NCBI RefSeq assembly: GCF_000264945.2
Contig: NZ_CP013070.1
Span: 2,418,001 to 2,482,000 of the forward strand
Reading direction: 5' to 3'
Source: Sphingobium indicum B90A
GTDB lineage: Bacteria; Pseudomonadota; Alphaproteobacteria; Sphingomonadales; Sphingomonadaceae
Length of the DNA: 64,000 nucleotides
The notes under the pieces were generated by a model. The model made no database searches and had not been told where the DNA came from. It saw only the letters and a program-made list of their open reading frames with translations. The translations under genes and the position numbers were made by a program. Shown one piece after another: positions 1 to 64,000 of the stretch (position 1 is its first letter; each line of letters opens with the position of its first letter).

Positions 1-987
1 CTGCTGGGGTTGGCCGCCGGCTTGCTGCTTCTGGGAATGTTGAGCGCCGACTTCTTCTCCTATGTGGCGCTGATGGCGCTGGTGGCGTTGCTGGGGGCGG
101 GCACCGCGGCGCCCGTCATCACCAAGATGATCATCGCGGGCTTCAAGCGCCGTCGCGGACTGGCGTTGGGCCTGTCCCTCGCGGGGTCCGGATTGGGGGG
201 AGGGTTGATCCCCCTGTTCCTCACGCCCATCATCGCCGCGCACGGCTGGCGGGCAGGCTATATGGCGCTGGCCGGCATCGAGCTGGCGGGCTTCGCCGTC
301 ATCGGGGCGCTCATCTGGCTTTGGCGGCGCACGATCCTGCCGCCTGCGCGGCCCACGGGCGCCCGCGTCCTCCGACAGGAAGCCGCCGTTTCCGCCGATG
401 GGCCGCCGCTGCTGCGCGACCGCACGTTCCTGCTGCTGGCGCTGGCCTTTTTCCTTTCCGCCTGGGGGATATTGACGACCGTGGTGCATTTCGTGCCGAT
501 GCTGACCGATGCGGGCGTCGATGCGACCCGCGCCGCTGGAATGGCCGGAACGATCGGCGCGGCGCTGATCTTCGGGCGGATCGTCGTGGGTTATCTTCTC
601 GACCGACTGCCGGCCGTGGCGCTGGCCCAATGCCTGTTCGCGATGGTCGCGGCGGGAATGCTGACGCTGGTCGCGGGCGGCGCCCATGTGGCGGTTGTCG
701 CTCTGATCGCGGCCATCGCGGCGGGGATTGGCATCGGTTCTGAAAACGACATCATGTCGTTCCTCGTCGGCCGCTATTATGCCACCAGCCGCTTCGGCTC
801 AGTGAACGGAGCGCTCTTTGCGGTCTTCCTGGTCGGAGGGTCCATCGGTCCCGCCGCGTCGGGCTATATGTACGACGCCACCGGCAGCTACACGCTCGCC
901 CTGCTCCTGTCGGCGGGCGCGCTGGTGACGGCCGCGCTGCTGCTGTTCGCTCTGCCGAAGTTGCCATCGTCCGCAGCCAGCGGCTAA
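1..987 (+). CDS. MFS transporter, 3' part (start outside window)
   Basis: The reading frame is open from the first base and ends with TAA, giving 328 residues. Family members have about 400-430, so roughly the first two or three membrane helices are missing. The protein is a run of hydrophobic helices; after the second visible helix comes a basic cytoplasmic loop (FKRRRGLALGLSLAGSGLGG) typical of MFS carriers between TM4 and TM5, and the stretch from about residue 105 to 140 is the hydrophilic central loop between the two six-helix halves. It resembles monocarboxylate/oxalate-formate type porters of the inner membrane. Substrate cannot be told. The GntR regulator 54 bp downstream on the same strand may control it. 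A TTG at position 10 should not be taken as the start. Confidence 0.85.
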   Translation: MLGLAAGLLLLGMLSADFFSYVALMALVALLGAGTAAPVITKMIIAGFKRRRGLALGLSLAGSGLGGGLIPLFLTPIIAAHGWRAGYMALAGIELAGFAVIGALIWLWRRTILPPARPTGARVLRQEAAVSADGPPLLRDRTFLLLALAFFLSAWGILTTVVHFVPMLTDAGVDATRAAGMAGTIGAALIFGRIVVGYLLDRLPAVALAQCLFAMVAAGMLTLVAGGAHVAVVALIAAIAAGIGIGSENDIMSFLVGRYYATSRFGSVNGALFAVFLVGGSIGPAASGYMYDATGSYTLALLLSAGALVTAALLLFALPKLPSSAASG

Positions 988-1041
988 ACGCGCCCTAATC
1001 GACTTGCCCACTCCCTGACTCCATGCGATCCTGAAACCCAT

Positions 1042-1752
1042 ATGTCCTACGAACCACGGAAATCCCCCCCCGCCGAATCCGCATTCGCGACCCATACGGA
1101 GGCGGCCGCCCGCCTGCTTTCCGACGCGATCCTTTCCGGCGACATCGCGCCCGGGACCAGGCTCAACATCAGGGCGCTTTCGGAGGGGACCGGGCTGGGT
1201 CCGACGCCGATCCGGGAGGCGCTGGCCAATCTGGCGGGGCGGGGCCTCGTCACCTTCGCGGGGCAGCGGGGGTTCCGCGTCGTCCCGGTCAGTCCCCAGG
1301 ATCTCCAGTCCATCATGACGGCGCGGACGGTCGTCGAACAGGGCGCGCTCGCCCTTTCGATGGATCGCGGCACGGAGGATTGGGAGGTCGAGATCGTGGC
1401 GAGCCTCCACCGGCTCAAGATGTTCACGGACAATCCCCCCACGGACATCGACAAGAGGATCGACACGTTCGAGCGGGTGCATTGGCGTTTCCACCTGTCC
1501 CTGATAGGGGCATGCGGTTCGGATCATCTCATCGCCATATATCAGGATCTTTACGAGCAGACGCGCCGCTATCGCTCGTTGATGCTGAAGACGGACGTCG
1601 ATCCCGACCAGGCCTATGAAAAGCACAGCCTGCTGGCCCAATTTTGCCTCTCCCGCGACAAGCGCCGGGCGCTCGAGATGCTTTCGGGGCACAACAACAT
1701 GCTGCTCAGCACGATCTACGGACCCGTTGCTGAAGCGGCCGAGAAGGTTTGA
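1042..1752 (+). CDS. GntR family transcriptional regulator (FCD/FadR subfamily)
   Basis: 236 residues. The N-terminal winged helix (about residues 15-80) has the family pattern: an AARLLSDAILSGDIAPGTRL entry helix, then RALSEGTGLGPTPIREALANL as the helix-turn-helix and a wing ending GQRGFRVVPVS. The rest is the all-helical FCD ligand domain; the histidines in HWRFHLSLIG, EKHSLL and LSGHNNM match positions that bind a metal in this subfamily. FCD regulators usually repress genes for acid or sugar-acid use and are released by the substrate. Candidate targets are the flanking transporter and the exported RraA/ThuA-type genes; the palindrome at 5443-5463 is one possible site. The targets are inference only. 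Confidence 0.9.
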   Translation: MSYEPRKSPPAESAFATHTEAAARLLSDAILSGDIAPGTRLNIRALSEGTGLGPTPIREALANLAGRGLVTFAGQRGFRVVPVSPQDLQSIMTARTVVEQGALALSMDRGTEDWEVEIVASLHRLKMFTDNPPTDIDKRIDTFERVHWRFHLSLIGACGSDHLIAIYQDLYEQTRRYRSLMLKTDVDPDQAYEKHSLLAQFCLSRDKRRALEMLSGHNNMLLSTIYGPVAEAAEKV

Positions 1753-1760
1753 AATCATGA

Positions 1761-1789
1761 GGGCGCCGGATGGATTATCGTCCGCGCCC
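1761..1789. terminator. possible convergent terminator hairpin
   Basis: GGGCGCcGGA and TCCGCGCCC pair across a 10-base loop (nine pairs, one bulge) exactly between the convergent GntR and desaturase genes. There is no clear U-run on either side, so this is weak. Confidence 0.35.
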
Positions 1790-1810
1790 GCCCGCATGGA
1801 GCGCGGAACC

Positions 1811-2827
1811 TCAGGACTTCGCCTCTGATGGGACGACAGGTCCGCTTTCGCCCGCAGAGGCGCGCGGCGGCATCAATTCCCTGATCATGCCCCAATAGCC
1901 GCGGGTGATGTGCGCGTCCGCCGCATAGGTCGGATCGGTCATCAGATGCGCGTGCAGCCGCCGCAGGTTGGGCCAGGGCACCGAGGGGAACAGATGATGT
2001 TCCAGGTGATAGCTGACGTTGAACGGCGCGATCAGGAACCGATCGAGCAGGGTCGGGATGACCGTGCGCGTGCCGTTCAGCTCCCGCTCGTCGGCGACGC
2101 CGTTATGTTCGGCCATTGCCCGTATCCGGTTGAAGACATTTGCCCAGATGAATTGCGGGATCAGCAAAAGGCCCAGTATCTTCCAGCGGAAGGGCGACAG
2201 GAGGATCAGGCCGTAGAAAAGCAGCGCCCACAGCACATAGCGAATGCGCAGCCCCAGGCTGAAGTCGTAACCGAAGCGTCCGGGATTGTGGAAATTGGCG
2301 AAGGGCGCCCAGACGCGGCTGTCCCGCGCCATGCGATGGAAGTTGAGGCCGGTCACGCTGCGGACCAGCAGCCAGGCCATGGCGGCGCCGCTTTTCGGGA
2401 AGTGCTGGTCGCTGTCCCGCCGCTGCACGCGATAGTCGCGATCGCGCAAGGTGTTGGTGTAGCGGTGGTGATACATGTGATTGGCGCGGTACAGGTCGAT
2501 GCTGAAGCCGAGCGGATAAGCGACGAAGATGTCGCCGATCAGATCGTTGAGGCGGCGATTGCTGAACAGCATCCCGTGGCAGGCGTCGTGCATCATGACC
2601 GCCAGGCACTGAATGCGCGATCCGATGACGAAGCCGGCCAGCAGATAGACGGGGATTCGGTCCACATGGATGGCGACGGCGCCCGCCCCGATTGCTATCG
2701 CCCATTGGAGGACGAGCAGCAGGGCGTTGCGACGGTTGTCGATGACCGACAGTTCGCGGACCAGCGCCAGGGTGCCGCGCCGCGAATAGCGATATCCGGG
2801 TGGACGCTCCTTGGCGACCTCTTCCAT
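1811..2827 (-). CDS. membrane fatty acid desaturase family protein
   Basis: Integral-membrane di-iron desaturase/hydroxylase of about 338 residues. All three histidine clusters are present: HDACH just after the second hydrophobic segment, HMYHH shortly after, and HLEHH followed by LFP near the C-terminus. These bind the two irons. Hydrophobic pairs lie at about residues 35-75 and 185-220. Enzymes of this family introduce double bonds into, or hydroxylate, lipid acyl chains at the cytoplasmic membrane face using O2 and an electron donor; the exact substrate cannot be read from sequence. I start at ATG 2827 (MEEVAKERPPGYRY...); an in-frame ATG at 2854 would add nine poorly conserved-looking residues. 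The gene stands alone, convergent with the GntR gene. Confidence 0.85.
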   Translation of the reverse strand: MEEVAKERPPGYRYSRRGTLALVRELSVIDNRRNALLLVLQWAIAIGAGAVAIHVDRIPVYLLAGFVIGSRIQCLAVMMHDACHGMLFSNRRLNDLIGDIFVAYPLGFSIDLYRANHMYHHRYTNTLRDRDYRVQRRDSDQHFPKSGAAMAWLLVRSVTGLNFHRMARDSRVWAPFANFHNPGRFGYDFSLGLRIRYVLWALLFYGLILLSPFRWKILGLLLIPQFIWANVFNRIRAMAEHNGVADERELNGTRTVIPTLLDRFLIAPFNVSYHLEHHLFPSVPWPNLRRLHAHLMTDPTYAADAHITRGYWGMIRELMPPRASAGESGPVVPSEAKS

Positions 2828-2912
2828 GGGCCCATGTCTCCGAATGCCGCGCAAAGCCAGTCGCGGGGGACGCTATGAGCGGCGCGATCGAGCGTCAAGT
2901 GCGCACCCTGCG

Positions 2913-3350
2913 TCAGTCGACGAAAATGGCCTGGAACACGATCTTGTCGTCGCGCACGATGAAGGCGTCCTTGCCCGACACCTGCTGGGGCTGCCCCTTG
3001 AACTGGACCCAATGCAGGATGACGCTGTCCGGGCCGGCCGGTTCGATCGTCGTTTCCATGGCCTTGATGCCGGGATGATGATCCTTGTCGGTCAGCGTCG
3101 CGAAGACGCGGCGCGCCTGCGCCTGGCCTGAATAGATGCCCGGACCCCTGGCCGGCGCCTGATCCGCGACCAGCCCCTGGGGCGTCACGACCACCGTGTC
3201 CGCGGAATAATCGTCCATGATCGGCTGCAACTTGCCGAGCTTCATGCTTTCGACATGGCGGGCGACGACTTCGGCGGGCGTTGCGGCTTGGGCGGCGCCG
3301 GCCAGGGAAAGGCCCAGCAGGGCGGCGGCGAAGGGGAGGCGGAAGTCCAT
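2913..3350 (-). CDS. exported NTF2-like/SnoaL-type small protein
   Basis: About 145 residues. The chosen start, ATG 3350, opens directly onto a clean signal peptide (MDFRLPFAAALLGLSLAGAA with an AQA-type cleavage site); longer in-frame starts up to 3449 would run into the end of the RraA-like gene and bury the signal. The mature part reads like an NTF2-like cone fold: an N-terminal helix (PAEVVARHVESMKLGKLQPIM), YSADTVVVTPQG, a helix with RRVFATL, then strands ILHWVQFKG and DAFIVRDDKIVFQAIFVD. Such domains include hydrolases, isomerases and pure binding proteins, so no reaction is proposed. It lies 70 bp downstream of the exported RraA-like gene and is probably cotranscribed. Confidence 0.75.
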   Translation of the reverse strand: MDFRLPFAAALLGLSLAGAAQAATPAEVVARHVESMKLGKLQPIMDDYSADTVVVTPQGLVADQAPARGPGIYSGQAQARRVFATLTDKDHHPGIKAMETTIEPAGPDSVILHWVQFKGQPQQVSGKDAFIVRDDKIVFQAIFVD

Positions 3351-3420
3351 GGCGGCAGGAGCCTTTCTCAAGCGTTTTTTGGGGGAAGGGTGGGTTGCGG
3401 GCCGGTCATCCGTCATAGGG

Positions 3421-4407
3421 TCATCCCTCATAGGGGATGCCCGCTTCATGATCGCGGATGATCTGCCTCACGGCTTCGGGCTTCACGGGCAGCTTGTTCT
3501 GGTTGGCCTGGAGCCAGGCGAAGAAGTCCGCCTCGATCGCGTCGGTCCAGCGCGTGTCGATCTGGCCGGCGGTATATCTGCCCTCGCGCAGGCGCATATG
3601 GCCGAACATGTCGCGCAGCCGCGTGTTCTCCGACAGCTTCACCACCTTTTCGGCCAGTTGCGGCGGGATGAACAGCACGCCGCCGTCGCGGCCCAGCACG
3701 ACATCGCCGGGCATGGCGGTCGCCTTGCCGATGCGGATCGGGCCGTTGATGCCCACCATCGTCGAATTGAGCCGCGCGCCCGTCGCCATCGCGCCGAAAT
3801 GGTGCGACGGGTCGTAGGAGCGGACGAAGGAAACGAAGTTCGGCAGTTCCTTGAGGCCGTTGATGTCGCGCACCGCGCCGTCATAGACGATGCCGTTGCC
3901 GCTGCGGGCGTAGATGGCGTTGCCGACATTGTCGCCGATCGACGGTCCGTCCTGCTTCAGTCCGAAATGGTCGCTGACATAGACGTCGCCCCTTTGCAGC
4001 ATGTCGACCGGCCAGGCGTTCATGGCGCCCTTGCGCTTGTCGGCTATGCCCTGCTTCTCCAGCACTGCCTGGATGTCCGGGCGGCCGGGCAGCCATTGGG
4101 AGGTCAGCGCCCGCCCGACCAGCACCTTGCCGGGGAAGATGGACAGCCAGCCATCCTCATATTGATGGTTGAACCCGGCGCTGCGCAGCGTCGCCCAGGC
4201 TTCCTCCAGCGTGACCTCCCGCATCCGCTCCAAAATGTCGTCGGGCACCTTCGGCCGGCCGTCCGGAAAGCGTTCCCCGGTCCAGGCCGGCGTATGGCGG
4301 ATCACCTGCTCGCGCGTGAAGAAGCCGTCCTCGGCCAATGCCGGCTGCGATAGCAGCATGGCCGAAAGGGCAAGGGCGGCGCTCATCAGCCGCCGGTCAA
4401 ATCCCAT
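3421..4407 (-). CDS. exported RraA/HMG-aldolase-like protein
   Basis: 328 residues. An N-terminal signal peptide (MGFDRRLMSAALALSAMLLS then QPALAEDG) is followed by a region unique to this subgroup and then, from about residue 130, the RraA fold: SDHFG, the GNAIYARSGNGIVYDGAVRD segment with the conserved G-x-V-x-D-G-x-x-R-D substrate/metal patch, and PGDVVLGRDGGVLFIPP. RraA-fold proteins are normally cytoplasmic and act either as 4-hydroxy-4-methyl-2-oxoglutarate/oxaloacetate lyases or as RNase E inhibitors; neither RNase E inhibition nor a central-metabolic aldolase role fits a periplasmic protein. The start is supported by GGGGAGA nine bases upstream. The NTF2-like gene follows it. The function is unknown; a periplasmic lyase acting on an oxo-acid is the best guess. 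Confidence 0.75.
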   Translation of the reverse strand: MGFDRRLMSAALALSAMLLSQPALAEDGFFTREQVIRHTPAWTGERFPDGRPKVPDDILERMREVTLEEAWATLRSAGFNHQYEDGWLSIFPGKVLVGRALTSQWLPGRPDIQAVLEKQGIADKRKGAMNAWPVDMLQRGDVYVSDHFGLKQDGPSIGDNVGNAIYARSGNGIVYDGAVRDINGLKELPNFVSFVRSYDPSHHFGAMATGARLNSTMVGINGPIRIGKATAMPGDVVLGRDGGVLFIPPQLAEKVVKLSENTRLRDMFGHMRLREGRYTAGQIDTRWTDAIEADFFAWLQANQNKLPVKPEAVRQIIRDHEAGIPYEG

Positions 4408-4478
4408 GGTTCAGCATCTCCCCATTCCATGCGCGGCGCGGCGCGGGCGTGCGCGGCAGCCGGTCGTACCCGTCCATT

Positions 4479-5354
4479 TCAGAATTCCGGCGGCATCTGG
4501 TCGTTCGCGCCGCCCCGCGGCACCTCCACGCCCGCAGCCCACAGGATTCCGTTCACCAGGAACCGCCGTTGCTGCGGATAGAGATGCATGTTGTCATGAA
4601 AGTCGTTGCCGCCCCACACGACCGAACGTCCTCCGTCGGGCCGTTCATAGGCCCAGGCGACCGGACCGCCGGTGCCGTTCGCCGCCTGCGACGGCCTGGC
4701 GGTGAGCAATGGGGTGCGGCGGCTGTTGTCGGGCAGGAAATAGCGCGCATACATCTCCTCCCGCGGCGTCCACGGCTTGACGCCGCGCAGGATCGGATGC
4801 CTGCCGGGGATCGGCCTGATCGCCCATGTGTCGACCGGATTGTGCGAGACATAGGGAATCCAGACACCGCCCAGCCAATCGTTGAGATAGAGCCGGCCCG
4901 CCCGGTTATCCACGAACATCGTATAGTGATAGACGACCAGCCCGGTCTTCCTGCGCTTCAGCAGCGCATCGAAATCCTTGAGCGCGGCGGTGGTCTCCGC
5001 ATTGTAGCCCAGGCCGTCGGTTTCGGCATATTGCTGGAAGATCGCGCCGGTTTCGCGCTTCAGCCAGTCGCCATTGCCGTCGATCACGATGGCGTCCGCC
5101 GTTTCCAGCATGGCCTGGTCCCGCGGCTTCTCTCCGACGATGACCTGCGTCTTCACCTGCCGAGCCGCGCCGGAATGCTCCAGCAGCCAGGCGAGTTCGC
5201 GCATGTCCTTCTCATATTCGTGGCGGCCGGGGGCGCCGTGCTGCTTCGGCCCGGCGAACAGCAGGATGCGCACCGGCGGCAAGGGAGCCGTTCCGGCTGC
5301 GACCGGGCAAAGGAAGGCGACGGCCATCGCCGCCAATGCCGCATGTCGGCGCAT
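4479..5354 (-). CDS. exported ThuA-domain protein
   Basis: About 291 residues with a signal peptide from ATG 5354 (MRRHAALAAMAVAFLCPVAA); an in-frame ATG at 5375 is an alternative. The mature part is a ThuA (trehalose-utilisation/glutamine-amidotransferase-like flavodoxin) domain: VRILLFAGPKQHG near the start, a strand ADAIVIDGNGDW, GLVVYHYTMF, then HNPVDTWAIRPIPGRHPILRGV and PVAWAYERPDGGRSVVWGGNDFHDN near the C-terminus, all recognisable ThuA blocks. The family's chemistry is poorly known; many members are secreted and sit with sugar or sugar-acid genes. It lies 71 bp upstream of the RraA-like gene on the same strand, so the three exported proteins may form one transcript. Confidence 0.8.
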   Translation of the reverse strand: MRRHAALAAMAVAFLCPVAAGTAPLPPVRILLFAGPKQHGAPGRHEYEKDMRELAWLLEHSGAARQVKTQVIVGEKPRDQAMLETADAIVIDGNGDWLKRETGAIFQQYAETDGLGYNAETTAALKDFDALLKRRKTGLVVYHYTMFVDNRAGRLYLNDWLGGVWIPYVSHNPVDTWAIRPIPGRHPILRGVKPWTPREEMYARYFLPDNSRRTPLLTARPSQAANGTGGPVAWAYERPDGGRSVVWGGNDFHDNMHLYPQQRRFLVNGILWAAGVEVPRGGANDQMPPEF

Positions 5355-5442
5355 GGGGAACCGCCCTGTGAACATCCCTTTCAACTCACCCTCGCCAGCA
5401 TAGATGGTCTTGCGACTCTCTTGGTCGATAATATCCTATATG

Positions 5443-5463
5443 ATCTGCCATAATGTGGCGGAT
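5443..5463. promoter_or_regulatory. candidate operator palindrome
   Basis: ATCtGCCA and TGGCgGAT form a 21-bp inverted repeat with five central bases (ATCnGCCA-n5-TGGCnGAT). It lies between the divergent thuA-like and marR genes, about 90 bp upstream of the former, in an AT-richer stretch. It could bind the GntR or MarR regulator encoded nearby. Confidence 0.4.
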
Positions 5464-5524
5464 ATACCAATCCCTCTCGCTATTTTTCTTGCGCTTCGGG
5501 CAAACAGGCCCGAACCCGGCAGGA

Positions 5525-5556
5525 CGATGGGGAAAACGGGTCGTTTCTCCCCATCG
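5525..5556. repeat. strong hairpin in the thuA-marR intergenic region
   Basis: A 14-bp stem (CGATGGGGAAAACG with CGTTTcTCCCCATCG, one bulged C) around a GGT loop. No U-run follows. The 307-base gap between the thuA-like and marR genes otherwise holds only the palindrome at 5443-5463 and presumed promoters. Confidence 0.5.
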
Positions 5557-5691
5557 GATGGGGGCAGAGTGGCCGCGCATCTGCGGGAACCCGCGCCATC
5601 ATGCCGTTGCGGGCTTCCCGAATCGGGCAAATCCCTCTTTGGTGCTGGATGCCGCCTATGAAACGCGGCGCGATATGAAGATGAAGGTCTT

Positions 5692-6105
5692 ATGGAAGCA
5701 GACGGCGCCATGTTGCAGGATGGGGATTATGCGGCGCTGGCGGAATTCCGCTTCGCGTTGCGACAGTTTCAGGCGTTCAGCAGCGAGCGGGCGGCGCAGA
5801 TGGGGCTGACCCCCCAGCAGCATCAGGCTTTGCTTGCCCTGCGCGCCGCGCCTGCCCAGGACGCCACGGTGGGTTATGTGGCGCGGCGCCTGTTGCTGAA
5901 GCCGCACAGCGCGACGGGCCTGGTCGACCGGCTGGAAAAGCTGGGGCTGGTGACGCGTCATGCCAGCGCCACGGATCGCCGCCGGTCGCAACTGCAATTG
6001 ACGCCGCGCGCGCTGGACCTGCTGGCGAAGCTGTCCGCCACGCATCGCGACGAGATCCGCCGATTGCGACCGCTGCTCAACGAGTTGCTGGCGCGCTTCG
6101 CCTGA
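5692..6105 (+). CDS. MarR family transcriptional regulator
   Basis: 137 residues, the usual MarR length. An N-terminal dimerisation helix (LAEFRFALRQFQAFSSERAA) is followed by the winged helix: LTPQQHQALLALRA, then VGYVARRLLLKPHSATGLVDRLEKLGLVTRHAS as the recognition helix and wing, with the signature D-R-R-x-S/L (TDRRRSQLQLTPRA). A C-terminal helix completes the dimer interface. ATG 5692 has AAGG five bases upstream. The divergent thuA-like gene is the obvious candidate target; the ligand is unknown. Confidence 0.9.
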   Translation: MEADGAMLQDGDYAALAEFRFALRQFQAFSSERAAQMGLTPQQHQALLALRAAPAQDATVGYVARRLLLKPHSATGLVDRLEKLGLVTRHASATDRRRSQLQLTPRALDLLAKLSATHRDEIRRLRPLLNELLARFA

Positions 6106-6223
6106 GAAATTTGAGGTCTCAACATATTGAGGGAAACGCGCTCCTGCGACGGCAGCAGCCCGGTCCCGCAATTGATTCGCGCTTCCGCCTTCGCTGGAAC
6201 ACGTGGCTTGCGAGCGGAAGTCG

Positions 6224-7264
6224 CTACGCCCGCCTGTGGTTCAGGCGCGGGACCGCGTCGGATTGGCGGCGCACCAGGCTGTAGTCCAGCCGCGCCAGCC
6301 CTCGTCCGTTCATTTCGTCCCCGCGCTTCATCGCCTCCGCCAGCAGGGTCATGGCGGCGCGGCTCATGTCGCGGATCGGCTGGCGAATGGTGGTGAGCGT
6401 GGGCCAGATCGCGGCGGCGAGCGGCGTGTCGTCGAAACCGCAGACCGTCAGATCCGCGGGCACGCTGATCTGCCGCTGATGCGCGATGGTGATGGTCGCG
6501 GCGGCCATATCGTCATTGCAGGCGAAGATCGCCGTGGGCGGCGTTTCCAGGCTCAGCAGATGCGATGCCGCCTCCAGCCCGGAACGGTAGCTGAAATCGC
6601 CTTCCACGATATAATCCTCTTCCACCGCCAGGCCTTGCGCGGTCATGGCGGCGCGAAAGCCCTCCAGCCGCCGCGCGCTGGAACGGTGCTGCGGATTGCC
6701 CTGGATGAAGGCGATGCGGCGGTGGCCGAGGTCGATCAGATGCCGCGTCATCTCGCTCGCGGCCTGGCGGTCGTCGATCGCGACCACCATCATGCCATGG
6801 CTCTCGTCAGGCGCGATCGCGACCCAGGGAATGTCCTGCCGGGTGAGGGCCTGCGCCAGTTCGTCCCAGTCGCACAGGGGCGGCGGCACGATGACGCCGG
6901 AAACGCGGGCCTGGAGGATCTGGGCGATGATGTCGTCCGCCGTGGCGCCGGTCTCGCATTGTTCGACCACCAGGTGGAGGTGATGCTTCGCCGCCTCATC
7001 CAGCCCGCCCAGCAGCAATTCGCCCAGATAGGCGGAGGTCGTCGTGTTGCGGTAAAGCAGCGCTACCCGCCGGTCGTCGCCGCCGGCCAGCGCCCGGGCT
7101 GAGACGTTGGGCGCATAGTTCAGTTCCGCGATCGCCTGTTCCACCCGCGCGCGGGTCTGGGGGCTGACCCAGCTCTGCTTGTTCGCGACGCGCGACACGG
7201 TCATCACGGACACGCCGGCCCGTGCGGCGACTTCCCGGATTGTCGGCGGCTTACGTTCGTTCAT
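6224..7264 (-). CDS. LacI family transcriptional regulator (predicted xylan/glucuronate repressor)
   Basis: 346 residues. The first 60 carry the LacI helix-turn-helix and hinge (IREVAARAGVSVMTVSRVAN ... NYAPNVSARAL), followed by a periplasmic-binding-protein-like sugar domain (LLGGLDEAAKHHLHLVVEQC, GVIVPPPLCDWDELA, HLIDLGHRRIAFIQGNPQH, AIFACNDDMAAATI, DLTVCGFDDTPLAAAIWPTLTTIRQP). It lies 40 bp downstream of aguA on the same strand, so the two are probably cotranscribed. It is the only LacI-family gene in the locus, and LacI-type palindromes (TGnTAnCGnTAnCA) sit in the aguA/GH3 and TonB-receptor promoters; I infer that it binds these and is released by xylo-oligosaccharide, xylose or glucuronate. 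Confidence 0.92.
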   Translation of the reverse strand: MNERKPPTIREVAARAGVSVMTVSRVANKQSWVSPQTRARVEQAIAELNYAPNVSARALAGGDDRRVALLYRNTTTSAYLGELLLGGLDEAAKHHLHLVVEQCETGATADDIIAQILQARVSGVIVPPPLCDWDELAQALTRQDIPWVAIAPDESHGMMVVAIDDRQAASEMTRHLIDLGHRRIAFIQGNPQHRSSARRLEGFRAAMTAQGLAVEEDYIVEGDFSYRSGLEAASHLLSLETPPTAIFACNDDMAAATITIAHQRQISVPADLTVCGFDDTPLAAAIWPTLTTIRQPIRDMSRAAMTLLAEAMKRGDEMNGRGLARLDYSLVRRQSDAVPRLNHRRA

Positions 7265-7304
7265 GGTCGTTCACCGACTAGCCTCTGCCGCCCCCTAAAA
7301 CCAG

Positions 7305-9437
7305 TCATGGATTGCCCGGCGCATAGGGGAAGGTGAGCGATTTGTACCAGTTCAGGTCATGTTCCGGCGGTGCCGTGCCCGCCGGCAGCGGGCGTTTGGA
7401 CAGTGTCTGGAAATAGGCGATGCTGGCATCGCGCCACCATTTCGCCTCGCGATGCTGGATGCCCAGGAAAGCCTGGGTCTGGGCGAAGCGTTCCGCATCG
7501 ACATGGGGGCGCAGGCCGTCCCATGTACGGCGCATCGCCGCGACATAGGCGACCCCCGCGTCATAATGGCGGATGAGGCCGTTCCACAGGGTGTCGCCGG
7601 ATTTCAGCTTCGCGTCCCAGCCGACATGGTGGAACCAGAGAAGGTCGCGTTCCGGCGTCGTCTTCGGATTTGCGAGCATCCTGGCGACCGGCGGCGCATA
7701 TTGGGCGATCGCGTTGCTGCCGGTTTTCGTCCGGTCGAAGCCGATCCCCTGCGCGTCCGCCTTGTGATAATAGACTGGGTTCCATTCGGGCCGGGCAAGC
7801 TCTGAAATCCAGGGAGCCGGGCCATAATGATGGCCGGTGCCCATGACATGGGACAGGCCGAGCGGGGTCATGTAATCGACCGCCGCCTCCCGAGATCCCA
7901 TCATCATGGCGACGATTGGATCGACCACCTTCGCATCCGTCGAGAAAGTCTGCGCTGCCCATTCGCGTGCGATCGCCTCCGCCGACAGGTCGGGATCCCA
8001 GGCGAGGCGGCCGAAGGCGTACCAGTCCGCCTGGTTGAAGATCGATCCGCTCCAGTCGCGGTCGGCGCCGATATTGGCGACGCCGGCAATGCCGGTCAGC
8101 TTGTGGCCCTCCAGCGATCCGTCGATCACCCTGGCAACCGTCGATCCCTTGCCGCGGGCGAAGGTGTCGCTTTTCAGCGTCTCCTCGAACAAGGGGCCGA
8201 GATAGGTGAGGTGGGTCGACTGGCCCAGATATTCCTTGGTGATCTGGAATTCCATCATCAGCGGCGTCCGGGGCATGGCGCCGAACAGAGGATGGAAGGG
8301 TTCGCGCGGCTGGAAGTCGATCGCGCCATTCTTCACCTGCACCAGCACATTGTCCGCGAACTGGCCGTCCAGCGGCTTGAAGTCGCTATAAGCCTGCTTG
8401 GCGCGGTCGTCGGGATTGTCATGCGCATAGACGAAGGCGCGCCACATCACGATGCCGCCATGCGGCTTCACGGCGGCGGCCAGCATGTTCGCGCCATCGG
8501 CATGGGTGCGCTCGTAATCCTGCGGCCCCGGCTGCCCTTCGCTGTTCGCCTTCACCAGGAAGCCGCCGAAATCGGGAATGGCCCTGTAGATTTCGTCGGC
8601 CTTCGCCTTCCACCAGGCGGCGACCGCGGGGTCGAGCGGATCGGCGGTCCTGAGGCCGGACAGTTCCATCGGCGCGGTCCATTTCACCGACAGATAGACC
8701 TTGATGCCATAGGGCCGGAATACGTCCGCCAGCGCCGCCGCCTTGGCGATATAGGGCGCGGTCAGGCTGTCGGACCTGGCGTTCACATTGTTGAGGACCG
8801 TGCCGTTGATGCCGATGGAGGCGTTGGCGCGGGCATAGTCGGTGTATCGCGGCCCCTTCCAGTCGGGCAGGCGCCACCAGTCCCAGATGGATTGCCCGGC
8901 ATAGCCGCGCTCCACCGTGCCATCCAGATTGTCCCAATGGTTGAGCAAGCGCAGCTTCATGCGCGGCGCGCTGCGAATGTCGAGCCGGTCGAGCGATGCG
9001 CCCGTTTCCGCCAGCCGCAAATAGGCATAGGCGCCGTAGAGCAGCCCCGCATCGCCATTGGCGGCGATCACCGTCACGGACTGGCCGTCCAGCGTGACCG
9101 AGCGAATGGCATAGCCCTCTTCGCCCAGCCCGTCGAGCTTCACCGGCAGATCGGGCTCGGAGGCCGGAGTCGCGAGCCAGATCGCGCCGTTCATGGGCTT
9201 TTCAACCAATGCCGGCGCCGCGCCGTTCGCGCCCGCAAGGCCGCGCATCAGTTCGTCGCGGGCGGCCAGCGCGGTCGCGCTGCGACCCGGCGCGACGACC
9301 GCCGCGGCGTGCCGCGCCAGATTGCCGCCATCCCGCACCTTTTCGTGCCGCAGCCACAGATCATAGCCGTCCTCCGCCAAAGCGGGCGCCGTCATGACGG
9401 CGGTGGCGACGATCCAGCAGAACAGGCGCGCGAACAT
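7305..9437 (-). CDS. aguA: alpha-glucuronidase, GH67
   Basis: 710 residues from ATG 9437, which gives a signal peptide (MFARLFCWIVATAVMTAPAL) and has AAAGGGGA close upstream; an upstream start at 9497 would hide it. The family opening EDGYDLWLRHEKV follows. Landmarks of GH67 are present: NHWDNLDGTVERGYAG, IWDWWRLPDW, and the catalytic region with E300 in KANSEGQPGP (acid) plus D374 in NGAIDFQPREP and E402 in ITKEYLGQ, spaced like the catalytic pair of characterised members. GH67 enzymes release (4-O-methyl)glucuronic acid from the non-reducing end of aldouronic acids, not from intact xylan, so it acts on imported fragments, here in the periplasm. It is divergent from the GH3 operon and cotranscribed with lacI. 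Confidence 0.95.
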   Translation of the reverse strand: MFARLFCWIVATAVMTAPALAEDGYDLWLRHEKVRDGGNLARHAAAVVAPGRSATALAARDELMRGLAGANGAAPALVEKPMNGAIWLATPASEPDLPVKLDGLGEEGYAIRSVTLDGQSVTVIAANGDAGLLYGAYAYLRLAETGASLDRLDIRSAPRMKLRLLNHWDNLDGTVERGYAGQSIWDWWRLPDWKGPRYTDYARANASIGINGTVLNNVNARSDSLTAPYIAKAAALADVFRPYGIKVYLSVKWTAPMELSGLRTADPLDPAVAAWWKAKADEIYRAIPDFGGFLVKANSEGQPGPQDYERTHADGANMLAAAVKPHGGIVMWRAFVYAHDNPDDRAKQAYSDFKPLDGQFADNVLVQVKNGAIDFQPREPFHPLFGAMPRTPLMMEFQITKEYLGQSTHLTYLGPLFEETLKSDTFARGKGSTVARVIDGSLEGHKLTGIAGVANIGADRDWSGSIFNQADWYAFGRLAWDPDLSAEAIAREWAAQTFSTDAKVVDPIVAMMMGSREAAVDYMTPLGLSHVMGTGHHYGPAPWISELARPEWNPVYYHKADAQGIGFDRTKTGSNAIAQYAPPVARMLANPKTTPERDLLWFHHVGWDAKLKSGDTLWNGLIRHYDAGVAYVAAMRRTWDGLRPHVDAERFAQTQAFLGIQHREAKWWRDASIAYFQTLSKRPLPAGTAPPEHDLNWYKSLTFPYAPGNP

Positions 9438-9496
9438 AGATCCCCTTTCCTCTCCTTCCTGTCTTCGCCCGAACCGAGGCTTCGGATCGAAGGGCA

Positions 9497-9525
9497 TTGA
9501 CAGGTCGCTCTTGTCTGAGCAATGT
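9497..9525 (+). promoter_or_regulatory. predicted promoter of the GH3-manD-uxa operon
   Basis: TTGACA at 9497-9502, a 17-base spacer and CAATGT at 9520-9525. The -10 is poor, but its overlap with the LacI-type operator at 9523 is the arrangement expected for a repressed promoter. Confidence 0.45.
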
Positions 9526-9536
9526 TAACGCTATCA
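9523..9536. promoter_or_regulatory. LacI-type operator (aguA / GH3 divergent promoter)
   Basis: TGTTAACGCTATCA fits TGnTAnCGnTAnCA at every fixed position. It lies 86 bp upstream of the aguA start and 59 bp upstream of the first GH3 start, so one bound repressor could control both directions. Confidence 0.65.
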
Positions 9537-9595
9537 GTTGGGATGCGGCAAGCAAAAAGCTGGAAGCCGCCGCAAAAAAGGGGAGAGGCTGTTTC

Positions 9596-11971
9596 GTGAT
9601 CCGGTTGCGCAAGCTGTTGGGCGCGGTTTCGCTGCTGACGCTGGCGGTCGCGACGCCCGCCGCTCCCGTTGCGGCGGCGCCCGCATCCACGGGCGCCCGT
9701 CCGCTGTACAAGGATGCGAACGCCTCCATCGAATCGCGGGTGGACGACCTGCTCTCCCGCATGACGCTGGAGGAGAAGATCGCCCAGATCACCGCAGTCT
9801 GGACCGAAAAGGTCAGGATTTTCGACGACAGCTTGCAGCTCGACCCATCGAAACTGGCGCAGCGCTTTCCCCATGGCATGGGACAGTTCACGCGCCCCTC
9901 CGATGCCAAGGGGGCCTTCTCCCCCCGCGAAATCCCCGGCCGCAATCCGCGCCAGACGGTGGCGCTGGTCAACGCGCTGCAACGCTGGGCGACGACGCAG
10001 ACCCGACTGGGCATCCCGATCCTGTTCCATGAGGAAGGGCTGCACGGCTATGCGGCTGTTGGCGCTACCAGCTTTCCGCAGTCGATCGCCATGGCCTCCT
10101 CCTGGGATCCCGACCTGCTGCGCGAGGTGAATGCCGTCATCGCCCGCGAAATCCGCTCGCGCGGCGTCAGCCTGGTTCTTTCCCCGGTGGTGGACATCGC
10201 CCGTGATCCGCGCTGGGGCCGGATCGAGGAAACCTATGGCGAAGACCCCTATCTGGTGGGAGAGATGGGCGTCGCCGCTGTCGAGGGGTTGCAAGGCAAG
10301 GGTCGGTCGCGCCTGCTGCCGCCGGGCAAGGTCTTCGCGACGCTCAAGCATCTGACCGGCCACGGCCAGCCCGAAAGCGGCACCAATGTCGGTCCGGCGC
10401 CGGTTTCCGAACGCGAACTGCGCGAGAATTTCTTTCCGCCCTTCGAACAGGTGGTGAAACGCACCGGGATCGAGGCGGTGATGGCCAGCTATAACGAGAT
10501 CGACGGCGTGCCCTCCCACGCCAATCGCTGGCTGCTGCGCGATGTGCTGCGCGGCGAATGGGGCTTCAGGGGCGCGGTGGTCAGCGACTATTCGGCGGTC
10601 GACCAGTTGATGAACATCCACCATGTCGCCGCCGATCTGGAGCAGGCGGCGGGCCGCGCGCTGGATGCGGGCGTGGATGCGGACCTGCCCGACGGTCTTT
10701 CCTACGCGACGCTCGGCCGCCAGGTGCGCGAGGGCAAGATCGGCGAGGCGCTGGTCGACCGTGCCGTGCGGCATATGCTGGAATTGAAGTTCCGCGCCGG
10801 CCTGTTCGAAAATCCCTATGCCGACGCCGCCGCTTCGGAGAAGATCACCAATGATGGGCGGGCGCGCGCTCTGGCGCTGAAGGCGGCGCAGCGTTCCATC
10901 ATCCTGCTCAAGAATGACGGCATGCTGCCGCTGAAGCCGGAGGGCAGCATCGCCGTCATCGGGCCCAGCGCCGCCGTGGCGCGGCTGGGCGGCTATTATG
11001 GCCAGCCGCCGCATAGCGTCTCGATTCTTGAAGGCATCAGGGCGAAAGTCGGGAATCGGGCGAAGATCGTCTTCGCGCAGGGCGTCAGGATCACGGAGAA
11101 TGACGATTGGTGGGCGGACAAGGTCACCCGGTCCGATCCCGCGGAAAACCGCCGCCTGATCGCCCAGGCGGTCGAGGCGGCCCGCCATGTCGACCGCATC
11201 GTCCTGACGCTGGGCGACACGGAACAATCGAGCCGGGAAGGGTGGGCCGACAATCATCTGGGCGACCGCCCCAGCCTGGACCTGATGGGCGAGCAGCAGG
11301 AACTGTTCGACGCTCTCAAGGCGCTGGGCAAGCCGATCGCCGTGGTGCTCATCAACGGTCGTCCGGCCTCCACCGTCAAGGTTTCGGAACAGGCCGACGC
11401 CATTCTGGAAGGCTGGTATCTGGGCGAGCAGGGCGGCCATGCCGTGGCGGACGTGCTGTTCGGGGACGTCAATCCGGGCGGCAAGCTGCCGGTGACGATC
11501 CCGCGTTCGGCAGGGCAGTTGCCGATGTTCTACAATGTTAAGCCCAGCGCCCGGCGCGGCTATCTCTTCGATACGACCGATCCGCTTTACCCCTTCGGCT
11601 TCGGCCTCAGCTATACGAGCTTCGACCTGTCCGCGCCGCGCCTGTCGGCCGCGAAGATCGGCGTCGGCGGCACGACCCGCGTGTCGGTCGACGTGCGCAA
11701 TAGCGGCCGGCGCGAGGGCGACGAGGTCGTCCAATTATATGTGCGGGACAAGGTCGGTTCGGTCACCCGGCCGATCAAGGAGTTGAAGGGCTTTCAGCGC
11801 GTGACGCTGAAGCCCGGCGAGGTGCGCACGGTGACCTTCACGGTCGGGCCGGAAGCGCTCCAGATGTGGAACGATCATATGGACCGCGTGGTCGAGCCGG
11901 GCGATTTCGAGATCATGACCGGCAACAGTTCGGTCGCGCTCAAATCCGCTACGCTGACGGTGGCGCCATGA
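9596..11971 (+). CDS. GH3 glycosidase 1 (probable beta-xylosidase/beta-glucosidase), exported
   Basis: 791 residues from GTG 9596. That start is chosen because GGGGAG lies about eight bases upstream and it opens onto a signal peptide (MIRLRKLLGAVSLLTLAVAT...). The three usual GH3 parts follow: a TIM barrel from about 40 to 380 with LKHLTGHGQPE and the nucleophile aspartate in GAVVSDYSAVDQL; the alpha/beta sandwich with SIILLKNDGMLPL and the KNDG-type loop; and a C-terminal fibronectin-III-like domain ([19 protein letters not shown]). Such enzymes release xylose or glucose from non-reducing ends. Its stop overlaps the next start as ATGA, so the two GH3 genes are coupled. Placement beside aguA favours xylo-oligosaccharides as substrate. 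Confidence 0.92.
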   Translation: MIRLRKLLGAVSLLTLAVATPAAPVAAAPASTGARPLYKDANASIESRVDDLLSRMTLEEKIAQITAVWTEKVRIFDDSLQLDPSKLAQRFPHGMGQFTRPSDAKGAFSPREIPGRNPRQTVALVNALQRWATTQTRLGIPILFHEEGLHGYAAVGATSFPQSIAMASSWDPDLLREVNAVIAREIRSRGVSLVLSPVVDIARDPRWGRIEETYGEDPYLVGEMGVAAVEGLQGKGRSRLLPPGKVFATLKHLTGHGQPESGTNVGPAPVSERELRENFFPPFEQVVKRTGIEAVMASYNEIDGVPSHANRWLLRDVLRGEWGFRGAVVSDYSAVDQLMNIHHVAADLEQAAGRALDAGVDADLPDGLSYATLGRQVREGKIGEALVDRAVRHMLELKFRAGLFENPYADAAASEKITNDGRARALALKAAQRSIILLKNDGMLPLKPEGSIAVIGPSAAVARLGGYYGQPPHSVSILEGIRAKVGNRAKIVFAQGVRITENDDWWADKVTRSDPAENRRLIAQAVEAARHVDRIVLTLGDTEQSSREGWADNHLGDRPSLDLMGEQQELFDALKALGKPIAVVLINGRPASTVKVSEQADAILEGWYLGEQGGHAVADVLFGDVNPGGKLPVTIPRSAGQLPMFYNVKPSARRGYLFDTTDPLYPFGFGLSYTSFDLSAPRLSAAKIGVGGTTRVSVDVRNSGRREGDEVVQLYVRDKVGSVTRPIKELKGFQRVTLKPGEVRTVTFTVGPEALQMWNDHMDRVVEPGDFEIMTGNSSVALKSATLTVAP

Positions 11972-14340
11972 GCGGTTTCGCGCGCCGCCAGGCGCTGGGC
12001 CTGCTTGCCTCGACCTCGCTGCTCGCCGCTGCGCCCGCCGTTGCGAAGGGGAAGGGCGGGCCGCTCTACAAGGATGCCGCCGCCCCCATCGACCTGCGCG
12101 TCAGGGATCTGCTGGCGCGCATGACGCTGGAGGAGAAGGTCGGCCAGATCATCGCGCTCTGGGCAACCAAGGCGGACGTCATGGACGATCTGACCTTCTC
12201 TCCCGCCAAGGCGAGCAAGGCCTATCCCGACGGCTTCGGCCAGATCACCCGCCCGTCCGACCGTCGCGGCGCGCCCAACGGATCGACCCAGGCGGGCGGC
12301 GTGGGCGCGCGCTGGCGGACGCCCGCCGAGACGGTCGCCTTCATCACCGCCGTCCAGAAATGGGCGATGGAGGAGACGCGGCTCGGCATCCCCGTGCTGT
12401 TCCATGAGGAATCGCTGCACGGGCTTATGGCGACCGAGGCGACCATGTTTCCCATGGCGATCGGGCTGGCCGGCAGTTTCGACCGCCAGTTGATGGAGGA
12501 TGTCCAGTCGGTCATCGCTCGCGAGGTGCGGGCTCGCGGCGTCCATCTGGCGCTTTCGCCGGTGGTGGACATCGCCCGCGACCCCCGCTGGGGCCGGATC
12601 GAGGAGACCTTCGGCGAAGACCCCTATCTCTGCGGCGAGATGGGCGTGGCCGCCGTGCGCGGCCTTCAGGGCGGGAGCAGGCAGATCGGCCCGGACAAGG
12701 TCATGGCGACGCTCAAGCACATGACCGGCCATGGCCAACCCCAGAGCGGCGAGAATATCGCACCCGCGCCGATCTCCGAACGGGAACTGCGCGAAAATTT
12801 CTTTCCGCCCTTCCGGGAAGTGGTGAAGCGCACCGGCATCGCCGCCGTCATGCCGTCCTATAACGAGATAGACGGCGTGCCTTCGCACCAGAACCGCTGG
12901 CTGCTGAACGACATATTGCGCGGCGAATGGCATTTCGACGGCGCCGTCGTCAGCGATTATGGCGCGGTCCACGAACTGGATACGATCCACCATGTCCAGC
13001 CCGACCCGGAGGCGGCCGCACGCGCCGCTCTGCGGGCGGGCGTGGATTGCGAGCTGCCCGATGGCCAGGCCTATCGGACGCTCGTCGAACAGGTCCGCGC
13101 GGGCAAAGTGCCGCTTGAGGCGGTCGATCTGGCCTGCACCCGGATGCTGACGCTCAAGTTCCGCGCGGGCCTGTTCGAAAATCCCTGGCCGCGCAAGGAT
13201 CATGAGCGACTGGCCGGCAATGCGGAGGCGCGCGCCCTGGCGCTGAAGGCGGCGCAGCGTTCCATCGTGCTGCTCGGCAATGACGGCACGCTGCCGCTCA
13301 CGCCCGGCGCGCACAAGCGGGTCGCGGTGATCGGTCCCAATGCCGCCATTGCGCGACTGGGCGGCTATAGCAGCGTTCCGCGCCAGACCGTCTCCCTGCT
13401 GGAAGGCGTGCAGGCGAAGCTCAAGGGCAAGGCGGAGGTCGTCCACGCCCAGGGCGTCTTCATCACGCGGAGCGAGGATCGCTCGGCGGACGAGGTGCTG
13501 CTGGCCGATCCGGCGGAGAACCGCGCCCTGATCGCGCAGGCGGTCGAGGTGGCGAAATCAGCGGACATCGTCCTGCTCGCCATAGGCGACACGGAACAGA
13601 CCAGCCGGGAAGGCTTTGCAAAGAATCATCTGGGCGACCGCACGAGCCTGGACCTGCTGGGCGAGCAGAACGAACTGTTCGCCGCGCTGAAGGCGACCGG
13701 CAAGCCGGTGGTGGTGTGCGCGATCAATGGCCGCCCGCCCAGCTATCCCACGGTTGCGGAGGGCGCCAACGCGCTGCTGGAATGCTGGTATCCGGGGCAG
13801 GAGGGCGGCACTGCCATGGCCGACATCCTTTTCGGGGACGTCAATCCCGGCGCGAAGCTGCCCGTCACCGTGGCGCGCGATGCGGGGCAGATACCGATCT
13901 TCTACAACCGCAAGCCGTCTGCCCGGCGCGGCTATGTGTTCGAGGATATTTCGCCGCTTTTCCCCTTCGGCTTCGGCCTCAGCTACACCCGTTTCGAGTT
14001 TGGGCCGCCCCGCCTGTCGTCGCCGCGCATCGGCACGGGCGGCGAGGTGACGGTGGAGGTCGACGTCCGCAATATGGGGCAGAGGCCAGGCGACGAGGTC
14101 GTCCAGCTTTACGTCCGCGACCGGACCGCCAGCGTCACACGGCCGATCAAGGAGCTAAAGGGCTTCGAACGCGTCACGCTGGCCCCCGGCGAGAGCCGCG
14201 CCGTGCGCATGACTCTGAAGCCCGCCGCCTTCGCGCTCTGGAATCTGGACATGGAGGAAGTGGTCGAACCCGGCCTGTTCGACATCATGACCGGGCCGGA
14301 CAGCGAAAACCTCCAGAAAACCACGCTCGAAATCATCTGA
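11968..14340 (+). CDS. GH3 glycosidase 2 (probable beta-xylosidase), Tat-type signal
   Basis: 790 residues from ATG 11968, which overlaps the stop of the first GH3 gene. The N-terminus [20 protein letters not shown] carries a twin-arginine-like start and hydrophobic core, unlike the Sec-type signal of its neighbour. The domain order and catalytic block ([19 protein letters not shown]) match the first gene closely along the whole length, including the LYKDA...[11 protein letters not shown] start and the [20 protein letters not shown] tail, so this is a tandem duplication that has diverged. The two probably differ in side-chain preference or linkage. It is 14 bp from manD. Confidence 0.92.
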
Positions 14341-14354
14341 ACAGGACCATCCCA

Positions 14355-15566
14355 ATGCCCAAGATCATCGATGCCAAGGTCATCGTCACCTGTCCCGGCC
14401 GAAATTTCGTCACGCTCAAGATCATCACCGACGAGGGCATCCATGGCGTGGGCGACGCCACGCTCAACGGCCGGGAACTGGCGGTGGGGAGCTATCTGGC
14501 CGATCATGTCGTTCCCTGCCTGATCGGGCGCGACGCGCACCGGATCGAGGACATCTGGCAATATCTCTACAAGGGCGCCTATTGGCGGCGCGGTCCGGTG
14601 ACGATGACCGCCATCGCGGCGGTCGACATGGCGCTGTGGGACATCAAGGGCAAGATTGCGGGCCTGCCGGTCTATCAGCTCCTGGGCGGGGCCAGCCGGG
14701 AGGGGGCGATGGTCTATGGCCACGCCAACGGCACGACCATAGAGGACACGATCAACGCCGCGCTGGAATATCAGGCGCAGGGTTACAAGGCGATCCGCCT
14801 GCAATGCGGCGTGCCGGGCATGGCGTCGACCTATGGCGTGTCGAAGGACAAATATTTCTACGAACCCGCCGACGCCGACCTGCCGACCGAAAATGTCTGG
14901 AACACGTCCAAATATCTTCGCGTCGTCCCCGAACTGTTCAAGGCCGCCCGCGAAGCGCTGGGCTGGGACGTGCACCTGCTGCACGACATCCATCATCGCC
15001 TGACACCCATAGAGGCCGGACGTCTGGGCCGGGATCTGGAGCCATATCGCCCCTTCTGGCTGGAGGATGCGACGCCGGCGGAAAACCAGGAGGCGTTCCG
15101 GCTGATCCGCCAGCACACCACCGCGCCGCTGGCGGTGGGGGAGATCTTCAATTCGATCTGGGACGCGAAGGATCTGATCCAGAACCAGCTTATCGACTAT
15201 ATCCGCGCGACCGTGGTCCATGCGGGCGGGATCACCCATCTGCGCCGGATCGCCGCGCTGGCCGATCTCTATCAGGTGCGCACCGGCTGCCATGGCGCGA
15301 CCGACCTGTCGCCGGTGTGCATGGCCGCAGCGCTGCATTTCGACCTCAGCGTCCCCAATTTCGGCATTCAGGAATATATGCGGCACACGCCTGAGACCGA
15401 CGCGGTCTTTCCCCATGCCTACACTTTCTCCGACGGCATGATGCATCCGGGCGAGGCGCCGGGCCTGGGCGTCGACATCGACGAGAAACTGGCGGCCGGA
15501 TATGAATATAAGCGCGCATTCCTGCCGGTGAACCGGCTGGAAGACGGCACGATGTTCAGTTGGTGA
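14355..15566 (+). CDS. manD: D-mannonate dehydratase, enolase superfamily (ManD)
   Basis: 403 residues. An enolase-superfamily N-terminal cap ([21 protein letters not shown]) leads to the barrel. ManD-type blocks are plain: [40 protein letters not shown], the metal ligands in [21 protein letters not shown] and [12 protein letters not shown], and [18 protein letters not shown]. It dehydrates D-mannonate to 2-keto-3-deoxygluconate, the third step of glucuronate catabolism, with Mg2+. With UxaC and the fructuronate reductase encoded downstream the route from glucuronate is complete, so high-activity ManD appears to replace UxuA here. Some low-activity homologues act on gluconate, but the context argues for mannonate. 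Confidence 0.93.
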
Positions 15567-15588
15567 TCCGTGCCTGCCCCTCTTTCTC

Positions 15589-15676
15589 CGTCATTCCCGC
15601 GCAGGCGGGAATCCATCTCCCGGCGTTCGGCGGGACTTGGGGCGTGAAATGGATCGCCGCCTGCGCGGGGATGACG
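15589..15676. repeat. REP-like palindromic element inside the operon
   Basis: An 88-bp imperfect palindrome: the arm CGTCATTCCCGC at the left pairs with the GCGGGGATGACG arm at the right, with GGAATCCAT/ATGGATCGC inner parts and a GC-rich core. It fills most of the 127-bp gap between manD and the transporter. The same kind of element is inserted in cobN (58808-58898), and a half copy lies near 47413. Confidence 0.85.
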
Positions 15677-15693
15677 GATCATAGGGACCGACC

Positions 15694-16971
15694 ATGACCC
15701 GATCCATCCCCAAACCCTCCGGCAAGGTCCGCTGGATCGTCTGCGCCCTGCTGTTCGCGGCGGTGGTGCTGAGCTATGTCGACCGGCTGGTCCTGCCGAC
15801 GCTCAAGCCCGATCTCCAGGCCCGCTACGGCTGGAGCGAGAGCGGCTATGCCGACCTCGCCATCTGGTTCCAGGCGGGCTACGGCATCGCCTATGTCTTC
15901 TTCGGGCGGCTGATCGACCGCATCGGGGCGCGGGCGGGCTATGCGCTGGCAGTCGGGCTGTGGACCGTCGGCCACGTCATGCACATCTTCTTCACCTCGA
16001 CGGCGGCGATGCTGCTTGCGCGCATTCCGCTTGCGGTCGGGGAGGCGGGAACCTTCCCCGCCGCCATCGCCGCGACCAATGAGTGGTTCCCCAAGAAGGA
16101 GCGCGCCTTCGCCATCGGCATCTTCAATGCCGGGTCCAATGTCGGCGCGATCCTGACGCCGCTGATCGTGCCCGTCATCGCCGTCACCATGGGCTGGCGC
16201 TGGGCCTTCATCCTGACGGGCCTGCTGACGGTGGCCTGGCTGGCGGCGTGGCTCGGCTTCTATCGCCGCCCGCGGGAGAAGAAGGGCCTGTCGCAGGAGG
16301 AGCTCGCCTGGATCGAAGCCGATCCGCAGGAGCCGCAGCGCCCGGTCAAATGGCGCACCCTGTTCCGCCACCGCCAGACCTGGGCCTATATCGCCGCCCG
16401 CTTCCTGATCGATCCGGTGTGGTGGACGTTCCTCTTCTGGCTGCCAGACTTCTTCAACAAGCAATATGGCGTCAAGATGCTGGACTTCGGCCCGCCGCTG
16501 ATCGCCGTCTATCTGCTGGCGGACGTCGGGTCCGTCACGGGCGGCTGGCTGTCGTCGCGCCTGATGGGCCGGGGCATGAGCATCAACCGCGCCCGCAAGA
16601 CGGCCATGTTCTGCGCCGCGCTCTGCGCCCTTCCCATCGCCTTCGCTGCGCAGGCGCCGGGCCTGTGGGGGGCGGTCGGGCTGATCGGCCTTGCCTGTGC
16701 CGGGCATCAGGGGTTTTCCGCCAATGTCTATGCGCTGCCGGGCGACCTCTTTCCCCGCTGGATGGCGGGATCGGTCATCGGCCTTGGCGGGCTGTCGGGC
16801 GCCATTGGCGGCATGCTGATGGCGAAGTTCGCCGGCATGATCCTGGAAAGCGTCGGCAGCTTCCAGCCGATCTTCATCGTCGCGGCCTGCGCCTATCTGG
16901 TCGCGCTGCTGGTCGTCCACCTCATCGTGCCGCGCTATGCGCCCGTCACCCTTTCGGAACCCCGTTCATGA
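15694..16971 (+). CDS. MFS transporter, hexuronate (ExuT-like) type
   Basis: 425 residues with twelve predicted helices. The first helix WIVCALLFAAVVLSYVDRLVLP has the YxDR pattern typical of the anion:cation symporter (ACS) group that includes ExuT, and FFGRLIDRIGAR is the TM2-3 loop signature. A central loop with KKGLSQEELAWIEAD separates the halves, as in hexuronate/phthalate carriers. It would move glucuronate, or small glucuronides, from the periplasm (where AguA releases it) into the cytoplasm for UxaC. The stop overlaps the uxaC start as ATGA. Confidence 0.88.
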   Translation: MTRSIPKPSGKVRWIVCALLFAAVVLSYVDRLVLPTLKPDLQARYGWSESGYADLAIWFQAGYGIAYVFFGRLIDRIGARAGYALAVGLWTVGHVMHIFFTSTAAMLLARIPLAVGEAGTFPAAIAATNEWFPKKERAFAIGIFNAGSNVGAILTPLIVPVIAVTMGWRWAFILTGLLTVAWLAAWLGFYRRPREKKGLSQEELAWIEADPQEPQRPVKWRTLFRHRQTWAYIAARFLIDPVWWTFLFWLPDFFNKQYGVKMLDFGPPLIAVYLLADVGSVTGGWLSSRLMGRGMSINRARKTAMFCAALCALPIAFAAQAPGLWGAVGLIGLACAGHQGFSANVYALPGDLFPRWMAGSVIGLGGLSGAIGGMLMAKFAGMILESVGSFQPIFIVAACAYLVALLVVHLIVPRYAPVTLSEPRS

Positions 16972-18380
16972 AGCCGCTGAAGCTCCACACCGACCGCCTT
17001 TTCCCCGCCGAGCCGCGCACCCGCGACATCGCCCGCGCGCTCCATGCCACGGTCAGGGATTTGCCCATCGTCAGCCCGCACGGGCATACCGATCCGCGCT
17101 GGTTCGCCTATGACGACCCCTTCCCCAATCCGTCCGAACTGCTGATCGTCCCGGATCATTATGTCTTCCGCATGCTGATGAGCCAGGGCGTGAAGCTGGA
17201 GGAGCTGGGCGTGCCGACCAGGGACGGCAGCCCCACGGAAACCGATCCCCGCGCCATCTGGCACAGGTTCGCCGCCCATTATCACCTGTTCCGGGGCACG
17301 CCGTCCCGCATGTGGCTCGACTGGGTCTTCGCCGAAACCTTCGGCATCGACGTCCGGCTGGGGGCGGACACTGCCGACCATTATTACGACATCATCGACG
17401 CCGCGCTGAAGACGCCCGCTTTCCGTCCCCGCGCCCTGTTCGAACGCCATGGCATAGAGGTCATCGCCACCACCGAAGGACCGCTGGACCCGCTGGACCA
17501 TCACCGCGCGATCCGGGCGTCCGGCTGGGGCGGCAGGGTGATCACCGCCTATCGGCCGGACCCGGTGATGGACCCGTCGGTGCGCGGCTTTGCCGACAAT
17601 GTCCGCGCCTTCTGCGCCATGGCGGGGGAGGATGCGGGCAGTTTCGCCGGCTATCTGCGTGCCCATGAAAGGCGTCGCGCAGACTTCCGCGCCGCCGGGG
17701 CGACCTCCACCGATCATGGCCATCCCACGGCCTTCACCGCGCATCTCGGCAAGGCGGAGATCGAGGCGCTTTATGCCAGCGTCATGTCCGGTCCCGTCAG
17801 CGACCGCGACGCCGAGCTGTTTCGCGGCCATATGCTGGTGGAAATGGCGCGCATGTCGATCGAGGACGGCATGGTGATGCAGCTTCATCCAGGCGTGCAT
17901 CGCAGCCATAATGCAGCCGTTCTGGCGCGTTTCGGCAGGGACAAGGGCGGCGACATTCCGGCGGCCGGAGAGTTCGTCCAGGCGCTCAAGCCCCTGCTCG
18001 ACCTCTACGGCAACGATCCGCGCCTGACGCTGATCCTCTTCACCCTGGACGAGGATGTCTATTCCCGCGAACTCGCGCCGCTGGCGGGCCATTACCCCGC
18101 CCTGAGGCTGGGTCCGCCCTGGTGGTTCCATGACAGTCCGGAAGGAATGCGCCGCTTCCGCGAGCGCGCGACCGAGACGGCGGGCTTCTACAACACGGTC
18201 GGCTTCAATGACGACACCCGCGCCTTCCTGTCGATTCCGGCGCGGCACGACATGGCGCGGCGGATGGACTGCGCCTGGCTGGCGCGGCTGGTGGCCGAAC
18301 ACCGACTGGAAGAAGACGAGGCCTTCGAACTCGCCCGCGCCCTGTCCTACGACCTGGTGAAGCAGGCCTATAAGCTGTGA
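16968..18380 (+). CDS. uxaC: glucuronate isomerase
   Basis: 470 residues, the usual UxaC length. Recognisable blocks: LHTDRLFPAEPRTRDIARAL, PIVSPHGHTDPRWF (metal-site histidines of the amidohydrolase-like barrel), LIVPDHYVFRMLMSQGV, GTPSRMWLDWVF, VIATTEGPLDPLDHH, MVMQLHPGVHRSHN and LRLGPPWWFHDSPEGMRRFRE. It converts D-glucuronate to D-fructuronate (and galacturonate to tagaturonate) in the cytoplasm, the first step after uptake. ATG 16968 overlaps the transporter stop, and its own stop overlaps the next start as GTGA. Confidence 0.96.
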   Translation: MKPLKLHTDRLFPAEPRTRDIARALHATVRDLPIVSPHGHTDPRWFAYDDPFPNPSELLIVPDHYVFRMLMSQGVKLEELGVPTRDGSPTETDPRAIWHRFAAHYHLFRGTPSRMWLDWVFAETFGIDVRLGADTADHYYDIIDAALKTPAFRPRALFERHGIEVIATTEGPLDPLDHHRAIRASGWGGRVITAYRPDPVMDPSVRGFADNVRAFCAMAGEDAGSFAGYLRAHERRRADFRAAGATSTDHGHPTAFTAHLGKAEIEALYASVMSGPVSDRDAELFRGHMLVEMARMSIEDGMVMQLHPGVHRSHNAAVLARFGRDKGGDIPAAGEFVQALKPLLDLYGNDPRLTLILFTLDEDVYSRELAPLAGHYPALRLGPPWWFHDSPEGMRRFRERATETAGFYNTVGFNDDTRAFLSIPARHDMARRMDCAWLARLVAEHRLEEDEAFELARALSYDLVKQAYKL

Positions 18381-19849
18381 GGCGCCTATCCTCCGCGACG
18401 CTCGGCACATTGCCCGCCGATGTGATCCGGCCTGCCTATGATCGCGCTGCGGTGAGGGCGGGCGTCGTTCATCTGGGCATCGGCGCCTTCCACCGCGCCC
18501 ATCAGGCGGCGGTTTTCGACGACGTGCTGAATGCAGGCGACCTGCGATGGGGCATTATCGCCGCCTCCTTGCGCTCGCCGCAGGTGCGCGACCAGATGGC
18601 GCCGCAGGACGGCCTCTACGCCATGCTGGTGCGGGACGGCTCGTCCGAGCGGGCGCGGATCATCGGCGCGGTCCAGCGGGTCATCGTCGCGCCGGAGGAG
18701 CCGCAGGCCTTGCTGGACGCCCTGGCGTCGCCCGACACCCATGTCGTGACGCTGACCATTACCGAGAAGGGCTATAAGCTCGATCCAGCGACCGGCGCGC
18801 TGATCGAGGACGATCCGCAACTGGCGGCCGATCTCGCCTCGCTGGCCAGGCCGCAGACGGCGCCGGGCTATCTGGTGGCGGCCCTGGCGATGCGAAAGGC
18901 TCTGGGCCTGCCGCCCTTCACGGCGATTTCCTGCGACAATCTGCCGCATAACGGGCAGCGGTTGCGCAATGCCGTGCTGGCGCTGGCGCGCCGCCACGAT
19001 CCCGCGCTGGCCGAATGGATCGGGGAAGAGGGGGCCTTTCCCGAAACCATGGTCGACCGCATCGTGCCCGCCACCACGCCGGACGATGTCGCCGCGCTCG
19101 CCGCGCGGCTGGACGTGGAAGACCGGGCGATGGTCAAGACCGAACCTTTCATCCAATGGGTGATCGAGGACCGATTTTGCGGCCCACGCCCGAAATTCGG
19201 GGCAGGGGTGCAATTGACCGCCGCCGTCGCCCCGTGGGAGGAGGCGAAGCTGCGCCTGCTGAATGGCGCGCATAGCGGCATCGCCTATCTTGGCGGCTTG
19301 GCGGGCATAGAACATGTGCATGAAGCGCTGGCGCTGCCGGCGATCCGCGCCTTTGTCGAGGCGCTGTGGGACGAGGCGCAGACGACGCTGTCGCCGCCGC
19401 CGGAACTGGACCTCGCCGCCTATCGCGACGCGTTGATGGCCCGCTTCGACAATCCGACGCTGCGCCATCGCACGCGCCAGATCGCCATGGACGGATCGCA
19501 GAAGCTGCCCCAGCGCCTGCTCGCTCCCATAGCCGCGAGGCTGGCGGCGGGGCAGGGGATAGAGGCGCTCTCGCTCGCCGTCGCGGCCTGGATGCGTTGG
19601 CAGGCGGGCCGGGACGATCTGGGCAACGCGCATGGTGTCGACGATCCCCTGGCAGGCGCGATCGCCGCCCGCCTCGCGGATGCCGATACGGCGGAGGAGC
19701 GGGTCGCCGCTATCCTGCGCCTCGACGCGGTGGTGCCGCCCGCACTGGCCGCGAATGCGGCCTTCCGCATGGCGCTGATCCGGTGGCTCGCCATCCTCGA
19801 AACGCAGGGGGCGTTGGCGGCGCTCTCCACCTTCCAGGGACGGATATGA
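18377..19849 (+). CDS. uxuB: mannitol dehydrogenase family protein, D-fructuronate reductase
   Basis: 490 residues from GTG 18377, overlapping the uxaC stop by four bases. An N-terminal Rossmann part begins VVHLGIGAFHRAHQAAVFDDV; family blocks LTITEKGYKL, AISCDNLPHNGQ, VDRIVPATT, EDRFCGPRPKF and the catalytic lysine region KLRLLNGAHSGIAYLGGL follow. In this position it would reduce D-fructuronate to D-mannonate with NADH, feeding ManD. The mannitol/tagaturonate/fructuronate members are hard to tell apart by sequence; operon context decides for UxuB. It ends the operon; no clear terminator follows. Confidence 0.9.
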   Translation: MRRLSSATLGTLPADVIRPAYDRAAVRAGVVHLGIGAFHRAHQAAVFDDVLNAGDLRWGIIAASLRSPQVRDQMAPQDGLYAMLVRDGSSERARIIGAVQRVIVAPEEPQALLDALASPDTHVVTLTITEKGYKLDPATGALIEDDPQLAADLASLARPQTAPGYLVAALAMRKALGLPPFTAISCDNLPHNGQRLRNAVLALARRHDPALAEWIGEEGAFPETMVDRIVPATTPDDVAALAARLDVEDRAMVKTEPFIQWVIEDRFCGPRPKFGAGVQLTAAVAPWEEAKLRLLNGAHSGIAYLGGLAGIEHVHEALALPAIRAFVEALWDEAQTTLSPPPELDLAAYRDALMARFDNPTLRHRTRQIAMDGSQKLPQRLLAPIAARLAAGQGIEALSLAVAAWMRWQAGRDDLGNAHGVDDPLAGAIAARLADADTAEERVAAILRLDAVVPPALAANAAFRMALIRWLAILETQGALAALSTFQGRI

Positions 19850-19905
19850 TGCAATTTGCCAGGGTCGACTTTGGTACCCGGCATTCAGAGACTCGTTGCA
19901 ACGCC

Positions 19906-19919
19906 TGATACCGTTAACG
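19906..19919. promoter_or_regulatory. LacI-type operator-like site, distal
   Basis: TGATACCGTTAACG matches TGnTAnCGnTAnCA except at the last base. It lies about 270 bp upstream of the TonB-receptor start in the 339-base gap after uxuB and could act as an auxiliary site for looping. Confidence 0.4.
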
Positions 19920-20058
19920 CAGGTGGCGTTATACAGACAGGGGGAGAGGATCGACCGATCGCCGGCCGGGCATCGCCGTCACCTTGGCGCCTGTGGAAGC
20001 TGGTCCGAGTCTCGCCGGGATCGATTGCGCCTGGGACTTCCAGATCCAGAAAGTCCGC

Positions 20059-20072
20059 TTGTACCGTTACCA
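20059..20072. promoter_or_regulatory. LacI-type operator-like site, middle
   Basis: TTGTACCGTTACCA matches the same consensus except for T at the second position. It lies just upstream of the TTGACA box at 20091. Confidence 0.4.
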
Positions 20073-20090
20073 ATAAAGTCGGTTCCGGGC

Positions 20091-20117
20091 TTGACAAAAA
20101 TAACTCAGGGTTTATCA
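20091..20117 (+). promoter_or_regulatory. predicted promoter of the TonB-dependent receptor
   Basis: TTGACA at 20091-20096; the best -10 is TTTATC/TTATCA at 20111-20117, giving a short 14-15-base spacer. The operator at 20127 starts about ten bases after it. Confidence 0.45.
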
Positions 20118-20126
20118 CCGCGTAAC

Positions 20127-20140
20127 TGATAGCGCTACCA
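20127..20140. promoter_or_regulatory. LacI-type operator, proximal to TonB receptor
   Basis: TGATAGCGCTACCA fits TGnTAnCGnTAnCA at every fixed position and closely resembles the xylose-operator motif I recall from Caulobacter. Placed around the expected transcription start, it would block initiation. Confidence 0.65.
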
Positions 20141-20188
20141 GACAGGCTTACCGGATAGGCGGAAGCTGCGCTCAGGAGGGGATTTTTG

Positions 20189-23119
20189 ATGGCCGATTCT
20201 CATATTCGTTCTTTCCGCATGGCGCTTTGCGCGGCCTCGGCCTTCGGCGCGCTGACGCTGGCCCAGGCGGCGATCGCCCAGGACAGCGCGGCCCAGCCCG
20301 CCGCTCAACCCGTCGCCCAGCAGGATGAAGCCGCCGACATCGTCGTGACCGGCATTCGCGGCAGCTTGCAGAGCGCGACCAACGCCAAGAAGAACGCCGT
20401 AGCCTTCGGCGATTCCATCTTTGCCGAAGACATCGGCAAGCTGCCCGCCACCAACCTGGCTGAAACGCTGAACCGCATGCCGGGCGTGCGCCTGAACCGC
20501 GACATCAGCGGCGAAGGCACGCAGGTCGCGATTCGCGGCCTTGGCCCCAGCTTCACCCGCGTGCTGCTGAACGGATCGCAGCTTCAGGTCGCGTCGGACG
20601 GTGGCACGAACGGCGGCAGCGCCAATCGCGAAGTCGACCTCGACTTCTTCCCGTCCGAACTCTTCACCCGCCTCGACCTTGCCAAGACGCCGTCGCCCTC
20701 GACTCTGGAAGGCGGCATCGCAGGCACCGTCAACCTGCGCAACGCCCGCCCCTTCGACAAGCCGGGCACCCATGTCACCGTGGTCGCGCAGGGCCAATAT
20801 ACCGACAGCAATGAAAAGCTGAGTCCGCGCGGCGCGATCGTCGCCAGCCATACGACCGACACGTTCGGCATTCTGGTGGGCGTCGCTGGCGTCAAGACGA
20901 AGACGCGCATCGACGGCTTCGACACGGTCGGCTGGACCGACGGCAATCTGGGTCCGGTCAATGGCGTGCCCGATGCTGGCGGCAACAACTTCTTTTGGGC
21001 ATCGACCGTGCCCGCCAATGCCGGGCATGGCCTCATCCCCGGTCAGCCGGTCGATGTCGTCGCGACATCCGGCCTGACCCGCGATCAGCTGAGCACCGCG
21101 CTGCTGCCGCGCCTGGGCCGCAATACGCTGACCGATGGGGACCGTTCGCGCATCTCCGCCCTGGCCTCGCTCGAATGGCGGCCCAGCGATACGCTGCATT
21201 TTGCCCTGGACGGCATCTGGGCCAGGTCGAAGCGCGACTATTCACGCATCAACATGAACTGGCAGGTCCGCAACTCCGGCCCCGGCACGGGAGCGCAGGC
21301 GACCGGCGGCATGATTCCGATCGACCTCACCGTCGACGACAACGGCGTCGTGACGTCGGGCACCTTCGCCAACTCCTCCTTCTTCCTGGAGGCGAGCCAA
21401 TTCAAGCAGACCACCAAATTCTGGAACATCAATCCCAGCCTGAGCTGGCAGCCGACCGACACGTTGAAGGTCGATCTCAGCGCCAATTATTCCAAGAGCC
21501 GCTTCTTCCGCGAGCAGCCGACCTTCGCGTTCCAGACGCCGCCCAATTCCGGCGTCGACGTCTATTATGACAACATGCAGGGCTACTATCCGTCGATCAC
21601 CACCAATGTCGACCTGAACGATCCCAATCTGGGCTGGCAATGGTATCGCCAGAACATCGCATTGGTCCGTCGCAAGACGGAAACAAAGGGCGCGCATCTG
21701 GACGTCATGCTGGGCGATGCCGCGTTCAACGTGAAGGTCGGGGCCGCCTATGACCGGGCGACCCGTTCGATCCGCGCCTATGACAACAGCCAGGCCTATC
21801 AGCTTTCGGTCTGCGGCACGGGTTGCACCGGCGCCACCGGATCGATCCCGACCAGCGCCATTCCGCAATATCTGATGCCGATGACGGTGGGCAATTTCGG
21901 CCATCTGGCGAACCGCAATATCGGCTATAACGCCTTCATCATGCCTGATTTCGGCGCGATCAAGGATGCGACCGACTATTACAGCTATCGCGACAGCGCG
22001 CCGGAAACGCGCGGCGCGGTGACCGGCGGCGCAACCGGCGACATGGACGAAAAGGTGTGGGGCGCCTATTTTGAACTGAACGGCGTCACCACCATCGCGG
22101 ATCGCGACCTGCACATCAATGCCGGCATGCGCTACGCCGCCACCGACCAGTTGGTGGTCGGTCCCAGCCAGGTGGGCACGGCGATCGTCGACATCACTTC
22201 GCGGTCGAAATATGACAATTTCCTGCCGTCCATCAACCTGACCTACGACATCGCCGACAATGTGAAGCTGCGCGCCTCCGCCTCGCGGACCATGACGCGG
22301 CCGGACGCCAGCCAGATCCTGCCGGGCGTGACCTTCACCGATCCATCGGCGCTGGTGGCGACCGCCGGCAATCCGACGCTGAAGCCCTATACTTCCGACA
22401 ATTACGATCTGGGCGGCGAAATCTACACCGGCGGCATCGGCTATGTCGGGCTGTCGCTGTTCCAGAAGAATGTCCAGGGCTTCACCGTCACCCAGTCCCA
22501 GGACGTCGCCTTCGGGTCGCTCAACATCCCCTATGACAGCCTGATCGCAACCCAGCAGCAGGCGCTGACCAACCGCGCGGCATCGACCGGCGTTGCGATC
22601 AACGACCTGATCGTTTCGGTGAACCGGCCGATCAACCTCAGCGACCTCAAGATCAAGGGCGTCGAGGCGACCTGGGTGCAGCCGCTCGATTTCCTGGTGA
22701 AGGGCCTGGGCTTCTCCGCCAACGGCACTTACCTCAAGCAGTCGTCGAAGCTGATGCCGGGTCAGGTGACCAGGCTGGTGGCGACCGGCGTTTCCAAATG
22801 GTCGTACAATCTTCAGGGCTTCTATGAAAATAACGGCCTGTCCGTAAGCCTGAACTATGTCTGGAACGACAAGTCGATCGCGGTGAACGCGCCGCAGAAC
22901 GGCATTACCGGCGCTGCCCTGCGCAATGATGCCCGTGGTCAGCTCGACCTGTCGGCGGGGTATCAACTGCCCTTCCTCAACAAGGCGATGCGCCTGACGC
23001 TGGATGTGCTGAACATCGCCAACGAGCCGATCCGCACCACCTTCGAATATGATAATGCGCCCTATTCGATCTACTATCCGGGGCGGACCATATTGGCGGG
23101 CATCCGCGCGAATTTCTGA
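20189..23119 (+). CDS. TonB-dependent receptor (predicted xylo-oligosaccharide/aldouronate uptake)
   Basis: 976 residues from ATG 20189, with AGGAGGGG nine bases upstream. The signal peptide (FRMALCAASAFGALTLAQAA) is followed by a Q/A/P-rich linker and a TonB-box-like DEAADIVVTGIRGSL. The plug domain covers about residues 60-190 (KLPATNLAETLNRMPGVRLN, STLEGGIAGTVNLR). The rest is a 22-strand barrel ending with an aromatic residue (ILAGIRANF), as outer-membrane proteins do. Sphingomonads and Caulobacter use such receptors for active oligosaccharide uptake through the outer membrane. The LacI-type sites upstream tie it to the neighbouring xylan operon. Confidence 0.93.
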   Translation: MADSHIRSFRMALCAASAFGALTLAQAAIAQDSAAQPAAQPVAQQDEAADIVVTGIRGSLQSATNAKKNAVAFGDSIFAEDIGKLPATNLAETLNRMPGVRLNRDISGEGTQVAIRGLGPSFTRVLLNGSQLQVASDGGTNGGSANREVDLDFFPSELFTRLDLAKTPSPSTLEGGIAGTVNLRNARPFDKPGTHVTVVAQGQYTDSNEKLSPRGAIVASHTTDTFGILVGVAGVKTKTRIDGFDTVGWTDGNLGPVNGVPDAGGNNFFWASTVPANAGHGLIPGQPVDVVATSGLTRDQLSTALLPRLGRNTLTDGDRSRISALASLEWRPSDTLHFALDGIWARSKRDYSRINMNWQVRNSGPGTGAQATGGMIPIDLTVDDNGVVTSGTFANSSFFLEASQFKQTTKFWNINPSLSWQPTDTLKVDLSANYSKSRFFREQPTFAFQTPPNSGVDVYYDNMQGYYPSITTNVDLNDPNLGWQWYRQNIALVRRKTETKGAHLDVMLGDAAFNVKVGAAYDRATRSIRAYDNSQAYQLSVCGTGCTGATGSIPTSAIPQYLMPMTVGNFGHLANRNIGYNAFIMPDFGAIKDATDYYSYRDSAPETRGAVTGGATGDMDEKVWGAYFELNGVTTIADRDLHINAGMRYAATDQLVVGPSQVGTAIVDITSRSKYDNFLPSINLTYDIADNVKLRASASRTMTRPDASQILPGVTFTDPSALVATAGNPTLKPYTSDNYDLGGEIYTGGIGYVGLSLFQKNVQGFTVTQSQDVAFGSLNIPYDSLIATQQQALTNRAASTGVAINDLIVSVNRPINLSDLKIKGVEATWVQPLDFLVKGLGFSANGTYLKQSSKLMPGQVTRLVATGVSKWSYNLQGFYENNGLSVSLNYVWNDKSIAVNAPQNGITGAALRNDARGQLDLSAGYQLPFLNKAMRLTLDVLNIANEPIRTTFEYDNAPYSIYYPGRTILAGIRANF

Positions 23120-23137
23120 TCCTCCCCCAAGGAGCCT

Positions 23138-23170
23138 GGGGCCGGTCGCAAGACCGGCCCCCTTTCTTTC
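23138..23170 (+). terminator. rho-independent terminator after the TonB receptor
   Basis: A perfect 10-bp stem GGGGCCGGTC/GACCGGCCCC around a GCAA tetraloop, followed by CTTTCTTTC. It lies 18 bp after the receptor stop and before the esterase start, so it should limit read-through into the esterase. Confidence 0.85.
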
Positions 23171-23189
23171 ATTCGATGAGGACAAGCCC

Positions 23190-24425
23190 ATGCGGTTGAC
23201 CCTTGCCGCCTTTCTCCTCCCGCTGGCGGCCTGCGTCGCGACCCCGGCCTGGGCGGCGTCATGCCCGGGACATTGGACGGCGGCCTGGGCCTCCGCCCAG
23301 ATGGCGCCGACCGGGGACAATGCGCTGGCGCCGGGCATGCTGGCGGACAGCAGCCTGCGGCAGATCGTCCGGCCTTCCATCGCGGGCGACCGGCTGCGCG
23401 TGCGCCTGTCCAATCTCGCCGGCACCGCCCCCCTGCACATAAGGGGCGCCAGCATTGCGCGGGCGCTGCGTGCCGGATCGCCGGCCATCGATGCGAAGGC
23501 CCTCATTCCGCTACGCTTCGACGGGCGGGGCGATGTGACGATCCCGGCCGGCGCCGAATATCTGTCCGATCCGGTGGCGCTGCCCGTCCGCGCCTTTGAC
23601 GATCTGGCGATCAGCATCGCCTTTGATGAGGAGCCTTCGGGTCAGACCTCTCACCCCGGATCGCGGGCGACCTCCTGGCTGCTCAAGGGCGATCATCTGA
23701 CCGACCCCGCCATGGCGGGCGCGCAGACGGTGGAGCATTGGTTCTCGCTCGCCGGGCTGGAGGTGGAGCGCTGCGCGGCGGCGCAACTGATCGTCGCGCT
23801 GGGCGATTCCATTACCGATGGACGGGGGTCGACCACGAACGGCAACGACCGCTGGACCGACAATCTCGCCCGGCGGCTCCAGGCCGATCCGGCGACGCGG
23901 CATCTGGCCATCGTCAACCAGGGCATAGGCGGCAACCGCCTGCTGAACGACGGCCTTGGCCCCAATGCGCTGGCCCGGCTCGACCGCGACGTCCTGGCGC
24001 AGCCGGGCGCGCGCTTTCTGATCCTGCTGGAGGGCATCAACGACATCGGCACGCTGACGCGTGAAACGCAGGTGAGCGATGCGGAACATGCGCGGCTGGT
24101 ATCGCGCATCATCGGCGCCTATCGCCAGATCGTCATGCGGGCGCGCGCCAGGGGCATCAAGGTGATCGGCGGAACCATATTGCCCTTCGTGGGCAACGAC
24201 TATTATCATCCCGACGCCCGCAACGAAGCCGACCGGCAGGCCGTCAACCGCTGGATTCGCGAGCCGGGGAATTTCGACGGGGTGATCGATTTCGACCGGG
24301 CGATGCGCGATCCCGCCCGTCCCGACCGACTGCTTCCGCGCTATGATGTCGGGGATGCGCTGCATCCTTCGCCCGAAGGCTATCGCGCCATGGCCGAGGC
24401 GATCCCGCTCGACCTGTTCAAATAG
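23190..24425 (+). CDS. SGNH/GDSL hydrolase, exported (probable carbohydrate esterase)
   Basis: 411 residues from ATG 23190. A lipoprotein/Sec-like signal (MRLTLAAFLLPLAACVATPA) leads to a beta-rich N-terminal half (SLRQIVRPSIAGDRLRVRLSNLAG), then the SGNH domain: block I ALGDSITDG with the nucleophile serine, block II NQGIGGNR, block III LLEGINDIG and block V DALHPSPEGYRAMAE with the Asp-His pair. Two-part proteins of this type are common next to plant-polysaccharide loci and remove acetyl groups or other esters. Its position after the receptor suggests a role in deacetylating xylan fragments. The cysteine in LAACVA could be a lipobox. Confidence 0.88.
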   Translation: MRLTLAAFLLPLAACVATPAWAASCPGHWTAAWASAQMAPTGDNALAPGMLADSSLRQIVRPSIAGDRLRVRLSNLAGTAPLHIRGASIARALRAGSPAIDAKALIPLRFDGRGDVTIPAGAEYLSDPVALPVRAFDDLAISIAFDEEPSGQTSHPGSRATSWLLKGDHLTDPAMAGAQTVEHWFSLAGLEVERCAAAQLIVALGDSITDGRGSTTNGNDRWTDNLARRLQADPATRHLAIVNQGIGGNRLLNDGLGPNALARLDRDVLAQPGARFLILLEGINDIGTLTRETQVSDAEHARLVSRIIGAYRQIVMRARARGIKVIGGTILPFVGNDYYHPDARNEADRQAVNRWIREPGNFDGVIDFDRAMRDPARPDRLLPRYDVGDALHPSPEGYRAMAEAIPLDLFK

Positions 24426-24577
24426 CAGGAGCCGGGCGGCCTGACCGATCTCCGCCCATTTGCCTGTCATCCTTTAGGGCAGGGCGGATTGCCAATGGCG
24501 ATCCCGCCGCATTATGAATCGACAAGGACGATATTGTCGGACTTAATAACGCAAGCCTGCCAAGGAAGAACCGGCCC

Positions 24578-25864
24578 ATGGACGACATGACCAGCGATCC
24601 CTTTGCGGCGCTCAGCCGGCGGGACCATCCGCTGCGGGCTTCCCTGTCGCGGGAAATGCATATTCGCGGCCTGCCCCGGTTCGATGCGCCTGCCCTTGCC
24701 CTGCAATTCGTGCTGCTGGTCGACGAGCAGCAGGCCGAGAAGGGCATCGCCCTCCTGTCCGACCGTTTTCCCGCTCTCAAGCCCGGCGACCGCTTCCTCG
24801 CGGCGCGGATCGGCGACCTCCATTTCTCCTGGGAGCGTCATACCGAATTCATGACCTACAGCTTCCTGGCGGCGGTCGAGGGCGCGACGCTGTTCGACCT
24901 CTCGCCATTTGGCGATGTGCCCGCATGGATGGCGGACATGCCGGGCAGGGTGATCCGTTCCACCCAGATCGCGATGGTCATGAACGCGCCGCCGCCCGCT
25001 GCGATCGCGGCGCATTTCGCCACCGACGACCTCATCATTTCCGACGTGGCGGACGGCAAAGCCCGCATCTGGAGCGACTTTCGCCTGCACGCCGACGGCT
25101 TCGGCCGGTTGCTCATCCATGACAAGGGATTGCAGGGCGGCGAAAGTTCGCAACTGGTCCAGCGGCTTCAGGAACTGGGCAATTATCGCAAGATCGCCTT
25201 GCTGGGCCTGCCTGAAGCGCAACAGGCGACGCCCTTGCTCACCGCGCTGGAACAGCGGTTGACGGCGATCACGAGCCGCGTCGCGCAGAAGGATGCGGAT
25301 GCCGACCAGGTGCTGGAGCAACTTTCCGCATTGAGCGCGGAGCTGGCCGGGATCGTGGCGCGCACCCGCTACCGCATGAGCGCGACGCAGGCCTATGCGG
25401 AAATCTGCCGCGACCGCATTCGCCGCCTCGCCGTCGCGCCGGTGCGGGGCTACCGCTCGCTCGACGACTTCACCGAGCGGCGACTGCTGCCGGCCATGCG
25501 CACCTGCGATGCCTTCACCCGCCGGCTGGAGGATCTGGCGCAGCGGACCGCCTGGACCAGCGCCTTGCTGCGCACGCGGGTCGACACCGCCCTTGCCCGC
25601 CGGAACCGCGACCTGCTGGCTTCCATGGACCGCCGGACCGCGCTGCAATTGCGGCTGCAACATACGGTGGAGGGGCTGTCGGTGGTGGCCATCAGCTATT
25701 ATGCCCTTGGCCTTTGGCACCATCTGAAGGAAGCGCTGGAGCTTCAGGGATGGCACCTGCCAGCCTGGATCGATGTCGCGCTGTTCCCGGTGACGATCGT
25801 CACGGTCTTCCTGGGGATCGGGCAGATCAGGAAGGTCAAGCGGCCATCCGGCAGCGGGCATTAG
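24578..25864 (+). CDS. DUF3422 family membrane protein
   Basis: 428 residues. The N-terminal two thirds are soluble (HPLRASLSREMHIRGLPRF, LHFSWERHTEFMTYSFL are family blocks), followed by a helical region with coiled-coil character (residues about 220-340) and two C-terminal membrane segments (VVAISYYALGLW and DVALFPVTIVTVFLGIGQI). This arrangement recalls RmuC/CorA-like or mechanosensitive-type organisations, but no function is established for DUF3422 as far as I know. The TAG stop is formed at the junction with a MITE-like insertion: TA belongs to the target duplication and G is the first base of the element. The reconstructed empty site also reads TAG, so the protein is probably not truncated. 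Confidence 0.85.
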   Translation: MDDMTSDPFAALSRRDHPLRASLSREMHIRGLPRFDAPALALQFVLLVDEQQAEKGIALLSDRFPALKPGDRFLAARIGDLHFSWERHTEFMTYSFLAAVEGATLFDLSPFGDVPAWMADMPGRVIRSTQIAMVMNAPPPAAIAAHFATDDLIISDVADGKARIWSDFRLHADGFGRLLIHDKGLQGGESSQLVQRLQELGNYRKIALLGLPEAQQATPLLTALEQRLTAITSRVAQKDADADQVLEQLSALSAELAGIVARTRYRMSATQAYAEICRDRIRRLAVAPVRGYRSLDDFTERRLLPAMRTCDAFTRRLEDLAQRTAWTSALLRTRVDTALARRNRDLLASMDRRTALQLRLQHTVEGLSVVAISYYALGLWHHLKEALELQGWHLPAWIDVALFPVTIVTVFLGIGQIRKVKRPSGSGH

Positions 25865-26125
25865 GCCGTAAACTCATAAATGGCGCGTTCGAGGCGCCAA
25901 AATGGCGAACATATCGGGCGGAAATGCGCGCCGCGAAGGTTGGACACCTTTGCAAGCGCATTTCGGTTCGAGATGAAAGCCATTTTGGCGTCCTGCGGAT
26001 TTGACCAAAAAGGCCCATCCCGGCGTCGAGAGGGCTTGAAATATTGACATATTCCTGCGCCCTCTCTCCTTGTGCTGGGCCTTTTTGCCTCAAACCTCGA
26101 ACGCGCCATTTATGAGTTTGCGGCC
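25864..26125. mobile_element. 262-bp MITE-like element with 31-bp terminal inverted repeats
   Basis: The ends are 31-bp inverted repeats (25864-25894 and 26095-26125, one mismatch, sharing AAACTCATAAATGGCGCGTT) flanked by TA on both sides (25862-25863, 26126-26127), which fits a 2-bp TA target duplication. Inside are two separate hairpins: 25895-25906 with 25979-25990 (12 bp perfect, with further GAAATGCGC/GCGCATTTC and AAGG/CCTT pairs nested), and 26006-26017 with 26076-26087 (12 bp perfect, with GAGAGGGC/GCCCTCTC nested). No coding frame is credible. It is probably a non-autonomous relative of an insertion sequence, of the IS630 or IS5 type judging by the TA duplication. Confidence 0.85.
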
Positions 26126-26200
26126 TAGGCCGCGTGCCGAACCTTCCCTCGCGACAAGTTGCGCCACGCCAAATTCATGACTTGATGGACATGGATCGAA

Positions 26201-26230
26201 GGACCGGCGCCTGCCGGATCGCGCCGGTCC
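26201..26230. terminator. hairpin terminator between DUF3422 and thiolase genes
   Basis: A perfect 10-bp stem GGACCGGCGC/GCGCCGGTCC with a 10-base loop, 22 bp after the thiolase stop. On the minus strand TTCG follows the stem, so a U-run is almost lacking; it may still end both convergent transcripts. Confidence 0.55.
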
Positions 26231-26251
26231 AGGATGTTCCCTTCGTCCCGC

Positions 26252-27433
26252 TCACAGGATTTCGAGCGCGACGGCGGTCGCTTCGCCGCCGCCGATGCAG
26301 AGCGCCGCGACGCCTTTCTTGAGGCCCCGCGCCTTCAACGCCGCCACCAGCGTGGCGATGATGCGCGCGCCGCTTGCGCCGATGGGGTGGCCCAGCGCCG
26401 TGGCGCCGCCATTGACGTTGATCCTGTCGCGCGGAATGTCGAGGTCGCGCATCGCGATCATGGCGACGGCGGCGAACGCCTCGTTCACTTCGTAGAGATC
26501 GACATCGCCGGAGGACCAGCCCGCCTTCTCCAGCACCTTGCGGATCGCGAAGACCGGGGCCGTGGTGAACAGCGCGGGAGCATGGGCATGGGCTGCGGCG
26601 GCGACGATGCGCGCTTCCCTCGCCAGGCCCAGCTTCTCCGCCACGTCGGCGCGGGTCAGCACCAGCGCGGCCGCGCCGTCGGAGATGGAGGCGGAGGATG
26701 CCGCGGTGATCGCGCCATCGCTGGCGAAGGCGGGCTTGAGCGACGGAATCTTCTCCGGCCTTGCATTGCCGGGCTGTTCGTCCTTGTCGACCTGGACCTC
26801 GCCGCCGCGCGTCCTGACGATGACCGGCACCACCTCTCCAGCGAAGGCGCCGCTGTCGATCGCCGCATTGGCGCGGGCGAGGCTTTCGATCGCATAGGCG
26901 TCCATTTCCGCGCGGGTGAACTGATAGTCGCGGGCCGTATCCTCGGCAAAGGCGCCCATGGGCTTGCCGCGGTCATAGGCGTCCTCCAGCCCGTCCATCA
27001 TCATCGTGTCGATGATCCGATCATGGCCGATGCGCGCGCCGGAGCGATGCTTGGGCAGCGCATAGGGCGCGTTGGTCATGCTCTCCATGCCGCCGGCGAC
27101 GACGATGTCCACCGTCCCGGCGCTCAGCGCTTCGGCCGCCATGATCGCGGCCTGCATGCCCGAACCGCACATCTTGTTGACCGTGGTCGCTTCGACGGAT
27201 TGAGGCAGGCCCGCGCCCAGCGCCGCCTGCCGCGCTGGCGCCTGGCCAAGCGCGGCGGGCAGGACGCAGCCCATATAGATGCGGTCTATGGCTTCCGGCG
27301 CAGCGCCGGAGCGTTCGACCGCCGCCTTGACCGCGACGGCGCCCAGTTCCGGGGCGGAGACGCTGGCCAGTGCGCCCTGAAAACCGCCCATGGGCGTCCG
27401 GGCATAGCCGGCGATGATGATGTCCTTGTTCAT
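26252..27433 (-). CDS. acetyl-CoA C-acetyltransferase (thiolase)
   Basis: 393 residues, the standard length of a biosynthetic thiolase. The acyl-accepting cysteine is C89 in TVNKMCGSGMQAA; the other catalytic residues are in NVNGGATALGHPIGASGAR (His) and ALCIGGGEATAVALE (Cys), plus NEAFA. It condenses two acetyl-CoA to acetoacetyl-CoA or runs the reverse, feeding PHB synthesis or degradation of ketone or branched-chain compounds. The gene stands alone, so the direction cannot be assigned; phaB or a CoA-transferase is not adjacent. Confidence 0.93.
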   Translation of the reverse strand: MNKDIIIAGYARTPMGGFQGALASVSAPELGAVAVKAAVERSGAAPEAIDRIYMGCVLPAALGQAPARQAALGAGLPQSVEATTVNKMCGSGMQAAIMAAEALSAGTVDIVVAGGMESMTNAPYALPKHRSGARIGHDRIIDTMMMDGLEDAYDRGKPMGAFAEDTARDYQFTRAEMDAYAIESLARANAAIDSGAFAGEVVPVIVRTRGGEVQVDKDEQPGNARPEKIPSLKPAFASDGAITAASSASISDGAAALVLTRADVAEKLGLAREARIVAAAAHAHAPALFTTAPVFAIRKVLEKAGWSSGDVDLYEVNEAFAAVAMIAMRDLDIPRDRINVNGGATALGHPIGASGARIIATLVAALKARGLKKGVAALCIGGGEATAVALEIL

Positions 27434-27583
27434 TTTTCTTTCCTCAGGCGCCTGGGCAGATTCCGGACGGGGCGAAGCGCCGCGTCGCAGGCGAATCGCA
27501 ACCCTGATTTTCCATTCGCATCGGTTCGCTCTTTTCCTATACCGCCGGGCGCGCAGCCGGGGAAGGCGGCGCGGATTTGCCGT

Positions 27584-28093
27584 TCAACCCTCGCGATCCG
27601 GGACCACGGAACCGCGCCGGTTGGGCATGGCGTCGCCCTCCAGCCTGTCCGTCTTGCGGCTTCGCCGGGCGATGCGCTTTTCGACCAGGAGGAGCAAGGA
27701 AAGCAGCATCAGCGCGATCAGCGATCCGACGAGCACCAGCACATATTGGCCCGCCCCGGCCGTGATGCCGACGGCCGCGGCCATCCACAGGCTGGCGGCC
27801 GTGGTCATGTTGCGCACATCCCCGCCGCGCACGAAGATAAGGCCGCCCGCAATGAAGCCGATCGCCTGGGCAAGTCCCTGAACCACGCGGATCGGATCCC
27901 CGTCCGGGTGCGCTTCCACCAATTCTAGCGCCGACAGCGTCAGCATGGCCGAACTCAGCGACACCAGGCCATGGGTGCGCAGGCCCGCATCATGGCCGTT
28001 GCGTTCCCGCTCGAAGCCCAGGGCAAGGCCGAGCAGCGTCGCAAGGACAAGGCGGACGAGCGTGGTGCCGAAATCGTTGGCCAACATGGCCAT
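27584..28093 (-). CDS. MgtC/SapB family membrane protein
   Basis: 169 residues from ATG 28093 (ATG 28087 is equally possible); a far upstream in-frame extension to 28453 would run through the antisense of the riboswitch and is rejected. Four or five helices with the MgtC signature: LVRLVLATLLGLALGFERERNGHDAGLRTHGLV, then GLAQAIGFIAGGLIFVRGGDVRNMTTAASLWMAAAVGIT. MgtC proteins act in the inner membrane in adaptation to low Mg2+ and acid, partly by modulating the F-ATPase; the short form lacks the C-terminal ACT-like domain of the virulence protein. It is divergent from the B12 riboswitch region by about 120 bp. The link to cobalt or Mg is not evident. Confidence 0.85.
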   Translation of the reverse strand: MAMLANDFGTTLVRLVLATLLGLALGFERERNGHDAGLRTHGLVSLSSAMLTLSALELVEAHPDGDPIRVVQGLAQAIGFIAGGLIFVRGGDVRNMTTAASLWMAAAVGITAGAGQYVLVLVGSLIALMLLSLLLLVEKRIARRSRKTDRLEGDAMPNRRGSVVPDREG

Positions 28094-28211
28094 GAAACCC
28101 GCGAAGGGCGGCTGCCGTTCCCTACAGGACGGACGGAAGCGGAAGCCGAGGCCCGACCGCGTCGCCACCCTCCCATTTCCGGCCTTGCGATTGATCGAAG
28201 CCGGCTTTATC

Positions 28212-28386
28212 AGCACTGGCGCGACAGGTTCCCTGCAAGGGGATGAAAAGGGAAGTCGGGTGAAATGCCCGCGCTGCCCCTGCAACTGTAAGCGGCGAGC
28301 CTTCCGGCCATCGCGCCATTGAACCGACAGGGTTTCGAGAAGGCGGCCGGACAGCATCGACCCGCGAGCCAGGAGACCTGCCTGAC
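28212..28386 (+). promoter_or_regulatory. cobalamin riboswitch 1 (upstream of DUF1636-cobT operon)
   Basis: The conserved pieces are in order: GACAGGTTCCC, GGGAAgTCGGGTGAAATGCC, the core GCCCCTGCAACTGTAAGCGG, and the B12 box GAGCCAGGAGACCTGCC at the 3' end. It binds adenosyl- or aquocobalamin in the leader and switches off the genes behind it. About 200 bases separate it from the first gene; I could not recognise a terminator there. The expression platform does not resemble that of riboswitches 2 and 3. Confidence 0.93.
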
Positions 28387-28566
28387 GCCGTCGTTCTTCG
28401 ACCGGACAGGGTGTGCCGGGCGAACGGGGGTCTCCTCGCCGAGCGACAGCCATCGCCTTGCCGGTGCGACCGCGCGGGGGGAGTCCTGTCGCCTGCCCTG
28501 GTGCCGGCCCGTCCTCCCTTGCCCGGTTCCCGATGGGGCATATGCCGCCGGGCTGGAGGATGTGGA

Positions 28567-28593
28567 ATGACTGATTTGCGGGGCCATCGTTGA
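28567..28593 (+). CDS. possible 8-residue leader peptide coupled to DUF1636
   Basis: ATG 28567 is preceded by GGAGG at a good distance and encodes MTDLRGHR before TGA, which overlaps the ATG of the next gene as TGATG. The only strong ribosome-binding site in this leader is here rather than directly before the DUF1636 start, so translation may enter through this mini-frame. Speculative. Confidence 0.35.
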   Translation: MTDLRGHR

Positions 28594-29000
28594 TGCTGCG
28601 GGCTGTCGGGCCTGGGGCGTCGGTGGTCGTCTGTTCGACCTGCCGTCTTTCGGCGGAGCAGCGGGAGGATGCGGCAGGGCGGCGAGGCGGCGCCCTGCTG
28701 GTCGAGGCGCTTCACAGGGTTCGCGACGGCGATCCCGCCTATGCGGCTGTCGCGGTGCAGGACATGCCCTGCCTCTTCGCCTGCGATCGCCATTGCGCGG
28801 TGCATGTGCGCGGGACCGGAAAGGTCGGCTATGTGCTGGGCGACTTCACCCCCGATGAGGAAGCCGCGCGGGCGATACTGGACTATGCGGCGCGCCACGC
28901 CGAAAGCGAGGAGGGCGTGGTGCGCTATGCCGACTGGCCGCAGGGGGTGAAGGGGCATTTCATCGTCCGCACGCCGCCCGACGGCTTCGTCTGTTCATGA
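28593..29000 (+). CDS. DUF1636 family protein, cobalamin-operon associated
   Basis: 135 residues from ATG 28593. It contains CSTC near residue 14-17 and a cluster MPCLFACDRHCAVHV in the middle, four or five cysteines that could hold a metal or an Fe-S centre, followed by GKVGYVLGDFTPD and a short helical part. DUF1636 proteins are known mainly from cobalamin gene clusters; no reaction is established that I know of. It is the first gene behind riboswitch 1 and overlaps cobT by four bases, so it is made with the lower-ligand assembly enzymes. A metal (cobalt) or redox role is possible. Confidence 0.8.
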   Translation: MLRAVGPGASVVVCSTCRLSAEQREDAAGRRGGALLVEALHRVRDGDPAYAAVAVQDMPCLFACDRHCAVHVRGTGKVGYVLGDFTPDEEAARAILDYAARHAESEEGVVRYADWPQGVKGHFIVRTPPDGFVCS

Positions 29001-30013
29001 TCCGCTTCGTCGACCGGGCCGCCTTTGCCGCCGCTCTGGCGGAGCTTCCCGCCCCCGACGCAGGCGCTGCCGCAGCGGCGGCGGAGCGGCAGCGGATGCT
29101 GACGAAGCCCGCCGGTTCGCTGGGGCGGCTGGAGGAGATCGCCCTGTTCATGGCGGGCTGGCAGCGGCGGGAACGGCCCCGGGCGGAGCGCATCCGCGCC
29201 GCTATCTTCGCGGGGAATCATGGCGTTGCGGCGCGGGGCGTCAGCGCCTTCCCGGCAGAGGTCACGGCGCAGATGGTGGCCAATTTCCGTCATGGCGGCG
29301 CGGCGATCAACGCGCTGGCCCAGGCCTGCGGCGCGGAACTGGCCGTCGTCGCGCTCGATCTGGAACGGCCGACCGGCGACATCTGCGCGGAGGCGGCCAT
29401 GAGCGAGGAGGATTGCCTGAGCGCGATCAATGCCGGAGCGGCGGCGGCGGAAGAGGGCCTCGACCTGCTGTTGCCGGGCGAGATGGGCATTGCCAACAGC
29501 ACGCCGGCGGCGGCGCTCTGCGCGCAGGCCTTTGGGGGTGCGGCGGCCCATTGGGTGGGGCGCGGGACAGGCGTGGATGGCGAAGGGCTGGCGCGCAAGG
29601 CCGATGCGGTATCGCTGGCGCTCGCCCTGCACGGGGCGCATTGCGCCGACGCCTTCGAAACCTTGCGAAGGCTGGGCGGGCGAGAGATCGCGGCGCTGGC
29701 CGGCGCGGTGCTGGCGGCGCGGATGCTGCGCGTGCCGGTCATGCTGGACGGGTTCATTGGCTGCGCGGCGGTCGCGCCGCTGGCGAAGGATAATCCGGTG
29801 ATCGTCGACCATTGCATGGCCGCCCATATGTCGGCGGAAGCGGGGCATGAGCGCCTGCTGGCCGCTCTGGCGCTGGAGCCGTTGCTGCGGCTCGACATGC
29901 GGCTGGGCGAGGGGAGCGGCGCCGCGGTCGCCGCGCAGATCGTGCGATCCGCCCTGGCCGCGCATGGGGGCATGGCGAGCTTTGCCGAAGCGGCCGTGGC
30001 CGGCGCGCTGTGA
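28997..30013 (+). CDS. cobT: nicotinate-nucleotide--dimethylbenzimidazole phosphoribosyltransferase
   Basis: 338 residues. It makes alpha-ribazole phosphate from 5,6-dimethylbenzimidazole and nicotinate mononucleotide. Family blocks: LTKPAGSLGRLEEIA, FAGNHGVAARGVSAFP, MVANFRHGGAAINALAQ, LLLPGEMGIANSTPAAAL, VGRGTGVDGEGLARK, MLDGFI and the catalytic glutamate E305 in DMRLGEGSGA. The substrate dimethylbenzimidazole comes from BluB, encoded in the second cob cluster. Starts overlap upstream (ATGA) and downstream (GTGA). Confidence 0.96.
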   Translation: MIRFVDRAAFAAALAELPAPDAGAAAAAAERQRMLTKPAGSLGRLEEIALFMAGWQRRERPRAERIRAAIFAGNHGVAARGVSAFPAEVTAQMVANFRHGGAAINALAQACGAELAVVALDLERPTGDICAEAAMSEEDCLSAINAGAAAAEEGLDLLLPGEMGIANSTPAAALCAQAFGGAAAHWVGRGTGVDGEGLARKADAVSLALALHGAHCADAFETLRRLGGREIAALAGAVLAARMLRVPVMLDGFIGCAAVAPLAKDNPVIVDHCMAAHMSAEAGHERLLAALALEPLLRLDMRLGEGSGAAVAAQIVRSALAAHGGMASFAEAAVAGAL

Positions 30014-30573
30014 ACGCCTTTCCGCTCCACCTGATGCGCCATGGCGCGCCGCAGCTTGCCGGACGGTTGCTCGGCCATCTGGACGCTCCGCCGGAGGCGG
30101 AGGGGATCGCCCTCTGCGTCGATCGGGCGCGGCATCTGGATTTCGCGCGAGTGGTGACGTCCGACCTCGCCAGGGCGCGGACGCCGGGCGCGGCGATCGC
30201 GGCGGAGCGGGACGTGGAGTTGGACGTCGACTCGCGCTGGCGGGAACTGCATTTCGGGGATTGGGAGGGAGCCGACCCGGCGCGCCTTCCGGCGGAGGAT
30301 CTTGCCCGCTTCTGGGACGATCCGGACGGATTTCCCCCGCCTGGGGGTGAAAGCTGGACCGACCTATGCAATCGGATCGGGGACGGGCTGGCCGCGCTGG
30401 GCGAGCCGGTTCTGGTGGTCTGCCATGCCGGGGCGATCCGGGCGGCGTTGTCTGTGCTGTGCGGTTTCGACGCGCGGCGGGGCTGGGCGGTGGACCTGCC
30501 TTATGGCGCGGTGCTGAGCCTGCGGATCTGGCCCGAAGGACCGTCGGGGCAGATTACGGGCCTGATCGCATGA
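30010..30573 (+). CDS. histidine phosphatase, probable alpha-ribazole phosphatase
   Basis: 187 residues from GTG 30010, overlapping the cobT stop. The histidine-phosphatase signature LMRHGAP begins at about residue 8; VVTSDLARARTPGAAI, RELHFGDWEG and VCHAGAIRAALS (second catalytic histidine) follow. It would remove the 5' phosphate of alpha-ribazole phosphate or of adenosylcobalamin phosphate. In Salmonella naming this enzyme is CobC; I leave the symbol empty because the same name is used below for the decarboxylase. It sits between cobT and cobS, as expected. Confidence 0.88.
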   Translation: MNAFPLHLMRHGAPQLAGRLLGHLDAPPEAEGIALCVDRARHLDFARVVTSDLARARTPGAAIAAERDVELDVDSRWRELHFGDWEGADPARLPAEDLARFWDDPDGFPPPGGESWTDLCNRIGDGLAALGEPVLVVCHAGAIRAALSVLCGFDARRGWAVDLPYGAVLSLRIWPEGPSGQITGLIA

Positions 30574-31280
30574 AGAGGCTGGTGCTGGCCCTGCAATTGA
30601 TGACGCGGCTGCCTTTGCCCGCGCAGCATGTCGATGAGCGGGATTTCGCCGCCGCCGTCCGCTGGCTGCCCGCAACGGGCATCGCCGTCGGCCTGGCGGT
30701 CGCGGGCGGGGCCGGGCTGGGCATGCGGATCGACCCCTGGGCCGGCGCTCTTTTCGGCCTGGTTGCCTGGGTGGCCGTGACCGGGGCGCTGCATCTCGAC
30801 GGATTGGGCGACATAGCGGATGCGGCGGGGGCGGCGCATGGCGACCGGACGCGCCTGTCCGCCGTCCTCGCCGATCCGCATGTCGGCAGCTTCGGCGTGG
30901 TCGCCATCGGTCTGCAATTGCTGGCCAAGCTGGTGCTGTTGCGGCTGTGGCTGGAGAGTTTGTCGCCATGGATGCTGGCGGCCGTGGCGATGGTGGCGCG
31001 CATCGGGCCTTTATTCTGGACGCGCTGGCTGCCCCCGCTCCACGAGGGACTGGCGAGCCGTTTTCGGGCCGGATGGCGGGCGGAGGCGTTTATCCTCTGG
31101 TCGATATTGGGGCTGGCGCTGGGTTATCGGGCGCCCGCCCTTCTCGCGGCGGTTCCGTTGATCCCGCTTTGGGGCCTTTGGCTGCGGTCCCGGATCGGCG
31201 GCATCTCCGGGGATGGGCATGGCGCCGGCATCGAATTGCTGGAGAGCGCCCTGCTGCTGGCGATGGTGGCGGCGCGATGA
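30570..31280 (+). CDS. cobS: adenosylcobinamide-GDP ribazoletransferase
   Basis: 236 residues from ATG 30570; it overlaps the phosphatase gene by four bases. This inner-membrane enzyme joins alpha-ribazole (phosphate) to adenosylcobinamide-GDP, the last assembly step. It begins LVLALQLMTRLPLP, has the acidic motif LHLDGLGDIADAAGAAHGDR and four or five hydrophobic helices, and ends SGDGHGAGIELLESALLL, all typical. This CobS is unrelated to the cobaltochelatase subunit of the same name. Confidence 0.95.
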   Translation: MKRLVLALQLMTRLPLPAQHVDERDFAAAVRWLPATGIAVGLAVAGGAGLGMRIDPWAGALFGLVAWVAVTGALHLDGLGDIADAAGAAHGDRTRLSAVLADPHVGSFGVVAIGLQLLAKLVLLRLWLESLSPWMLAAVAMVARIGPLFWTRWLPPLHEGLASRFRAGWRAEAFILWSILGLALGYRAPALLAAVPLIPLWGLWLRSRIGGISGDGHGAGIELLESALLLAMVAAR

Positions 31281-32254
31281 GCGGTTTCGCCTGGCATGGC
31301 GGCCGCCTGGCAGAAGCCCGCGCCGTCTATGGCGGGAAGGAGTGGATCGACCTTTCGACCGGAATCAGCCCCTTCCCATGGCCGGGGGCCGATCATCTGG
31401 CCGTCGACTGGCGGCATTTGCCCGATCCGCGCGATCTGGCGGCGATGGAGGCGGCCGCCGCCGCCTGTTTCGGGGTAGATCCCGACCATCTTTGCACCCT
31501 GCCGGGCAGCGAGGCGGGATTGCGGCTGGTGGGACGGATGCTGGACATGCCCGCTCGCTGGCTCGTCCCCAGCTATCGCACCCATGCGGAGATTTTCGCG
31601 CAAGGCGCCCCGTTGCCCGATGGGGAAGAACCGCCTCGCGAAGCGGTGGCCCTGCTGCTGGCCAACCCAAATAATCCCGACGGCCGCATCCTGCCGCCTG
31701 CGCGCCTGCTGCAATGGCTGGCCGGGCTGGAAGAGGGCGGAGGATGGCTGATCGTCGACGAAGCCTATGCCGACGCTGTGCCTTCATGCAGCCTGGCGGG
31801 CGAAGTGGGGGACGGGCGGCGGCTGATCCTGTTGCGGTCCTTCGGCAAATTCTTCGGGTTGGCCGGAGTCAGGTTGGGCTTTCTGCTTGGGCCGCGAGAA
31901 GTCGTCGCCCGGGCGCGGCGGATGCTGGGGGAATGGCCGGTTTCCGCGGCAGCCATCGCGTTCGGCGGCGCTGCCTATCGCGACCGGAGTTGGATCGACG
32001 CGACAGTGACGGCGCTGGGGGAGCGCGCGGCGCAACTGGATGGCGTGCTGGCGCGCCATGGGTTGGCGGCGCGGGGCGAATGCCCGCTGTTCCGCCTGGT
32101 GGAGGCGGAGGATGGCTGGACCCTGTTCGACAGGCTGGCCCGGCGTTCCATCCTGACGCGCCCCTTCGAGGAGGACCGGCGCTGGCTGCGGATCGGCCTG
32201 CCTGCCGATGCGGCGGCGCTCGCCCGCCTCGACCGGGCATTGGCCGATGGGTGA
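31277..32254 (+). CDS. cobC: threonine-phosphate decarboxylase (PLP enzyme)
   Basis: 325 residues, fold-type I aminotransferase family. Pyridoxal-phosphate residues: NPNNPDG at 130-136, DEAY at 161-164 and the Schiff-base lysine K191 in LLRSFGKFFGLAGVRLG. In cobalamin operons this enzyme decarboxylates L-threonine-O-3-phosphate to (R)-1-aminopropan-2-ol phosphate for attachment to the corrin ring (CobC in Pseudomonas naming, CobD in Salmonella). The next gene encodes the enzyme that uses its product. Starts and stops are overlapped on both sides. Confidence 0.93.
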   Translation: MSGFAWHGGRLAEARAVYGGKEWIDLSTGISPFPWPGADHLAVDWRHLPDPRDLAAMEAAAAACFGVDPDHLCTLPGSEAGLRLVGRMLDMPARWLVPSYRTHAEIFAQGAPLPDGEEPPREAVALLLANPNNPDGRILPPARLLQWLAGLEEGGGWLIVDEAYADAVPSCSLAGEVGDGRRLILLRSFGKFFGLAGVRLGFLLGPREVVARARRMLGEWPVSAAAIAFGGAAYRDRSWIDATVTALGERAAQLDGVLARHGLAARGECPLFRLVEAEDGWTLFDRLARRSILTRPFEEDRRWLRIGLPADAAALARLDRALADG

Positions 32255-33182
32255 GCCGGCGGCCCTGGCGGCGCTGATGCTGGATGCGGCGCTTGGCTGG
32301 CCGGGTTGGCTGCACGCCCGGATCGGCCATCCGGTCGGCGGTTTCGCCCGGATCATCGGCGCGGCGGAGCGGCGATGGAACCGGGAGGCGTGGAGCGGCC
32401 GGGTGCGCCGCTGGACGGGATTTGCCCTGCTGTTGCTGTTGCTGGGCGTGGGCGCAGGCGTTGGTCTGGCGCTGGAATGGGCGATCCGCCGCTGGGGCGG
32501 GGGCACGGCCTGGCCATGGCTGGCGCTCGCCGCATGGCCGGCGCTGGCGCAGAACAGCCTCTATGTCCATGTCGCGCCGGTGGTTCGCGCACTGACGAAG
32601 GGGGAAATGGATGCGGCGCGGCAGGCGGTGGCCCGGATCGTCGGCCGCGACACGGCCGCGCTGGATGAAGCGGGCGTTGCGCGGGCCGGCATAGAAAGTC
32701 TGGCCGAAAGCTTCTGCGATGGCGTCGTGGCGCCGCTGTTCTGGCTGCTGCTGCTCGGCCTGCCGGGCATATGGGCCTATAAGGCGGTCAACACCGCCGA
32801 CAGCATGATCGGGCACAAGGAGGCGCCCTACACCGATTTCGGTTGGGCGGCGGCGCGCTTCGACGATCTGTTGAACTGGGTGCCGGCGCGGCTCGCCGGT
32901 CTGATCCTTTGCGTTGCCGGGGGCGGCGGATGGGCCGTGCTGCGGCGGGATCGCCGGAAGCATGCCTCGCCCAATGCGGGGTGGCCGGAGGCCGCGATGG
33001 CCGGCGCGCTCGGCATCCGGCTGGCGGGGCCGATCCGCTATGACGGCGTGCTGCACGACAAGCCATGGATCGGGACGGGCGGGGAAGCGGACGTCCGCGC
33101 GATGAAGGCGGCGCTGCGCATCTATGTGCTCGCCTGCCTGCTGCTGTGGGGCCTCACCGCAATCTGGGAGGGTGTCGGATGA
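32247..33182 (+). CDS. cobD: adenosylcobinamide-phosphate synthase (CbiB-type)
   Basis: 311 residues from ATG 32247, overlapping the cobC stop by eight bases. A multi-helix inner-membrane enzyme that attaches aminopropanol (phosphate) to cobyric acid. Family blocks: LDAALGWPGWLHARIGHPVGG, GRDTAALDEAGVARAGIESLAES, FCDGVVAPLFW, YKAVNTADSMIGHK, FGWAAARFDDLLNWVPARL and SPNAGWPEAAMAGALGIRL. The stop overlaps the cobP start. Confidence 0.95.
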   Translation: MGEPAALAALMLDAALGWPGWLHARIGHPVGGFARIIGAAERRWNREAWSGRVRRWTGFALLLLLLGVGAGVGLALEWAIRRWGGGTAWPWLALAAWPALAQNSLYVHVAPVVRALTKGEMDAARQAVARIVGRDTAALDEAGVARAGIESLAESFCDGVVAPLFWLLLLGLPGIWAYKAVNTADSMIGHKEAPYTDFGWAAARFDDLLNWVPARLAGLILCVAGGGGWAVLRRDRRKHASPNAGWPEAAMAGALGIRLAGPIRYDGVLHDKPWIGTGGEADVRAMKAALRIYVLACLLLWGLTAIWEGVG

Positions 33183-33691
33183 AGAGAATGCTGGTGCTGG
33201 GCGGATGCCGGTCCGGCAAGAGCCGCTATGCGCAGGAGCGCTGCGAGGCTGTCGGGAACGGGAGCCTGGCCTATATCGCGACCGCGCAGGCGTTCGACGC
33301 GGAGATGGAGGAGCGGATAGCGCGCCACCGGATCGAGCGTGGAAGCCGGTGGCTGACCATCGACGCGCCCATGGACCTGCCCGCCGCCCTGTCCGAAGCG
33401 GCCTGTCGGGCGGAGGCGATCCTGGTGGATTGCCTGACGCTGTGGCTGACGAATCTGATGCTTGCCGATGCGGACCTGGCCGGGGCCAGGGCCGTTCTGG
33501 CGGAGGCGTTGAGGGCCTGTCCCGTTCCTGTCGTGCTGGTGAGCAATGAAGTGGGCCTGGGCATCGTGCCGGACAACGCCCTGGCCCGGCGGTTCCGGGA
33601 CGAGGCGGGGTGGCTGAACCAGCAGATGGCGGCCCTGTGCGAGGATGTCATGTTGATGGCGGCGGGGTTGCCGCTGCGGTTGAAGGGTTAA
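33179..33691 (+). CDS. cobP: adenosylcobinamide kinase / adenosylcobinamide-phosphate guanylyltransferase
   Basis: 170 residues. The P-loop GGCRSGKS is at residues 8-15; other CobP/CobU marks are YIATAQAFDAEMEERIARH (the guanylyl-accepting histidine lies in the R-H-x-x-x-R stretch), LVDCLTLWLTNL and VSNEVGLGIVPDNALAR. It phosphorylates adenosylcobinamide and then transfers GMP, preparing the substrate of CobS. ATG 33179 overlaps the cobD stop. Last gene of the operon. Confidence 0.95.
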   Translation: MKRMLVLGGCRSGKSRYAQERCEAVGNGSLAYIATAQAFDAEMEERIARHRIERGSRWLTIDAPMDLPAALSEAACRAEAILVDCLTLWLTNLMLADADLAGARAVLAEALRACPVPVVLVSNEVGLGIVPDNALARRFRDEAGWLNQQMAALCEDVMLMAAGLPLRLKG

Positions 33692-33724
33692 GGACAGGCA
33701 GCGCGGGTTTGCCGGCCATGGCGA

Positions 33725-35101
33725 TCACCCCTCCCGGAAATCCGCCCCGATGACCCGGTAGAGCAGGATGCGGTTCCTGATCATCGCCAGGTTCGTCGCG
33801 ATCGCGCTCTGCTGCGCGTTGTAAAGGCTTCTCTGGCTGGTCAGGCTGTTGAGGAAAGTGTCTATGCCGGCGCGATAGCGTTCCTCGGCTAGCTTGTAGC
33901 TCCGCTGGCTGGCGAGGACCAGCCGCTGCTGCGCAGCCTGCTGCTCGTCTATCGTGCCTTCACGCGCCAGCGCGTCGGACACCTCCTGAAAGGCAGTCTG
34001 GATCGCCTTTTCATATCGGGCGAGGCTGAGGTCGCGCTGCGCCTTGCTGTAGGACAGATTGCCTCTGGCCGCGCCCCCGAAGATCGGCATGCCGGCGGAG
34101 GGCGCCGCCGACCAGGCGAAGCCGTCGCCCGTGAAAAGCGACGACAGGGCCGAACTGGCTACGCCGATGGCCGCGGTCAGGCTGATCCTCGGGAACATCG
34201 CGGCCCGCGCCGCGCCGATGTCGGCATTGGCGGCCTTCAGTTGATGTTCCGCCTGCAGCACGTCCGGCCGCTGGAGCAGCACGTCGGAGGAAAGACCCGC
34301 CGGCACCTTCGCAATGTCGGGGGTGAGTTCCTGCAACGACCGGGGCAGCAGCGCATCTTCGACCGGCGCGCCGACCAGCAGGTCCAGGGCATTCCGGTCC
34401 TGCGCCACCTGGGTGAGGTTCGCGGCAATGTCGCTGCGCGCCTGTTCCACCGTGGTTTCGGCCTGGTGGACGTCCAGCTTGCCGATCAATCCCGCGCCGT
34501 TCAGCGACCGGGTGAGGGCGAGCGTGCGTTCGGCATTGGCCAATGTCCGGCGGGAAAGGTCTAGATAATCCTGATCGGCGGCCAAGGTCGCATAAGCCGT
34601 GGCCGTTTCCGCGATCAGGGCGATGCGGGTGGCCCGCGCCCCTTCCTCGGTCGCCAGATAGGATTCCAGCGCCGACCGGGTCAGGTTCTTCACCCGGCCG
34701 AACAGGTCGATCTCGAACGCGCTGAAGCCGATGTCGGCGCTGTAGCTGTTCTGGCGGGCGTCGTTCCGCCGGGTAAAGCCGGCTGCCGCCTCGCCCGTGA
34801 CGGCGGGCAGCCGTTCGGCGCGCTGCACCCGGTAAAGGGCGCGGGCGGCCTCCACATTGGCGAGGGCGGCGCGCAGGTCGCGATTATTGTCGAGCGCTCG
34901 TCCGATCACTGTCTTCAGGCCGGCATCGCCGATCAGCGCGGTCCAGGGCAGGCCGGGTTTTTCCGCCGCCGTCGCAGGCGCATAGGCCGGGCCGCTGGGG
35001 AGGCTGGCGGGCACCGGGGGGGCGGGCCGGACATAGGTCGGCGCCATGTTGCAACCCGACAGGGCAGCCGCCGAAGCGAGGGCGCACAGGGCGCGCCTCA
35101 T
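33725..35101 (-). CDS. outer-membrane efflux lipoprotein (OprM/NodT family)
   Basis: 458 residues. A lipoprotein signal (MRRALCALASAAALSGCNMA) gives an acylated cysteine at about 17. Two OEP repeats of long helices (ATAYATLAADQDYLDLSRRTLANAERTL and its counterpart in the second half) form the periplasmic tunnel, with the strands of a beta-barrel between. It is the exit duct of the RND pump encoded upstream; its start overlaps the pump stop by four bases. Confidence 0.92.
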   Translation of the reverse strand: MRRALCALASAAALSGCNMAPTYVRPAPPVPASLPSGPAYAPATAAEKPGLPWTALIGDAGLKTVIGRALDNNRDLRAALANVEAARALYRVQRAERLPAVTGEAAAGFTRRNDARQNSYSADIGFSAFEIDLFGRVKNLTRSALESYLATEEGARATRIALIAETATAYATLAADQDYLDLSRRTLANAERTLALTRSLNGAGLIGKLDVHQAETTVEQARSDIAANLTQVAQDRNALDLLVGAPVEDALLPRSLQELTPDIAKVPAGLSSDVLLQRPDVLQAEHQLKAANADIGAARAAMFPRISLTAAIGVASSALSSLFTGDGFAWSAAPSAGMPIFGGAARGNLSYSKAQRDLSLARYEKAIQTAFQEVSDALAREGTIDEQQAAQQRLVLASQRSYKLAEERYRAGIDTFLNSLTSQRSLYNAQQSAIATNLAMIRNRILLYRVIGADFREG

Positions 35102-38100
35102 GCCGGAACCTCCGCAGCGGGGGCGGTGGGGGAGGGCGGGTTCTTGCGGTTGAAGATGCGCATGATCGTCAGGAAGAAGAGGGGGACGTAGAAGATGGCG
35201 AGCACGGTCGCGGTCAGCATGCCGCCGACCACCGCAGTGCCGATGGCGACGCGGCTCTGCGCGCCCGCGCCGCTCGCGATGGCGAGTGGGATGACGCCCG
35301 CGATGAAGGCCAGCGAGGTCATCAGGATCGGGCGGAAGCGCAGGCGGGCGGCCTCCAGCGCGGCGGACATCGCGTCCTTGCCCTGGAGGTAGGCCAGCTC
35401 CGCGAATTCGACGATCAGGATCGCGTTCTTGGCGGCGAGGCCCATGGTGGTGAGCAGGCCGACCTGGAAATAAATGTTGTTTTCCAGGCCCCGCAGCGTC
35501 ACCGCCAGCACCGCGCCGATCAGGCCGAGCGGAATCACCAGCAGCACGGCAAGCGGGATCGACCAGCTTTCGTAAAGTGCGGCGAGGCAGAGGAACACGA
35601 CCAGCACCGACAGGCCATAGAGCAGCGGCGCCTGCCCGCCGGATAGCTGCTCCTGATAGGAAAGGCCGCTCCAGGCATAGCCGGTGCCGGGGGGAAGCTG
35701 TTTTTGCAGCCTGACCATCTCGTCCATCGCCTCGCCCGAGCTGGAGCCCGGCGCGGCCTGCCCCTGGATTTCATAGGCGGACTGGCCGTTATAGCGCGAC
35801 ACGGTGGTCGGCCCCATCGCCCAATGGGTGGTGGCGAAGGCGGAGAAGGGGACCATTTCCCCGGTCGCGGCAGAGCGCACCTGCCAGTTGTCGAGATCGG
35901 TGGGCAAGGCGCGGAAGGGCGCGTCGGCCTGCATATAGACGCGCTTCACCCGGCCACGGTCGACGAAATCGTTGATATAGGTGCTGCCCCAGGCGGCGCT
36001 CAGCACATTGTCGACGCTGTTTTGAGTGAGGCCCAGGACCGCGAGCTTCTCGGAGTCGATGTCGACCTTGAGCTGCGGCGTGTCCTCCAGCGTGGCGGCG
36101 CGCACGCCCGCCAGTTTCGGACTGCCGGTCGCCGCCCTCATGAGCCGGTTGCGCATTTCGAGGAAGCGTTCGCGGCTGAGGCCGCCGGTATTCAGCAGTT
36201 CGAAGGTGAAGCCGTTGGACTGGCCCAGTCCGCGAATAGAGGGCGGCGTCGTCGCCAGCGCCTTGGCGTCGCGGATCGCGGCGAGTTGCTTCGTGGCGCG
36301 GTTCGCGATCATGGTCGCGCCGTTGGCCGCGCCCTTGCGCTTGTCCCAAGGCGCGAGGCTGACGAAGCCCTGCGCGGTATTTTCCCCCTGTCCGGCGAAG
36401 CTGAAACCCTGGGTCACGAAGATGAAGTCGACATTGTCCTTCTCGTCATTGGTGAAATAATTTTGGATCTGGTCGACGGCGGCGCTGGTGCGCGATGATT
36501 TGGCGCCGGCGGGCAAGGTGACCTGGACCATCACCTGGCCCTGGTCCTCCACCGGCAGGAAGCTGGTGGGCAGGCGCACGAACAGCAGCCAGAGCAGGCC
36601 GAGCATCGCCGCATAGCCGATCCAGAAGAGGGTTCGGCGGCCGATAAAGCCGTTCAGCCGCGTCATATAGCCATCCGTGACGCGACCGAACCAGCGGTTG
36701 AACCTGCCGGTCCAGCCGCGGTCGCGATGCTCATGCGAAACCGGCTTCAGGATCGTCGCGCAGAGCGCGGGCGAAAGGATCAGCGCCACCACCACCGACA
36801 GCAGCATGGAGGAGACGATGGTGATGGAGAATTGCCGGTAGATGACGCCCGTCGACCCGCCGAAAAAGGCCATGGGCAGCAGCACGGCGGACAGGACCAG
36901 GGCGATGCCGATCAGGGCGCTGCCGATCTCCTCCATCGACTTGATCGTGGCGTCCCGCGGGGAAAGCCCTTCCTCCTCCATGATGCGTTCGACATTCTCG
37001 ACCACGACGATGGCGTCGTCGACCAGCAGGCCGATGGCCAGCACCATGCCGAACAGCGTCAGCGTGTTGATCGAATAGCCGAACAGCGCCAGCACGCCGA
37101 AAGTGCCGAGCAGCACCACCGGCACGGCGATGGCGGGCACCAGCGTCGCGCGCCAGCTTTGCAGGAAGACGAACATCACCACCACGACCAGCCCGACCGC
37201 CTCGATCAGCGTCTGGACCACTTCCTCCACCGACAGCTTGATGAAGGGCGTGGTGTCGCGCGGATAGGTGACGGTATAGCCATGCGGCAGGTCGGCCGAC
37301 AGTTCCTCCACCCTGGCCTTGACCAGTTCGGCGGTCTTGAGCGCGTCGGCGCCGGGCGCGAGCTGCAGCGCCATGCCGGAGGCGGGATGGCCGTTCAGCC
37401 GCGCAGAGGAAGTGTAGCTTTCATTGCCCAGTTCGACCCGCGCCACGTCCGACAGGTGGACGACCGATCCGTCGCTCTGCGTCTTGACGATGATGTTGCG
37501 GAACTGCTCGGGCGTTTGCAGCCGGGCGCGGGCGGTGACGGTGGCGTTGAGCTGCTGCCCCTCCGGCGCGGGATCGGCGCCGATCTGGCCCGCCGACACC
37601 TCGACATTCTGGGCCGCGATGGCGCTTTGCACGTCGGACGGCATCAGCTTGACGGTGGCGAGCCTGTAGGGGTCCAGCCAGACGCGCATCGCATATTGCG
37701 ATCCGAAGATCTGGGATGAACCGACGCCGTCCACGCGGGCGATGGCGTCCTGGAAATGATTGACCAGATAGTCGGAGATGTCGGCCTGCGACGCCGCGTC
37801 CGTCCTGTCGTAGAGGCCGACGACCATCAGGAAGTCGGTCTGCGACTTGGTGACGGTCAGTCCCTGCTGCTGCACGGCGTTGGGCAGCCGGCTCAGCGCC
37901 TGCTGCACCTTGTTCTGCACCTGCACCTGCGCGGTGTCGGGATCGGTGCCCTTCTTGAAGGTGACGGTGATCCGCGCCTGGCCGTTGGCCGTCGACGAGG
38001 AGGAGAAGTACATGAGGCCGTCTATGCCGGTGAGCTGCTGCTCGATCACCTGGGTGACGCTGGTCTCCACGGTTTCGGCCGCAGCGCCGGGATAGTTGGC

Positions 38101-38241
38101 GCTGATGTTGACGGACGGGGGAGCGATGTCCGGATATTGGGCGATAGGCAGGGTCAGCATCGCGCCCAGGCCCGCCATCATGATGCCGATGGCGATGACC
38201 CAGGCGAAGATCGGCCGTTCGATGAAAAAGCGGCTGAGCAA
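35098..38241 (-). CDS. RND multidrug efflux permease (HAE-1 family)
   Basis: 1047 residues, the standard AcrB/MexB length. It begins MLSRFFIERPIFAWVIAIGI, as all HAE-1 pumps do. The proton-relay aspartates are present in GLLVDDAIVVVENVERIM (TM4). Large periplasmic loops between TM1-2 and TM7-8 hold the porter domain, with QNKVQQALSRLPNAVQQQG and GGQAPLLYGLSVLVVFLCLAALYESW. It uses the proton gradient to expel hydrophobic drugs, dyes or solvents as a trimer. It lies 12 bp from the adaptor gene. Confidence 0.95.
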   Translation of the reverse strand: MLSRFFIERPIFAWVIAIGIMMAGLGAMLTLPIAQYPDIAPPSVNISANYPGAAAETVETSVTQVIEQQLTGIDGLMYFSSSSTANGQARITVTFKKGTDPDTAQVQVQNKVQQALSRLPNAVQQQGLTVTKSQTDFLMVVGLYDRTDAASQADISDYLVNHFQDAIARVDGVGSSQIFGSQYAMRVWLDPYRLATVKLMPSDVQSAIAAQNVEVSAGQIGADPAPEGQQLNATVTARARLQTPEQFRNIIVKTQSDGSVVHLSDVARVELGNESYTSSARLNGHPASGMALQLAPGADALKTAELVKARVEELSADLPHGYTVTYPRDTTPFIKLSVEEVVQTLIEAVGLVVVVMFVFLQSWRATLVPAIAVPVVLLGTFGVLALFGYSINTLTLFGMVLAIGLLVDDAIVVVENVERIMEEEGLSPRDATIKSMEEIGSALIGIALVLSAVLLPMAFFGGSTGVIYRQFSITIVSSMLLSVVVALILSPALCATILKPVSHEHRDRGWTGRFNRWFGRVTDGYMTRLNGFIGRRTLFWIGYAAMLGLLWLLFVRLPTSFLPVEDQGQVMVQVTLPAGAKSSRTSAAVDQIQNYFTNDEKDNVDFIFVTQGFSFAGQGENTAQGFVSLAPWDKRKGAANGATMIANRATKQLAAIRDAKALATTPPSIRGLGQSNGFTFELLNTGGLSRERFLEMRNRLMRAATGSPKLAGVRAATLEDTPQLKVDIDSEKLAVLGLTQNSVDNVLSAAWGSTYINDFVDRGRVKRVYMQADAPFRALPTDLDNWQVRSAATGEMVPFSAFATTHWAMGPTTVSRYNGQSAYEIQGQAAPGSSSGEAMDEMVRLQKQLPPGTGYAWSGLSYQEQLSGGQAPLLYGLSVLVVFLCLAALYESWSIPLAVLLVIPLGLIGAVLAVTLRGLENNIYFQVGLLTTMGLAAKNAILIVEFAELAYLQGKDAMSAALEAARLRFRPILMTSLAFIAGVIPLAIASGAGAQSRVAIGTAVVGGMLTATVLAIFYVPLFFLTIMRIFNRKNPPSPTAPAAEVPA

Positions 38242-38253
38242 GGTTCCGCCCCC

Positions 38254-39384
38254 TTATTTCGCGGCCCGGTCGACGGGAACGGCCTTCACCGCGTCGCCCG
38301 GCTGCACCTTGTCCGTGCCCTCGACGATCAGCCTGTCGCCCCTCCGCAATCCGTCGGTGATCAGCCATTTGTCGCCCACGGCCTGCGCGGCGGTGACGGT
38401 GCGCCGCTCCACCTTGTTCCCCTTGTCCACCACCAGCGCGGTGGCGTTGCCCTTGGGATCGCGGCTGATGCCCTGCTGCGGCACCAGGATCGCGTTCGGC
38501 ACGACCGATTGCGGCGCGACCACGCGCACGAACATGCCGGGCAGCAGCAGGCCGTCCGGATTGGGGAAACGGGCGCGCAGCGTGACGGTGCCGCTGTCCG
38601 GATCGACGATCGGTTCGGCAAATTCGATGCGGCCTTCCAGCGGATAATCGGTGCCGTCGTCCAGCTTCAGCCGGATCGTGGCGCTGGCGGGCAGCGCCTT
38701 GCCCGCCGCCAGCGCACGGCGCAACTGGAGCAGCTTGGCGCTCGACTGCGTCACGTCGACGAAGATCGGGTCGAGTTGCTGGATGATGGCGAGCGGCGTC
38801 GCCTGGCTGGCCGTCACCAGGGCGCCGGGCGTCACGGCGGACCGGCCGATCCGCCCGCCGATGGGCGCCCGGACCTGCGTGAAGTTGAGGTTGATGCCAG
38901 CCGTCTGGAGCGTGGCGCGGGCCTGTTGCACGGCGGCGGCCGCCTGGCGGGCGGTGGCGATGACGTCGTCGCGGTCCTGCGCGCTCACCGCCTCGCTCTG
39001 GCCGAGCGTGCGGTAGCGGCTGGCCCTTGCCTGGGCGGCGGCGGCGGTCGCCTGCGCGCTGGCCAGGGTGGCCTGCGCCTCATCGCGGGAAGCGCGATAG
39101 AGCGAGGGATCGATCTGGTAGAGGGGCTGGCCCGCCTTCACGGTCGAACCCTCGGTGAACAGCCGCTTCTGGATGACGCCGGCGACCTGCGGCCGGACCT
39201 CCGACATCATGGTGGATGCGGTGCGGCCGGGCAGTTCGGTGGATACTGTCACGTCCTGCGTCGCCAGCGTCACCACACCGACCTCGACCGGCCCTTTTTT
39301 GGGCGCTTCCCTCTGGCCGCAGGCGGCGACCAGGACGCAAAGCGCCAAGAGGGCGGTCCGAAGGGCGGGGAGGCGGCTGGGCAT
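38254..39384 (-). CDS. RND efflux periplasmic adaptor (membrane fusion protein)
   Basis: 376 residues, lipoprotein signal with lipobox LVAACGQ near residue 20. The usual order: a barrel-sandwich half (VTVSTELPGRTASTMMSEVRPQVAGVIQKRLFTEGSTV), a helical hairpin of about 75 residues (ASLASAQATAAAAQARASRY...), the second half (GINLNFTQVRAPIGGRIG), the beta-barrel and a membrane-proximal domain. It links the pump to the outer-membrane duct. It is the first gene of the efflux operon and is divergent from the response regulator. Confidence 0.93.
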   Translation of the reverse strand: MPSRLPALRTALLALCVLVAACGQREAPKKGPVEVGVVTLATQDVTVSTELPGRTASTMMSEVRPQVAGVIQKRLFTEGSTVKAGQPLYQIDPSLYRASRDEAQATLASAQATAAAAQARASRYRTLGQSEAVSAQDRDDVIATARQAAAAVQQARATLQTAGINLNFTQVRAPIGGRIGRSAVTPGALVTASQATPLAIIQQLDPIFVDVTQSSAKLLQLRRALAAGKALPASATIRLKLDDGTDYPLEGRIEFAEPIVDPDSGTVTLRARFPNPDGLLLPGMFVRVVAPQSVVPNAILVPQQGISRDPKGNATALVVDKGNKVERRTVTAAQAVGDKWLITDGLRRGDRLIVEGTDKVQPGDAVKAVPVDRAAK

Positions 39385-39549
39385 GGTCGTCGGGCGGTTC
39401 CGGAATGAAGATGGGGGACTTCGCCCGGCGCAGGGGGAGGGAGGGGCGCGCCGGGCAAAGGTCGGCTCCAGTGGCTGGCGCCGACCTGCCCCTCATCCCT
39501 CTTCGCCCCGTCGCGTGGTAGAGCGACTTTTCATCCGGTTGGATCATTG

Positions 39550-39576
39550 TGTAGCGGATTGTATCGATATGTAACG
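39550..39576. promoter_or_regulatory. three 10-bp-phased direct repeats (OmpR-type binding site)
   Basis: TGTAGCG (39550), TGTATCG (39560) and TGTAACG (39570) repeat with a period of exactly ten bases. They lie in the 242-base gap between the divergent efflux operon and the response-regulator gene. OmpR/PhoB-family regulators bind tandem repeats at such phasing, so this is the probable site of the adjacent regulator. Confidence 0.6.
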
Positions 39577-39626
39577 ACCGCAGCCCGAACGCAGACTTGG
39601 CCAGCGATTGCGGTTAGAAGGAGACG

Positions 39627-40355
39627 ATGCCCGATATGCCGCCATCCCGCCCGTTCCGCGTGATCGTCGTCGACGATGACGAGGACATAAGGGGGCTGAT
39701 CGTCGGCCAGCTTGCCCAGGAACATTATGAGGTGCTGGCGGCCGGCAGCCTGAGCGAACTGCACGGAATCATGGCGGCGCGGCCGGCCGACCTCATCGTG
39801 CTGGACCTCAACCTGCCCGATGGCGACGGGCTGTCGCTGTGCCGGGAATTGCGGGCGCAGGGCAGCGGCGTCCAGATCATCATGGTGACGGCGCGGGGCA
39901 GCGCCATCGACCGGGTGCTGGGGCTGGAACTGGGCGCGGACGATTATCTGACCAAGCCGTTCGAGCCGCGCGAGCTGCTGGTTCGGGTCCGCAACCTGCT
40001 GCGGCGGTCGCGCAGCGAGGATCCGGCGCGGCAGAAGGCGGCGCGGATCGCCCGCTTCGGCTCCTGGCGGCTGGACCTCTTCCAGCGACGGCTGATCGCC
40101 AGCGACGACCGGCTGATCATGCTGTCCTCCGCCGAATTCCGCCTGCTGTCCCGCTTCATAGAGGAACCCAATGTGGTGCTCTCTCGAGAGGCGCTGGTGC
40201 CTGAACGCCGGGCGACGGCGGCGTTCGACCGATCCATCGACCTCCAGGTCAGCCGGCTGCGGCAGAAACTGGCCGACAGCCCCGGCGGCGACGGCCTGAT
40301 CCTGACGGTGCGCGGCGAAGGCTATGTGCTGGCGAGCACGGTGACCTATGAATGA
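39627..40355 (+). CDS. OmpR-family response regulator
   Basis: 242 residues. Receiver domain: acidic pocket VVDDDED near residue 15-20, phosphoacceptor D60 in LIVLDLNLPDGDG, and lysine in YLTKPFEPREL. The C-terminal winged helix includes LSSAEFRLLSRFIEEPNVVLSRE and SIDLQVSRLRQKL ... VRGEGYVL. AAGGAG lies just upstream of ATG 39627; ATG 39636 is possible. With the kinase gene 18 bp downstream it forms a two-component system that probably controls the divergent RND pump. Confidence 0.94.
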   Translation: MPDMPPSRPFRVIVVDDDEDIRGLIVGQLAQEHYEVLAAGSLSELHGIMAARPADLIVLDLNLPDGDGLSLCRELRAQGSGVQIIMVTARGSAIDRVLGLELGADDYLTKPFEPRELLVRVRNLLRRSRSEDPARQKAARIARFGSWRLDLFQRRLIASDDRLIMLSSAEFRLLSRFIEEPNVVLSREALVPERRATAAFDRSIDLQVSRLRQKLADSPGGDGLILTVRGEGYVLASTVTYE

Positions 40356-40373
40356 CGGGCGGATGATCGGCGC

Positions 40374-41744
40374 ATGATGATCCCGATCGTGGCGCGGGCG
40401 CGCAATTTCTTCCGGTCGCTGGTGGGACGGATATTCCTGCTGCTGACCGTCGGCATGACCGTGGCCGCCGTGCTGGCTCTGCTGGTGGCGGAGCAGGCCC
40501 GGCACCTCGATTTCGAACGCTGGCGCCTCCAGCGCGTGGTGGCGAGCGCGGTCGACATCGCCCAGCGGCTGAGCCACGATCCGGTGCGGATAGAGGCGAT
40601 GCTGAAGGACCAGCAGATCATGGGCGCGAGGACCGCGCCGGAAGGCGTGGCGCTGGCGGACCCGGACCCCACCCTGGCGGACGCGCTGGAGGTGCGTTTC
40701 GGGCCATATTCGAATCCCGAAGCAGGGCAGGTGCCGGTCGGGCTGTGCTTCCCCGCGAGCAAGGTCGACCCCAATAATCGGGCGGCCGGCCTGATCGACG
40801 CGCCACGGCCCGATTGCTGGGTCGTCCGCTTCACCGACAGCACGGGCCAGCGGCGCTCGCTCGCCCTATACCTGCCGCGGGTCGCCAAGCCGCCCAGCAA
40901 TCTTGCCAGGCCGATCTACCTGCTGCTGATCCTGTTGTCTTCGGCGGGGCTGGCGATCGTCGTCGCGCGCTTCGTCGCCAAGCCGCTGCGACGGTTGGAG
41001 CGGGCGGCCGAAGCCTTTTCGGTGTCGGTCGATCCGGAGGAAATCCCCGAACGCGGGCCGGAGGAGGTGCGGGCCGCACTGTCGACCTTCAACCTGATGC
41101 AGCGCCGGGTGCGCGCCGGTTTTGCCGAGCGGACGCAGTTGCTCGCCGCGATCAGCCATGACCTTCAGACCCCGCTCACCCGCCTGCGGCTGCGGCTGGA
41201 ACTGGTGGAGAATGAGGAGTTGCGGGCGCGGCTGTTGCAGGATCACCAGGCGATGATGACCCTGGTGCGCGAGGGGCTGGACCTAGCGGCGAGCACCGAG
41301 GCGCAGGAGGACTGGTCGATGATCGACATCGATTCCCTGCTCACCAGCATGGCGGAGGACGCGCAGGACCTGGGATCGCCCGTTCGTTTCCTGTCGGGCT
41401 GCGGCGGCACGGTCCGCGTCAAGCCCAATGCGCTGACCCGCTGCATCAGCAACCTGGTGAACAATGCGGTGAAATATGGCGGCAGCGCCGATGTCAGTTG
41501 CATGCGGCAGGGCGGGCGCGTGCTGATCGAGGTGCGGGACCATGGGCCGGGCATCGCGCCCGATCAACTGGACCAGATGTTCGAACCCTTCACCCGCGGC
41601 GTGGCGGGGCAGCCGGGCGGGCGGCCGGGCACGGGCATTGGCCTCACCATCGCCCGATCCCTGGCGCTGAGCTTCCAGGCGTCGGTGCGGCTGGCCAACG
41701 CGCCGGACGGGGGGCTGGTCGCGACGATCGACATGCGGGCGTAA
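40374..41744 (+). CDS. sensor histidine kinase (EnvZ-like)
   Basis: 456 residues. TM1 at about 18-40 (IFLLLTVGMTVAAVLALLVA), a periplasmic sensor of some 140 residues containing two cysteines (GLCFPAS and RPDCWVV) that could form a disulphide, and TM2 at about 180-200. A HAMP region follows, then the H-box AISHDLQTPLTRLRLR with H262, and the ATPase domain with the N-box ALTRCISNLVNNAVKYGG, G1 DHGPGIA and G2 GTGIGLTIARSL. It phosphorylates the regulator encoded upstream. The signal is unknown. Confidence 0.93.
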   Translation: MMIPIVARARNFFRSLVGRIFLLLTVGMTVAAVLALLVAEQARHLDFERWRLQRVVASAVDIAQRLSHDPVRIEAMLKDQQIMGARTAPEGVALADPDPTLADALEVRFGPYSNPEAGQVPVGLCFPASKVDPNNRAAGLIDAPRPDCWVVRFTDSTGQRRSLALYLPRVAKPPSNLARPIYLLLILLSSAGLAIVVARFVAKPLRRLERAAEAFSVSVDPEEIPERGPEEVRAALSTFNLMQRRVRAGFAERTQLLAAISHDLQTPLTRLRLRLELVENEELRARLLQDHQAMMTLVREGLDLAASTEAQEDWSMIDIDSLLTSMAEDAQDLGSPVRFLSGCGGTVRVKPNALTRCISNLVNNAVKYGGSADVSCMRQGGRVLIEVRDHGPGIAPDQLDQMFEPFTRGVAGQPGGRPGTGIGLTIARSLALSFQASVRLANAPDGGLVATIDMRA

Positions 41745-41785
41745 CGGCTTCGGCTTTTTACCTTGCGGCGAGGGCGCATTCCAAT

Positions 41786-41815
41786 CTTTCATGCTGAGAA
41801 ATCTCGGCATGAAAG
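41786..41815. repeat. 13-bp hairpin in the kinase-prkA intergenic region
   Basis: CTTTCATGCTGAG and CTCGGCATGAAAG pair (one G-U) around AAAT, about 40 bp after the kinase stop. It may end the kinase transcript, although no U-run follows. The remaining 390 bases up to prkA hold no gene that I can support; the last 150 are strikingly AT-rich for this genome and should carry the prkA promoter. Confidence 0.55.
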
Positions 41816-42206
41816 GAGGGTTTGCGGTGGTCCCTCTCGCCCGAAGCCGATGCCTGCGGATGGAACCAACGCGGCCCTGGCGAGATTATCTCCTTTACCC
41901 TCTTCCCTCTCAAGGCCTCAGGTGACACTATGCATCAGATCGCGGCGGGGGATCGTCGCGCCGATTTGAAGACGCTGCATGGCGGCGGCGCGGCAAAGAT
42001 GTTGCCGGCCGCAATATGACGGTCGTGCAAATGCCGGAAATGCTCTTGCGTAGCCGGACAAGCATCGTGCGTTCTTTTGCAAAGAAGTTTTCGGATAAAA
42101 TTCCGCGCAGATTTAAATTTTTTAACCTGCCATCCTTCTATTACACTGTTTTTACGGACCATATGGGTCTATATATATTCCACGGCTACTTTAGCGGGAG
42201 TCGCCA

Positions 42207-44150
42207 GTGACAAAGAATGAGCTGTTTTCCAGCTTCACGCGGAAGTTCGATGATCGGCGCCAGGCCGAAATGTCCATCGAAGATTATCTGCTGGGATGTC
42301 GCAACGATCCATTGATGCACGCATCGGCGCCGGAACGGCTGCTGGCCGCCATCGGCGAGCCTGAGATCATCGACACGTCCCGCGATCAGCGGCTGGGCCG
42401 CATCTTCATGAACCGGACGATCCGGCGCTACAAGAGCTTCACCAACTTCTACGGCATGGAAGGGACGATAGAGCATATCGTCAGCTTCCTGCGCCACGCC
42501 AGCCAGGGACTGGAGGAGCGCAAGCAGATCCTCTACCTGCTTGGCCCGGTGGGCGGCGGCAAGTCGTCGCTGGCCGAACGGCTGAAGGCGTTGATGGAGG
42601 TGCACCCCATCTATGTGCTGAAGGCGGGGGATGAAATCAGCCCGATCTTCGAAAGCCCGCTCGCCCTGTTCGACGCGGAGACGCATGGCGACTTCATAGA
42701 GGAAAATTACGCCATCCCCCGCCGTCGGCTGACCGGCATGATCAGCCCCTGGTGCCGCAAGCGCCTGGACGAATATGGCGGCGACATCTCCCAGTTCAGG
42801 GTCGTGCGCATGATGCCCTCCCGCATGCGGCAGGTCGCCATCGCCAAGACCGAACCGGGCGATGAGAACAACCAGGACATCAGCTCGCTGGTCGGCAAGG
42901 TCGACATCCGCAAGCTGGAAATGCTCTCCCAGAACGATCCCGACGCCTACAGCTATTCCGGCGGCCTCAACCGGGCGAACCAGGGCATGCTGGAATTCGT
43001 CGAGATGTTCAAGGCGCCGATCAAGATGCTCCATCCGCTGCTCACCGCGACGCAGGAGGGCAATTATATCGGCACGGAGAATATCGGCGCCATCCCCTAT
43101 ACCGGCATCATCATGGCCCACAGCAATGAATCGGAATGGGCCAATTTCAAGAACAACAAGAATAACGAAGCCTTCATCGACCGCATCTACGTCATAAAAG
43201 TCCCCTACAGCCTGCAAGCCACCGAAGAACGCCATGTCTACGAAAAGCTGCTGCGGGAATCCGACCTCAACAAAGCCCCCTGCGCGCCGGGAACATTGGA
43301 CATGCTGGCCCGCTTTTCGGTCCTGACCCGCCTGCGCGAGCATGAGAACAGCAATCTCTACTCCAAGATGCGAGTCTATGACGGCGAGATGCTGCGGGAA
43401 ATCGACCCGCGCGCGAAAAGCCTCCAGGAATATCGCGACGCCGCCGGCGTGGACGAGGGCATGTCGGGCATCTCCACCCGCTTCGCCTTCAAGGCGCTGT
43501 CGGCCACCTTCAACCACGACACCAATGAGATCGCGGCCGACCCGGTCCACCTCATGTACGTGCTGGAGGGCATGGTCCGGCAGGAACAATTCCCGGCCGA
43601 AGTCGAAGCCCGCTACCTGGAGTTCATCAAGGGCGAACTGGCCCCGCGCTATGCCGAATTCATCGGCAATGAAATCCAGAAGGCCTATCTGGAATCCTAT
43701 CATGATTACGGCCAGAACCTGTTCGACCGCTATGTCGCCTATGCCGATGCGTGGATCGAGGATCTGGATTTCAAGGATCCTGACACCGGCCAGCTTCTGG
43801 ACCGGGAGGTCATCAACCAGGAACTGTCCAAGACCGAAAAGCCAGCCGGCATCGCCAACCCCAAGGATTTCCGCAACGAGGTCGTGAAATTCGCCCTCCG
43901 CATGCGGGCGAGCAACGATGGCCGCAACCCGTCCTGGACCAGTTACGAGAAAATCCGCGAAGTCATCGAAAAGCGGATGTTCAGCCAGGTCGAGGATCTG
44001 CTGCCGGTCATCAGCTTCGGGTCGAAGAAGGACGGCGAAACCGCGACCAAGCATGATGAATTCGTCGCGCGCATGATCGAAAGGGGCTATACGGAGCGGC
44101 AGGTCCGGCGCCTGGTCGAATGGTATATCCGCGTGAAACAGGCCGGTTGA
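42207..44150 (+). CDS. prkA: PrkA family serine protein kinase
   Basis: 647 residues from GTG 42207, with GGGAG upstream. An AAA-like N-terminal domain carries the P-loop GPVGGGKS at 113-120 and FYGMEGTIEHIVSFL; characteristic blocks are YSYSGGLNRANQGMLEFVEMFKAPIKMLHPLL, GTENIGAIPYTGIIMAHSNESEW and FIDRIYVIKVPY. The C-terminal domain is the PrkA kinase-like part. In enterobacteria YeaG/PrkA works with YeaH under nutrient and nitrogen stress. It heads a three-gene operon with yeaH (19 bp) and spoVR. Confidence 0.95.
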   Translation: MTKNELFSSFTRKFDDRRQAEMSIEDYLLGCRNDPLMHASAPERLLAAIGEPEIIDTSRDQRLGRIFMNRTIRRYKSFTNFYGMEGTIEHIVSFLRHASQGLEERKQILYLLGPVGGGKSSLAERLKALMEVHPIYVLKAGDEISPIFESPLALFDAETHGDFIEENYAIPRRRLTGMISPWCRKRLDEYGGDISQFRVVRMMPSRMRQVAIAKTEPGDENNQDISSLVGKVDIRKLEMLSQNDPDAYSYSGGLNRANQGMLEFVEMFKAPIKMLHPLLTATQEGNYIGTENIGAIPYTGIIMAHSNESEWANFKNNKNNEAFIDRIYVIKVPYSLQATEERHVYEKLLRESDLNKAPCAPGTLDMLARFSVLTRLREHENSNLYSKMRVYDGEMLREIDPRAKSLQEYRDAAGVDEGMSGISTRFAFKALSATFNHDTNEIAADPVHLMYVLEGMVRQEQFPAEVEARYLEFIKGELAPRYAEFIGNEIQKAYLESYHDYGQNLFDRYVAYADAWIEDLDFKDPDTGQLLDREVINQELSKTEKPAGIANPKDFRNEVVKFALRMRASNDGRNPSWTSYEKIREVIEKRMFSQVEDLLPVISFGSKKDGETATKHDEFVARMIERGYTERQVRRLVEWYIRVKQAG

Positions 44151-44169
44151 TGGAGGCGCCAAGCCCGCC

Positions 44170-45477
44170 ATGCACATAGTCGACAGACGGTTGAACCCAG
44201 GCGGCAAGAGCCTGGTCAACAGACAGCGCTTCCTGCGAAGGGCAAGGGCCTATGTGCAGCAGGCGGTGCGCGACAGCCTGAAGGACCGCAGCATCAAGGA
44301 TCTGGACAAGGAAGGCCAGATTTCCATCCAGCGCGACGTCATCCACGAACCGACGCTGCACCGCGCCGCGCAGGGCGGCAGCCGCGAACGGGTCTTCCCC
44401 GGCAACCACGACTATATGGAGGGCGACAAGATCAAGCGCCCCGACGGCGGCGCGGGCGCGGGGTCGAAGGCCGGGCAGGGCGAGGGGAATGACGATTTCC
44501 AGTTCGCGCTCAGCCGGGAGGAATTTCTCGACCTGTTCCTGGACGATCTGGAACTGCCGGACCTCGCAAAGCGGCGGCTGATCGGCGGCGCGGTCGACGG
44601 CATCCGGCGGGCAGGCTATTCGACCGCCGGCAACCCCTCCAACCTCTCCGTGCCCCGCACCATGCAGAAGGCGATGTCGCGCCGCCTGGCGCTGCGCCGC
44701 CCAAAAGGCGCCGACCTCGCCCGGATCGAGGAGGAAATCGCCCTGATCGAGGCGCGCACTCCGCCTCTGCCCGACGACGCCACGCGGCTGGAGGCGCTGC
44801 GGGAGGAACGCTCCACCGTCATCCGCCGCCGCAACCTCATCGCCTATATCGACCCCGTCGACCTGCGCTACCGCCGCTTCGAAACGGTGCCCAAGCCCGT
44901 CGCGCAAGCCGTCATGTTCTGCCTGATGGACGTCTCCGGCTCCATGACGGAACATATGAAGGACTTGGCCAAGCGCTTCTTCGCGCTGCTGCACCTGTTC
45001 CTGTCGCGCTGCTACGAACATGTGGAGGTGGTGTTCATCCACCATACCGACCGGGCGGCCGAGGTGGACGAACAGACCTTCTTCTACAGCACGGTCACAG
45101 GCGGCACGCTGGTGTCCAGCGCGCTCGACAAGCTGATAGAGGTGGTGCAGGAACGCTTCCGGCCCGACGACTGGAACATCTATGTGGCGCAGGCGTCGGA
45201 CGGCGACACGATGCAATCCGACAATGGCCGGGTGGTCAGCCTGATGCAGCAGGAAATCCTGCCCTTCAGCCAATATTTCGCCTATCTGGAGGTCGGGCGG
45301 GAGGAATTCGCCGACATAGAATCGATCGGCACGACCACCGGCCTGTGGCAGGCCTATGCCCCGGTTTCAGACGCCAACCGCAATTTCGTGATGCGCAAGG
45401 TGCATCACCGCCGCGAAATCTACCCCGTCTTCCGCGAATTGTTCCAGCGCAAGGGCGTGGCGGAGCGGAGTTCATGA
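44170..45477 (+). CDS. yeaH: YeaH/DUF444 family protein (von Willebrand-like)
   Basis: 435 residues. The N-terminal block HIVDRRLNPGGKSLVNRQRFLRR and the following DSLKDRSIKDL are family marks; a Gly-rich flexible stretch (about 93-107) follows. From about 245 the VWA-like fold starts, with the MIDAS DVSGSM at 254-259 and TGGTLVSSALDKL, YVAQASDGD as the other metal loops. It is thought to act together with PrkA as kinase partner or adaptor in stress signalling; the mechanism is unresolved. It lies between prkA and spoVR. Confidence 0.94.
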   Translation: MHIVDRRLNPGGKSLVNRQRFLRRARAYVQQAVRDSLKDRSIKDLDKEGQISIQRDVIHEPTLHRAAQGGSRERVFPGNHDYMEGDKIKRPDGGAGAGSKAGQGEGNDDFQFALSREEFLDLFLDDLELPDLAKRRLIGGAVDGIRRAGYSTAGNPSNLSVPRTMQKAMSRRLALRRPKGADLARIEEEIALIEARTPPLPDDATRLEALREERSTVIRRRNLIAYIDPVDLRYRRFETVPKPVAQAVMFCLMDVSGSMTEHMKDLAKRFFALLHLFLSRCYEHVEVVFIHHTDRAAEVDEQTFFYSTVTGGTLVSSALDKLIEVVQERFRPDDWNIYVAQASDGDTMQSDNGRVVSLMQQEILPFSQYFAYLEVGREEFADIESIGTTTGLWQAYAPVSDANRNFVMRKVHHRREIYPVFRELFQRKGVAERSS

Positions 45478-45490
45478 TGGGGAGGTCGGC

Positions 45491-47032
45491 ATGACGGTCG
45501 CGCTGGCGCCCGCCCCGCTGTTCACGGGCAGCGATTGGGATTTTTCCCTCATCAACCGCATCCACGACACGATCGAACCGATAGCGCTCCAGGAAATGAA
45601 GCTGGACATCTATCCCAACCAGATAGAGATCATCAGCGCGGAACAGATGCTGGACGCCTATTCGTCCATCGGCATGCCGCTCTTCTACAAACATTGGTCC
45701 TTCGGCAAGCAGTTCGTGACCAATGAAATGATGTACCGCAAGGGGCTGCGCGGCCTCGCCTATGAGCTGGTGATCAACTCCGATCCCTGCATCAACTATC
45801 TGATGCAGGAAAACAGCGCGACGATGCAGACCCTGGTCATCGCCCATGCCGCCTTCGGACATAATCATTTCTTCAAGAATAATTATGTCTTCAAGCAATG
45901 GACCGACGCGGAGGGCATTCTCGACTATCTGGAATTCGCCAAGCGCTACATCGCCCAATGCGAGGAACGCTACGGCCAGTTGCCGGTCGAACGGGTGCTG
46001 GACGCCGCCCATGCGCTGATGAACCAGGGCGTCCACCGCTATCCGCGCGTCCGCCCAAGGGACTTGAAGGCGGAGGCGGCGCGGGAGGCGGAACGGCAGG
46101 CCTATCGCGACCGCATCTATGACGATCTGTGGCGCACCGTGCCAACCGGCGCGAAGGCGGACGCGATCCCCAGCGACGCCCGGCGGGCCGCGCTGGGACT
46201 GCCGCAGGAAAATATCCTCTATTTCCTGGAAAAGTCCGGTCCCCGGCTGGAAAGCTGGCAGCGGGAGATTTTGCGGATCGTGCGGCTAATCGCGCAATAT
46301 TTCTACCCGCAGCGCCAGACCAAGGCGATGAATGAGGGCTGCGCCACCTACACCCATTATCGCATCATGACGACGCTGCACGAACGGGGCTGGATCACCG
46401 ACGGCTCCTTCATGGAATTCCTGTCATCCCATACCAATGTCGTCTACCAACCCACTTATGATTCAGGACAATTTGGCGGATTCAACCCCTATGCCCTAGG
46501 ATTCGGCATCATGTCCGACATAGAGCGCATCTGTCGCGAACCGACGGAGGAGGACCGGGAATGGTTCCCCGAAATCGCCGGATCGGGCGACGCGATGGAG
46601 GTGCTGAAGGACATCTGGGCCAATTACCGGGACGAAAGCTTCGTCTCGCAATTCCTCAGCCCCCATCTGATCCGGCAATGGCGGCTGTTCAAGATACTCG
46701 ACAAGCAGGGCGAGTCGGAATTGCGGGTCGATGCCATCCATGATGAGCGCGGCTACCGGCGGATTCGCCGCTCTTTGGCGCGGGAATATGAAATCGGTCG
46801 GCAGGAGCCGGACATTCAGGTGGTCGATGTCGACCTGGCCGGGGACCGCAAGCTGATCGTCGAACATGCGGTGCTGGACGGCGTGCAACTGGATGCGGGC
46901 GATGCCACCATGGTGTTGCAAAATCTGGCGAATCTCTGGGGTTATGAGGTGCTGTTGAAGGAGGTCGACTCCGAAAGCCGCAAGGAACTGAAAAGCCACA
47001 GCGCGCAGCCCAATATGGCCTGGCTGCGCTGA
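45491..47032 (+). CDS. SpoVR family protein
   Basis: 513 residues. Family landmarks are continuous: MLDAYSSIGMPLFYKHWSFGKQF, AYELVINSDPCINYLMQENSATMQTLVIAHAAFGHNHFFKNNY, ILYFLEKSGPRLESWQREILRIVRLIAQYFYPQRQTKAMNEGCATYTHY, and PTYDSGQFGGFNPYALGF. Conserved His/Glu residues (AHAAFGHNHF, NEGCATYTH) look metal-binding. SpoVR is needed for the spore cortex in Bacillus, but in proteobacteria it occurs with PrkA and YeaH as a stress module of unknown chemistry. It ends the operon. Confidence 0.95.
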   Translation: MTVALAPAPLFTGSDWDFSLINRIHDTIEPIALQEMKLDIYPNQIEIISAEQMLDAYSSIGMPLFYKHWSFGKQFVTNEMMYRKGLRGLAYELVINSDPCINYLMQENSATMQTLVIAHAAFGHNHFFKNNYVFKQWTDAEGILDYLEFAKRYIAQCEERYGQLPVERVLDAAHALMNQGVHRYPRVRPRDLKAEAAREAERQAYRDRIYDDLWRTVPTGAKADAIPSDARRAALGLPQENILYFLEKSGPRLESWQREILRIVRLIAQYFYPQRQTKAMNEGCATYTHYRIMTTLHERGWITDGSFMEFLSSHTNVVYQPTYDSGQFGGFNPYALGFGIMSDIERICREPTEEDREWFPEIAGSGDAMEVLKDIWANYRDESFVSQFLSPHLIRQWRLFKILDKQGESELRVDAIHDERGYRRIRRSLAREYEIGRQEPDIQVVDVDLAGDRKLIVEHAVLDGVQLDAGDATMVLQNLANLWGYEVLLKEVDSESRKELKSHSAQPNMAWLR

Positions 47033-47195
47033 ACCGTTGCGCCTGGCGGACGGGAAAACGGCGTCGGCAAGATTCCATTTTCAATCGATGACGGGAAAGG
47101 CTAAGTTGTGCGGCGGTTTTTCGTGGGCGAAGTCGGATCTGTCGCTCGAAAGGCGGTGGAGAGGACGAGCCCTGCGACAGGCAGGAGTTCGATTC

Positions 47196-47399
47196 ATGAC
47201 GAATGCTCTTACGCCAGAAGAATGTCTCGACCGGGCCAGAATGCATGACCAGTTGGCGGCGACGACCGCGGATGCTTCGGCGCGCATGATGCACCAGGCG
47301 ATGGCCGCCGAGTTCCGCCGCCGGGCCGAAACGGCGTCGAGCGGCATGAGGCAGACGGCCAGCAGGCCCATCATAGAACTGATGCCCAACGTCGCCTGA
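47196..47399 (+). CDS. small conserved-looking hypothetical protein
   Basis: 67 residues from ATG 47196, with GCAGGAG about eight bases upstream. It is mostly one amphipathic helical stretch (PEECLDRARMHDQLAATTADASARMMHQAMAAEFRRRAE) with no signal or membrane segment. The frame has normal codon use for this genome. I do not recognise a function. It follows the spoVR gene by 163 bp, with a possible own promoter, and is convergent with cobF. Confidence 0.55.
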   Translation: MTNALTPEECLDRARMHDQLAATTADASARMMHQAMAAEFRRRAETASSGMRQTASRPIIELMPNVA

Positions 47400-47412
47400 C
47401 GGAAGCACGCCG

Positions 47413-47437
47413 CGTTCCTGCGTGGGCAGGAATCCAG
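47413..47437. repeat. half copy of the REP-like palindrome
   Basis: CGTTCCTGCGTGGGCAGGAATCC corresponds to the left arm (CATTCCCGCGCAGGCGGGAATCC) of the element at 15589. The right half is absent. It lies between the convergent small gene and cobF, and its stem could still act as a terminator. Confidence 0.55.
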
Positions 47438-47447
47438 TTCCGACATT

Positions 47448-48194
47448 TCAACCGGGTCTTTGCCTGCGCAGCAGGTAAATATCCATGATCCAGCCATGCT
47501 CCTTCCGAAGCGCGGCCCGCCGCCGGACGATGTCCGCCCCGACCTCGGTCAATGCCCCGCGCATGATCGACTCCTGCGGCAGTCCCAGATAGGCGCCCCA
47601 CCAGATGTCGATCCCCTCGGCCGTCGCGGCCTGGAAGGCGCAATGGCCATCCAGCATGACGGCGAGGGTGTCGGCGCAATCCGGCCAGCCCCGCTCGGCG
47701 AGGCGCCTGCCGGTGGTGATCAGCACGGGTTCGGCAAGGTCATTGAGGCAGATGCCGTGGGCGGCTGTCAGCGCCTGTATGCTGGTGATGCCGGGAATGA
47801 CGCGGACCTTCACGCCCGGCAGGCGCCCGGCGATGCGCAGGCTGCTGTCATAAAGCGACGGATCGCCCCAGACGAGCAGGGCAAGCCTGCCCCCGTTCGG
47901 AAGATGCCGGGCGATCTGCTCCATCCAGAGCGCGGCGATGGCGTCGTGCCAGTCGAGCACGGCGCCGACATAATCGGGCCGGTCCGCCCGCCGGGGCATG
48001 TCGAATTCCACGATCTTCACCGCCTGCGTCAGCAGTTCGGCGCAAATGGCGCGGCGCAGGTCGACAAGGTCGGACTTGGCGGCGCCCTTGCGCGGCAGCA
48101 GGATGAGGTCGGCGTCGTTCATCGCCTTCGCCGCGGCGCGGGTGAGGTGATCGGGATTGCCCGTGCCGATGCCGATAAGGTCGATGCCGATCAT
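47448..48194 (-). CDS. cobF: precorrin-6A synthase (deacetylating)
   Basis: 248 residues, SAM-dependent tetrapyrrole methylase fold: IDLIGIGTGNPDHLTRAAAKAM at the start, ADLILLPRKG, LVWGDPSLYDSSLRIAGRL and VIPGITSIQALTAAHGI. It methylates C1 of precorrin-5 and releases the acetyl group as acetate, which is specific to the aerobic route. Last gene of the riboswitch-2 operon; its ATG overlaps the cobB stop by four bases. Confidence 0.95.
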   Translation of the reverse strand: MIGIDLIGIGTGNPDHLTRAAAKAMNDADLILLPRKGAAKSDLVDLRRAICAELLTQAVKIVEFDMPRRADRPDYVGAVLDWHDAIAALWMEQIARHLPNGGRLALLVWGDPSLYDSSLRIAGRLPGVKVRVIPGITSIQALTAAHGICLNDLAEPVLITTGRRLAERGWPDCADTLAVMLDGHCAFQAATAEGIDIWWGAYLGLPQESIMRGALTEVGADIVRRRAALRKEHGWIMDIYLLRRQRPG

Positions 48195-49510
48195 GAGGAG
48201 GCTTTCGAAGAGGGCGCGATGAGGTGGAAGAAACTGCCGGTGACGCGGCCGCGATGCGATCCCGTCGAGGGAACCGCCTGACCCTCCGCATCGGTCACAT
48301 GGGCGAGTGGACTGTCCGGTTGCTCGACGATGGCGGAATAATGGAATTCATGGCCGTTCAGCATCGCTCCTGCGGGCATTCCGCCCATCGGCGCCAGCAA
48401 GCGGGCGCGGCGGTAGCCAAGGTGGAGCCGCCGTTCCGCGAAGCTGGTGACGAGGCCGAGCAGGCCGGCCATGGCGTGCGCTTGTCCGTCGGCATCGATC
48501 AGCGCCTCGCCCAGCACCATATAGCCGCCGCATTCGCCATGGATCGGGCGGTCCAGCGCGTGGCGGCGCAGGCCGGAAAGGAAATGGGCCGCCTGCGCGA
48601 TCCGGCCCGCATGGAGTTCGGGATAGCCGCCGGGGAGCCAGACCGCATCGGCATCGGCCGCCGGGGCTTCGTCGGCCAAGGGGGAGAAGGGCAGGATTTC
48701 AGCGCCCGCATCGCGCCAACCGGACAGGAGATGCGCGTAAGTGAAGGAGAAGGCTTCGTCCCGGGCGATGGCGATACGCTGGCCCGGCGGCGCCAGGATC
48801 GGCATCGCCGCATGATTTTGCGGCGTGGCGAACCGCGCGGCGCGGCGGATGGCGTTCAGGTCCACATGGGTCGCGACGATGTCCGCCATGCAGTCGACAA
48901 TCTGGTCGAGATCGGCCTGTTCGGCTGCCTGGACCAGACCCAGATGCCGCTCCGGTAGGCGGAGCGCGGCGGAGCGGGGGATCGCGCCCAGGATGGGGAT
49001 GCCCGCCTCCTCCATCGCGGCGCGGATCAGCCCTTCGTGGCGCTGGCTGGCGACATGGTTGAGGACCGCGCCGGCCATGGAAATATCGGACCGCAGGTCG
49101 CGGAAACCGCTGGCGATGGCGGCGGCGGACTGGCTCTGGCCCGACACGTCCATGACCAGGAGGACAGGCCAGCCGAACAGCGCCGCGATGTCCGCGCTCG
49201 CCCCCGTGCCGGCTTCCCCGATAGCCGGGGCGCCGTCGAACAGGCCCATCACGCCTTCCGCGACGATCAGCTCTGCGTCGGCCCGGCCCGCAATGGCCCC
49301 CATCTGCGGTGCGGACATCGCCCAGCTATCGAGGTTGAAGGACGGGCGGCGGCTCGCCGCCTGCTGGAAAGCGGGGTCGATATAGTCGGGGCCGGACTTG
49401 AACGGCTGCACCCTGATGCCCAGCCGTGAAAAGGCCCGCAGCAGGCCGAGCGTGACGGTCGTCTTGCCCGATCCGGATCGGGGCGCCGCGATCAGAAGGC
49501 CCGGCGTCAC
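48191..49510 (-). CDS. cobB: hydrogenobyrinic acid a,c-diamide synthase (glutamine-hydrolysing)
   Basis: 439 residues. The N-terminal dethiobiotin-synthetase-like ATPase has its P-loop in [19 protein letters not shown] (residues 6-24); [19 protein letters not shown] and EGVMGLFDG follow. The C-terminal glutamine amidotransferase domain has the nucleophile cysteine in [17 protein letters not shown] and a histidine near the end (LNGHEFHYS). It amidates the a and c side chains before cobalt insertion. Overlaps cobM upstream and cobF downstream by four bases each. Confidence 0.95.
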
Positions 49511-50289
49511 GGCTTGTCGACGAAGGCGGAGTCGGCGCTGGCCGGTCGGAAACGGCGGTCATAGCCGGGCGCATAGAGACTGCTTTCCGCGAAATCCTGA
49601 CTGCCCAGCACCGGGCCGACCAGAATGATGGCGGTCCGTTCGGGTCCGTCCGCAGCGGCTTCGCCGATGGTGCCGAGCGTCGCCCGCACGATCCGCTGAT
49701 CCGGCCAGCTTGCGCGCCACACTACGGCCGCGGGGCAATCGGCGCCATGATGCGGGATCAGGTCGCGCACCACCTGGGCCAGGTTATGGATGGAAAGATG
49801 GATGGCGAGCGTCGCGCCGGTCGCGCCGAAGGCGGAGAGGCTTTCGCCCGGCGGCATGGCGCTGGCCCGTCCGGGCGTGCGGGTGAGGATCACCGACTGG
49901 CCGAGTTCGGGCAGCGTCAGTTCGGCGCCGATGGCGGCAGCGGCGGCGGCGAAGGAGGGGACGCCGGGCGTGACGCTGAAAGGAATGCCGATCGCTTTCA
50001 GCCGCCGAAGCTGCTCGCCCATGGCCGACCAGACGGACAGGTCGCCGGAATGAAGGCGCGCAACGTCATGCCCCGCTTGATGGGCATCGACGATGATGGC
50101 GACGATCTCGTCCAGGGTGAGCGGCGCCGTGTTGACGATCCGTGCCCCCGGCGGACAATGATCGAGCAAGGCGGCGGGCACCAGCGATCCGGCATAGAGA
50201 CAGACCGGAGAACTCGCGATCAGGTCGCGCCCGCGCAGGGTGATGAGGTCGGGCGCGCCGGGACCGGCGCCGATGAAATGAACGGTCAC
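49507..50289 (-). CDS. cobM: precorrin-4 C11-methyltransferase
   Basis: 260 residues of the tetrapyrrole methylase family. N-terminal [53 protein letters not shown] and [33 protein letters not shown] are the standard CobM blocks. It methylates precorrin-4 at C11 to give precorrin-5. Starts overlap with cobE and cobB. Confidence 0.96.
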
Positions 50290-50651
50290 GGGGCAGAGCT
50301 TTCGGCCAGGGCGCAGCTTGCGAAGCGGTCGGAAGAGAAGGCGCGGGGGGCAAGGAGGCGGCCCTTTTGCGTCAGGGCGGCGAGCGCCGTGGCTTCGGCG
50401 ACGCTGCCGGCGCCATAGGCGGCCATGCTGGCGGGAGAGCGGGTGGCCACGGGCTGGTCCGCCAGCCTTTCCACGCCGACGGCGATGAGGGGAAGGGCGA
50501 GCTTGCGCGCCAATGGCGCAAGCTGCTGGGTCTTGCCGTCGAGGGTTGCCAGCGCATCCACGGCGATCATGCCGCCCGTCGCCCGCTCCAGCGCCGATTC
50601 CAGCGAAGCGAGCGACGCGCCGTGGCGGAAGCCGAAACCGGCGACGATCAT
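50286..50651 (-). CDS. cobE: cobalamin biosynthesis protein CobE (CbiG C-terminal domain-like)
   Basis: 121 residues from ATG 50651, which overlaps the cobL stop by four bases; the longer in-frame extension toward 51089 is only the shadow of cobL. It matches the C-terminal part of Cbi[50 protein letters not shown], and [11 protein letters not shown]. CobE is required in the aerobic pathway, but its exact function is unsettled. Confidence 0.9.
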
Positions 50652-51856
50652 AGCGTCACGCTCCACTGCACCAGCGGATAGGCGGAACGCCAGCCGCGAC
50701 GGCTGCCCAGGGGCATCGCCTGCGCAAGCTCGATGCGAAGCAGGTCGCCGCCCTTGTCGGCATGCCACCGGGCAAGCAGCGCTTCGGATTCCAGCGTGAC
50801 GGCATTGGCGACCAGGCGCGTGGGGCCGCCGGGCAGCGCGAACAATGCCGCGAGCAGGGACTGGCTCAGCCCTCCGCCGATGAAGACGGCCTCCGGACGA
50901 GTCCGGCCGGTCAGGATGTCGGGCGCCCTGCCTTCCATGACGGTCAGGCGGTCGACGCCCAGATGAAGGGCATTGGCGCGTGTCCGGGCGGCGCGGTCCG
51001 GATCGACCTCGAACGCGATGGCCTGGGTGGAGCCATGGGCGAGCAGCCATTCTATGGCGACGGAACCGCAACCTGCGCCTATGTCCCACAATGTCTCGCC
51101 GGGGCAGGGGGCCAGGGCGGACAGGGTCAGGGCGCGGGCCGGGCGCTTGGTGATCTGGCCGTCATGGTCGAACCAGTCGTCGGGGATGCCGCTGGCGCAG
51201 GGGAGCGTCCTGCCTTCGCCCGCCACGGACAGGCCGACCGCGACGGGATGGGCGATGTCCGCAAGGTCCGGCGCTTCGGCGGTGCACTGGCGGATGCGTT
51301 CGCGGGGTCCGCCCAGCGCTTCCAGCACATGCAGGATAGAGCCGCCGAAACCCTGTTCCGTCAGCCAGGCGGCAAGCTGTCCCACCGCCGGGCCATCGCG
51401 CAGCAGCAATATGGCGCGGCGACCGGGCGCGAGGCCGGGGCGCAACCGCGTCAGCGGCGCGGCGTGGAGGCCGTGGCATTCCACGTCCTGGAGCGCCCAG
51501 CCCAACCGCGCCGCGGCAAGGGAGAATGTGGAGGGGGCAGGATGCGCCGTCCATTCATCCGGCCGCAAATGCCGCGTGATGCTGCTCCCCGCGCCGAACC
51601 AGAAGGGATCGCCGGATGCAAGCAGGACGGTTGGGTCTCCACGGCGGGCGAGCAGCATCGGGACGCCGGCCGAGAACGGGACTGGCCAGGCCAGGCTTTC
51701 CGCCCTAAGGCCCGGCAGGAGCGCGAGATGGCGCGGCGATCCGGCGACGAGCGCGGCCCTCTCCAGCGCGTCGCGGGCAGCGGGCGACAGGCCATTCAGG
51801 CCGTCTTCCCCGATGCCGACGATCGTCAGCCACGGAGCGTCAGGAGTATCGGCCAT
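50648..51856 (-). CDS. cobL: precorrin-6Y C5,15-methyltransferase (decarboxylating)
   Basis: 402 residues from ATG 51856. Two domains: CbiE-like methylase (about 1-200; [37 protein letters not shown]) and CbiT-like methylase/decarboxylase (about 225-400) with the SAM loop [15 protein letters not shown]. It adds methyl groups at C5 and C15 and decarboxylates the C12 acetate. The start codon CAT on this strand overlaps the ATG of cobK on the other (both within CATG), so the 5' ends touch and each promoter or leader must lie inside the other gene. An upstream start at 51928 would lie wholly in antisense cobK and is less likely. Confidence 0.94.
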
Positions 51857-52604
51857 GTCCAATATCCTCATTCTGGGCGGAACCACGGAAGCGACCGCGC
51901 TGGCGGCTGCTCTGGCCGAGCGGGGCATGCGCGCCGTCCTGAGCTATGCCGGGCGGACGGACAAACCACGGGCGCAGCCGGTGCCGGTGCGCGTCGGCGG
52001 CTTCGGCGGCATGGCCGGCCTTGCGCGCTATTTGCGGGAGGAAGGCGTCACCCATCTGGTGGACGCCACTCATCCCTTCGCCGCGACGATGAGCGAGCAT
52101 GCCGTTGCCGCGGCGCGGGAAGCGGGGGTGAAGCATATCATGCTGACCCGCCCGCCATGGATCGCTGCGGAGGGGGACCGCTGGACCCATGTGCCTGACC
52201 TGGCAGGGGCGGTGGCGGCGCTGGCGGGAGCGAGGCGGAACGTGATGCTGGCCCTGGGGCGCATGCATGTGGACGCCTTCGCCGCGCAGCCCCAGCATCA
52301 TTATCTGCTGCGCTTCGTCGACATGCCCGCTGCTGCGCCGGGGTTGCCCGACCATGCCTTGGTGATCGACCGCGGTCCCTTCACGGTGGAGGGCGACATG
52401 CAGTTGATGCGCGCCCATGGCATCGACTGCGTCGTGTCGAAAAATGCGGGGGGCAGCGGTGCGCAGGCCAAGCTGGCCGCAGCGCGGACGCTCGGACTGC
52501 CGGTCGTGATGATCGGGCGTCCGGCCTGCCCGGCCGCGCTGGTGACGCATGAGGTCGCCGGGGTGCTGCAATGGCTGGGTCATGCGGCGGAACGGGGCGT
52601 ATAG
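51855..52604 (+). CDS. cobK: precorrin-6A reductase, antisense inside the cob operon
   Basis: 249 residues from ATG 51855. Blocks: ILILGGTTEATALAAAL, GGMAGLARYLREEGVTHLVDATHPFAATMSEHA, MLALGRMHVDAF, YLLRFVDMP and DCVVSKNAGGSGAQAKLAAARTLGLPVVMIGRP. It reduces precorrin-6A to precorrin-6B with NADPH. It is the only cob gene of this region on the plus strand: its start overlaps the cobL start, and its last 25 bases overlap the 3' end of cobJ. A transcript for it would be antisense to the operon message, unless its promoter lies in cobL. Confidence 0.95.
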   Translation: MSNILILGGTTEATALAAALAERGMRAVLSYAGRTDKPRAQPVPVRVGGFGGMAGLARYLREEGVTHLVDATHPFAATMSEHAVAAAREAGVKHIMLTRPPWIAAEGDRWTHVPDLAGAVAALAGARRNVMLALGRMHVDAFAAQPQHHYLLRFVDMPAAAPGLPDHALVIDRGPFTVEGDMQLMRAHGIDCVVSKNAGGSGAQAKLAAARTLGLPVVMIGRPACPAALVTHEVAGVLQWLGHAAERGV

Positions 52605-53329
52605 AGGATCGGCGGGCCGGAGCGATCGATCAGCCGGGTGCGGCTGGAACCGACGATCACCATGGTGCGCATGTCGGCCATGTCCGGCGTGGCCCGGCTC
52701 AACGGCACGACGCGCAACATTTCCTCCGGCGTGGAGACGGCGCGGGCGAAGAGGATGAGCCGGTCCTCGCCGCATTCCTCGCGCAGGATCGCCAGCGCCC
52801 GCCCGAAACCCTCCGGCCGGGAACGGGAACGGGGATTGTAGAAGGCCATGGCGAAATCGGCCTGCGCCGCGAGGCGCAGGCGGCGCTCGATCAGCGGCCA
52901 GGGCTTCAGATTGTCGGACAGGTTGATGGCGCAGAAATCATGGCCGAGCGGCGCGCCCGCCCGCGCTGCGGCGGCGAGCATGGCGGTGATGCCGGGCAGG
53001 ACGCGGATGTCGAGGTCGCGCCAACCCTCCGGCCCTGCCTCCAGTGCCTCGAACAGGGCGGAGGCCATGGCGAAGACGCCCGGATCGCCGGAGGAAACGA
53101 TCGCCACCCGCTTGCCCTGGGCGGCGAGGGTCAGGGCATGGACGGCGCGGTCCAGTTCGACGCGATTGTCCGACGCGTGGAGCGTGAGGCCGGGCCTTTG
53201 CGCCACCCGCGCGACATAGGGGATATATCCGATGACGTCGGTCGCCTGCGCCAGCGCATCCGACACCTCCGGCGTGATGAGCGCATCCGCCCCTGGGCCC
53301 AGACCGGCTGCCGCGACCCAGCCGGTCAT
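52580..53329 (-). CDS. cobJ: precorrin-3B C17-methyltransferase
   Basis: 249 residues. Tetrapyrrole methylase with VAAAGLGPGADALITPEVSDAL, DVIGYIPYVARVAQRPGL, RVAIVSSGDPGVFAMASALFEAL, RVLPGITAMLAAAARAGAPLGHDFCAINLSDNLKPW and FYNPRSRSRPEGFGRAL. It methylates C17 of precorrin-3B and drives ring contraction. The start overlaps cobI by four bases; the 3' end overlaps cobK on the opposite strand by 25 bases. Confidence 0.96.
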   Translation of the reverse strand: MTGWVAAAGLGPGADALITPEVSDALAQATDVIGYIPYVARVAQRPGLTLHASDNRVELDRAVHALTLAAQGKRVAIVSSGDPGVFAMASALFEALEAGPEGWRDLDIRVLPGITAMLAAAARAGAPLGHDFCAINLSDNLKPWPLIERRLRLAAQADFAMAFYNPRSRSRPEGFGRALAILREECGEDRLILFARAVSTPEEMLRVVPLSRATPDMADMRTMVIVGSSRTRLIDRSGPPILYTPRSAA

Positions 53330-54045
53330 GGGCGGCGGCCCTGCCCGTGGACCAGCAGGATAGAGAAATAGGGGGCGGCGCCGGTCGCCTGCGCCAGCGG
53401 GACGATGCGCTGATCCGCCATGGTCGCATATTCGACCAGCCAGGCGCTGTCCTGCTTGCCTGCCGCTTCGACGGCGCGGCGCAGCTTGGGAAGGTTGCGG
53501 CCGATCTTCATGACGACCAGGGCATGGCTTTCATGGATGCGGCGGACCAGTTCCTCTTCCGGAAGGGTCGCCATCAGCACCGTCAGCACATCGTCGCCCC
53601 AACCGATCGGCGCGCCGCTGGCGGTCCAGGCGCCGGACATGCCGGTGATGCCGGGGACGATCTTCACCGGCCCGGCGAGGCGGCTGTGCAGGTGCATGAA
53701 GCTGCCGTAGAAGAAGGGATCGCCTTCGCAGAGGACCACCACATCCTCTCCTCCTGCGGAAAGCCCGTCCAGATACGCGGCGCAATCGGCGTAGAAGGCT
53801 GAAAGCAGATCGTTGTAGCGCGGATCGGACAGCGGGATTTCCGTCGTCACCGGATATTCCATCGCGAATTCGACGGCATCGGGATGCAACATGCCCTCCA
53901 CGATGCCGCGGGCATGACCCGGCCTCCCCTTCTTGCGGAAATAGGCGATGTGCCGGGCGTCGCGGATCAGCCGGTCGGCCCGGACGCTCATCAGATCCCG
54001 CGCGCCCGGTCCCAGGCCCACGCCATGGATGGTCCCGCCCATCAT
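53326..54045 (-). CDS. cobI: precorrin-2 C20-methyltransferase
   Basis: 239 residues. GTIHGVGLGPGARDLMSVRADRLI, AYFRKKGRPGHARGI, VVVLCEGDPFFYGSFMHLHSRL and KIVPGITGMSGAWTASGAPIGWGDD are characteristic of CobI. It methylates precorrin-2 at C20 to precorrin-3A, the first step committed to corrin. It overlaps cobH and cobJ. Confidence 0.96.
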   Translation of the reverse strand: MMGGTIHGVGLGPGARDLMSVRADRLIRDARHIAYFRKKGRPGHARGIVEGMLHPDAVEFAMEYPVTTEIPLSDPRYNDLLSAFYADCAAYLDGLSAGGEDVVVLCEGDPFFYGSFMHLHSRLAGPVKIVPGITGMSGAWTASGAPIGWGDDVLTVLMATLPEEELVRRIHESHALVVMKIGRNLPKLRRAVEAAGKQDSAWLVEYATMADQRIVPLAQATGAAPYFSILLVHGQGRRP

Positions 54046-54671
54046 TCCGCTGGACTCGCTATCGCATTGACCGCCGCGACCGTGATGGCGCTGCCGCCCA
54101 GGCGGCCCTCGACGATGCAGCAGGGGACGGGCTGGCTCTGCCAGAGCGCCTGCTTCGATTCCGCCGCGCCGATGAAGCCGACGGGACAGCCGATGATCGC
54201 GGCGGGACGGGGACAGGCCGGATCTTCCAGCATGTCGAGCAGGTGGAAGAGGGCCGTCGGCGCATTGCCGATCGCCACCAGCGCGCCCCCCAGATGTGGC
54301 CGCCAGAGTTCGAGTGCGGCGGCGGACCGGGTGTTGGACATGCGCGCCGCCAGCGCGGGCACCTGCGGATCGTTCAGCGTGCAGAAGATCGGATTGGCGG
54401 CGGGCAGGCGCTTCAGGGTTATGCCCTCCGACACCATGCGCGCGTCGCAGAGGATCGGCGCGCCCGCCCGAAGCGCGGCGATGGCGGCGAGGGCGAAGGA
54501 GGGGGAAAAGCGGATATGGGAAGCGAGGTCGACCAGTCCCGCCGCATGGATCATGCGGACGGCGATTCGTTCCTCCTCGGTCGAGAAGCGGGCGAGATCG
54601 GCTTCGGCGCGGATGGTGCGGAAGGACTGCCGGTAGATGGCGGCTCCGTCGGTTTCGTAGCTATGGGGCAT
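54042..54671 (-). CDS. cobH: precorrin-8X methylmutase
   Basis: 209 residues from ATG 54671. The catalytic histidine is H42 in RMIHAAGLVDLASHI; FSPSFALAAIAALRAGAPILCDARMVSEGI, CTLNDPQVPALA and NAPTALFHLLDML ... IIGCPVGFIGAAESK complete the family pattern. It moves the C11 methyl group to C12, giving hydrogenobyrinic acid. Its start overlaps the cobG stop by one base (TGATG). Confidence 0.95.
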   Translation of the reverse strand: MPHSYETDGAAIYRQSFRTIRAEADLARFSTEEERIAVRMIHAAGLVDLASHIRFSPSFALAAIAALRAGAPILCDARMVSEGITLKRLPAANPIFCTLNDPQVPALAARMSNTRSAAALELWRPHLGGALVAIGNAPTALFHLLDMLEDPACPRPAAIIGCPVGFIGAAESKQALWQSQPVPCCIVEGRLGGSAITVAAVNAIASPAE

Positions 54672-55801
54672 CAGGGCCTTCCGAAAAGGGCGAGGACTTG
54701 TCGGGCGGTGAGGCCGGTCTTTTCCGGCGGCGATCCGGCGCGGGCGTTGCGCGACAGGTCGAAGCGGCCCTGCCGGCCGGTAAGGACCAGCTTGGCGGTT
54801 CCCTGGCGGGCGCAGCCCTTGGCGCAGCCCGAAACATGCAGCGACCCTTCGACAAGGGGCGCGAGCCGGGAAGCGAGGCCGCGGGTCTCGACGCTTGCCT
54901 GCGGGCATGCGGGCGCGCCGGGGCAGGCATCGACGCGCAGCAGGCCGTCCGGGGGGGCGTGACCGGCGCGTTGCGCGCCGCCTTCCAGGATCAGGCCGCG
55001 CCATGGCGTCAGGCGCAGGGCGGCGACGTTCCGTTTCCGCGTCAGCGCGATGAGGCCGTCGGCGTCAATCTGGCCGAAGGGGACGGCGTGGAACGGCCCG
55101 GATGCGCTGGCTAACACCTGGGAAAGCGCGCGGGATGGCGCAGGCGCCATTTCAGCGGCCATCGGCAGCGGCGCGCCATGCCTGGCTGCGCGGCCCGATG
55201 CCGCGCCGCCCGTGGCAAGGAACCAGCGGACAAGCGCGATCAGGTCGCTCGCCGCCGTTTCGACGCTGGTGGGCGAGCCCATGGGGCGTCCCTCCACCCG
55301 CAACAGCAGCGCGCCCGCCTGGCTTCGTTCGAAGCGAAAGTCAGCGGGAACCCCCGCGAGGCAGGGGGCAGGCCCCGCGTCGATGGCGATCCCGATCTTG
55401 GAGGGAAGCTGGGGCAGGTCGTCGAGATGGGCGATCAGGCGGAGCACGATGCTTTCGCTGTCGTCGCCGGGCGAGGAATCCGGCGCGAGCAGGAAATTGC
55501 GACGCACTTCGCGGGCCGGATCGGCATCAGCGAGGCCAAGGGCGACGAGCTGCCGGAGCAGCGGGCCGTGGCTTTGCTCCGTCACGCCGCGAAGCTGAAG
55601 CGCGGCCCGGTTGGTGAGGTCGATCAGGCCGTTGCCGTGAAGGCGGGCGGCTTCGGCAAGGGCGATGGCCTGCGGGACGGCGAGGCGGCCCTGCGGGGGA
55701 CGGACCCGCACCAGCAACCCGTCGCCCGCCATCATCGGGCGCCATGCCGTCGGACACCAGCCGCGAATGGCGGCGGACGATGCGCTGTGCGCGTCTGGCA
55801 A
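54671..55801 (-). CDS. cobG: precorrin-3B synthase (aerobic, O2-dependent)
   Basis: 376 residues from TTG 55801; a near-perfect GGAGGTGA lies six bases upstream and decides this start. It belongs to the nitrite/sulphite reductase fold: ferredoxin-like halves (GDGLLVRVRPPQGRLA, GLIDLTNRAALQLRGV, REVRRNFLLAP) and the Fe4S4 cysteines in VDACPGAPACPQAS and SGCAKGCARQG. With O2 it hydroxylates C20 and forms the lactone of precorrin-3B, so the pathway here is the aerobic one. First gene behind riboswitch 2. It is shorter than some CobG proteins, but all cysteines are present. Confidence 0.94.
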   Translation of the reverse strand: MPDAHSASSAAIRGWCPTAWRPMMAGDGLLVRVRPPQGRLAVPQAIALAEAARLHGNGLIDLTNRAALQLRGVTEQSHGPLLRQLVALGLADADPAREVRRNFLLAPDSSPGDDSESIVLRLIAHLDDLPQLPSKIGIAIDAGPAPCLAGVPADFRFERSQAGALLLRVEGRPMGSPTSVETAASDLIALVRWFLATGGAASGRAARHGAPLPMAAEMAPAPSRALSQVLASASGPFHAVPFGQIDADGLIALTRKRNVAALRLTPWRGLILEGGAQRAGHAPPDGLLRVDACPGAPACPQASVETRGLASRLAPLVEGSLHVSGCAKGCARQGTAKLVLTGRQGRFDLSRNARAGSPPEKTGLTARQVLALFGRP

Positions 55802-55869
55802 CGGACTTCACCTCCCACATCGCAACGACGACCGGAGGATGCTTCCCCCAGCCGCATTCGTCGCCCGTG

Positions 55870-55916
55870 CGGAGAACCGAGCCGTGACCATCCCCTGGAC
55901 CATGGCTAGAGCGACC
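55870..55916 (-). promoter_or_regulatory. conserved segment between riboswitch 2 and cobG
   Basis: About 47 bases just downstream of the aptamer closely match 63480-63525 behind riboswitch 3, including the identical stretch CCATCCCCTGGACCATGGC (plus-strand reading). On the transcript CCATGGTCCAGGGGATGG can fold as a hairpin, so this is probably the shared expression platform. Confidence 0.6.
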
Positions 55917-55923
55917 CTTGCGT

Positions 55924-56110
55924 TCGGCAGGTCTCCTGGCTTGCGGGTCACAGCTTCGGCAGGGGCCTTCCCGGATTGCTCCAGTGGCTGGCCGCCCGCT
56001 CGGGAGGCCGTCCTTGCCTTGCTCGCCGCTCACAGTTGCAGGGACAGCCGCGGATTAGGGAGCATCCTCCCGCACCGCGTTCCCATTTAAGCCCCTTGCG
56101 GGGCACCGAC
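55924..56110 (-). promoter_or_regulatory. cobalamin riboswitch 2 (upstream of cobG operon)
   Basis: Read on the minus strand: GGGGCTTAAATGGGAACGCGG, CCGCGGCTGTCCCTGCAACTGTGAGCGG (core), and the B12 box GCAAGCCAGGAGACCTGCC at 55926-55944. It lies between bluB and cobG and should repress cobG-H-I-J-L-E-M-B-F when cobalamin is plentiful. Confidence 0.93.
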
Positions 56111-56212
56111 GCGATCGATGGAGCGGGCAGGGCCCGTTCCAAGGCTGCTCATAGGCGGAGAGGAAGGGAAAGGGAAGAGGCCTTCAATCCCCCGCATGCG
56201 GGAGGGGAATTG

Positions 56213-56842
56213 TCAGCGAGTCACTATCGTCGAATGCCAGTCCGTCCGATGTTCCCAGCCGCGCCTTTCCAGTTCCGGCGTCGCCTCCTCGCTGACCGGA
56301 TAGCCCAGGCACAGCAGGCCAAGGCATCGCCAGTTTTCCGGAATGGCGAGCATCGCGTCCACCGTCGCACGATCCAGTATCGACACCCACCCCATGCCGA
56401 TACCGCGAGTCCGGGCGGCGAGCCAGAGCGTGTGGATCGCCATCACGCAGCTATAGCGCCGCGCCTCCGGCATGGTGATCGCGCCCAGCCTGTGGCCGGT
56501 TTCCGTGCCTTCGTCGCAATAGACGGCGAACAGCACCGGCGCTTCGCGCAGGCCGTGCAATTTCAGGCTGCGGTAGAGCCTGTCCTCCTCCCCCTCGTAC
56601 ATCTTGCCCGCCTTGGCGACCTGGGCGTCGACATGGACGGCAAGACGCTCGCGCAGGGCGGGCGTTTCGACGCGGACGAAACGCCAGGGCTGCGACAGCC
56701 CGACGGACGGCGCGCTGTGAGCGAGGGCGAGGAGCCGTTCGACCTCGCTCTCCTCCAGCGGATCGGTCAGGAAATGGCGCACGTCGCGGCGCAGGTGGAC
56801 CAGTTCCTCGAAGGCGGCGATGTCGAAGGCGGTGCGTGTCAG
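56213..56842 (-). CDS. bluB: 5,6-dimethylbenzimidazole synthase, probable CTG start
   Basis: The nitroreductase-like enzyme that destroys FMNH2 with O2 to make dimethylbenzimidazole, the substrate of CobT. Blocks: LAHSAPSVGLSQPWRFV, GEEDRLYRSLKLHGLREAPVLFAVYCD, SCVMAIHTLWLAARTRGIGMGWVSI and LCLGYP. The first normal start, GTG 56782, begins inside the conserved FMN-binding segment; the frame upstream reads FDIAAFEELVHLRRDVRHF, as BluB should, but has no ATG, GTG or TTG before the next stop. CTG 56842 (209 residues) overlaps the cobO stop as CTGA, the same coupling used by nearly every pair here, and GGGAA lies upstream. ATT 56845 is the alternative. Confidence 0.85.
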   Translation of the reverse strand: MTRTAFDIAAFEELVHLRRDVRHFLTDPLEESEVERLLALAHSAPSVGLSQPWRFVRVETPALRERLAVHVDAQVAKAGKMYEGEEDRLYRSLKLHGLREAPVLFAVYCDEGTETGHRLGAITMPEARRYSCVMAIHTLWLAARTRGIGMGWVSILDRATVDAMLAIPENWRCLGLLCLGYPVSEEATPELERRGWEHRTDWHSTIVTR

Positions 56843-57444
56843 AATTCGATTCCCGGCTGGGCCTTCACGCCGCTGCGGAAGGGATGTTTGACGAGGGTCA
56901 TTTCAGTGACGAGATCGGCCGCCTCCATCAGCGCGTCGGGCGCGTTGCGGCCGGTGATGATGACATGCTTCATTTCGCCCCTGGCGGTCACGGCTTCCAA
57001 CACCTCTTCGACCGGAAGATAGTCGTAGCGCAATACGATGTTGAGTTCATCGGCAAGGACCATGTCATAGGCCGGATCGGCGATCATGCGTTTCACCTCA
57101 TCCCATGCTTCACGGGCGAGGGCAATGTCCCGCGTCCGGTCCTGCGTGTTCCAGGTGAAGCCTTCGCCCATGGGCTTGAATTCGACATTGCCCGGAAACG
57201 CATCGAACACCCGTTTTTCTCCGGTGGTCATCGCGCCCTTCACGAACTGGACGACGCCCACCTTCCGGCCATGGCCGATGGCGCGGACCACCATGCCGAG
57301 CGCGGCGGTCGTCTTGCCCTTGCCCTTGCCGGTGTGGACGATCAGCAGGCCTTTTTCCTGCGTCTTGGTCGCCATGATCCTGTCATGGGCGGCCTGTTTC
57401 TTCTTCATCTTTTCGGCATGTTGTTCGGGCGTGCGCTCGATCAT
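56839..57444 (-). CDS. cobO: cob(I)yrinic acid a,c-diamide adenosyltransferase
   Basis: 201 residues from ATG 57444, overlapping the cobN stop by four bases. CobA/CobO type with the P-loop HTGKGKGKTTAA (37-48) that binds ATP, VGVVQFVKGAMTTGE, FTWNTQDRTRDIALA, YDMVLADELNIVLRYDYLP and VIITGRNAPDALMEAADLVTEM. It transfers the adenosyl group from ATP to Co(I) after chelation by CobN. Confidence 0.96.
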   Translation of the reverse strand: MIERTPEQHAEKMKKKQAAHDRIMATKTQEKGLLIVHTGKGKGKTTAALGMVVRAIGHGRKVGVVQFVKGAMTTGEKRVFDAFPGNVEFKPMGEGFTWNTQDRTRDIALAREAWDEVKRMIADPAYDMVLADELNIVLRYDYLPVEEVLEAVTARGEMKHVIITGRNAPDALMEAADLVTEMTLVKHPFRSGVKAQPGIEF

Positions 57445-60400
57445 TGCGGGGCATCCTTGAGTTGGGAGAGAAGCATGGCGGCGCTGTTCGACCGGGGTTT
57501 CCAAAGGGCGCGGTCCAGCGCTTCGCGGAGGCGCGCGGCGGTCTCCCGCAGGGCTGCCGGATTGGCCTCCGCCATGAAGGCGCGGACCGCCTCATCCTCT
57601 ATGAAAGCGGCGTGGACGGCGTCGAAATGATGATCCTTCACCGCATGGGTCGTGGCGGCGAAGGCGAAGAGATAGTCGACGGAGGCCGCGATCTCGAACG
57701 CGCCCTTGTAGCCGTGGCGCATCATGCCCGCGATCCATTTGGGGTTGGTGACGCGGGCGCGGACGATGCGGCCGATCTCATCCTCCAGCGTGCGGACGAC
57801 GGGGCGATCCGGGCGGCTGTGGTCGTTATGATAGCTGAGCGGCCTCCTGCCGGAGAGATGCTCGACCGCCGCGGCCAAGCCCCCTTCGAACTGATAATAA
57901 TCATCGCTGTCGAGCAGGTCGTGCTCGCGATTGTCCTGGTTCTGGATCAGGGCGTCGGCCTGGGTCAGGCGCTTCGCGAAGAGGCTGCGTTCGGCATCGC
58001 CCTCCACGCCGCCGCCATAGGCATGGCCGCCCCAGTCGAGATAGACGTTCGCCAGGTCGGCGCGGTCGTGCCAGATCTTCTCGTCGATCATCGCCTGGAG
58101 GCCCGCGCCATAGGCTCCGGGCTTCGAGCCGAAGACGCGGCTGCCGGCGCGACGTTGAGCCGCCTTTTCGGGAATGCCCTCCGCGATCAACGCGGCGGTT
58201 TCAGCGCGATGGCGGGCTGCGGCGGGGTTGTCCTCTTCCGGCTCGTCCAGCGCCATGACGGCGCGGGCGGCGCTGTCGATCAGGTCGATCTGTTCCGGGA
58301 AGGCGTCCCGGAAGAAGCCGGAGACGCGGAAGGTCACGTCGACGCGAGGACGGCCCAGTTCCGCGATCTTCATGACCTCGAAACCGATGACGCGGCCCGA
58401 AGCCCAGTCCCAGCGCGGACGGACGCCCATCAGGGCCAGCGCCTGCGCGATGTCGTCGCCGCCGGTGCGCATATTGGCGGTGCCCCAGGCGGACAGGGCG
58501 ATGGCGCGGGGATAGTCGCCCTCCCGCTGGAGATAGTCCTGCACGATGAGGTCGGCGGAGCGCTGGCCGAGATTCCAGGCGGCGACGGTGGGTACGGCGC
58601 GGGTGTCGACCGAATAGAAATTGCGGCCGGTGGGAAGGACGTCCGGGCGGCCCCTGGTCGGCGCTCCGGATGGGCCGGGAGGGACGAAACGACCGTCGAG
58701 GGCTTTCAGGAGCGCGGTTTTTTCAGCTTGCCCGCAGGCGTCGACGCGGGGGGCGAGGTCTTGCTCGATCACGGTGAGAACCGCTGCGGTTCTTTGCAAT
58801 GCCCAGTCGTCGTCCCCGCGAAGACGGGGATCCATCTCCTGAATGTTCCGCTTGGGGCTGCTTATGGGAGATGGGTTCCCGCTTTTGCGGGAATGACGGT
58901 CCATCAATTCAATGGCGTAGAGTTCGAGCCGTTCCACCGTATCCCCGGTGGTACGCCACGGGGCAGAGGTGACGTGCCAGAGCGCTTCCGGTCGAGGGCC
59001 GGTCCACGGCGTCCCCATGATGCAGTCGAGCGGATCGAAGCCCAACTCAAGATCATGCGCCAAGGCGCGCAACAGTGATTGGCGGCCTTCGTCCAACCCT
59101 CTGGGGCAGCGGGCAAGGGCGATCAGCAGGTCGCGGCGGAGAGCGCCCTCCGGGCTGCGGGTGAAGACATGCAGCCCGTCGCGTATCTGCATTTCCTTAA
59201 GGTCGCACAGATAGTTGTCGATCGCTGCCAAGGCATCGTCTCCGCTTCCCTGCACCCCTGCATCCTTGTCCAACCCTTGCGAGGCGGCGAGGGCGAGAAT
59301 GTCCTTGCGCAGCGTTTCCAAGCGGCGCGGGTCCATGCCGGCGGCGAGATAATATTCGTCGACCAGCGCCTCCAATTCTTTCAGCGGGCCATAGGTTTCC
59401 GCGCGGGTCAGCGGGGGCGTCAGATGATCGACGATGCAGGCGCCGATGCGGCGCTTCGCCTGGGTGCCTTCGCCGGGGTCGTTGACGATGAAGGGATAGA
59501 TTTGCGGGATCGGCCCGGCGCAGATTTCGGGAAAGCAGTTTTCCGACAGCCCGATCGCCTTGCCCGGCAGCCATTCCAGATTGCCGTGCTTGCCCACATG
59601 GACGACGGCATCGGCGCCGAAATCGCCGGCCAGCCAGATATGGAAGGCAAGATAGGCATGGGGCGGCGGCAGCGCCGGGTCGTGATAGCTGCTCCTGGGA
59701 TCGACATGATAGCCCCGCGAAGGCTGGACGGCGAGCGCGATATGGCCGAAGCGATGCACCGGCAGGCGGAATGCCCCGTCGCGGAAGAAGGGATCGGCCT
59801 CGGGCGCGCCCCAGCGGGACCGGACGGCTTGGCGGACCCCTTCGGGCAGGGTGGCGAAGGTCGCGTCATAGGCCTGGAGCGGGAGGGCGACTTCGCCGGG
59901 ACCATCCGGGGCGGCGTTGGTGATGCCGCCCGTCATGCGCTGCATGAGCGCGGCGCCGTCGGCAGGGGCTTCGCCGGTCCGGTAGCCCGCTTCCGACAGG
60001 GCCTTCAGAATGGCGGCGGCACTGGCGGGCGTGTCGAGGCCGACACCGTTGCCGATGCGGCCATTTCTGTTGGGATAGTTGGCCAGGATCAGGGCGACCC
60101 GCCGTTCGTCTACTGGCGTTCTTCGCAGTTTCGACCAGTTTGCAGCCAGTTGGGATACGAAGCTGACACGATCTTGCAGAACCTGGGGCACGACGATGCC
60201 GCATTGCGTGCGCTCGTCGAACCGCGCCGCGGCCTTGAAGGCGACTGCACGGGTGAAGAGGCGGCCGTCCACTTCGGGCAGCGCGACATGCATGGCGAGG
60301 TCGCGAGGGCCAAGCCCGCGGGCGCTGGATTCCCAGGCGCCCTGGTCCACGCTGGCGAAGATCGTCTGGAGGATCGCGCAGTCCGCCTGTTCGAGGATGG

Positions 60401-61253
60401 AGGGCGTGCGCGGCTCGCCCGGCGCGCTGGCGGCGAAGGCGGTGGCGTTGAGGATGACGTCCGGCGGCGCTTGCGCCATCAGCCCTTGCAGGAAATCACG
60501 GGCGAAGGGTTCCCGCAAGGCGCGCACATGGACGGGAAGGACGTTGAGGCCCGCCCCCTCCAGTCCTGCGATCATGCCGTCCACGGCGTCCAGCGTGCCA
60601 GCGATCATCAGGGCGCGGTAGAAGAGGAAGAGAGCGGTCGGCTGCCCCGCCTTCCACCTGTTCCTGACCTGATCCAGCGTGGGTCGATCGCTGCCGGGCA
60701 AATAAAGGCCGGCGTCGGCCACCGGAACCGGCGCATCGGGAACGCCCGCGTCGAAGCCGGCAAGGCGGGCGGCGTTGCGCAGGAAGGCGACGGCGTTGGC
60801 GATGCCGCCCTGCCGCAGATAGTCGCGCAGGAGGTCGCAGCTCTCCGCCGCGACGGTGGATGCGGCGGAGAGTTCTGGATCGTCCTCTCGCCCATCGGCG
60901 ATCGCCGCGAAGGCTATGCCCCTTTCCCGGGCGATATTCGCAATTTCTTCAATGCCATAGGGCCAATAGCTCTTGCCGCCCAGCAGGACGACGCAGACGA
61001 ATTTGGCGTGGGCGACGACCTTCTCGACATAGAGATCGACCGAATAGGGATGTTTGAGCTGGAGGAGGTTGGCGAGGCGGATTTCGGGCGCCGCTCCGCC
61101 CAGTTCCTGCGCCAGGACATGGGCGGCGCTCGCGAAACAGGCGAGTTCGCTGTCCGCCACGGTCAGCAGCACGATATCGCCCGGCGACTGGCCGAGGTCG
61201 ATGGCCTCCTCGCCGTTGGAAACGGCGCCGGGCGTGGCGGTCAGCAGATGCAT
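57441..61253 (-). CDS. cobN: aerobic cobaltochelatase large subunit, with in-frame palindrome insertion
   Basis: 1270 residues. CobN is the corrin-binding subunit that inserts Co2+ into hydrogenobyrinic acid a,c-diamide with the ATPase subunits CobS and CobT, which are not in this window. Blocks: [86 protein letters not shown], and [33 protein letters not shown], then the Mg-chelatase-H like end. Residues about 786-815 ([10 protein letters not shown] ... [10 protein letters not shown]) come from an inserted REP-like element, and the frame remains open across it. Overlaps: TGATG with cobW, ATGA with cobO. Confidence 0.96.
   Translation of the reverse strand: [1270 protein letters not shown]
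58808..58898. repeat. REP-like palindrome inserted in cobN
   Basis: 91 bp: CGTCGTCCCCGC at one end pairs with GCGGGAATGACG at the other, and GGATCCATCTCC with GGAGATGGGTTCC inside. It is the same family as the element at 15589-15676. It is translated in frame within cobN, between the block ending [10 protein letters not shown] and the one starting [11 protein letters not shown]. Confidence 0.88.
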
Positions 61254-62293
61254 CAGGCGGCGGCCATCCGCGCGCCGAGCGCGGCTTCTATGGCGGCGCG
61301 GTCCATGCCGCTCTGGCCGATCACCACCAGACGGGACGTGCGCGGCTCGCCGGCCTGCCAGTGCCGGTCATAATGATGCTGGATGCGGGGGCCGACGGCT
61401 TGCAAAACGAGACGGGCCGGGCGCCCTTCAATGGCAAGGAAGCCCTTGACCCTCAGAATGTCGTGCGCGGCGATGCTCCGCGCAAGCGCCGCCAGCAGCG
61501 GTTCGGGGCCGGCCAGTTCGCCCAGGTCGACGATGAAGCTCTCGAAATCGTCATGGTCATGCTCCTCCTCTCCGTCATGGTGCGAGGGGCGGTCATCGAT
61601 CCCGTCCTCCGCCCCGGCGTCCAGGCCCAGCAGTATCGCCGGATCAATCTCTCCCCTCGCCGTGCGGAGGATGCGCACGCCGGGACGGATTTCCCCGGCC
61701 AGTCCCTGCTCCAGCGCGGCCAGCCGGTCCGCCGCGACCAGATCGGTCTTGTTGAGCAGGACAAGGTCGGCGCAGGCAAGCTGGTCCTCGAACAGTTCCT
61801 CGATGGGGCTGTCATGATCCAGCGTCGGGTCGGCCGCGCGGGCGGCGGCGAGCGCCGCCTCGTCATGGGCGAAGCGGCCCGCCGCCAGCGCATCGGCGTC
61901 GATCAGGGCGATCACGCCGTCGACCGTCGACCGCGTCCGGATGTCGGGCCATTGGAACGCCTTGACCAGCGGCTTGGGCAGGGCAAGGCCGCTGGTTTCG
62001 ATGATGATGTGATCGGGCGGGGTAGGCCGGTCGAGCAGCTTCTGCATGGTCGGCAGGAAATCGTCGGCCACGGTGCAGCAGATGCAGCCATTGGCCAGTT
62101 CGATGATGTCCTCGTCCGGGCAGGCTTCGTCGCCGCAGCCCTGCACCAGCGCGCCGTCGACGCCGACATCGCCGAATTCGTTGATGATGAGGGCGAGGCG
62201 ACGACCGCCCGCATGTTCGATGAGGTGACGGATCAGCGTGGTCTTGCCGGCGCCCAGAAAGCCGGTGATAACGGTGGCGGGGATCTTCTTCAT
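61253..62293 (-). CDS. cobW: CobW family GTPase/metal chaperone
   Basis: 346 residues from ATG 62293. G3E P-loop GTPase: GFLGAGKTT at 11-19, the metal motif NGCICCTV (CxCC), IIIETSGLALPKPLV and LVLLNKTDLV. A His/Asp/Glu-rich loop (HHDGEEEHDHDD) follows, then the C-terminal CobW domain (HDILRVKGFLAIEGRPARLVLQAVG). CobW is thought to deliver Co2+ to CobN; its position between the cobalt transporter and cobN fits. It overlaps nicT by four bases and cobN by one. Confidence 0.94.
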   Translation of the reverse strand: MKKIPATVITGFLGAGKTTLIRHLIEHAGGRRLALIINEFGDVGVDGALVQGCGDEACPDEDIIELANGCICCTVADDFLPTMQKLLDRPTPPDHIIIETSGLALPKPLVKAFQWPDIRTRSTVDGVIALIDADALAAGRFAHDEAALAAARAADPTLDHDSPIEELFEDQLACADLVLLNKTDLVAADRLAALEQGLAGEIRPGVRILRTARGEIDPAILLGLDAGAEDGIDDRPSHHDGEEEHDHDDFESFIVDLGELAGPEPLLAALARSIAAHDILRVKGFLAIEGRPARLVLQAVGPRIQHHYDRHWQAGEPRTSRLVVIGQSGMDRAAIEAALGARMAAA

Positions 62294-63363
62294 GCGGGAT
62301 TTCCCTGTGCTTGGTGGCCGGCGATGGAGGCGACCTCGATCTCGTCGAAACCTCTCCAGCGGTAGATGGCCCAGCTCAGCAGCCAGCAGGCGGCGAACAG
62401 GCCGATGATGACGAAGCCCAGGCTGTTGAAATGATCGCCAAGGTCGGCGGCCAGGGTCCATGCGCCGCCGCGGAGGCCGAGCCTGTCGCCCAGCAGCGCC
62501 GCCGCCTCGATCCCGCCGATGAGCAGCGCGACCAGCGCCGACGCCAGCGTGATGGTGATGTTGTAGTAGAGCTTGCGGATCGGCTTCACGAACGCCCATC
62601 GATAGGCGCCCATCATCAGCGCGCCGTCCGCCGTGTCGATCAACGCCATGCCCGCCGCAAAGAGCAGGGGGAAGATGAGGACGGTCGCGATGGAAAGGCC
62701 GCTGGCCGCCTGGCCGGCGGACAGGCCCAGAATGGCGACCTCCGTCGCGGTGTCGAAGCCCAGGCCGAAGAGAAAGCCGAGCGGCGCCATGTGCCAGCTT
62801 CGCGTCACCAGCCGGAAAAGCGGCCGGAAGAGGCGCGACAGAAGACCCCGGCTGCCGAGCAGCATGTCCATGTCTTCATCGACATAGGCGCCGCCCCTTC
62901 GAACATGGTTGAAGGTCTTGAGCACTGATCGCAGGATGATCAGGTTCATCGCCGCGATGGCGAAGAGGAAGGTTGCGGACACGATCGTCGCAATGGTGCC
63001 GCCAATGGCTCCGGCGGCCTCCACCCGGCTCAGCGCATTGGCTGCGAAGGCGATGAGGACAGCGGCGATCAGGACGATGCCGCTATGGCCGATGGCGAAC
63101 CAGAAGCCGACGGCAAGGGGCTGCTGGCCATCCTGCATCAGCTTGCGGGTCGCATTGTCGATGGCGGCGATGTGATCGGCATCGACGGCATGGCGAAGGC
63201 CCAGGCTCCAGGCCAGCAGCGCCGTGCCCAGCATGACGGGGTCGCCGGCGAACATGGCGAAGGCCGCGATCCAGGCGGCCAGATTGGCGGCGAGGAGCCC
63301 GGCGAACATGCCGGCGGCGCGGCGGCGCAGGCGGCCGGACGGCGCATGAGACGATATGGTCAT
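62290..63363 (-). CDS. nickel/cobalt transporter, NiCoT family
   Basis: 357 residues from ATG 63363 (GGGGA about eight bases upstream). About eight helices. The NiCoT signature is present: RHAVDADHIAAIDNATRKLM (HX4DH, metal recognition in TM2), FWFAIGHSGIVL, LGFLFGLGFDTATEVAIL and LLFAAGMALIDTADGALMMGAYRWAF. It is a secondary uptake system of the inner membrane for Ni2+ or Co2+. Riboswitch 3 directly upstream and cobW-cobN downstream point to cobalt as the physiological substrate. Confidence 0.94.
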   Translation of the reverse strand: MTISSHAPSGRLRRRAAGMFAGLLAANLAAWIAAFAMFAGDPVMLGTALLAWSLGLRHAVDADHIAAIDNATRKLMQDGQQPLAVGFWFAIGHSGIVLIAAVLIAFAANALSRVEAAGAIGGTIATIVSATFLFAIAAMNLIILRSVLKTFNHVRRGGAYVDEDMDMLLGSRGLLSRLFRPLFRLVTRSWHMAPLGFLFGLGFDTATEVAILGLSAGQAASGLSIATVLIFPLLFAAGMALIDTADGALMMGAYRWAFVKPIRKLYYNITITLASALVALLIGGIEAAALLGDRLGLRGGAWTLAADLGDHFNSLGFVIIGLFAACWLLSWAIYRWRGFDEIEVASIAGHQAQGNPA

Positions 63364-63479
63364 AGGGACGATCCCCGTCGGCGTCTGCGAACCGGACGGA
63401 AGCCGCCTGCATGCCGGACGGACGCTCTTGCGCCCAGCATGCGGACAGCAGCTCCCGCTGCGTGAAGCGTCGCTCAGAC

Positions 63480-63525
63480 GGAGGACCGTGCCGCGGCCAT
63501 CCCCTGGACCATGGCAAGAGCGACC
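63480..63525 (-). promoter_or_regulatory. conserved segment between riboswitch 3 and the cobalt transporter gene
   Basis: Counterpart of 55870-55916: the same CCATCCCCTGGACCATGGC core (plus-strand reading) with CGGAG-ACCG and AGAGCGACC around it. The likely expression platform of riboswitch 3. Confidence 0.6.
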
Positions 63526-63531
63526 AGACGC

Positions 63532-63730
63532 AGGCAGGTTTCCTGGCTCGCGGGTCACGGCTTGGCGCATGGCCTTCCCAGGCCTCGCATGACTTAGCGT
63601 CCGGCCCAGTGGCTGATCCTGCCGCATGTGCGGAGGATCGCTATGCGTCTCGCTCGCCGCTTACAGTTGCAGGGACAGCCGCGGATTCATCACCGCATTC
63701 CCTATTAAGCCCCCTGAAGGGGCACCGGCG
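63532..63730 (-). promoter_or_regulatory. cobalamin riboswitch 3 (upstream of the nicT-cobW-cobN-cobO-bluB operon)
   Basis: Minus-strand reading: CCTTCAGGGGGCTTAATAGG, the core GCTGTCCCTGCAACTGTAAGCGG, and the B12 box GCGAGCCAGGAAACCTGCC at 63533-63551. It should turn off cobalt uptake and chelation when cobalamin is abundant. Confidence 0.93.
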
Positions 63731-63734
63731 CGAT

Positions 63735-63764
63735 CATGAAGGCCGGCCGAAACCGGCCTTCATG
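63735..63764. terminator. perfect 12-bp hairpin upstream of riboswitch 3
   Basis: CATGAAGGCCGG and CCGGCCTTCATG with a six-base loop. No U-run on either strand. It may end the transcript of the minus-strand gene whose stop is at 63900, insulating the riboswitch. Confidence 0.45.
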
Positions 63765-63899
63765 GGCGTGCATAGAGGCTGGGCGAGCAAATGGGAAGAG
63801 GAGCAATGACGACTTCTTCCGTCGGGCAGGGCCAACGCGCCGCTCCCGGCGAGGCGCTGGAGGCTTACGGCTCGCAGCGCCGGGGACGACGATCCTATT

Positions 63900-64000
63900 T
63901 CAATGCACCTCCGCCCTCAGCCGTTCGACCAGCTTTTCGATCTCCCACGGCTCCAGCACCCAGGTTCGCGTCTTGCGGCCTTCGCGATGGACCGGCTGGG
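63900..64000 (-). CDS. C-terminal end of an unidentified protein (start outside window)
   Basis: On the minus strand the frame ending with TGA at 63900-63902 reads QPVHREGRKTRTWVLEPWEI then EKLVERLRAEVH. The codon use and the charged amphipathic helix at the end look like a real protein tail. Only about 32 residues are visible and I do not recognise the family. Confidence 0.55.
   Translation of the reverse strand, partial: QPVHREGRKTRTWVLEPWEIEKLVERLRAEVH

Follow-up and report, generated by a model that had tools for sequence, protein, structure and literature searches.

The window analysed in this study, a stretch of 64,000 nucleotides from Sphingobium indicum B90A, contains a vitamin B12 gene, cobN, which encodes the cobaltochelatase subunit CobN, and within this gene lies a palindromic element that is translated as part of the protein (Table 1). 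The element runs CGTC...GACG with a 37-nt spacer between two REP monomers, and a second, intergenic element of the window has a matching layout. The initial annotation had described the first as a REP-like palindrome of 91 bp, kin to the intergenic copy and read in frame without stops. Its sequence and coordinates were confirmed, as was the reading: the CobN frame stays open across the element, and the product is a complete protein matched by TIGR02257 (1543 bits) and PF02514. RNA folding gave -56.7 kcal/mol for the plus strand of the element and -41.1 kcal/mol for the coding strand. On the antisense side, an ORF of 544 aa that also crosses the element (57444-59078, plus strand) matched no Pfam or NCBIfam family and was taken as chance.

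Table 1. Positions in the window of the REP dimers, cobN and the tract around the insert
Feature	Position	Strand	Remark
REP dimer in cobN, 91 bp, head-to-head, CGTC outward at both ends	58808..58898	no strand	
REP monomer 1 of the cobN dimer, cgtcgtccccgcgaagacggggatcca	58808..58834	+	half-site match
REP monomer 2 of the cobN dimer, cgtcattcccgcaaaagcgggaaccca	58872..58898	-	half-site match
31 codons through the element, RHSRKSGNPSPISSPKRNIQEMDPRLRGDDD, CobN residues 786-816	58806..58898	-	
Second REP dimer, of like family to the cobN copy, intergenic	15589..15676	no strand	
cobN, cobaltochelatase subunit CobN, 1270 aa	57441..61253	-	
Recombined tract around the cobN insert, CobN residues ~700-870	58644..59156	-	edges approximate, perhaps residues 600-900

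REP dimers of the window and the genome

At up to three mismatches, the window held four half-sites, all of them within the two dimers, against a mean of 0.02 and a maximum of 1 in 100 dinucleotide shuffles. In the whole B90A genome (3.95 Mb; G000 among the genus genomes compared, which carry G-numbers), the same threshold gave 31 half-site matches, and a reversed control pattern gave none. Grouping of the half-sites yielded 15 elements, namely 11 close dimers, three single palindromes and one pair bracketing a nuclease gene, with starts separated by 363 bp; a further four single matches are doubtful.

By its sequence, the cobN element is a CGTC-1 REP dimer, in which two short palindromes stand head to head in a REPIN-like arrangement. 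An unpaired CGTC tag lies at one end of the palindrome and a CCA tail at the other, and an 8-bp stem beginning with AT encloses a 4-nt loop, which takes the form ATTCCCGC-GAAG-GCGGGAAT in several copies of the genome. The cobN copy differs from this form at a few bases, one of which is a mismatch in the stem. As in the CGTC-1 family, the elements of the genome are mostly head-to-head dimers. The main text of Di Nocera et al. (2013, PMC3733652) includes Neisseria dRS3 and Rickettsia RPE-6 in this family, and CGTC REPs were known from five phyla in that report. The likeness to Rickettsia elements drawn in the initial annotation was partly right: the same main text places RPE-4 and RPE-6 in the CGTC superfamily and sets RPE-1 apart as a longer palindromic insertion.

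At least two of the 15 elements of B90A were found in frame within conserved genes, cobN and the cell-wall gene murD (C1:171923-172013). For the elements other than the cobN copy, 20 of 48 listed open frames were scanned for domains, and among those 20 only murD has a domain running through the element; the murD dimer occupies the same position in G013 and G015. Furthermore, the peptide encoded in the cobN frame, used as a query across the genus, gave matches in 39 of 94 genomes (E 1e-4); the query covers a single reading frame and is therefore silent on frame bias. Thirty matching loci were retrieved and 10 of these were scanned with Pfam: six were conserved genes, three (L349, L343 and L348) had no family, and in L338 an upstream start may have been misread. 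In-frame dimers with domains running through them or lying on both sides were present in murD (G013, G015), a class V aminotransferase gene (G093, G009), a class I tRNA synthetase gene (G102) and truB (G026). S. alaskensis is also a sphingomonad. According to the main text of PMC3733652, REPs within genes had been reported by 2013 in several species, including a tRNA synthetase gene and truB of S. alaskensis, and the phenomenon seen in cobN is therefore not new; cobN itself is not mentioned in that main text.

The CobN loop and its origin

The initial estimate of about 30 extra residues was right in that the element is translated in frame, and overstated the gain. Thirty-one codons are affected, and the net gain in B90A over close relatives with an empty site is 81 nt (27 codons) rather than the whole insert, as part of the native linker (SGDPAPGPQ or the like) has been lost. 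The alignment of CobN consequently lacks the clean gap of about 30 residues that had been anticipated, the native linker being partly replaced. Among 37 aligned CobN genes (35 of the genus and two from other families), six carry the palindrome, all of them sharing its site and frame, which upholds the claim that most relatives lack it. In a named genome collection, the palindrome was present in three of the best 80 CobN loci of 455 relatives.

The full 91-nt dimer is found in the cobN of B90A, G027 and G063, and a 28-nt palindrome in that of G012, G066 and G065. By having identical CobN, G027 corresponds to S. chlorophenolicum NBRC 16172, G063 to Sphingobium sp. 15-1 and G066 to S. chungbukense DJ77. 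All six palindromes begin in phase 0, and the gains over the 93-nt empty stretch (+81, +81, +111, +45, +45 and +21 nt) are without exception multiples of 3. The CobN loop differs in in-frame size between related species. The dimer contains a direct repeat, GCGGG, at 16 and 79, and slippage between these copies, 63 nt apart, would remove exactly 21 codons and leave a palindrome of 28 nt in frame; each of the three collapsed forms has this length. The cobN of G070, another genome of the genus, is split, lacks the palindrome and was excluded from the tree. One stop codon was reported within each of the CobN matches of G008 and G069.

Outside the linker, the dN/dS of the B90A cobN was 0.138 against G012 and 0.128 against G027, ratios which show the gene to be under purifying selection. 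Within the insert, omega among the three dimer-bearing genomes was 0.32-0.93 compared with about 0.13 for the gene, a range that covers 32 codons only. In a model of CobN residues 560-1000, the insert (fragment 227-257) joins the end of a helix (210-231) to the start of the next (257-280), with a loop of low confidence at 235-242 (pLDDT <50). The model is middling (mean pLDDT 65, pTM 0.44) and was used solely for the placement of the insert, which it puts at a short linker between two helices.

The history of the B90A allele was read from trees of separate parts of the gene. Over codons 1-590, without the linker, B90A is sister to G012 (support 100/100), and the two are sisters again over codons 930-1268 (100/99). 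Over codons 700-870, without the linker, B90A groups with G027 (94/87) and G063 (95/97). Forcing B90A and G012 together in this tract costs 28 log units (p-AU 5e-4), and forcing B90A with G027, G063 and G066 costs 274 log units in codons 1-590 (p-AU 4e-7) and gives p-AU 0.035 in codons 930-1268; the groups for these AU tests had been suggested beforehand by the identity profile. Identity between B90A and G027 is 80.5% over 1-590, 89.7% over 700-870 and 89.9% over 930-1268, the last being more conserved, and identity between B90A and G012 is 89.9% over 1-590 and 92.3% over 930-1268, with G012 outside the six nearest over 700-870. Since the tract 700-870 groups with S. chlorophenolicum and its kin and the rest of the gene with G012, these tree comparisons show that B90A received its CobN loop, insert included, by homologous recombination between alleles. 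Transfer was likely from the S. chlorophenolicum side into B90A, because G027 also stays beside G063 and G066 in this tract. The initial annotation had taken the palindrome to have inserted into this copy of the gene; the mosaic cobN led us to reject an insertion within the lineage of B90A itself.

An alternative to a single entry followed by exchange and collapse is that palindromes entered one tolerant cobN loop several times independently. The bearers require at least three changes on the CobN tree, and the bases beside the palindrome are different in G065, both in favour of repeated entry. We nevertheless hold this reading the less likely of the two, given that G063, G066 and G012 are alike in the extra bases to the right of the palindrome (G066 and G012 also in those to the left), that the recombined tract is common to B90A and G027, and that one frame is used by all six bearers. 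The in-gene copy illustrates how a palindrome persists in a conserved enzyme, through recombination between species and in sizes that vary by whole codons.

GIY-YIG nuclease genes between matching palindromes

The bracketing REP pair of the B90A genome (C1:3389213-3389604) encloses a gene for a 115-residue protein with a GIY-YIG nuclease domain (PF01541, 54 bits), located directly upstream of pheS. This gene, at C1:3389218-3389562, is of type A. Of the 94 genus genomes, 86 had a match to the nuclease family (E 1e-5), as had 73 of 240 genomes drawn from the class and 80 of 299 from the phylum (both E 1e-10). For the genus, 90 loci were compared, comprising the 30 best (one per genome) and 60 picked partly in order and partly for genomes without type-A REPs. 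Flanking inverted repeats scored at least 15 in 79 of the 90 and at least 20 in 68; among control positions, 2 of 3000 placed at random and none of 174 shifted ones scored at least 15, and a second definition of flanks gave 77 of 90. Among the 30 best loci, 28 of the 29 tested lie in one common genomic context beside pheS, and these loci are therefore not independent and amount to little more than one event.

In other genera, matched flanks were found in 31 of 56 loci compared with 56 of 672 mismatched pairs, which leaves 25 of the 56 without matched flanks; shifted positions in these distant loci scored at least 15 in 5 of 342 cases. GTC-hairpins pointing inward on both sides were present in 39 of the 90 genus loci and in 24 of the 56 distant loci, against 0 of 162 control positions taken from the latter. 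Hairpins with outer GTC numbered 30 upstream and 31 downstream in the 56 distant loci (2 and 10 in the 162 controls), and outward-reading hairpins numbered 13 upstream and 15 downstream, with four loci having them on both sides. Moreover, palindrome type tracks the nuclease tree, with 14 changes compared with a mean of 45 after shuffling, on a quick tree of 110 columns and with types set by our own patterns. The 60 further genus loci showed additional palindrome types, and seven of 12 loci in one genus clade were typed as having none. Other GIY-YIG clades (L205-L246) have palindromes of their own, for example CGTCATGCTGAACTTGTTTCAGCATCCAT, GTGCTCCTGCGAAAGCAGGAGCCCAGGG and CGTCACCCCGGGCTTGACCCGGGGTCCCGCT. 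The GIY-YIG gene of L261, from another family of the class, is flanked by inverted repeats of about 120 bp (score 97), far longer than the others. In the nuclease clade L189-L202 together with L213, many loci lack the bracketing single REPs and instead have complete dimers close to the gene, on one side or on both.

Beside pheS, the nuclease was present in 15 of the 30 genus loci and missing in the other 15. Both REPs were matched in 13 of the nuclease-bearing loci, and the left REP was altered in G090 and G110. At least four of the 15 nuclease-less sites (G070, G011, G010 and G003) keep a stretch resembling a REP end (at most two mismatches) just before pheS, and some of these sites may therefore be losses rather than untouched sites. 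Target-site duplications, looked for as a feature of MITEs of DDE transposons, were seen neither at cobN nor at pheS, where native bases are replaced and not split. Among the 30 best loci, 12 have the stop codon of the nuclease gene within the REP, and the nuclease has a median omega of 0.11 (153 pairs with dS between 0.05 and 1.5, drawn from at most 21 loci beside pheS).

The specificity of the relationship was examined by counting palindromes of two types in 94 genomes, with half-sites at up to one mismatch for type A and up to two for type B. Nuclease A was assigned to 35 genomes (cut-off 1e-42) and nuclease B to 26 (3e-44), the cut-offs being set by eye from the lists of E-values. The median numbers of A and B sites were 25 and 11 in genomes with both nucleases (n=15), 34.5 and 2 with A only (n=20), 11 and 11 with B only (n=11), and 4.5 and 1 with neither (n=48). 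Regression of the log counts over the 94 genomes, with phylogeny ignored, gave t 6.8 for nuclease A and t 0.3 for nuclease B on type A, and t 7.5 for nuclease B and t 0.4 for nuclease A on type B. Tree-independent pairs, drawn from the cobN tree for 35 of the 94 genomes with at least five sites as the trait, gave 7.9 same, 0 opposite and 2.1 ties for type A with nuclease A (median p 0.008), and 8.4, 0 and 0.6 for type B with nuclease B (median p 0.008). The crossed pairs were not significant (4.0/1.0/5.0, p 0.375; 4.6/1.0/3.4, p 0.22).

At least five B sites were found in all 26 nuclease-B genomes, but also in 19 of the 68 without nuclease B, and type-A half-sites were found in 38 of the 59 genomes without a close nuclease A, with many in G009 (62), G034 (58) and G075 (52). 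Leftover copies, or related nucleases below the cut-off, may explain such sites. The bracketing pair contributes just two sites to any genome count. These counts show an association in which palindrome numbers across the 94 genomes track the matching nuclease only, and the palindromes are strongly associated with a nuclease of the matching type lying between them.

Proposed mobilisation and comparison with known systems

How CGTC REPs move without a transposase was left as a question in 2013. According to the main text of PMC3733652, these REPs have no dedicated transposase and CGTC units never flank RAYT or any other IS200 gene, and the authors suggest that CGTC REPtrons may have vanished early; no word beginning with 'GIY' occurs in that main text. 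Additionally, a literature search outside bioRxiv and most subscription journals showed, among the papers listed, none linking GIY-YIG or UPF0213 proteins to REPs, dRS3, REPIN/RAYT or MITEs, so that in this literature the nuclease class had no earlier connection with REPs. In B90A, RAYT is rejected as the mobiliser, because its Y1 transposase domain (PF01797) has no match in the genome; the same profile matched 5 of 14 control genomes.

In view of the type matching and the counts, we propose that UPF0213-like GIY-YIG nucleases probably mobilise the palindromes. The nuclease would recognise its own type of palindrome and drive the copying of dimers around the genome, in the manner supposed for RAYT and GTAG REPs, and a copy landing in a gene would survive only if its length, frame and stop-free reading allow. 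For the reading as a whole, which joins the in-gene dimer, the recombination and nuclease-driven copying, our estimate of the probability is about 0.62. On balance, we would also extend it across Pseudomonadota, where CGTC palindromes would be non-autonomous, REPIN-like members of UPF0213-like GIY-YIG elements, with nuclease clade and stem changing together. If so, the missing CGTC REPtron would be not extinct but overlooked, because its enzyme is not a known transposase. The proposal names a candidate gene for the movement of CGTC REPs and predicts type specificity.

Homing enzymes of the GIY-YIG fold are well known, and the nuclease gene might itself be a homing-type parasite that cuts and enters the spacer of a dimer, the palindromes being spread by other means. 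The layout of REP, gene and REP looks as though a gene had entered a dimer, and type matching and co-occurrence would result from such a process too. However, the close type-A nuclease sits in the one conserved context beside pheS and not in many dimers, and its low median omega is more in keeping with a resident gene than with a parasite passing through; we regard this explanation as unlikely. Still less probable is a structure-specific host enzyme for the repair or control of REP hairpins, co-selected as a neighbour and mobilising nothing. In sequence, the nuclease distantly resembles UPF0213 and UvrC proteins of solved structure, and REP hairpins may stall replication, as stated in the main text of PMC3733652, but this role would leave unexplained why inverted palindromes of the matching type bracket the gene itself, and why a single site has the module in some genomes and lacks it in others. 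Finally, a native functional CobN loop that merely resembles a REP can practically be dismissed despite the full dimer in three species, since the segment is one of 15 such elements in the genome, is missing from 31 of 37 aligned CobN and 77 of the best 80 loci of the named collection, and has a higher omega than the gene around it.

With nuclease-driven copying as the favoured reading, the present system can be set beside those already described. The UPF0213/GIY-YIG family of small nucleases, with the solved structure 1zg2 (BH0048), shares the domain by profile (E 2e-5); no repeat-linked role for this family was found in the literature searched, whereas the genes described here are bracketed by REPs. 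The RPEs of Rickettsia likewise are palindromes translated in frame within conserved proteins, and in-frame palindromes are kept here in cobN, murD and other conserved genes. They differ in that they belong to another genus, whereas the element described here is a CGTC-1 dimer with allelic exchange and in-frame collapse. With published CGTC-1 REPs, the elements share the CGTC tag, the 8-bp stem starting with AT, the 4-nt loop and the CCA tail, as well as head-to-head dimers, intergenic and in-gene copies and occurrence in alphaproteobacteria. Those REPs were described without a dedicated transposase, whereas here inverted REPs bracket GIY-YIG nuclease genes, as an association. Lastly, the system shares with REPIN-RAYT and its GTAG REPs the inverted pairs of short palindromes, the many copies and a conserved nuclease gene between REPs, and two inverted REPs with a short spacer were found here to be matched in type to one nuclease. 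The two differ in their parts, in that a Y1 transposase, RAYT, is paired with GTAG palindromes there and a GIY-YIG nuclease with CGTC palindromes here.
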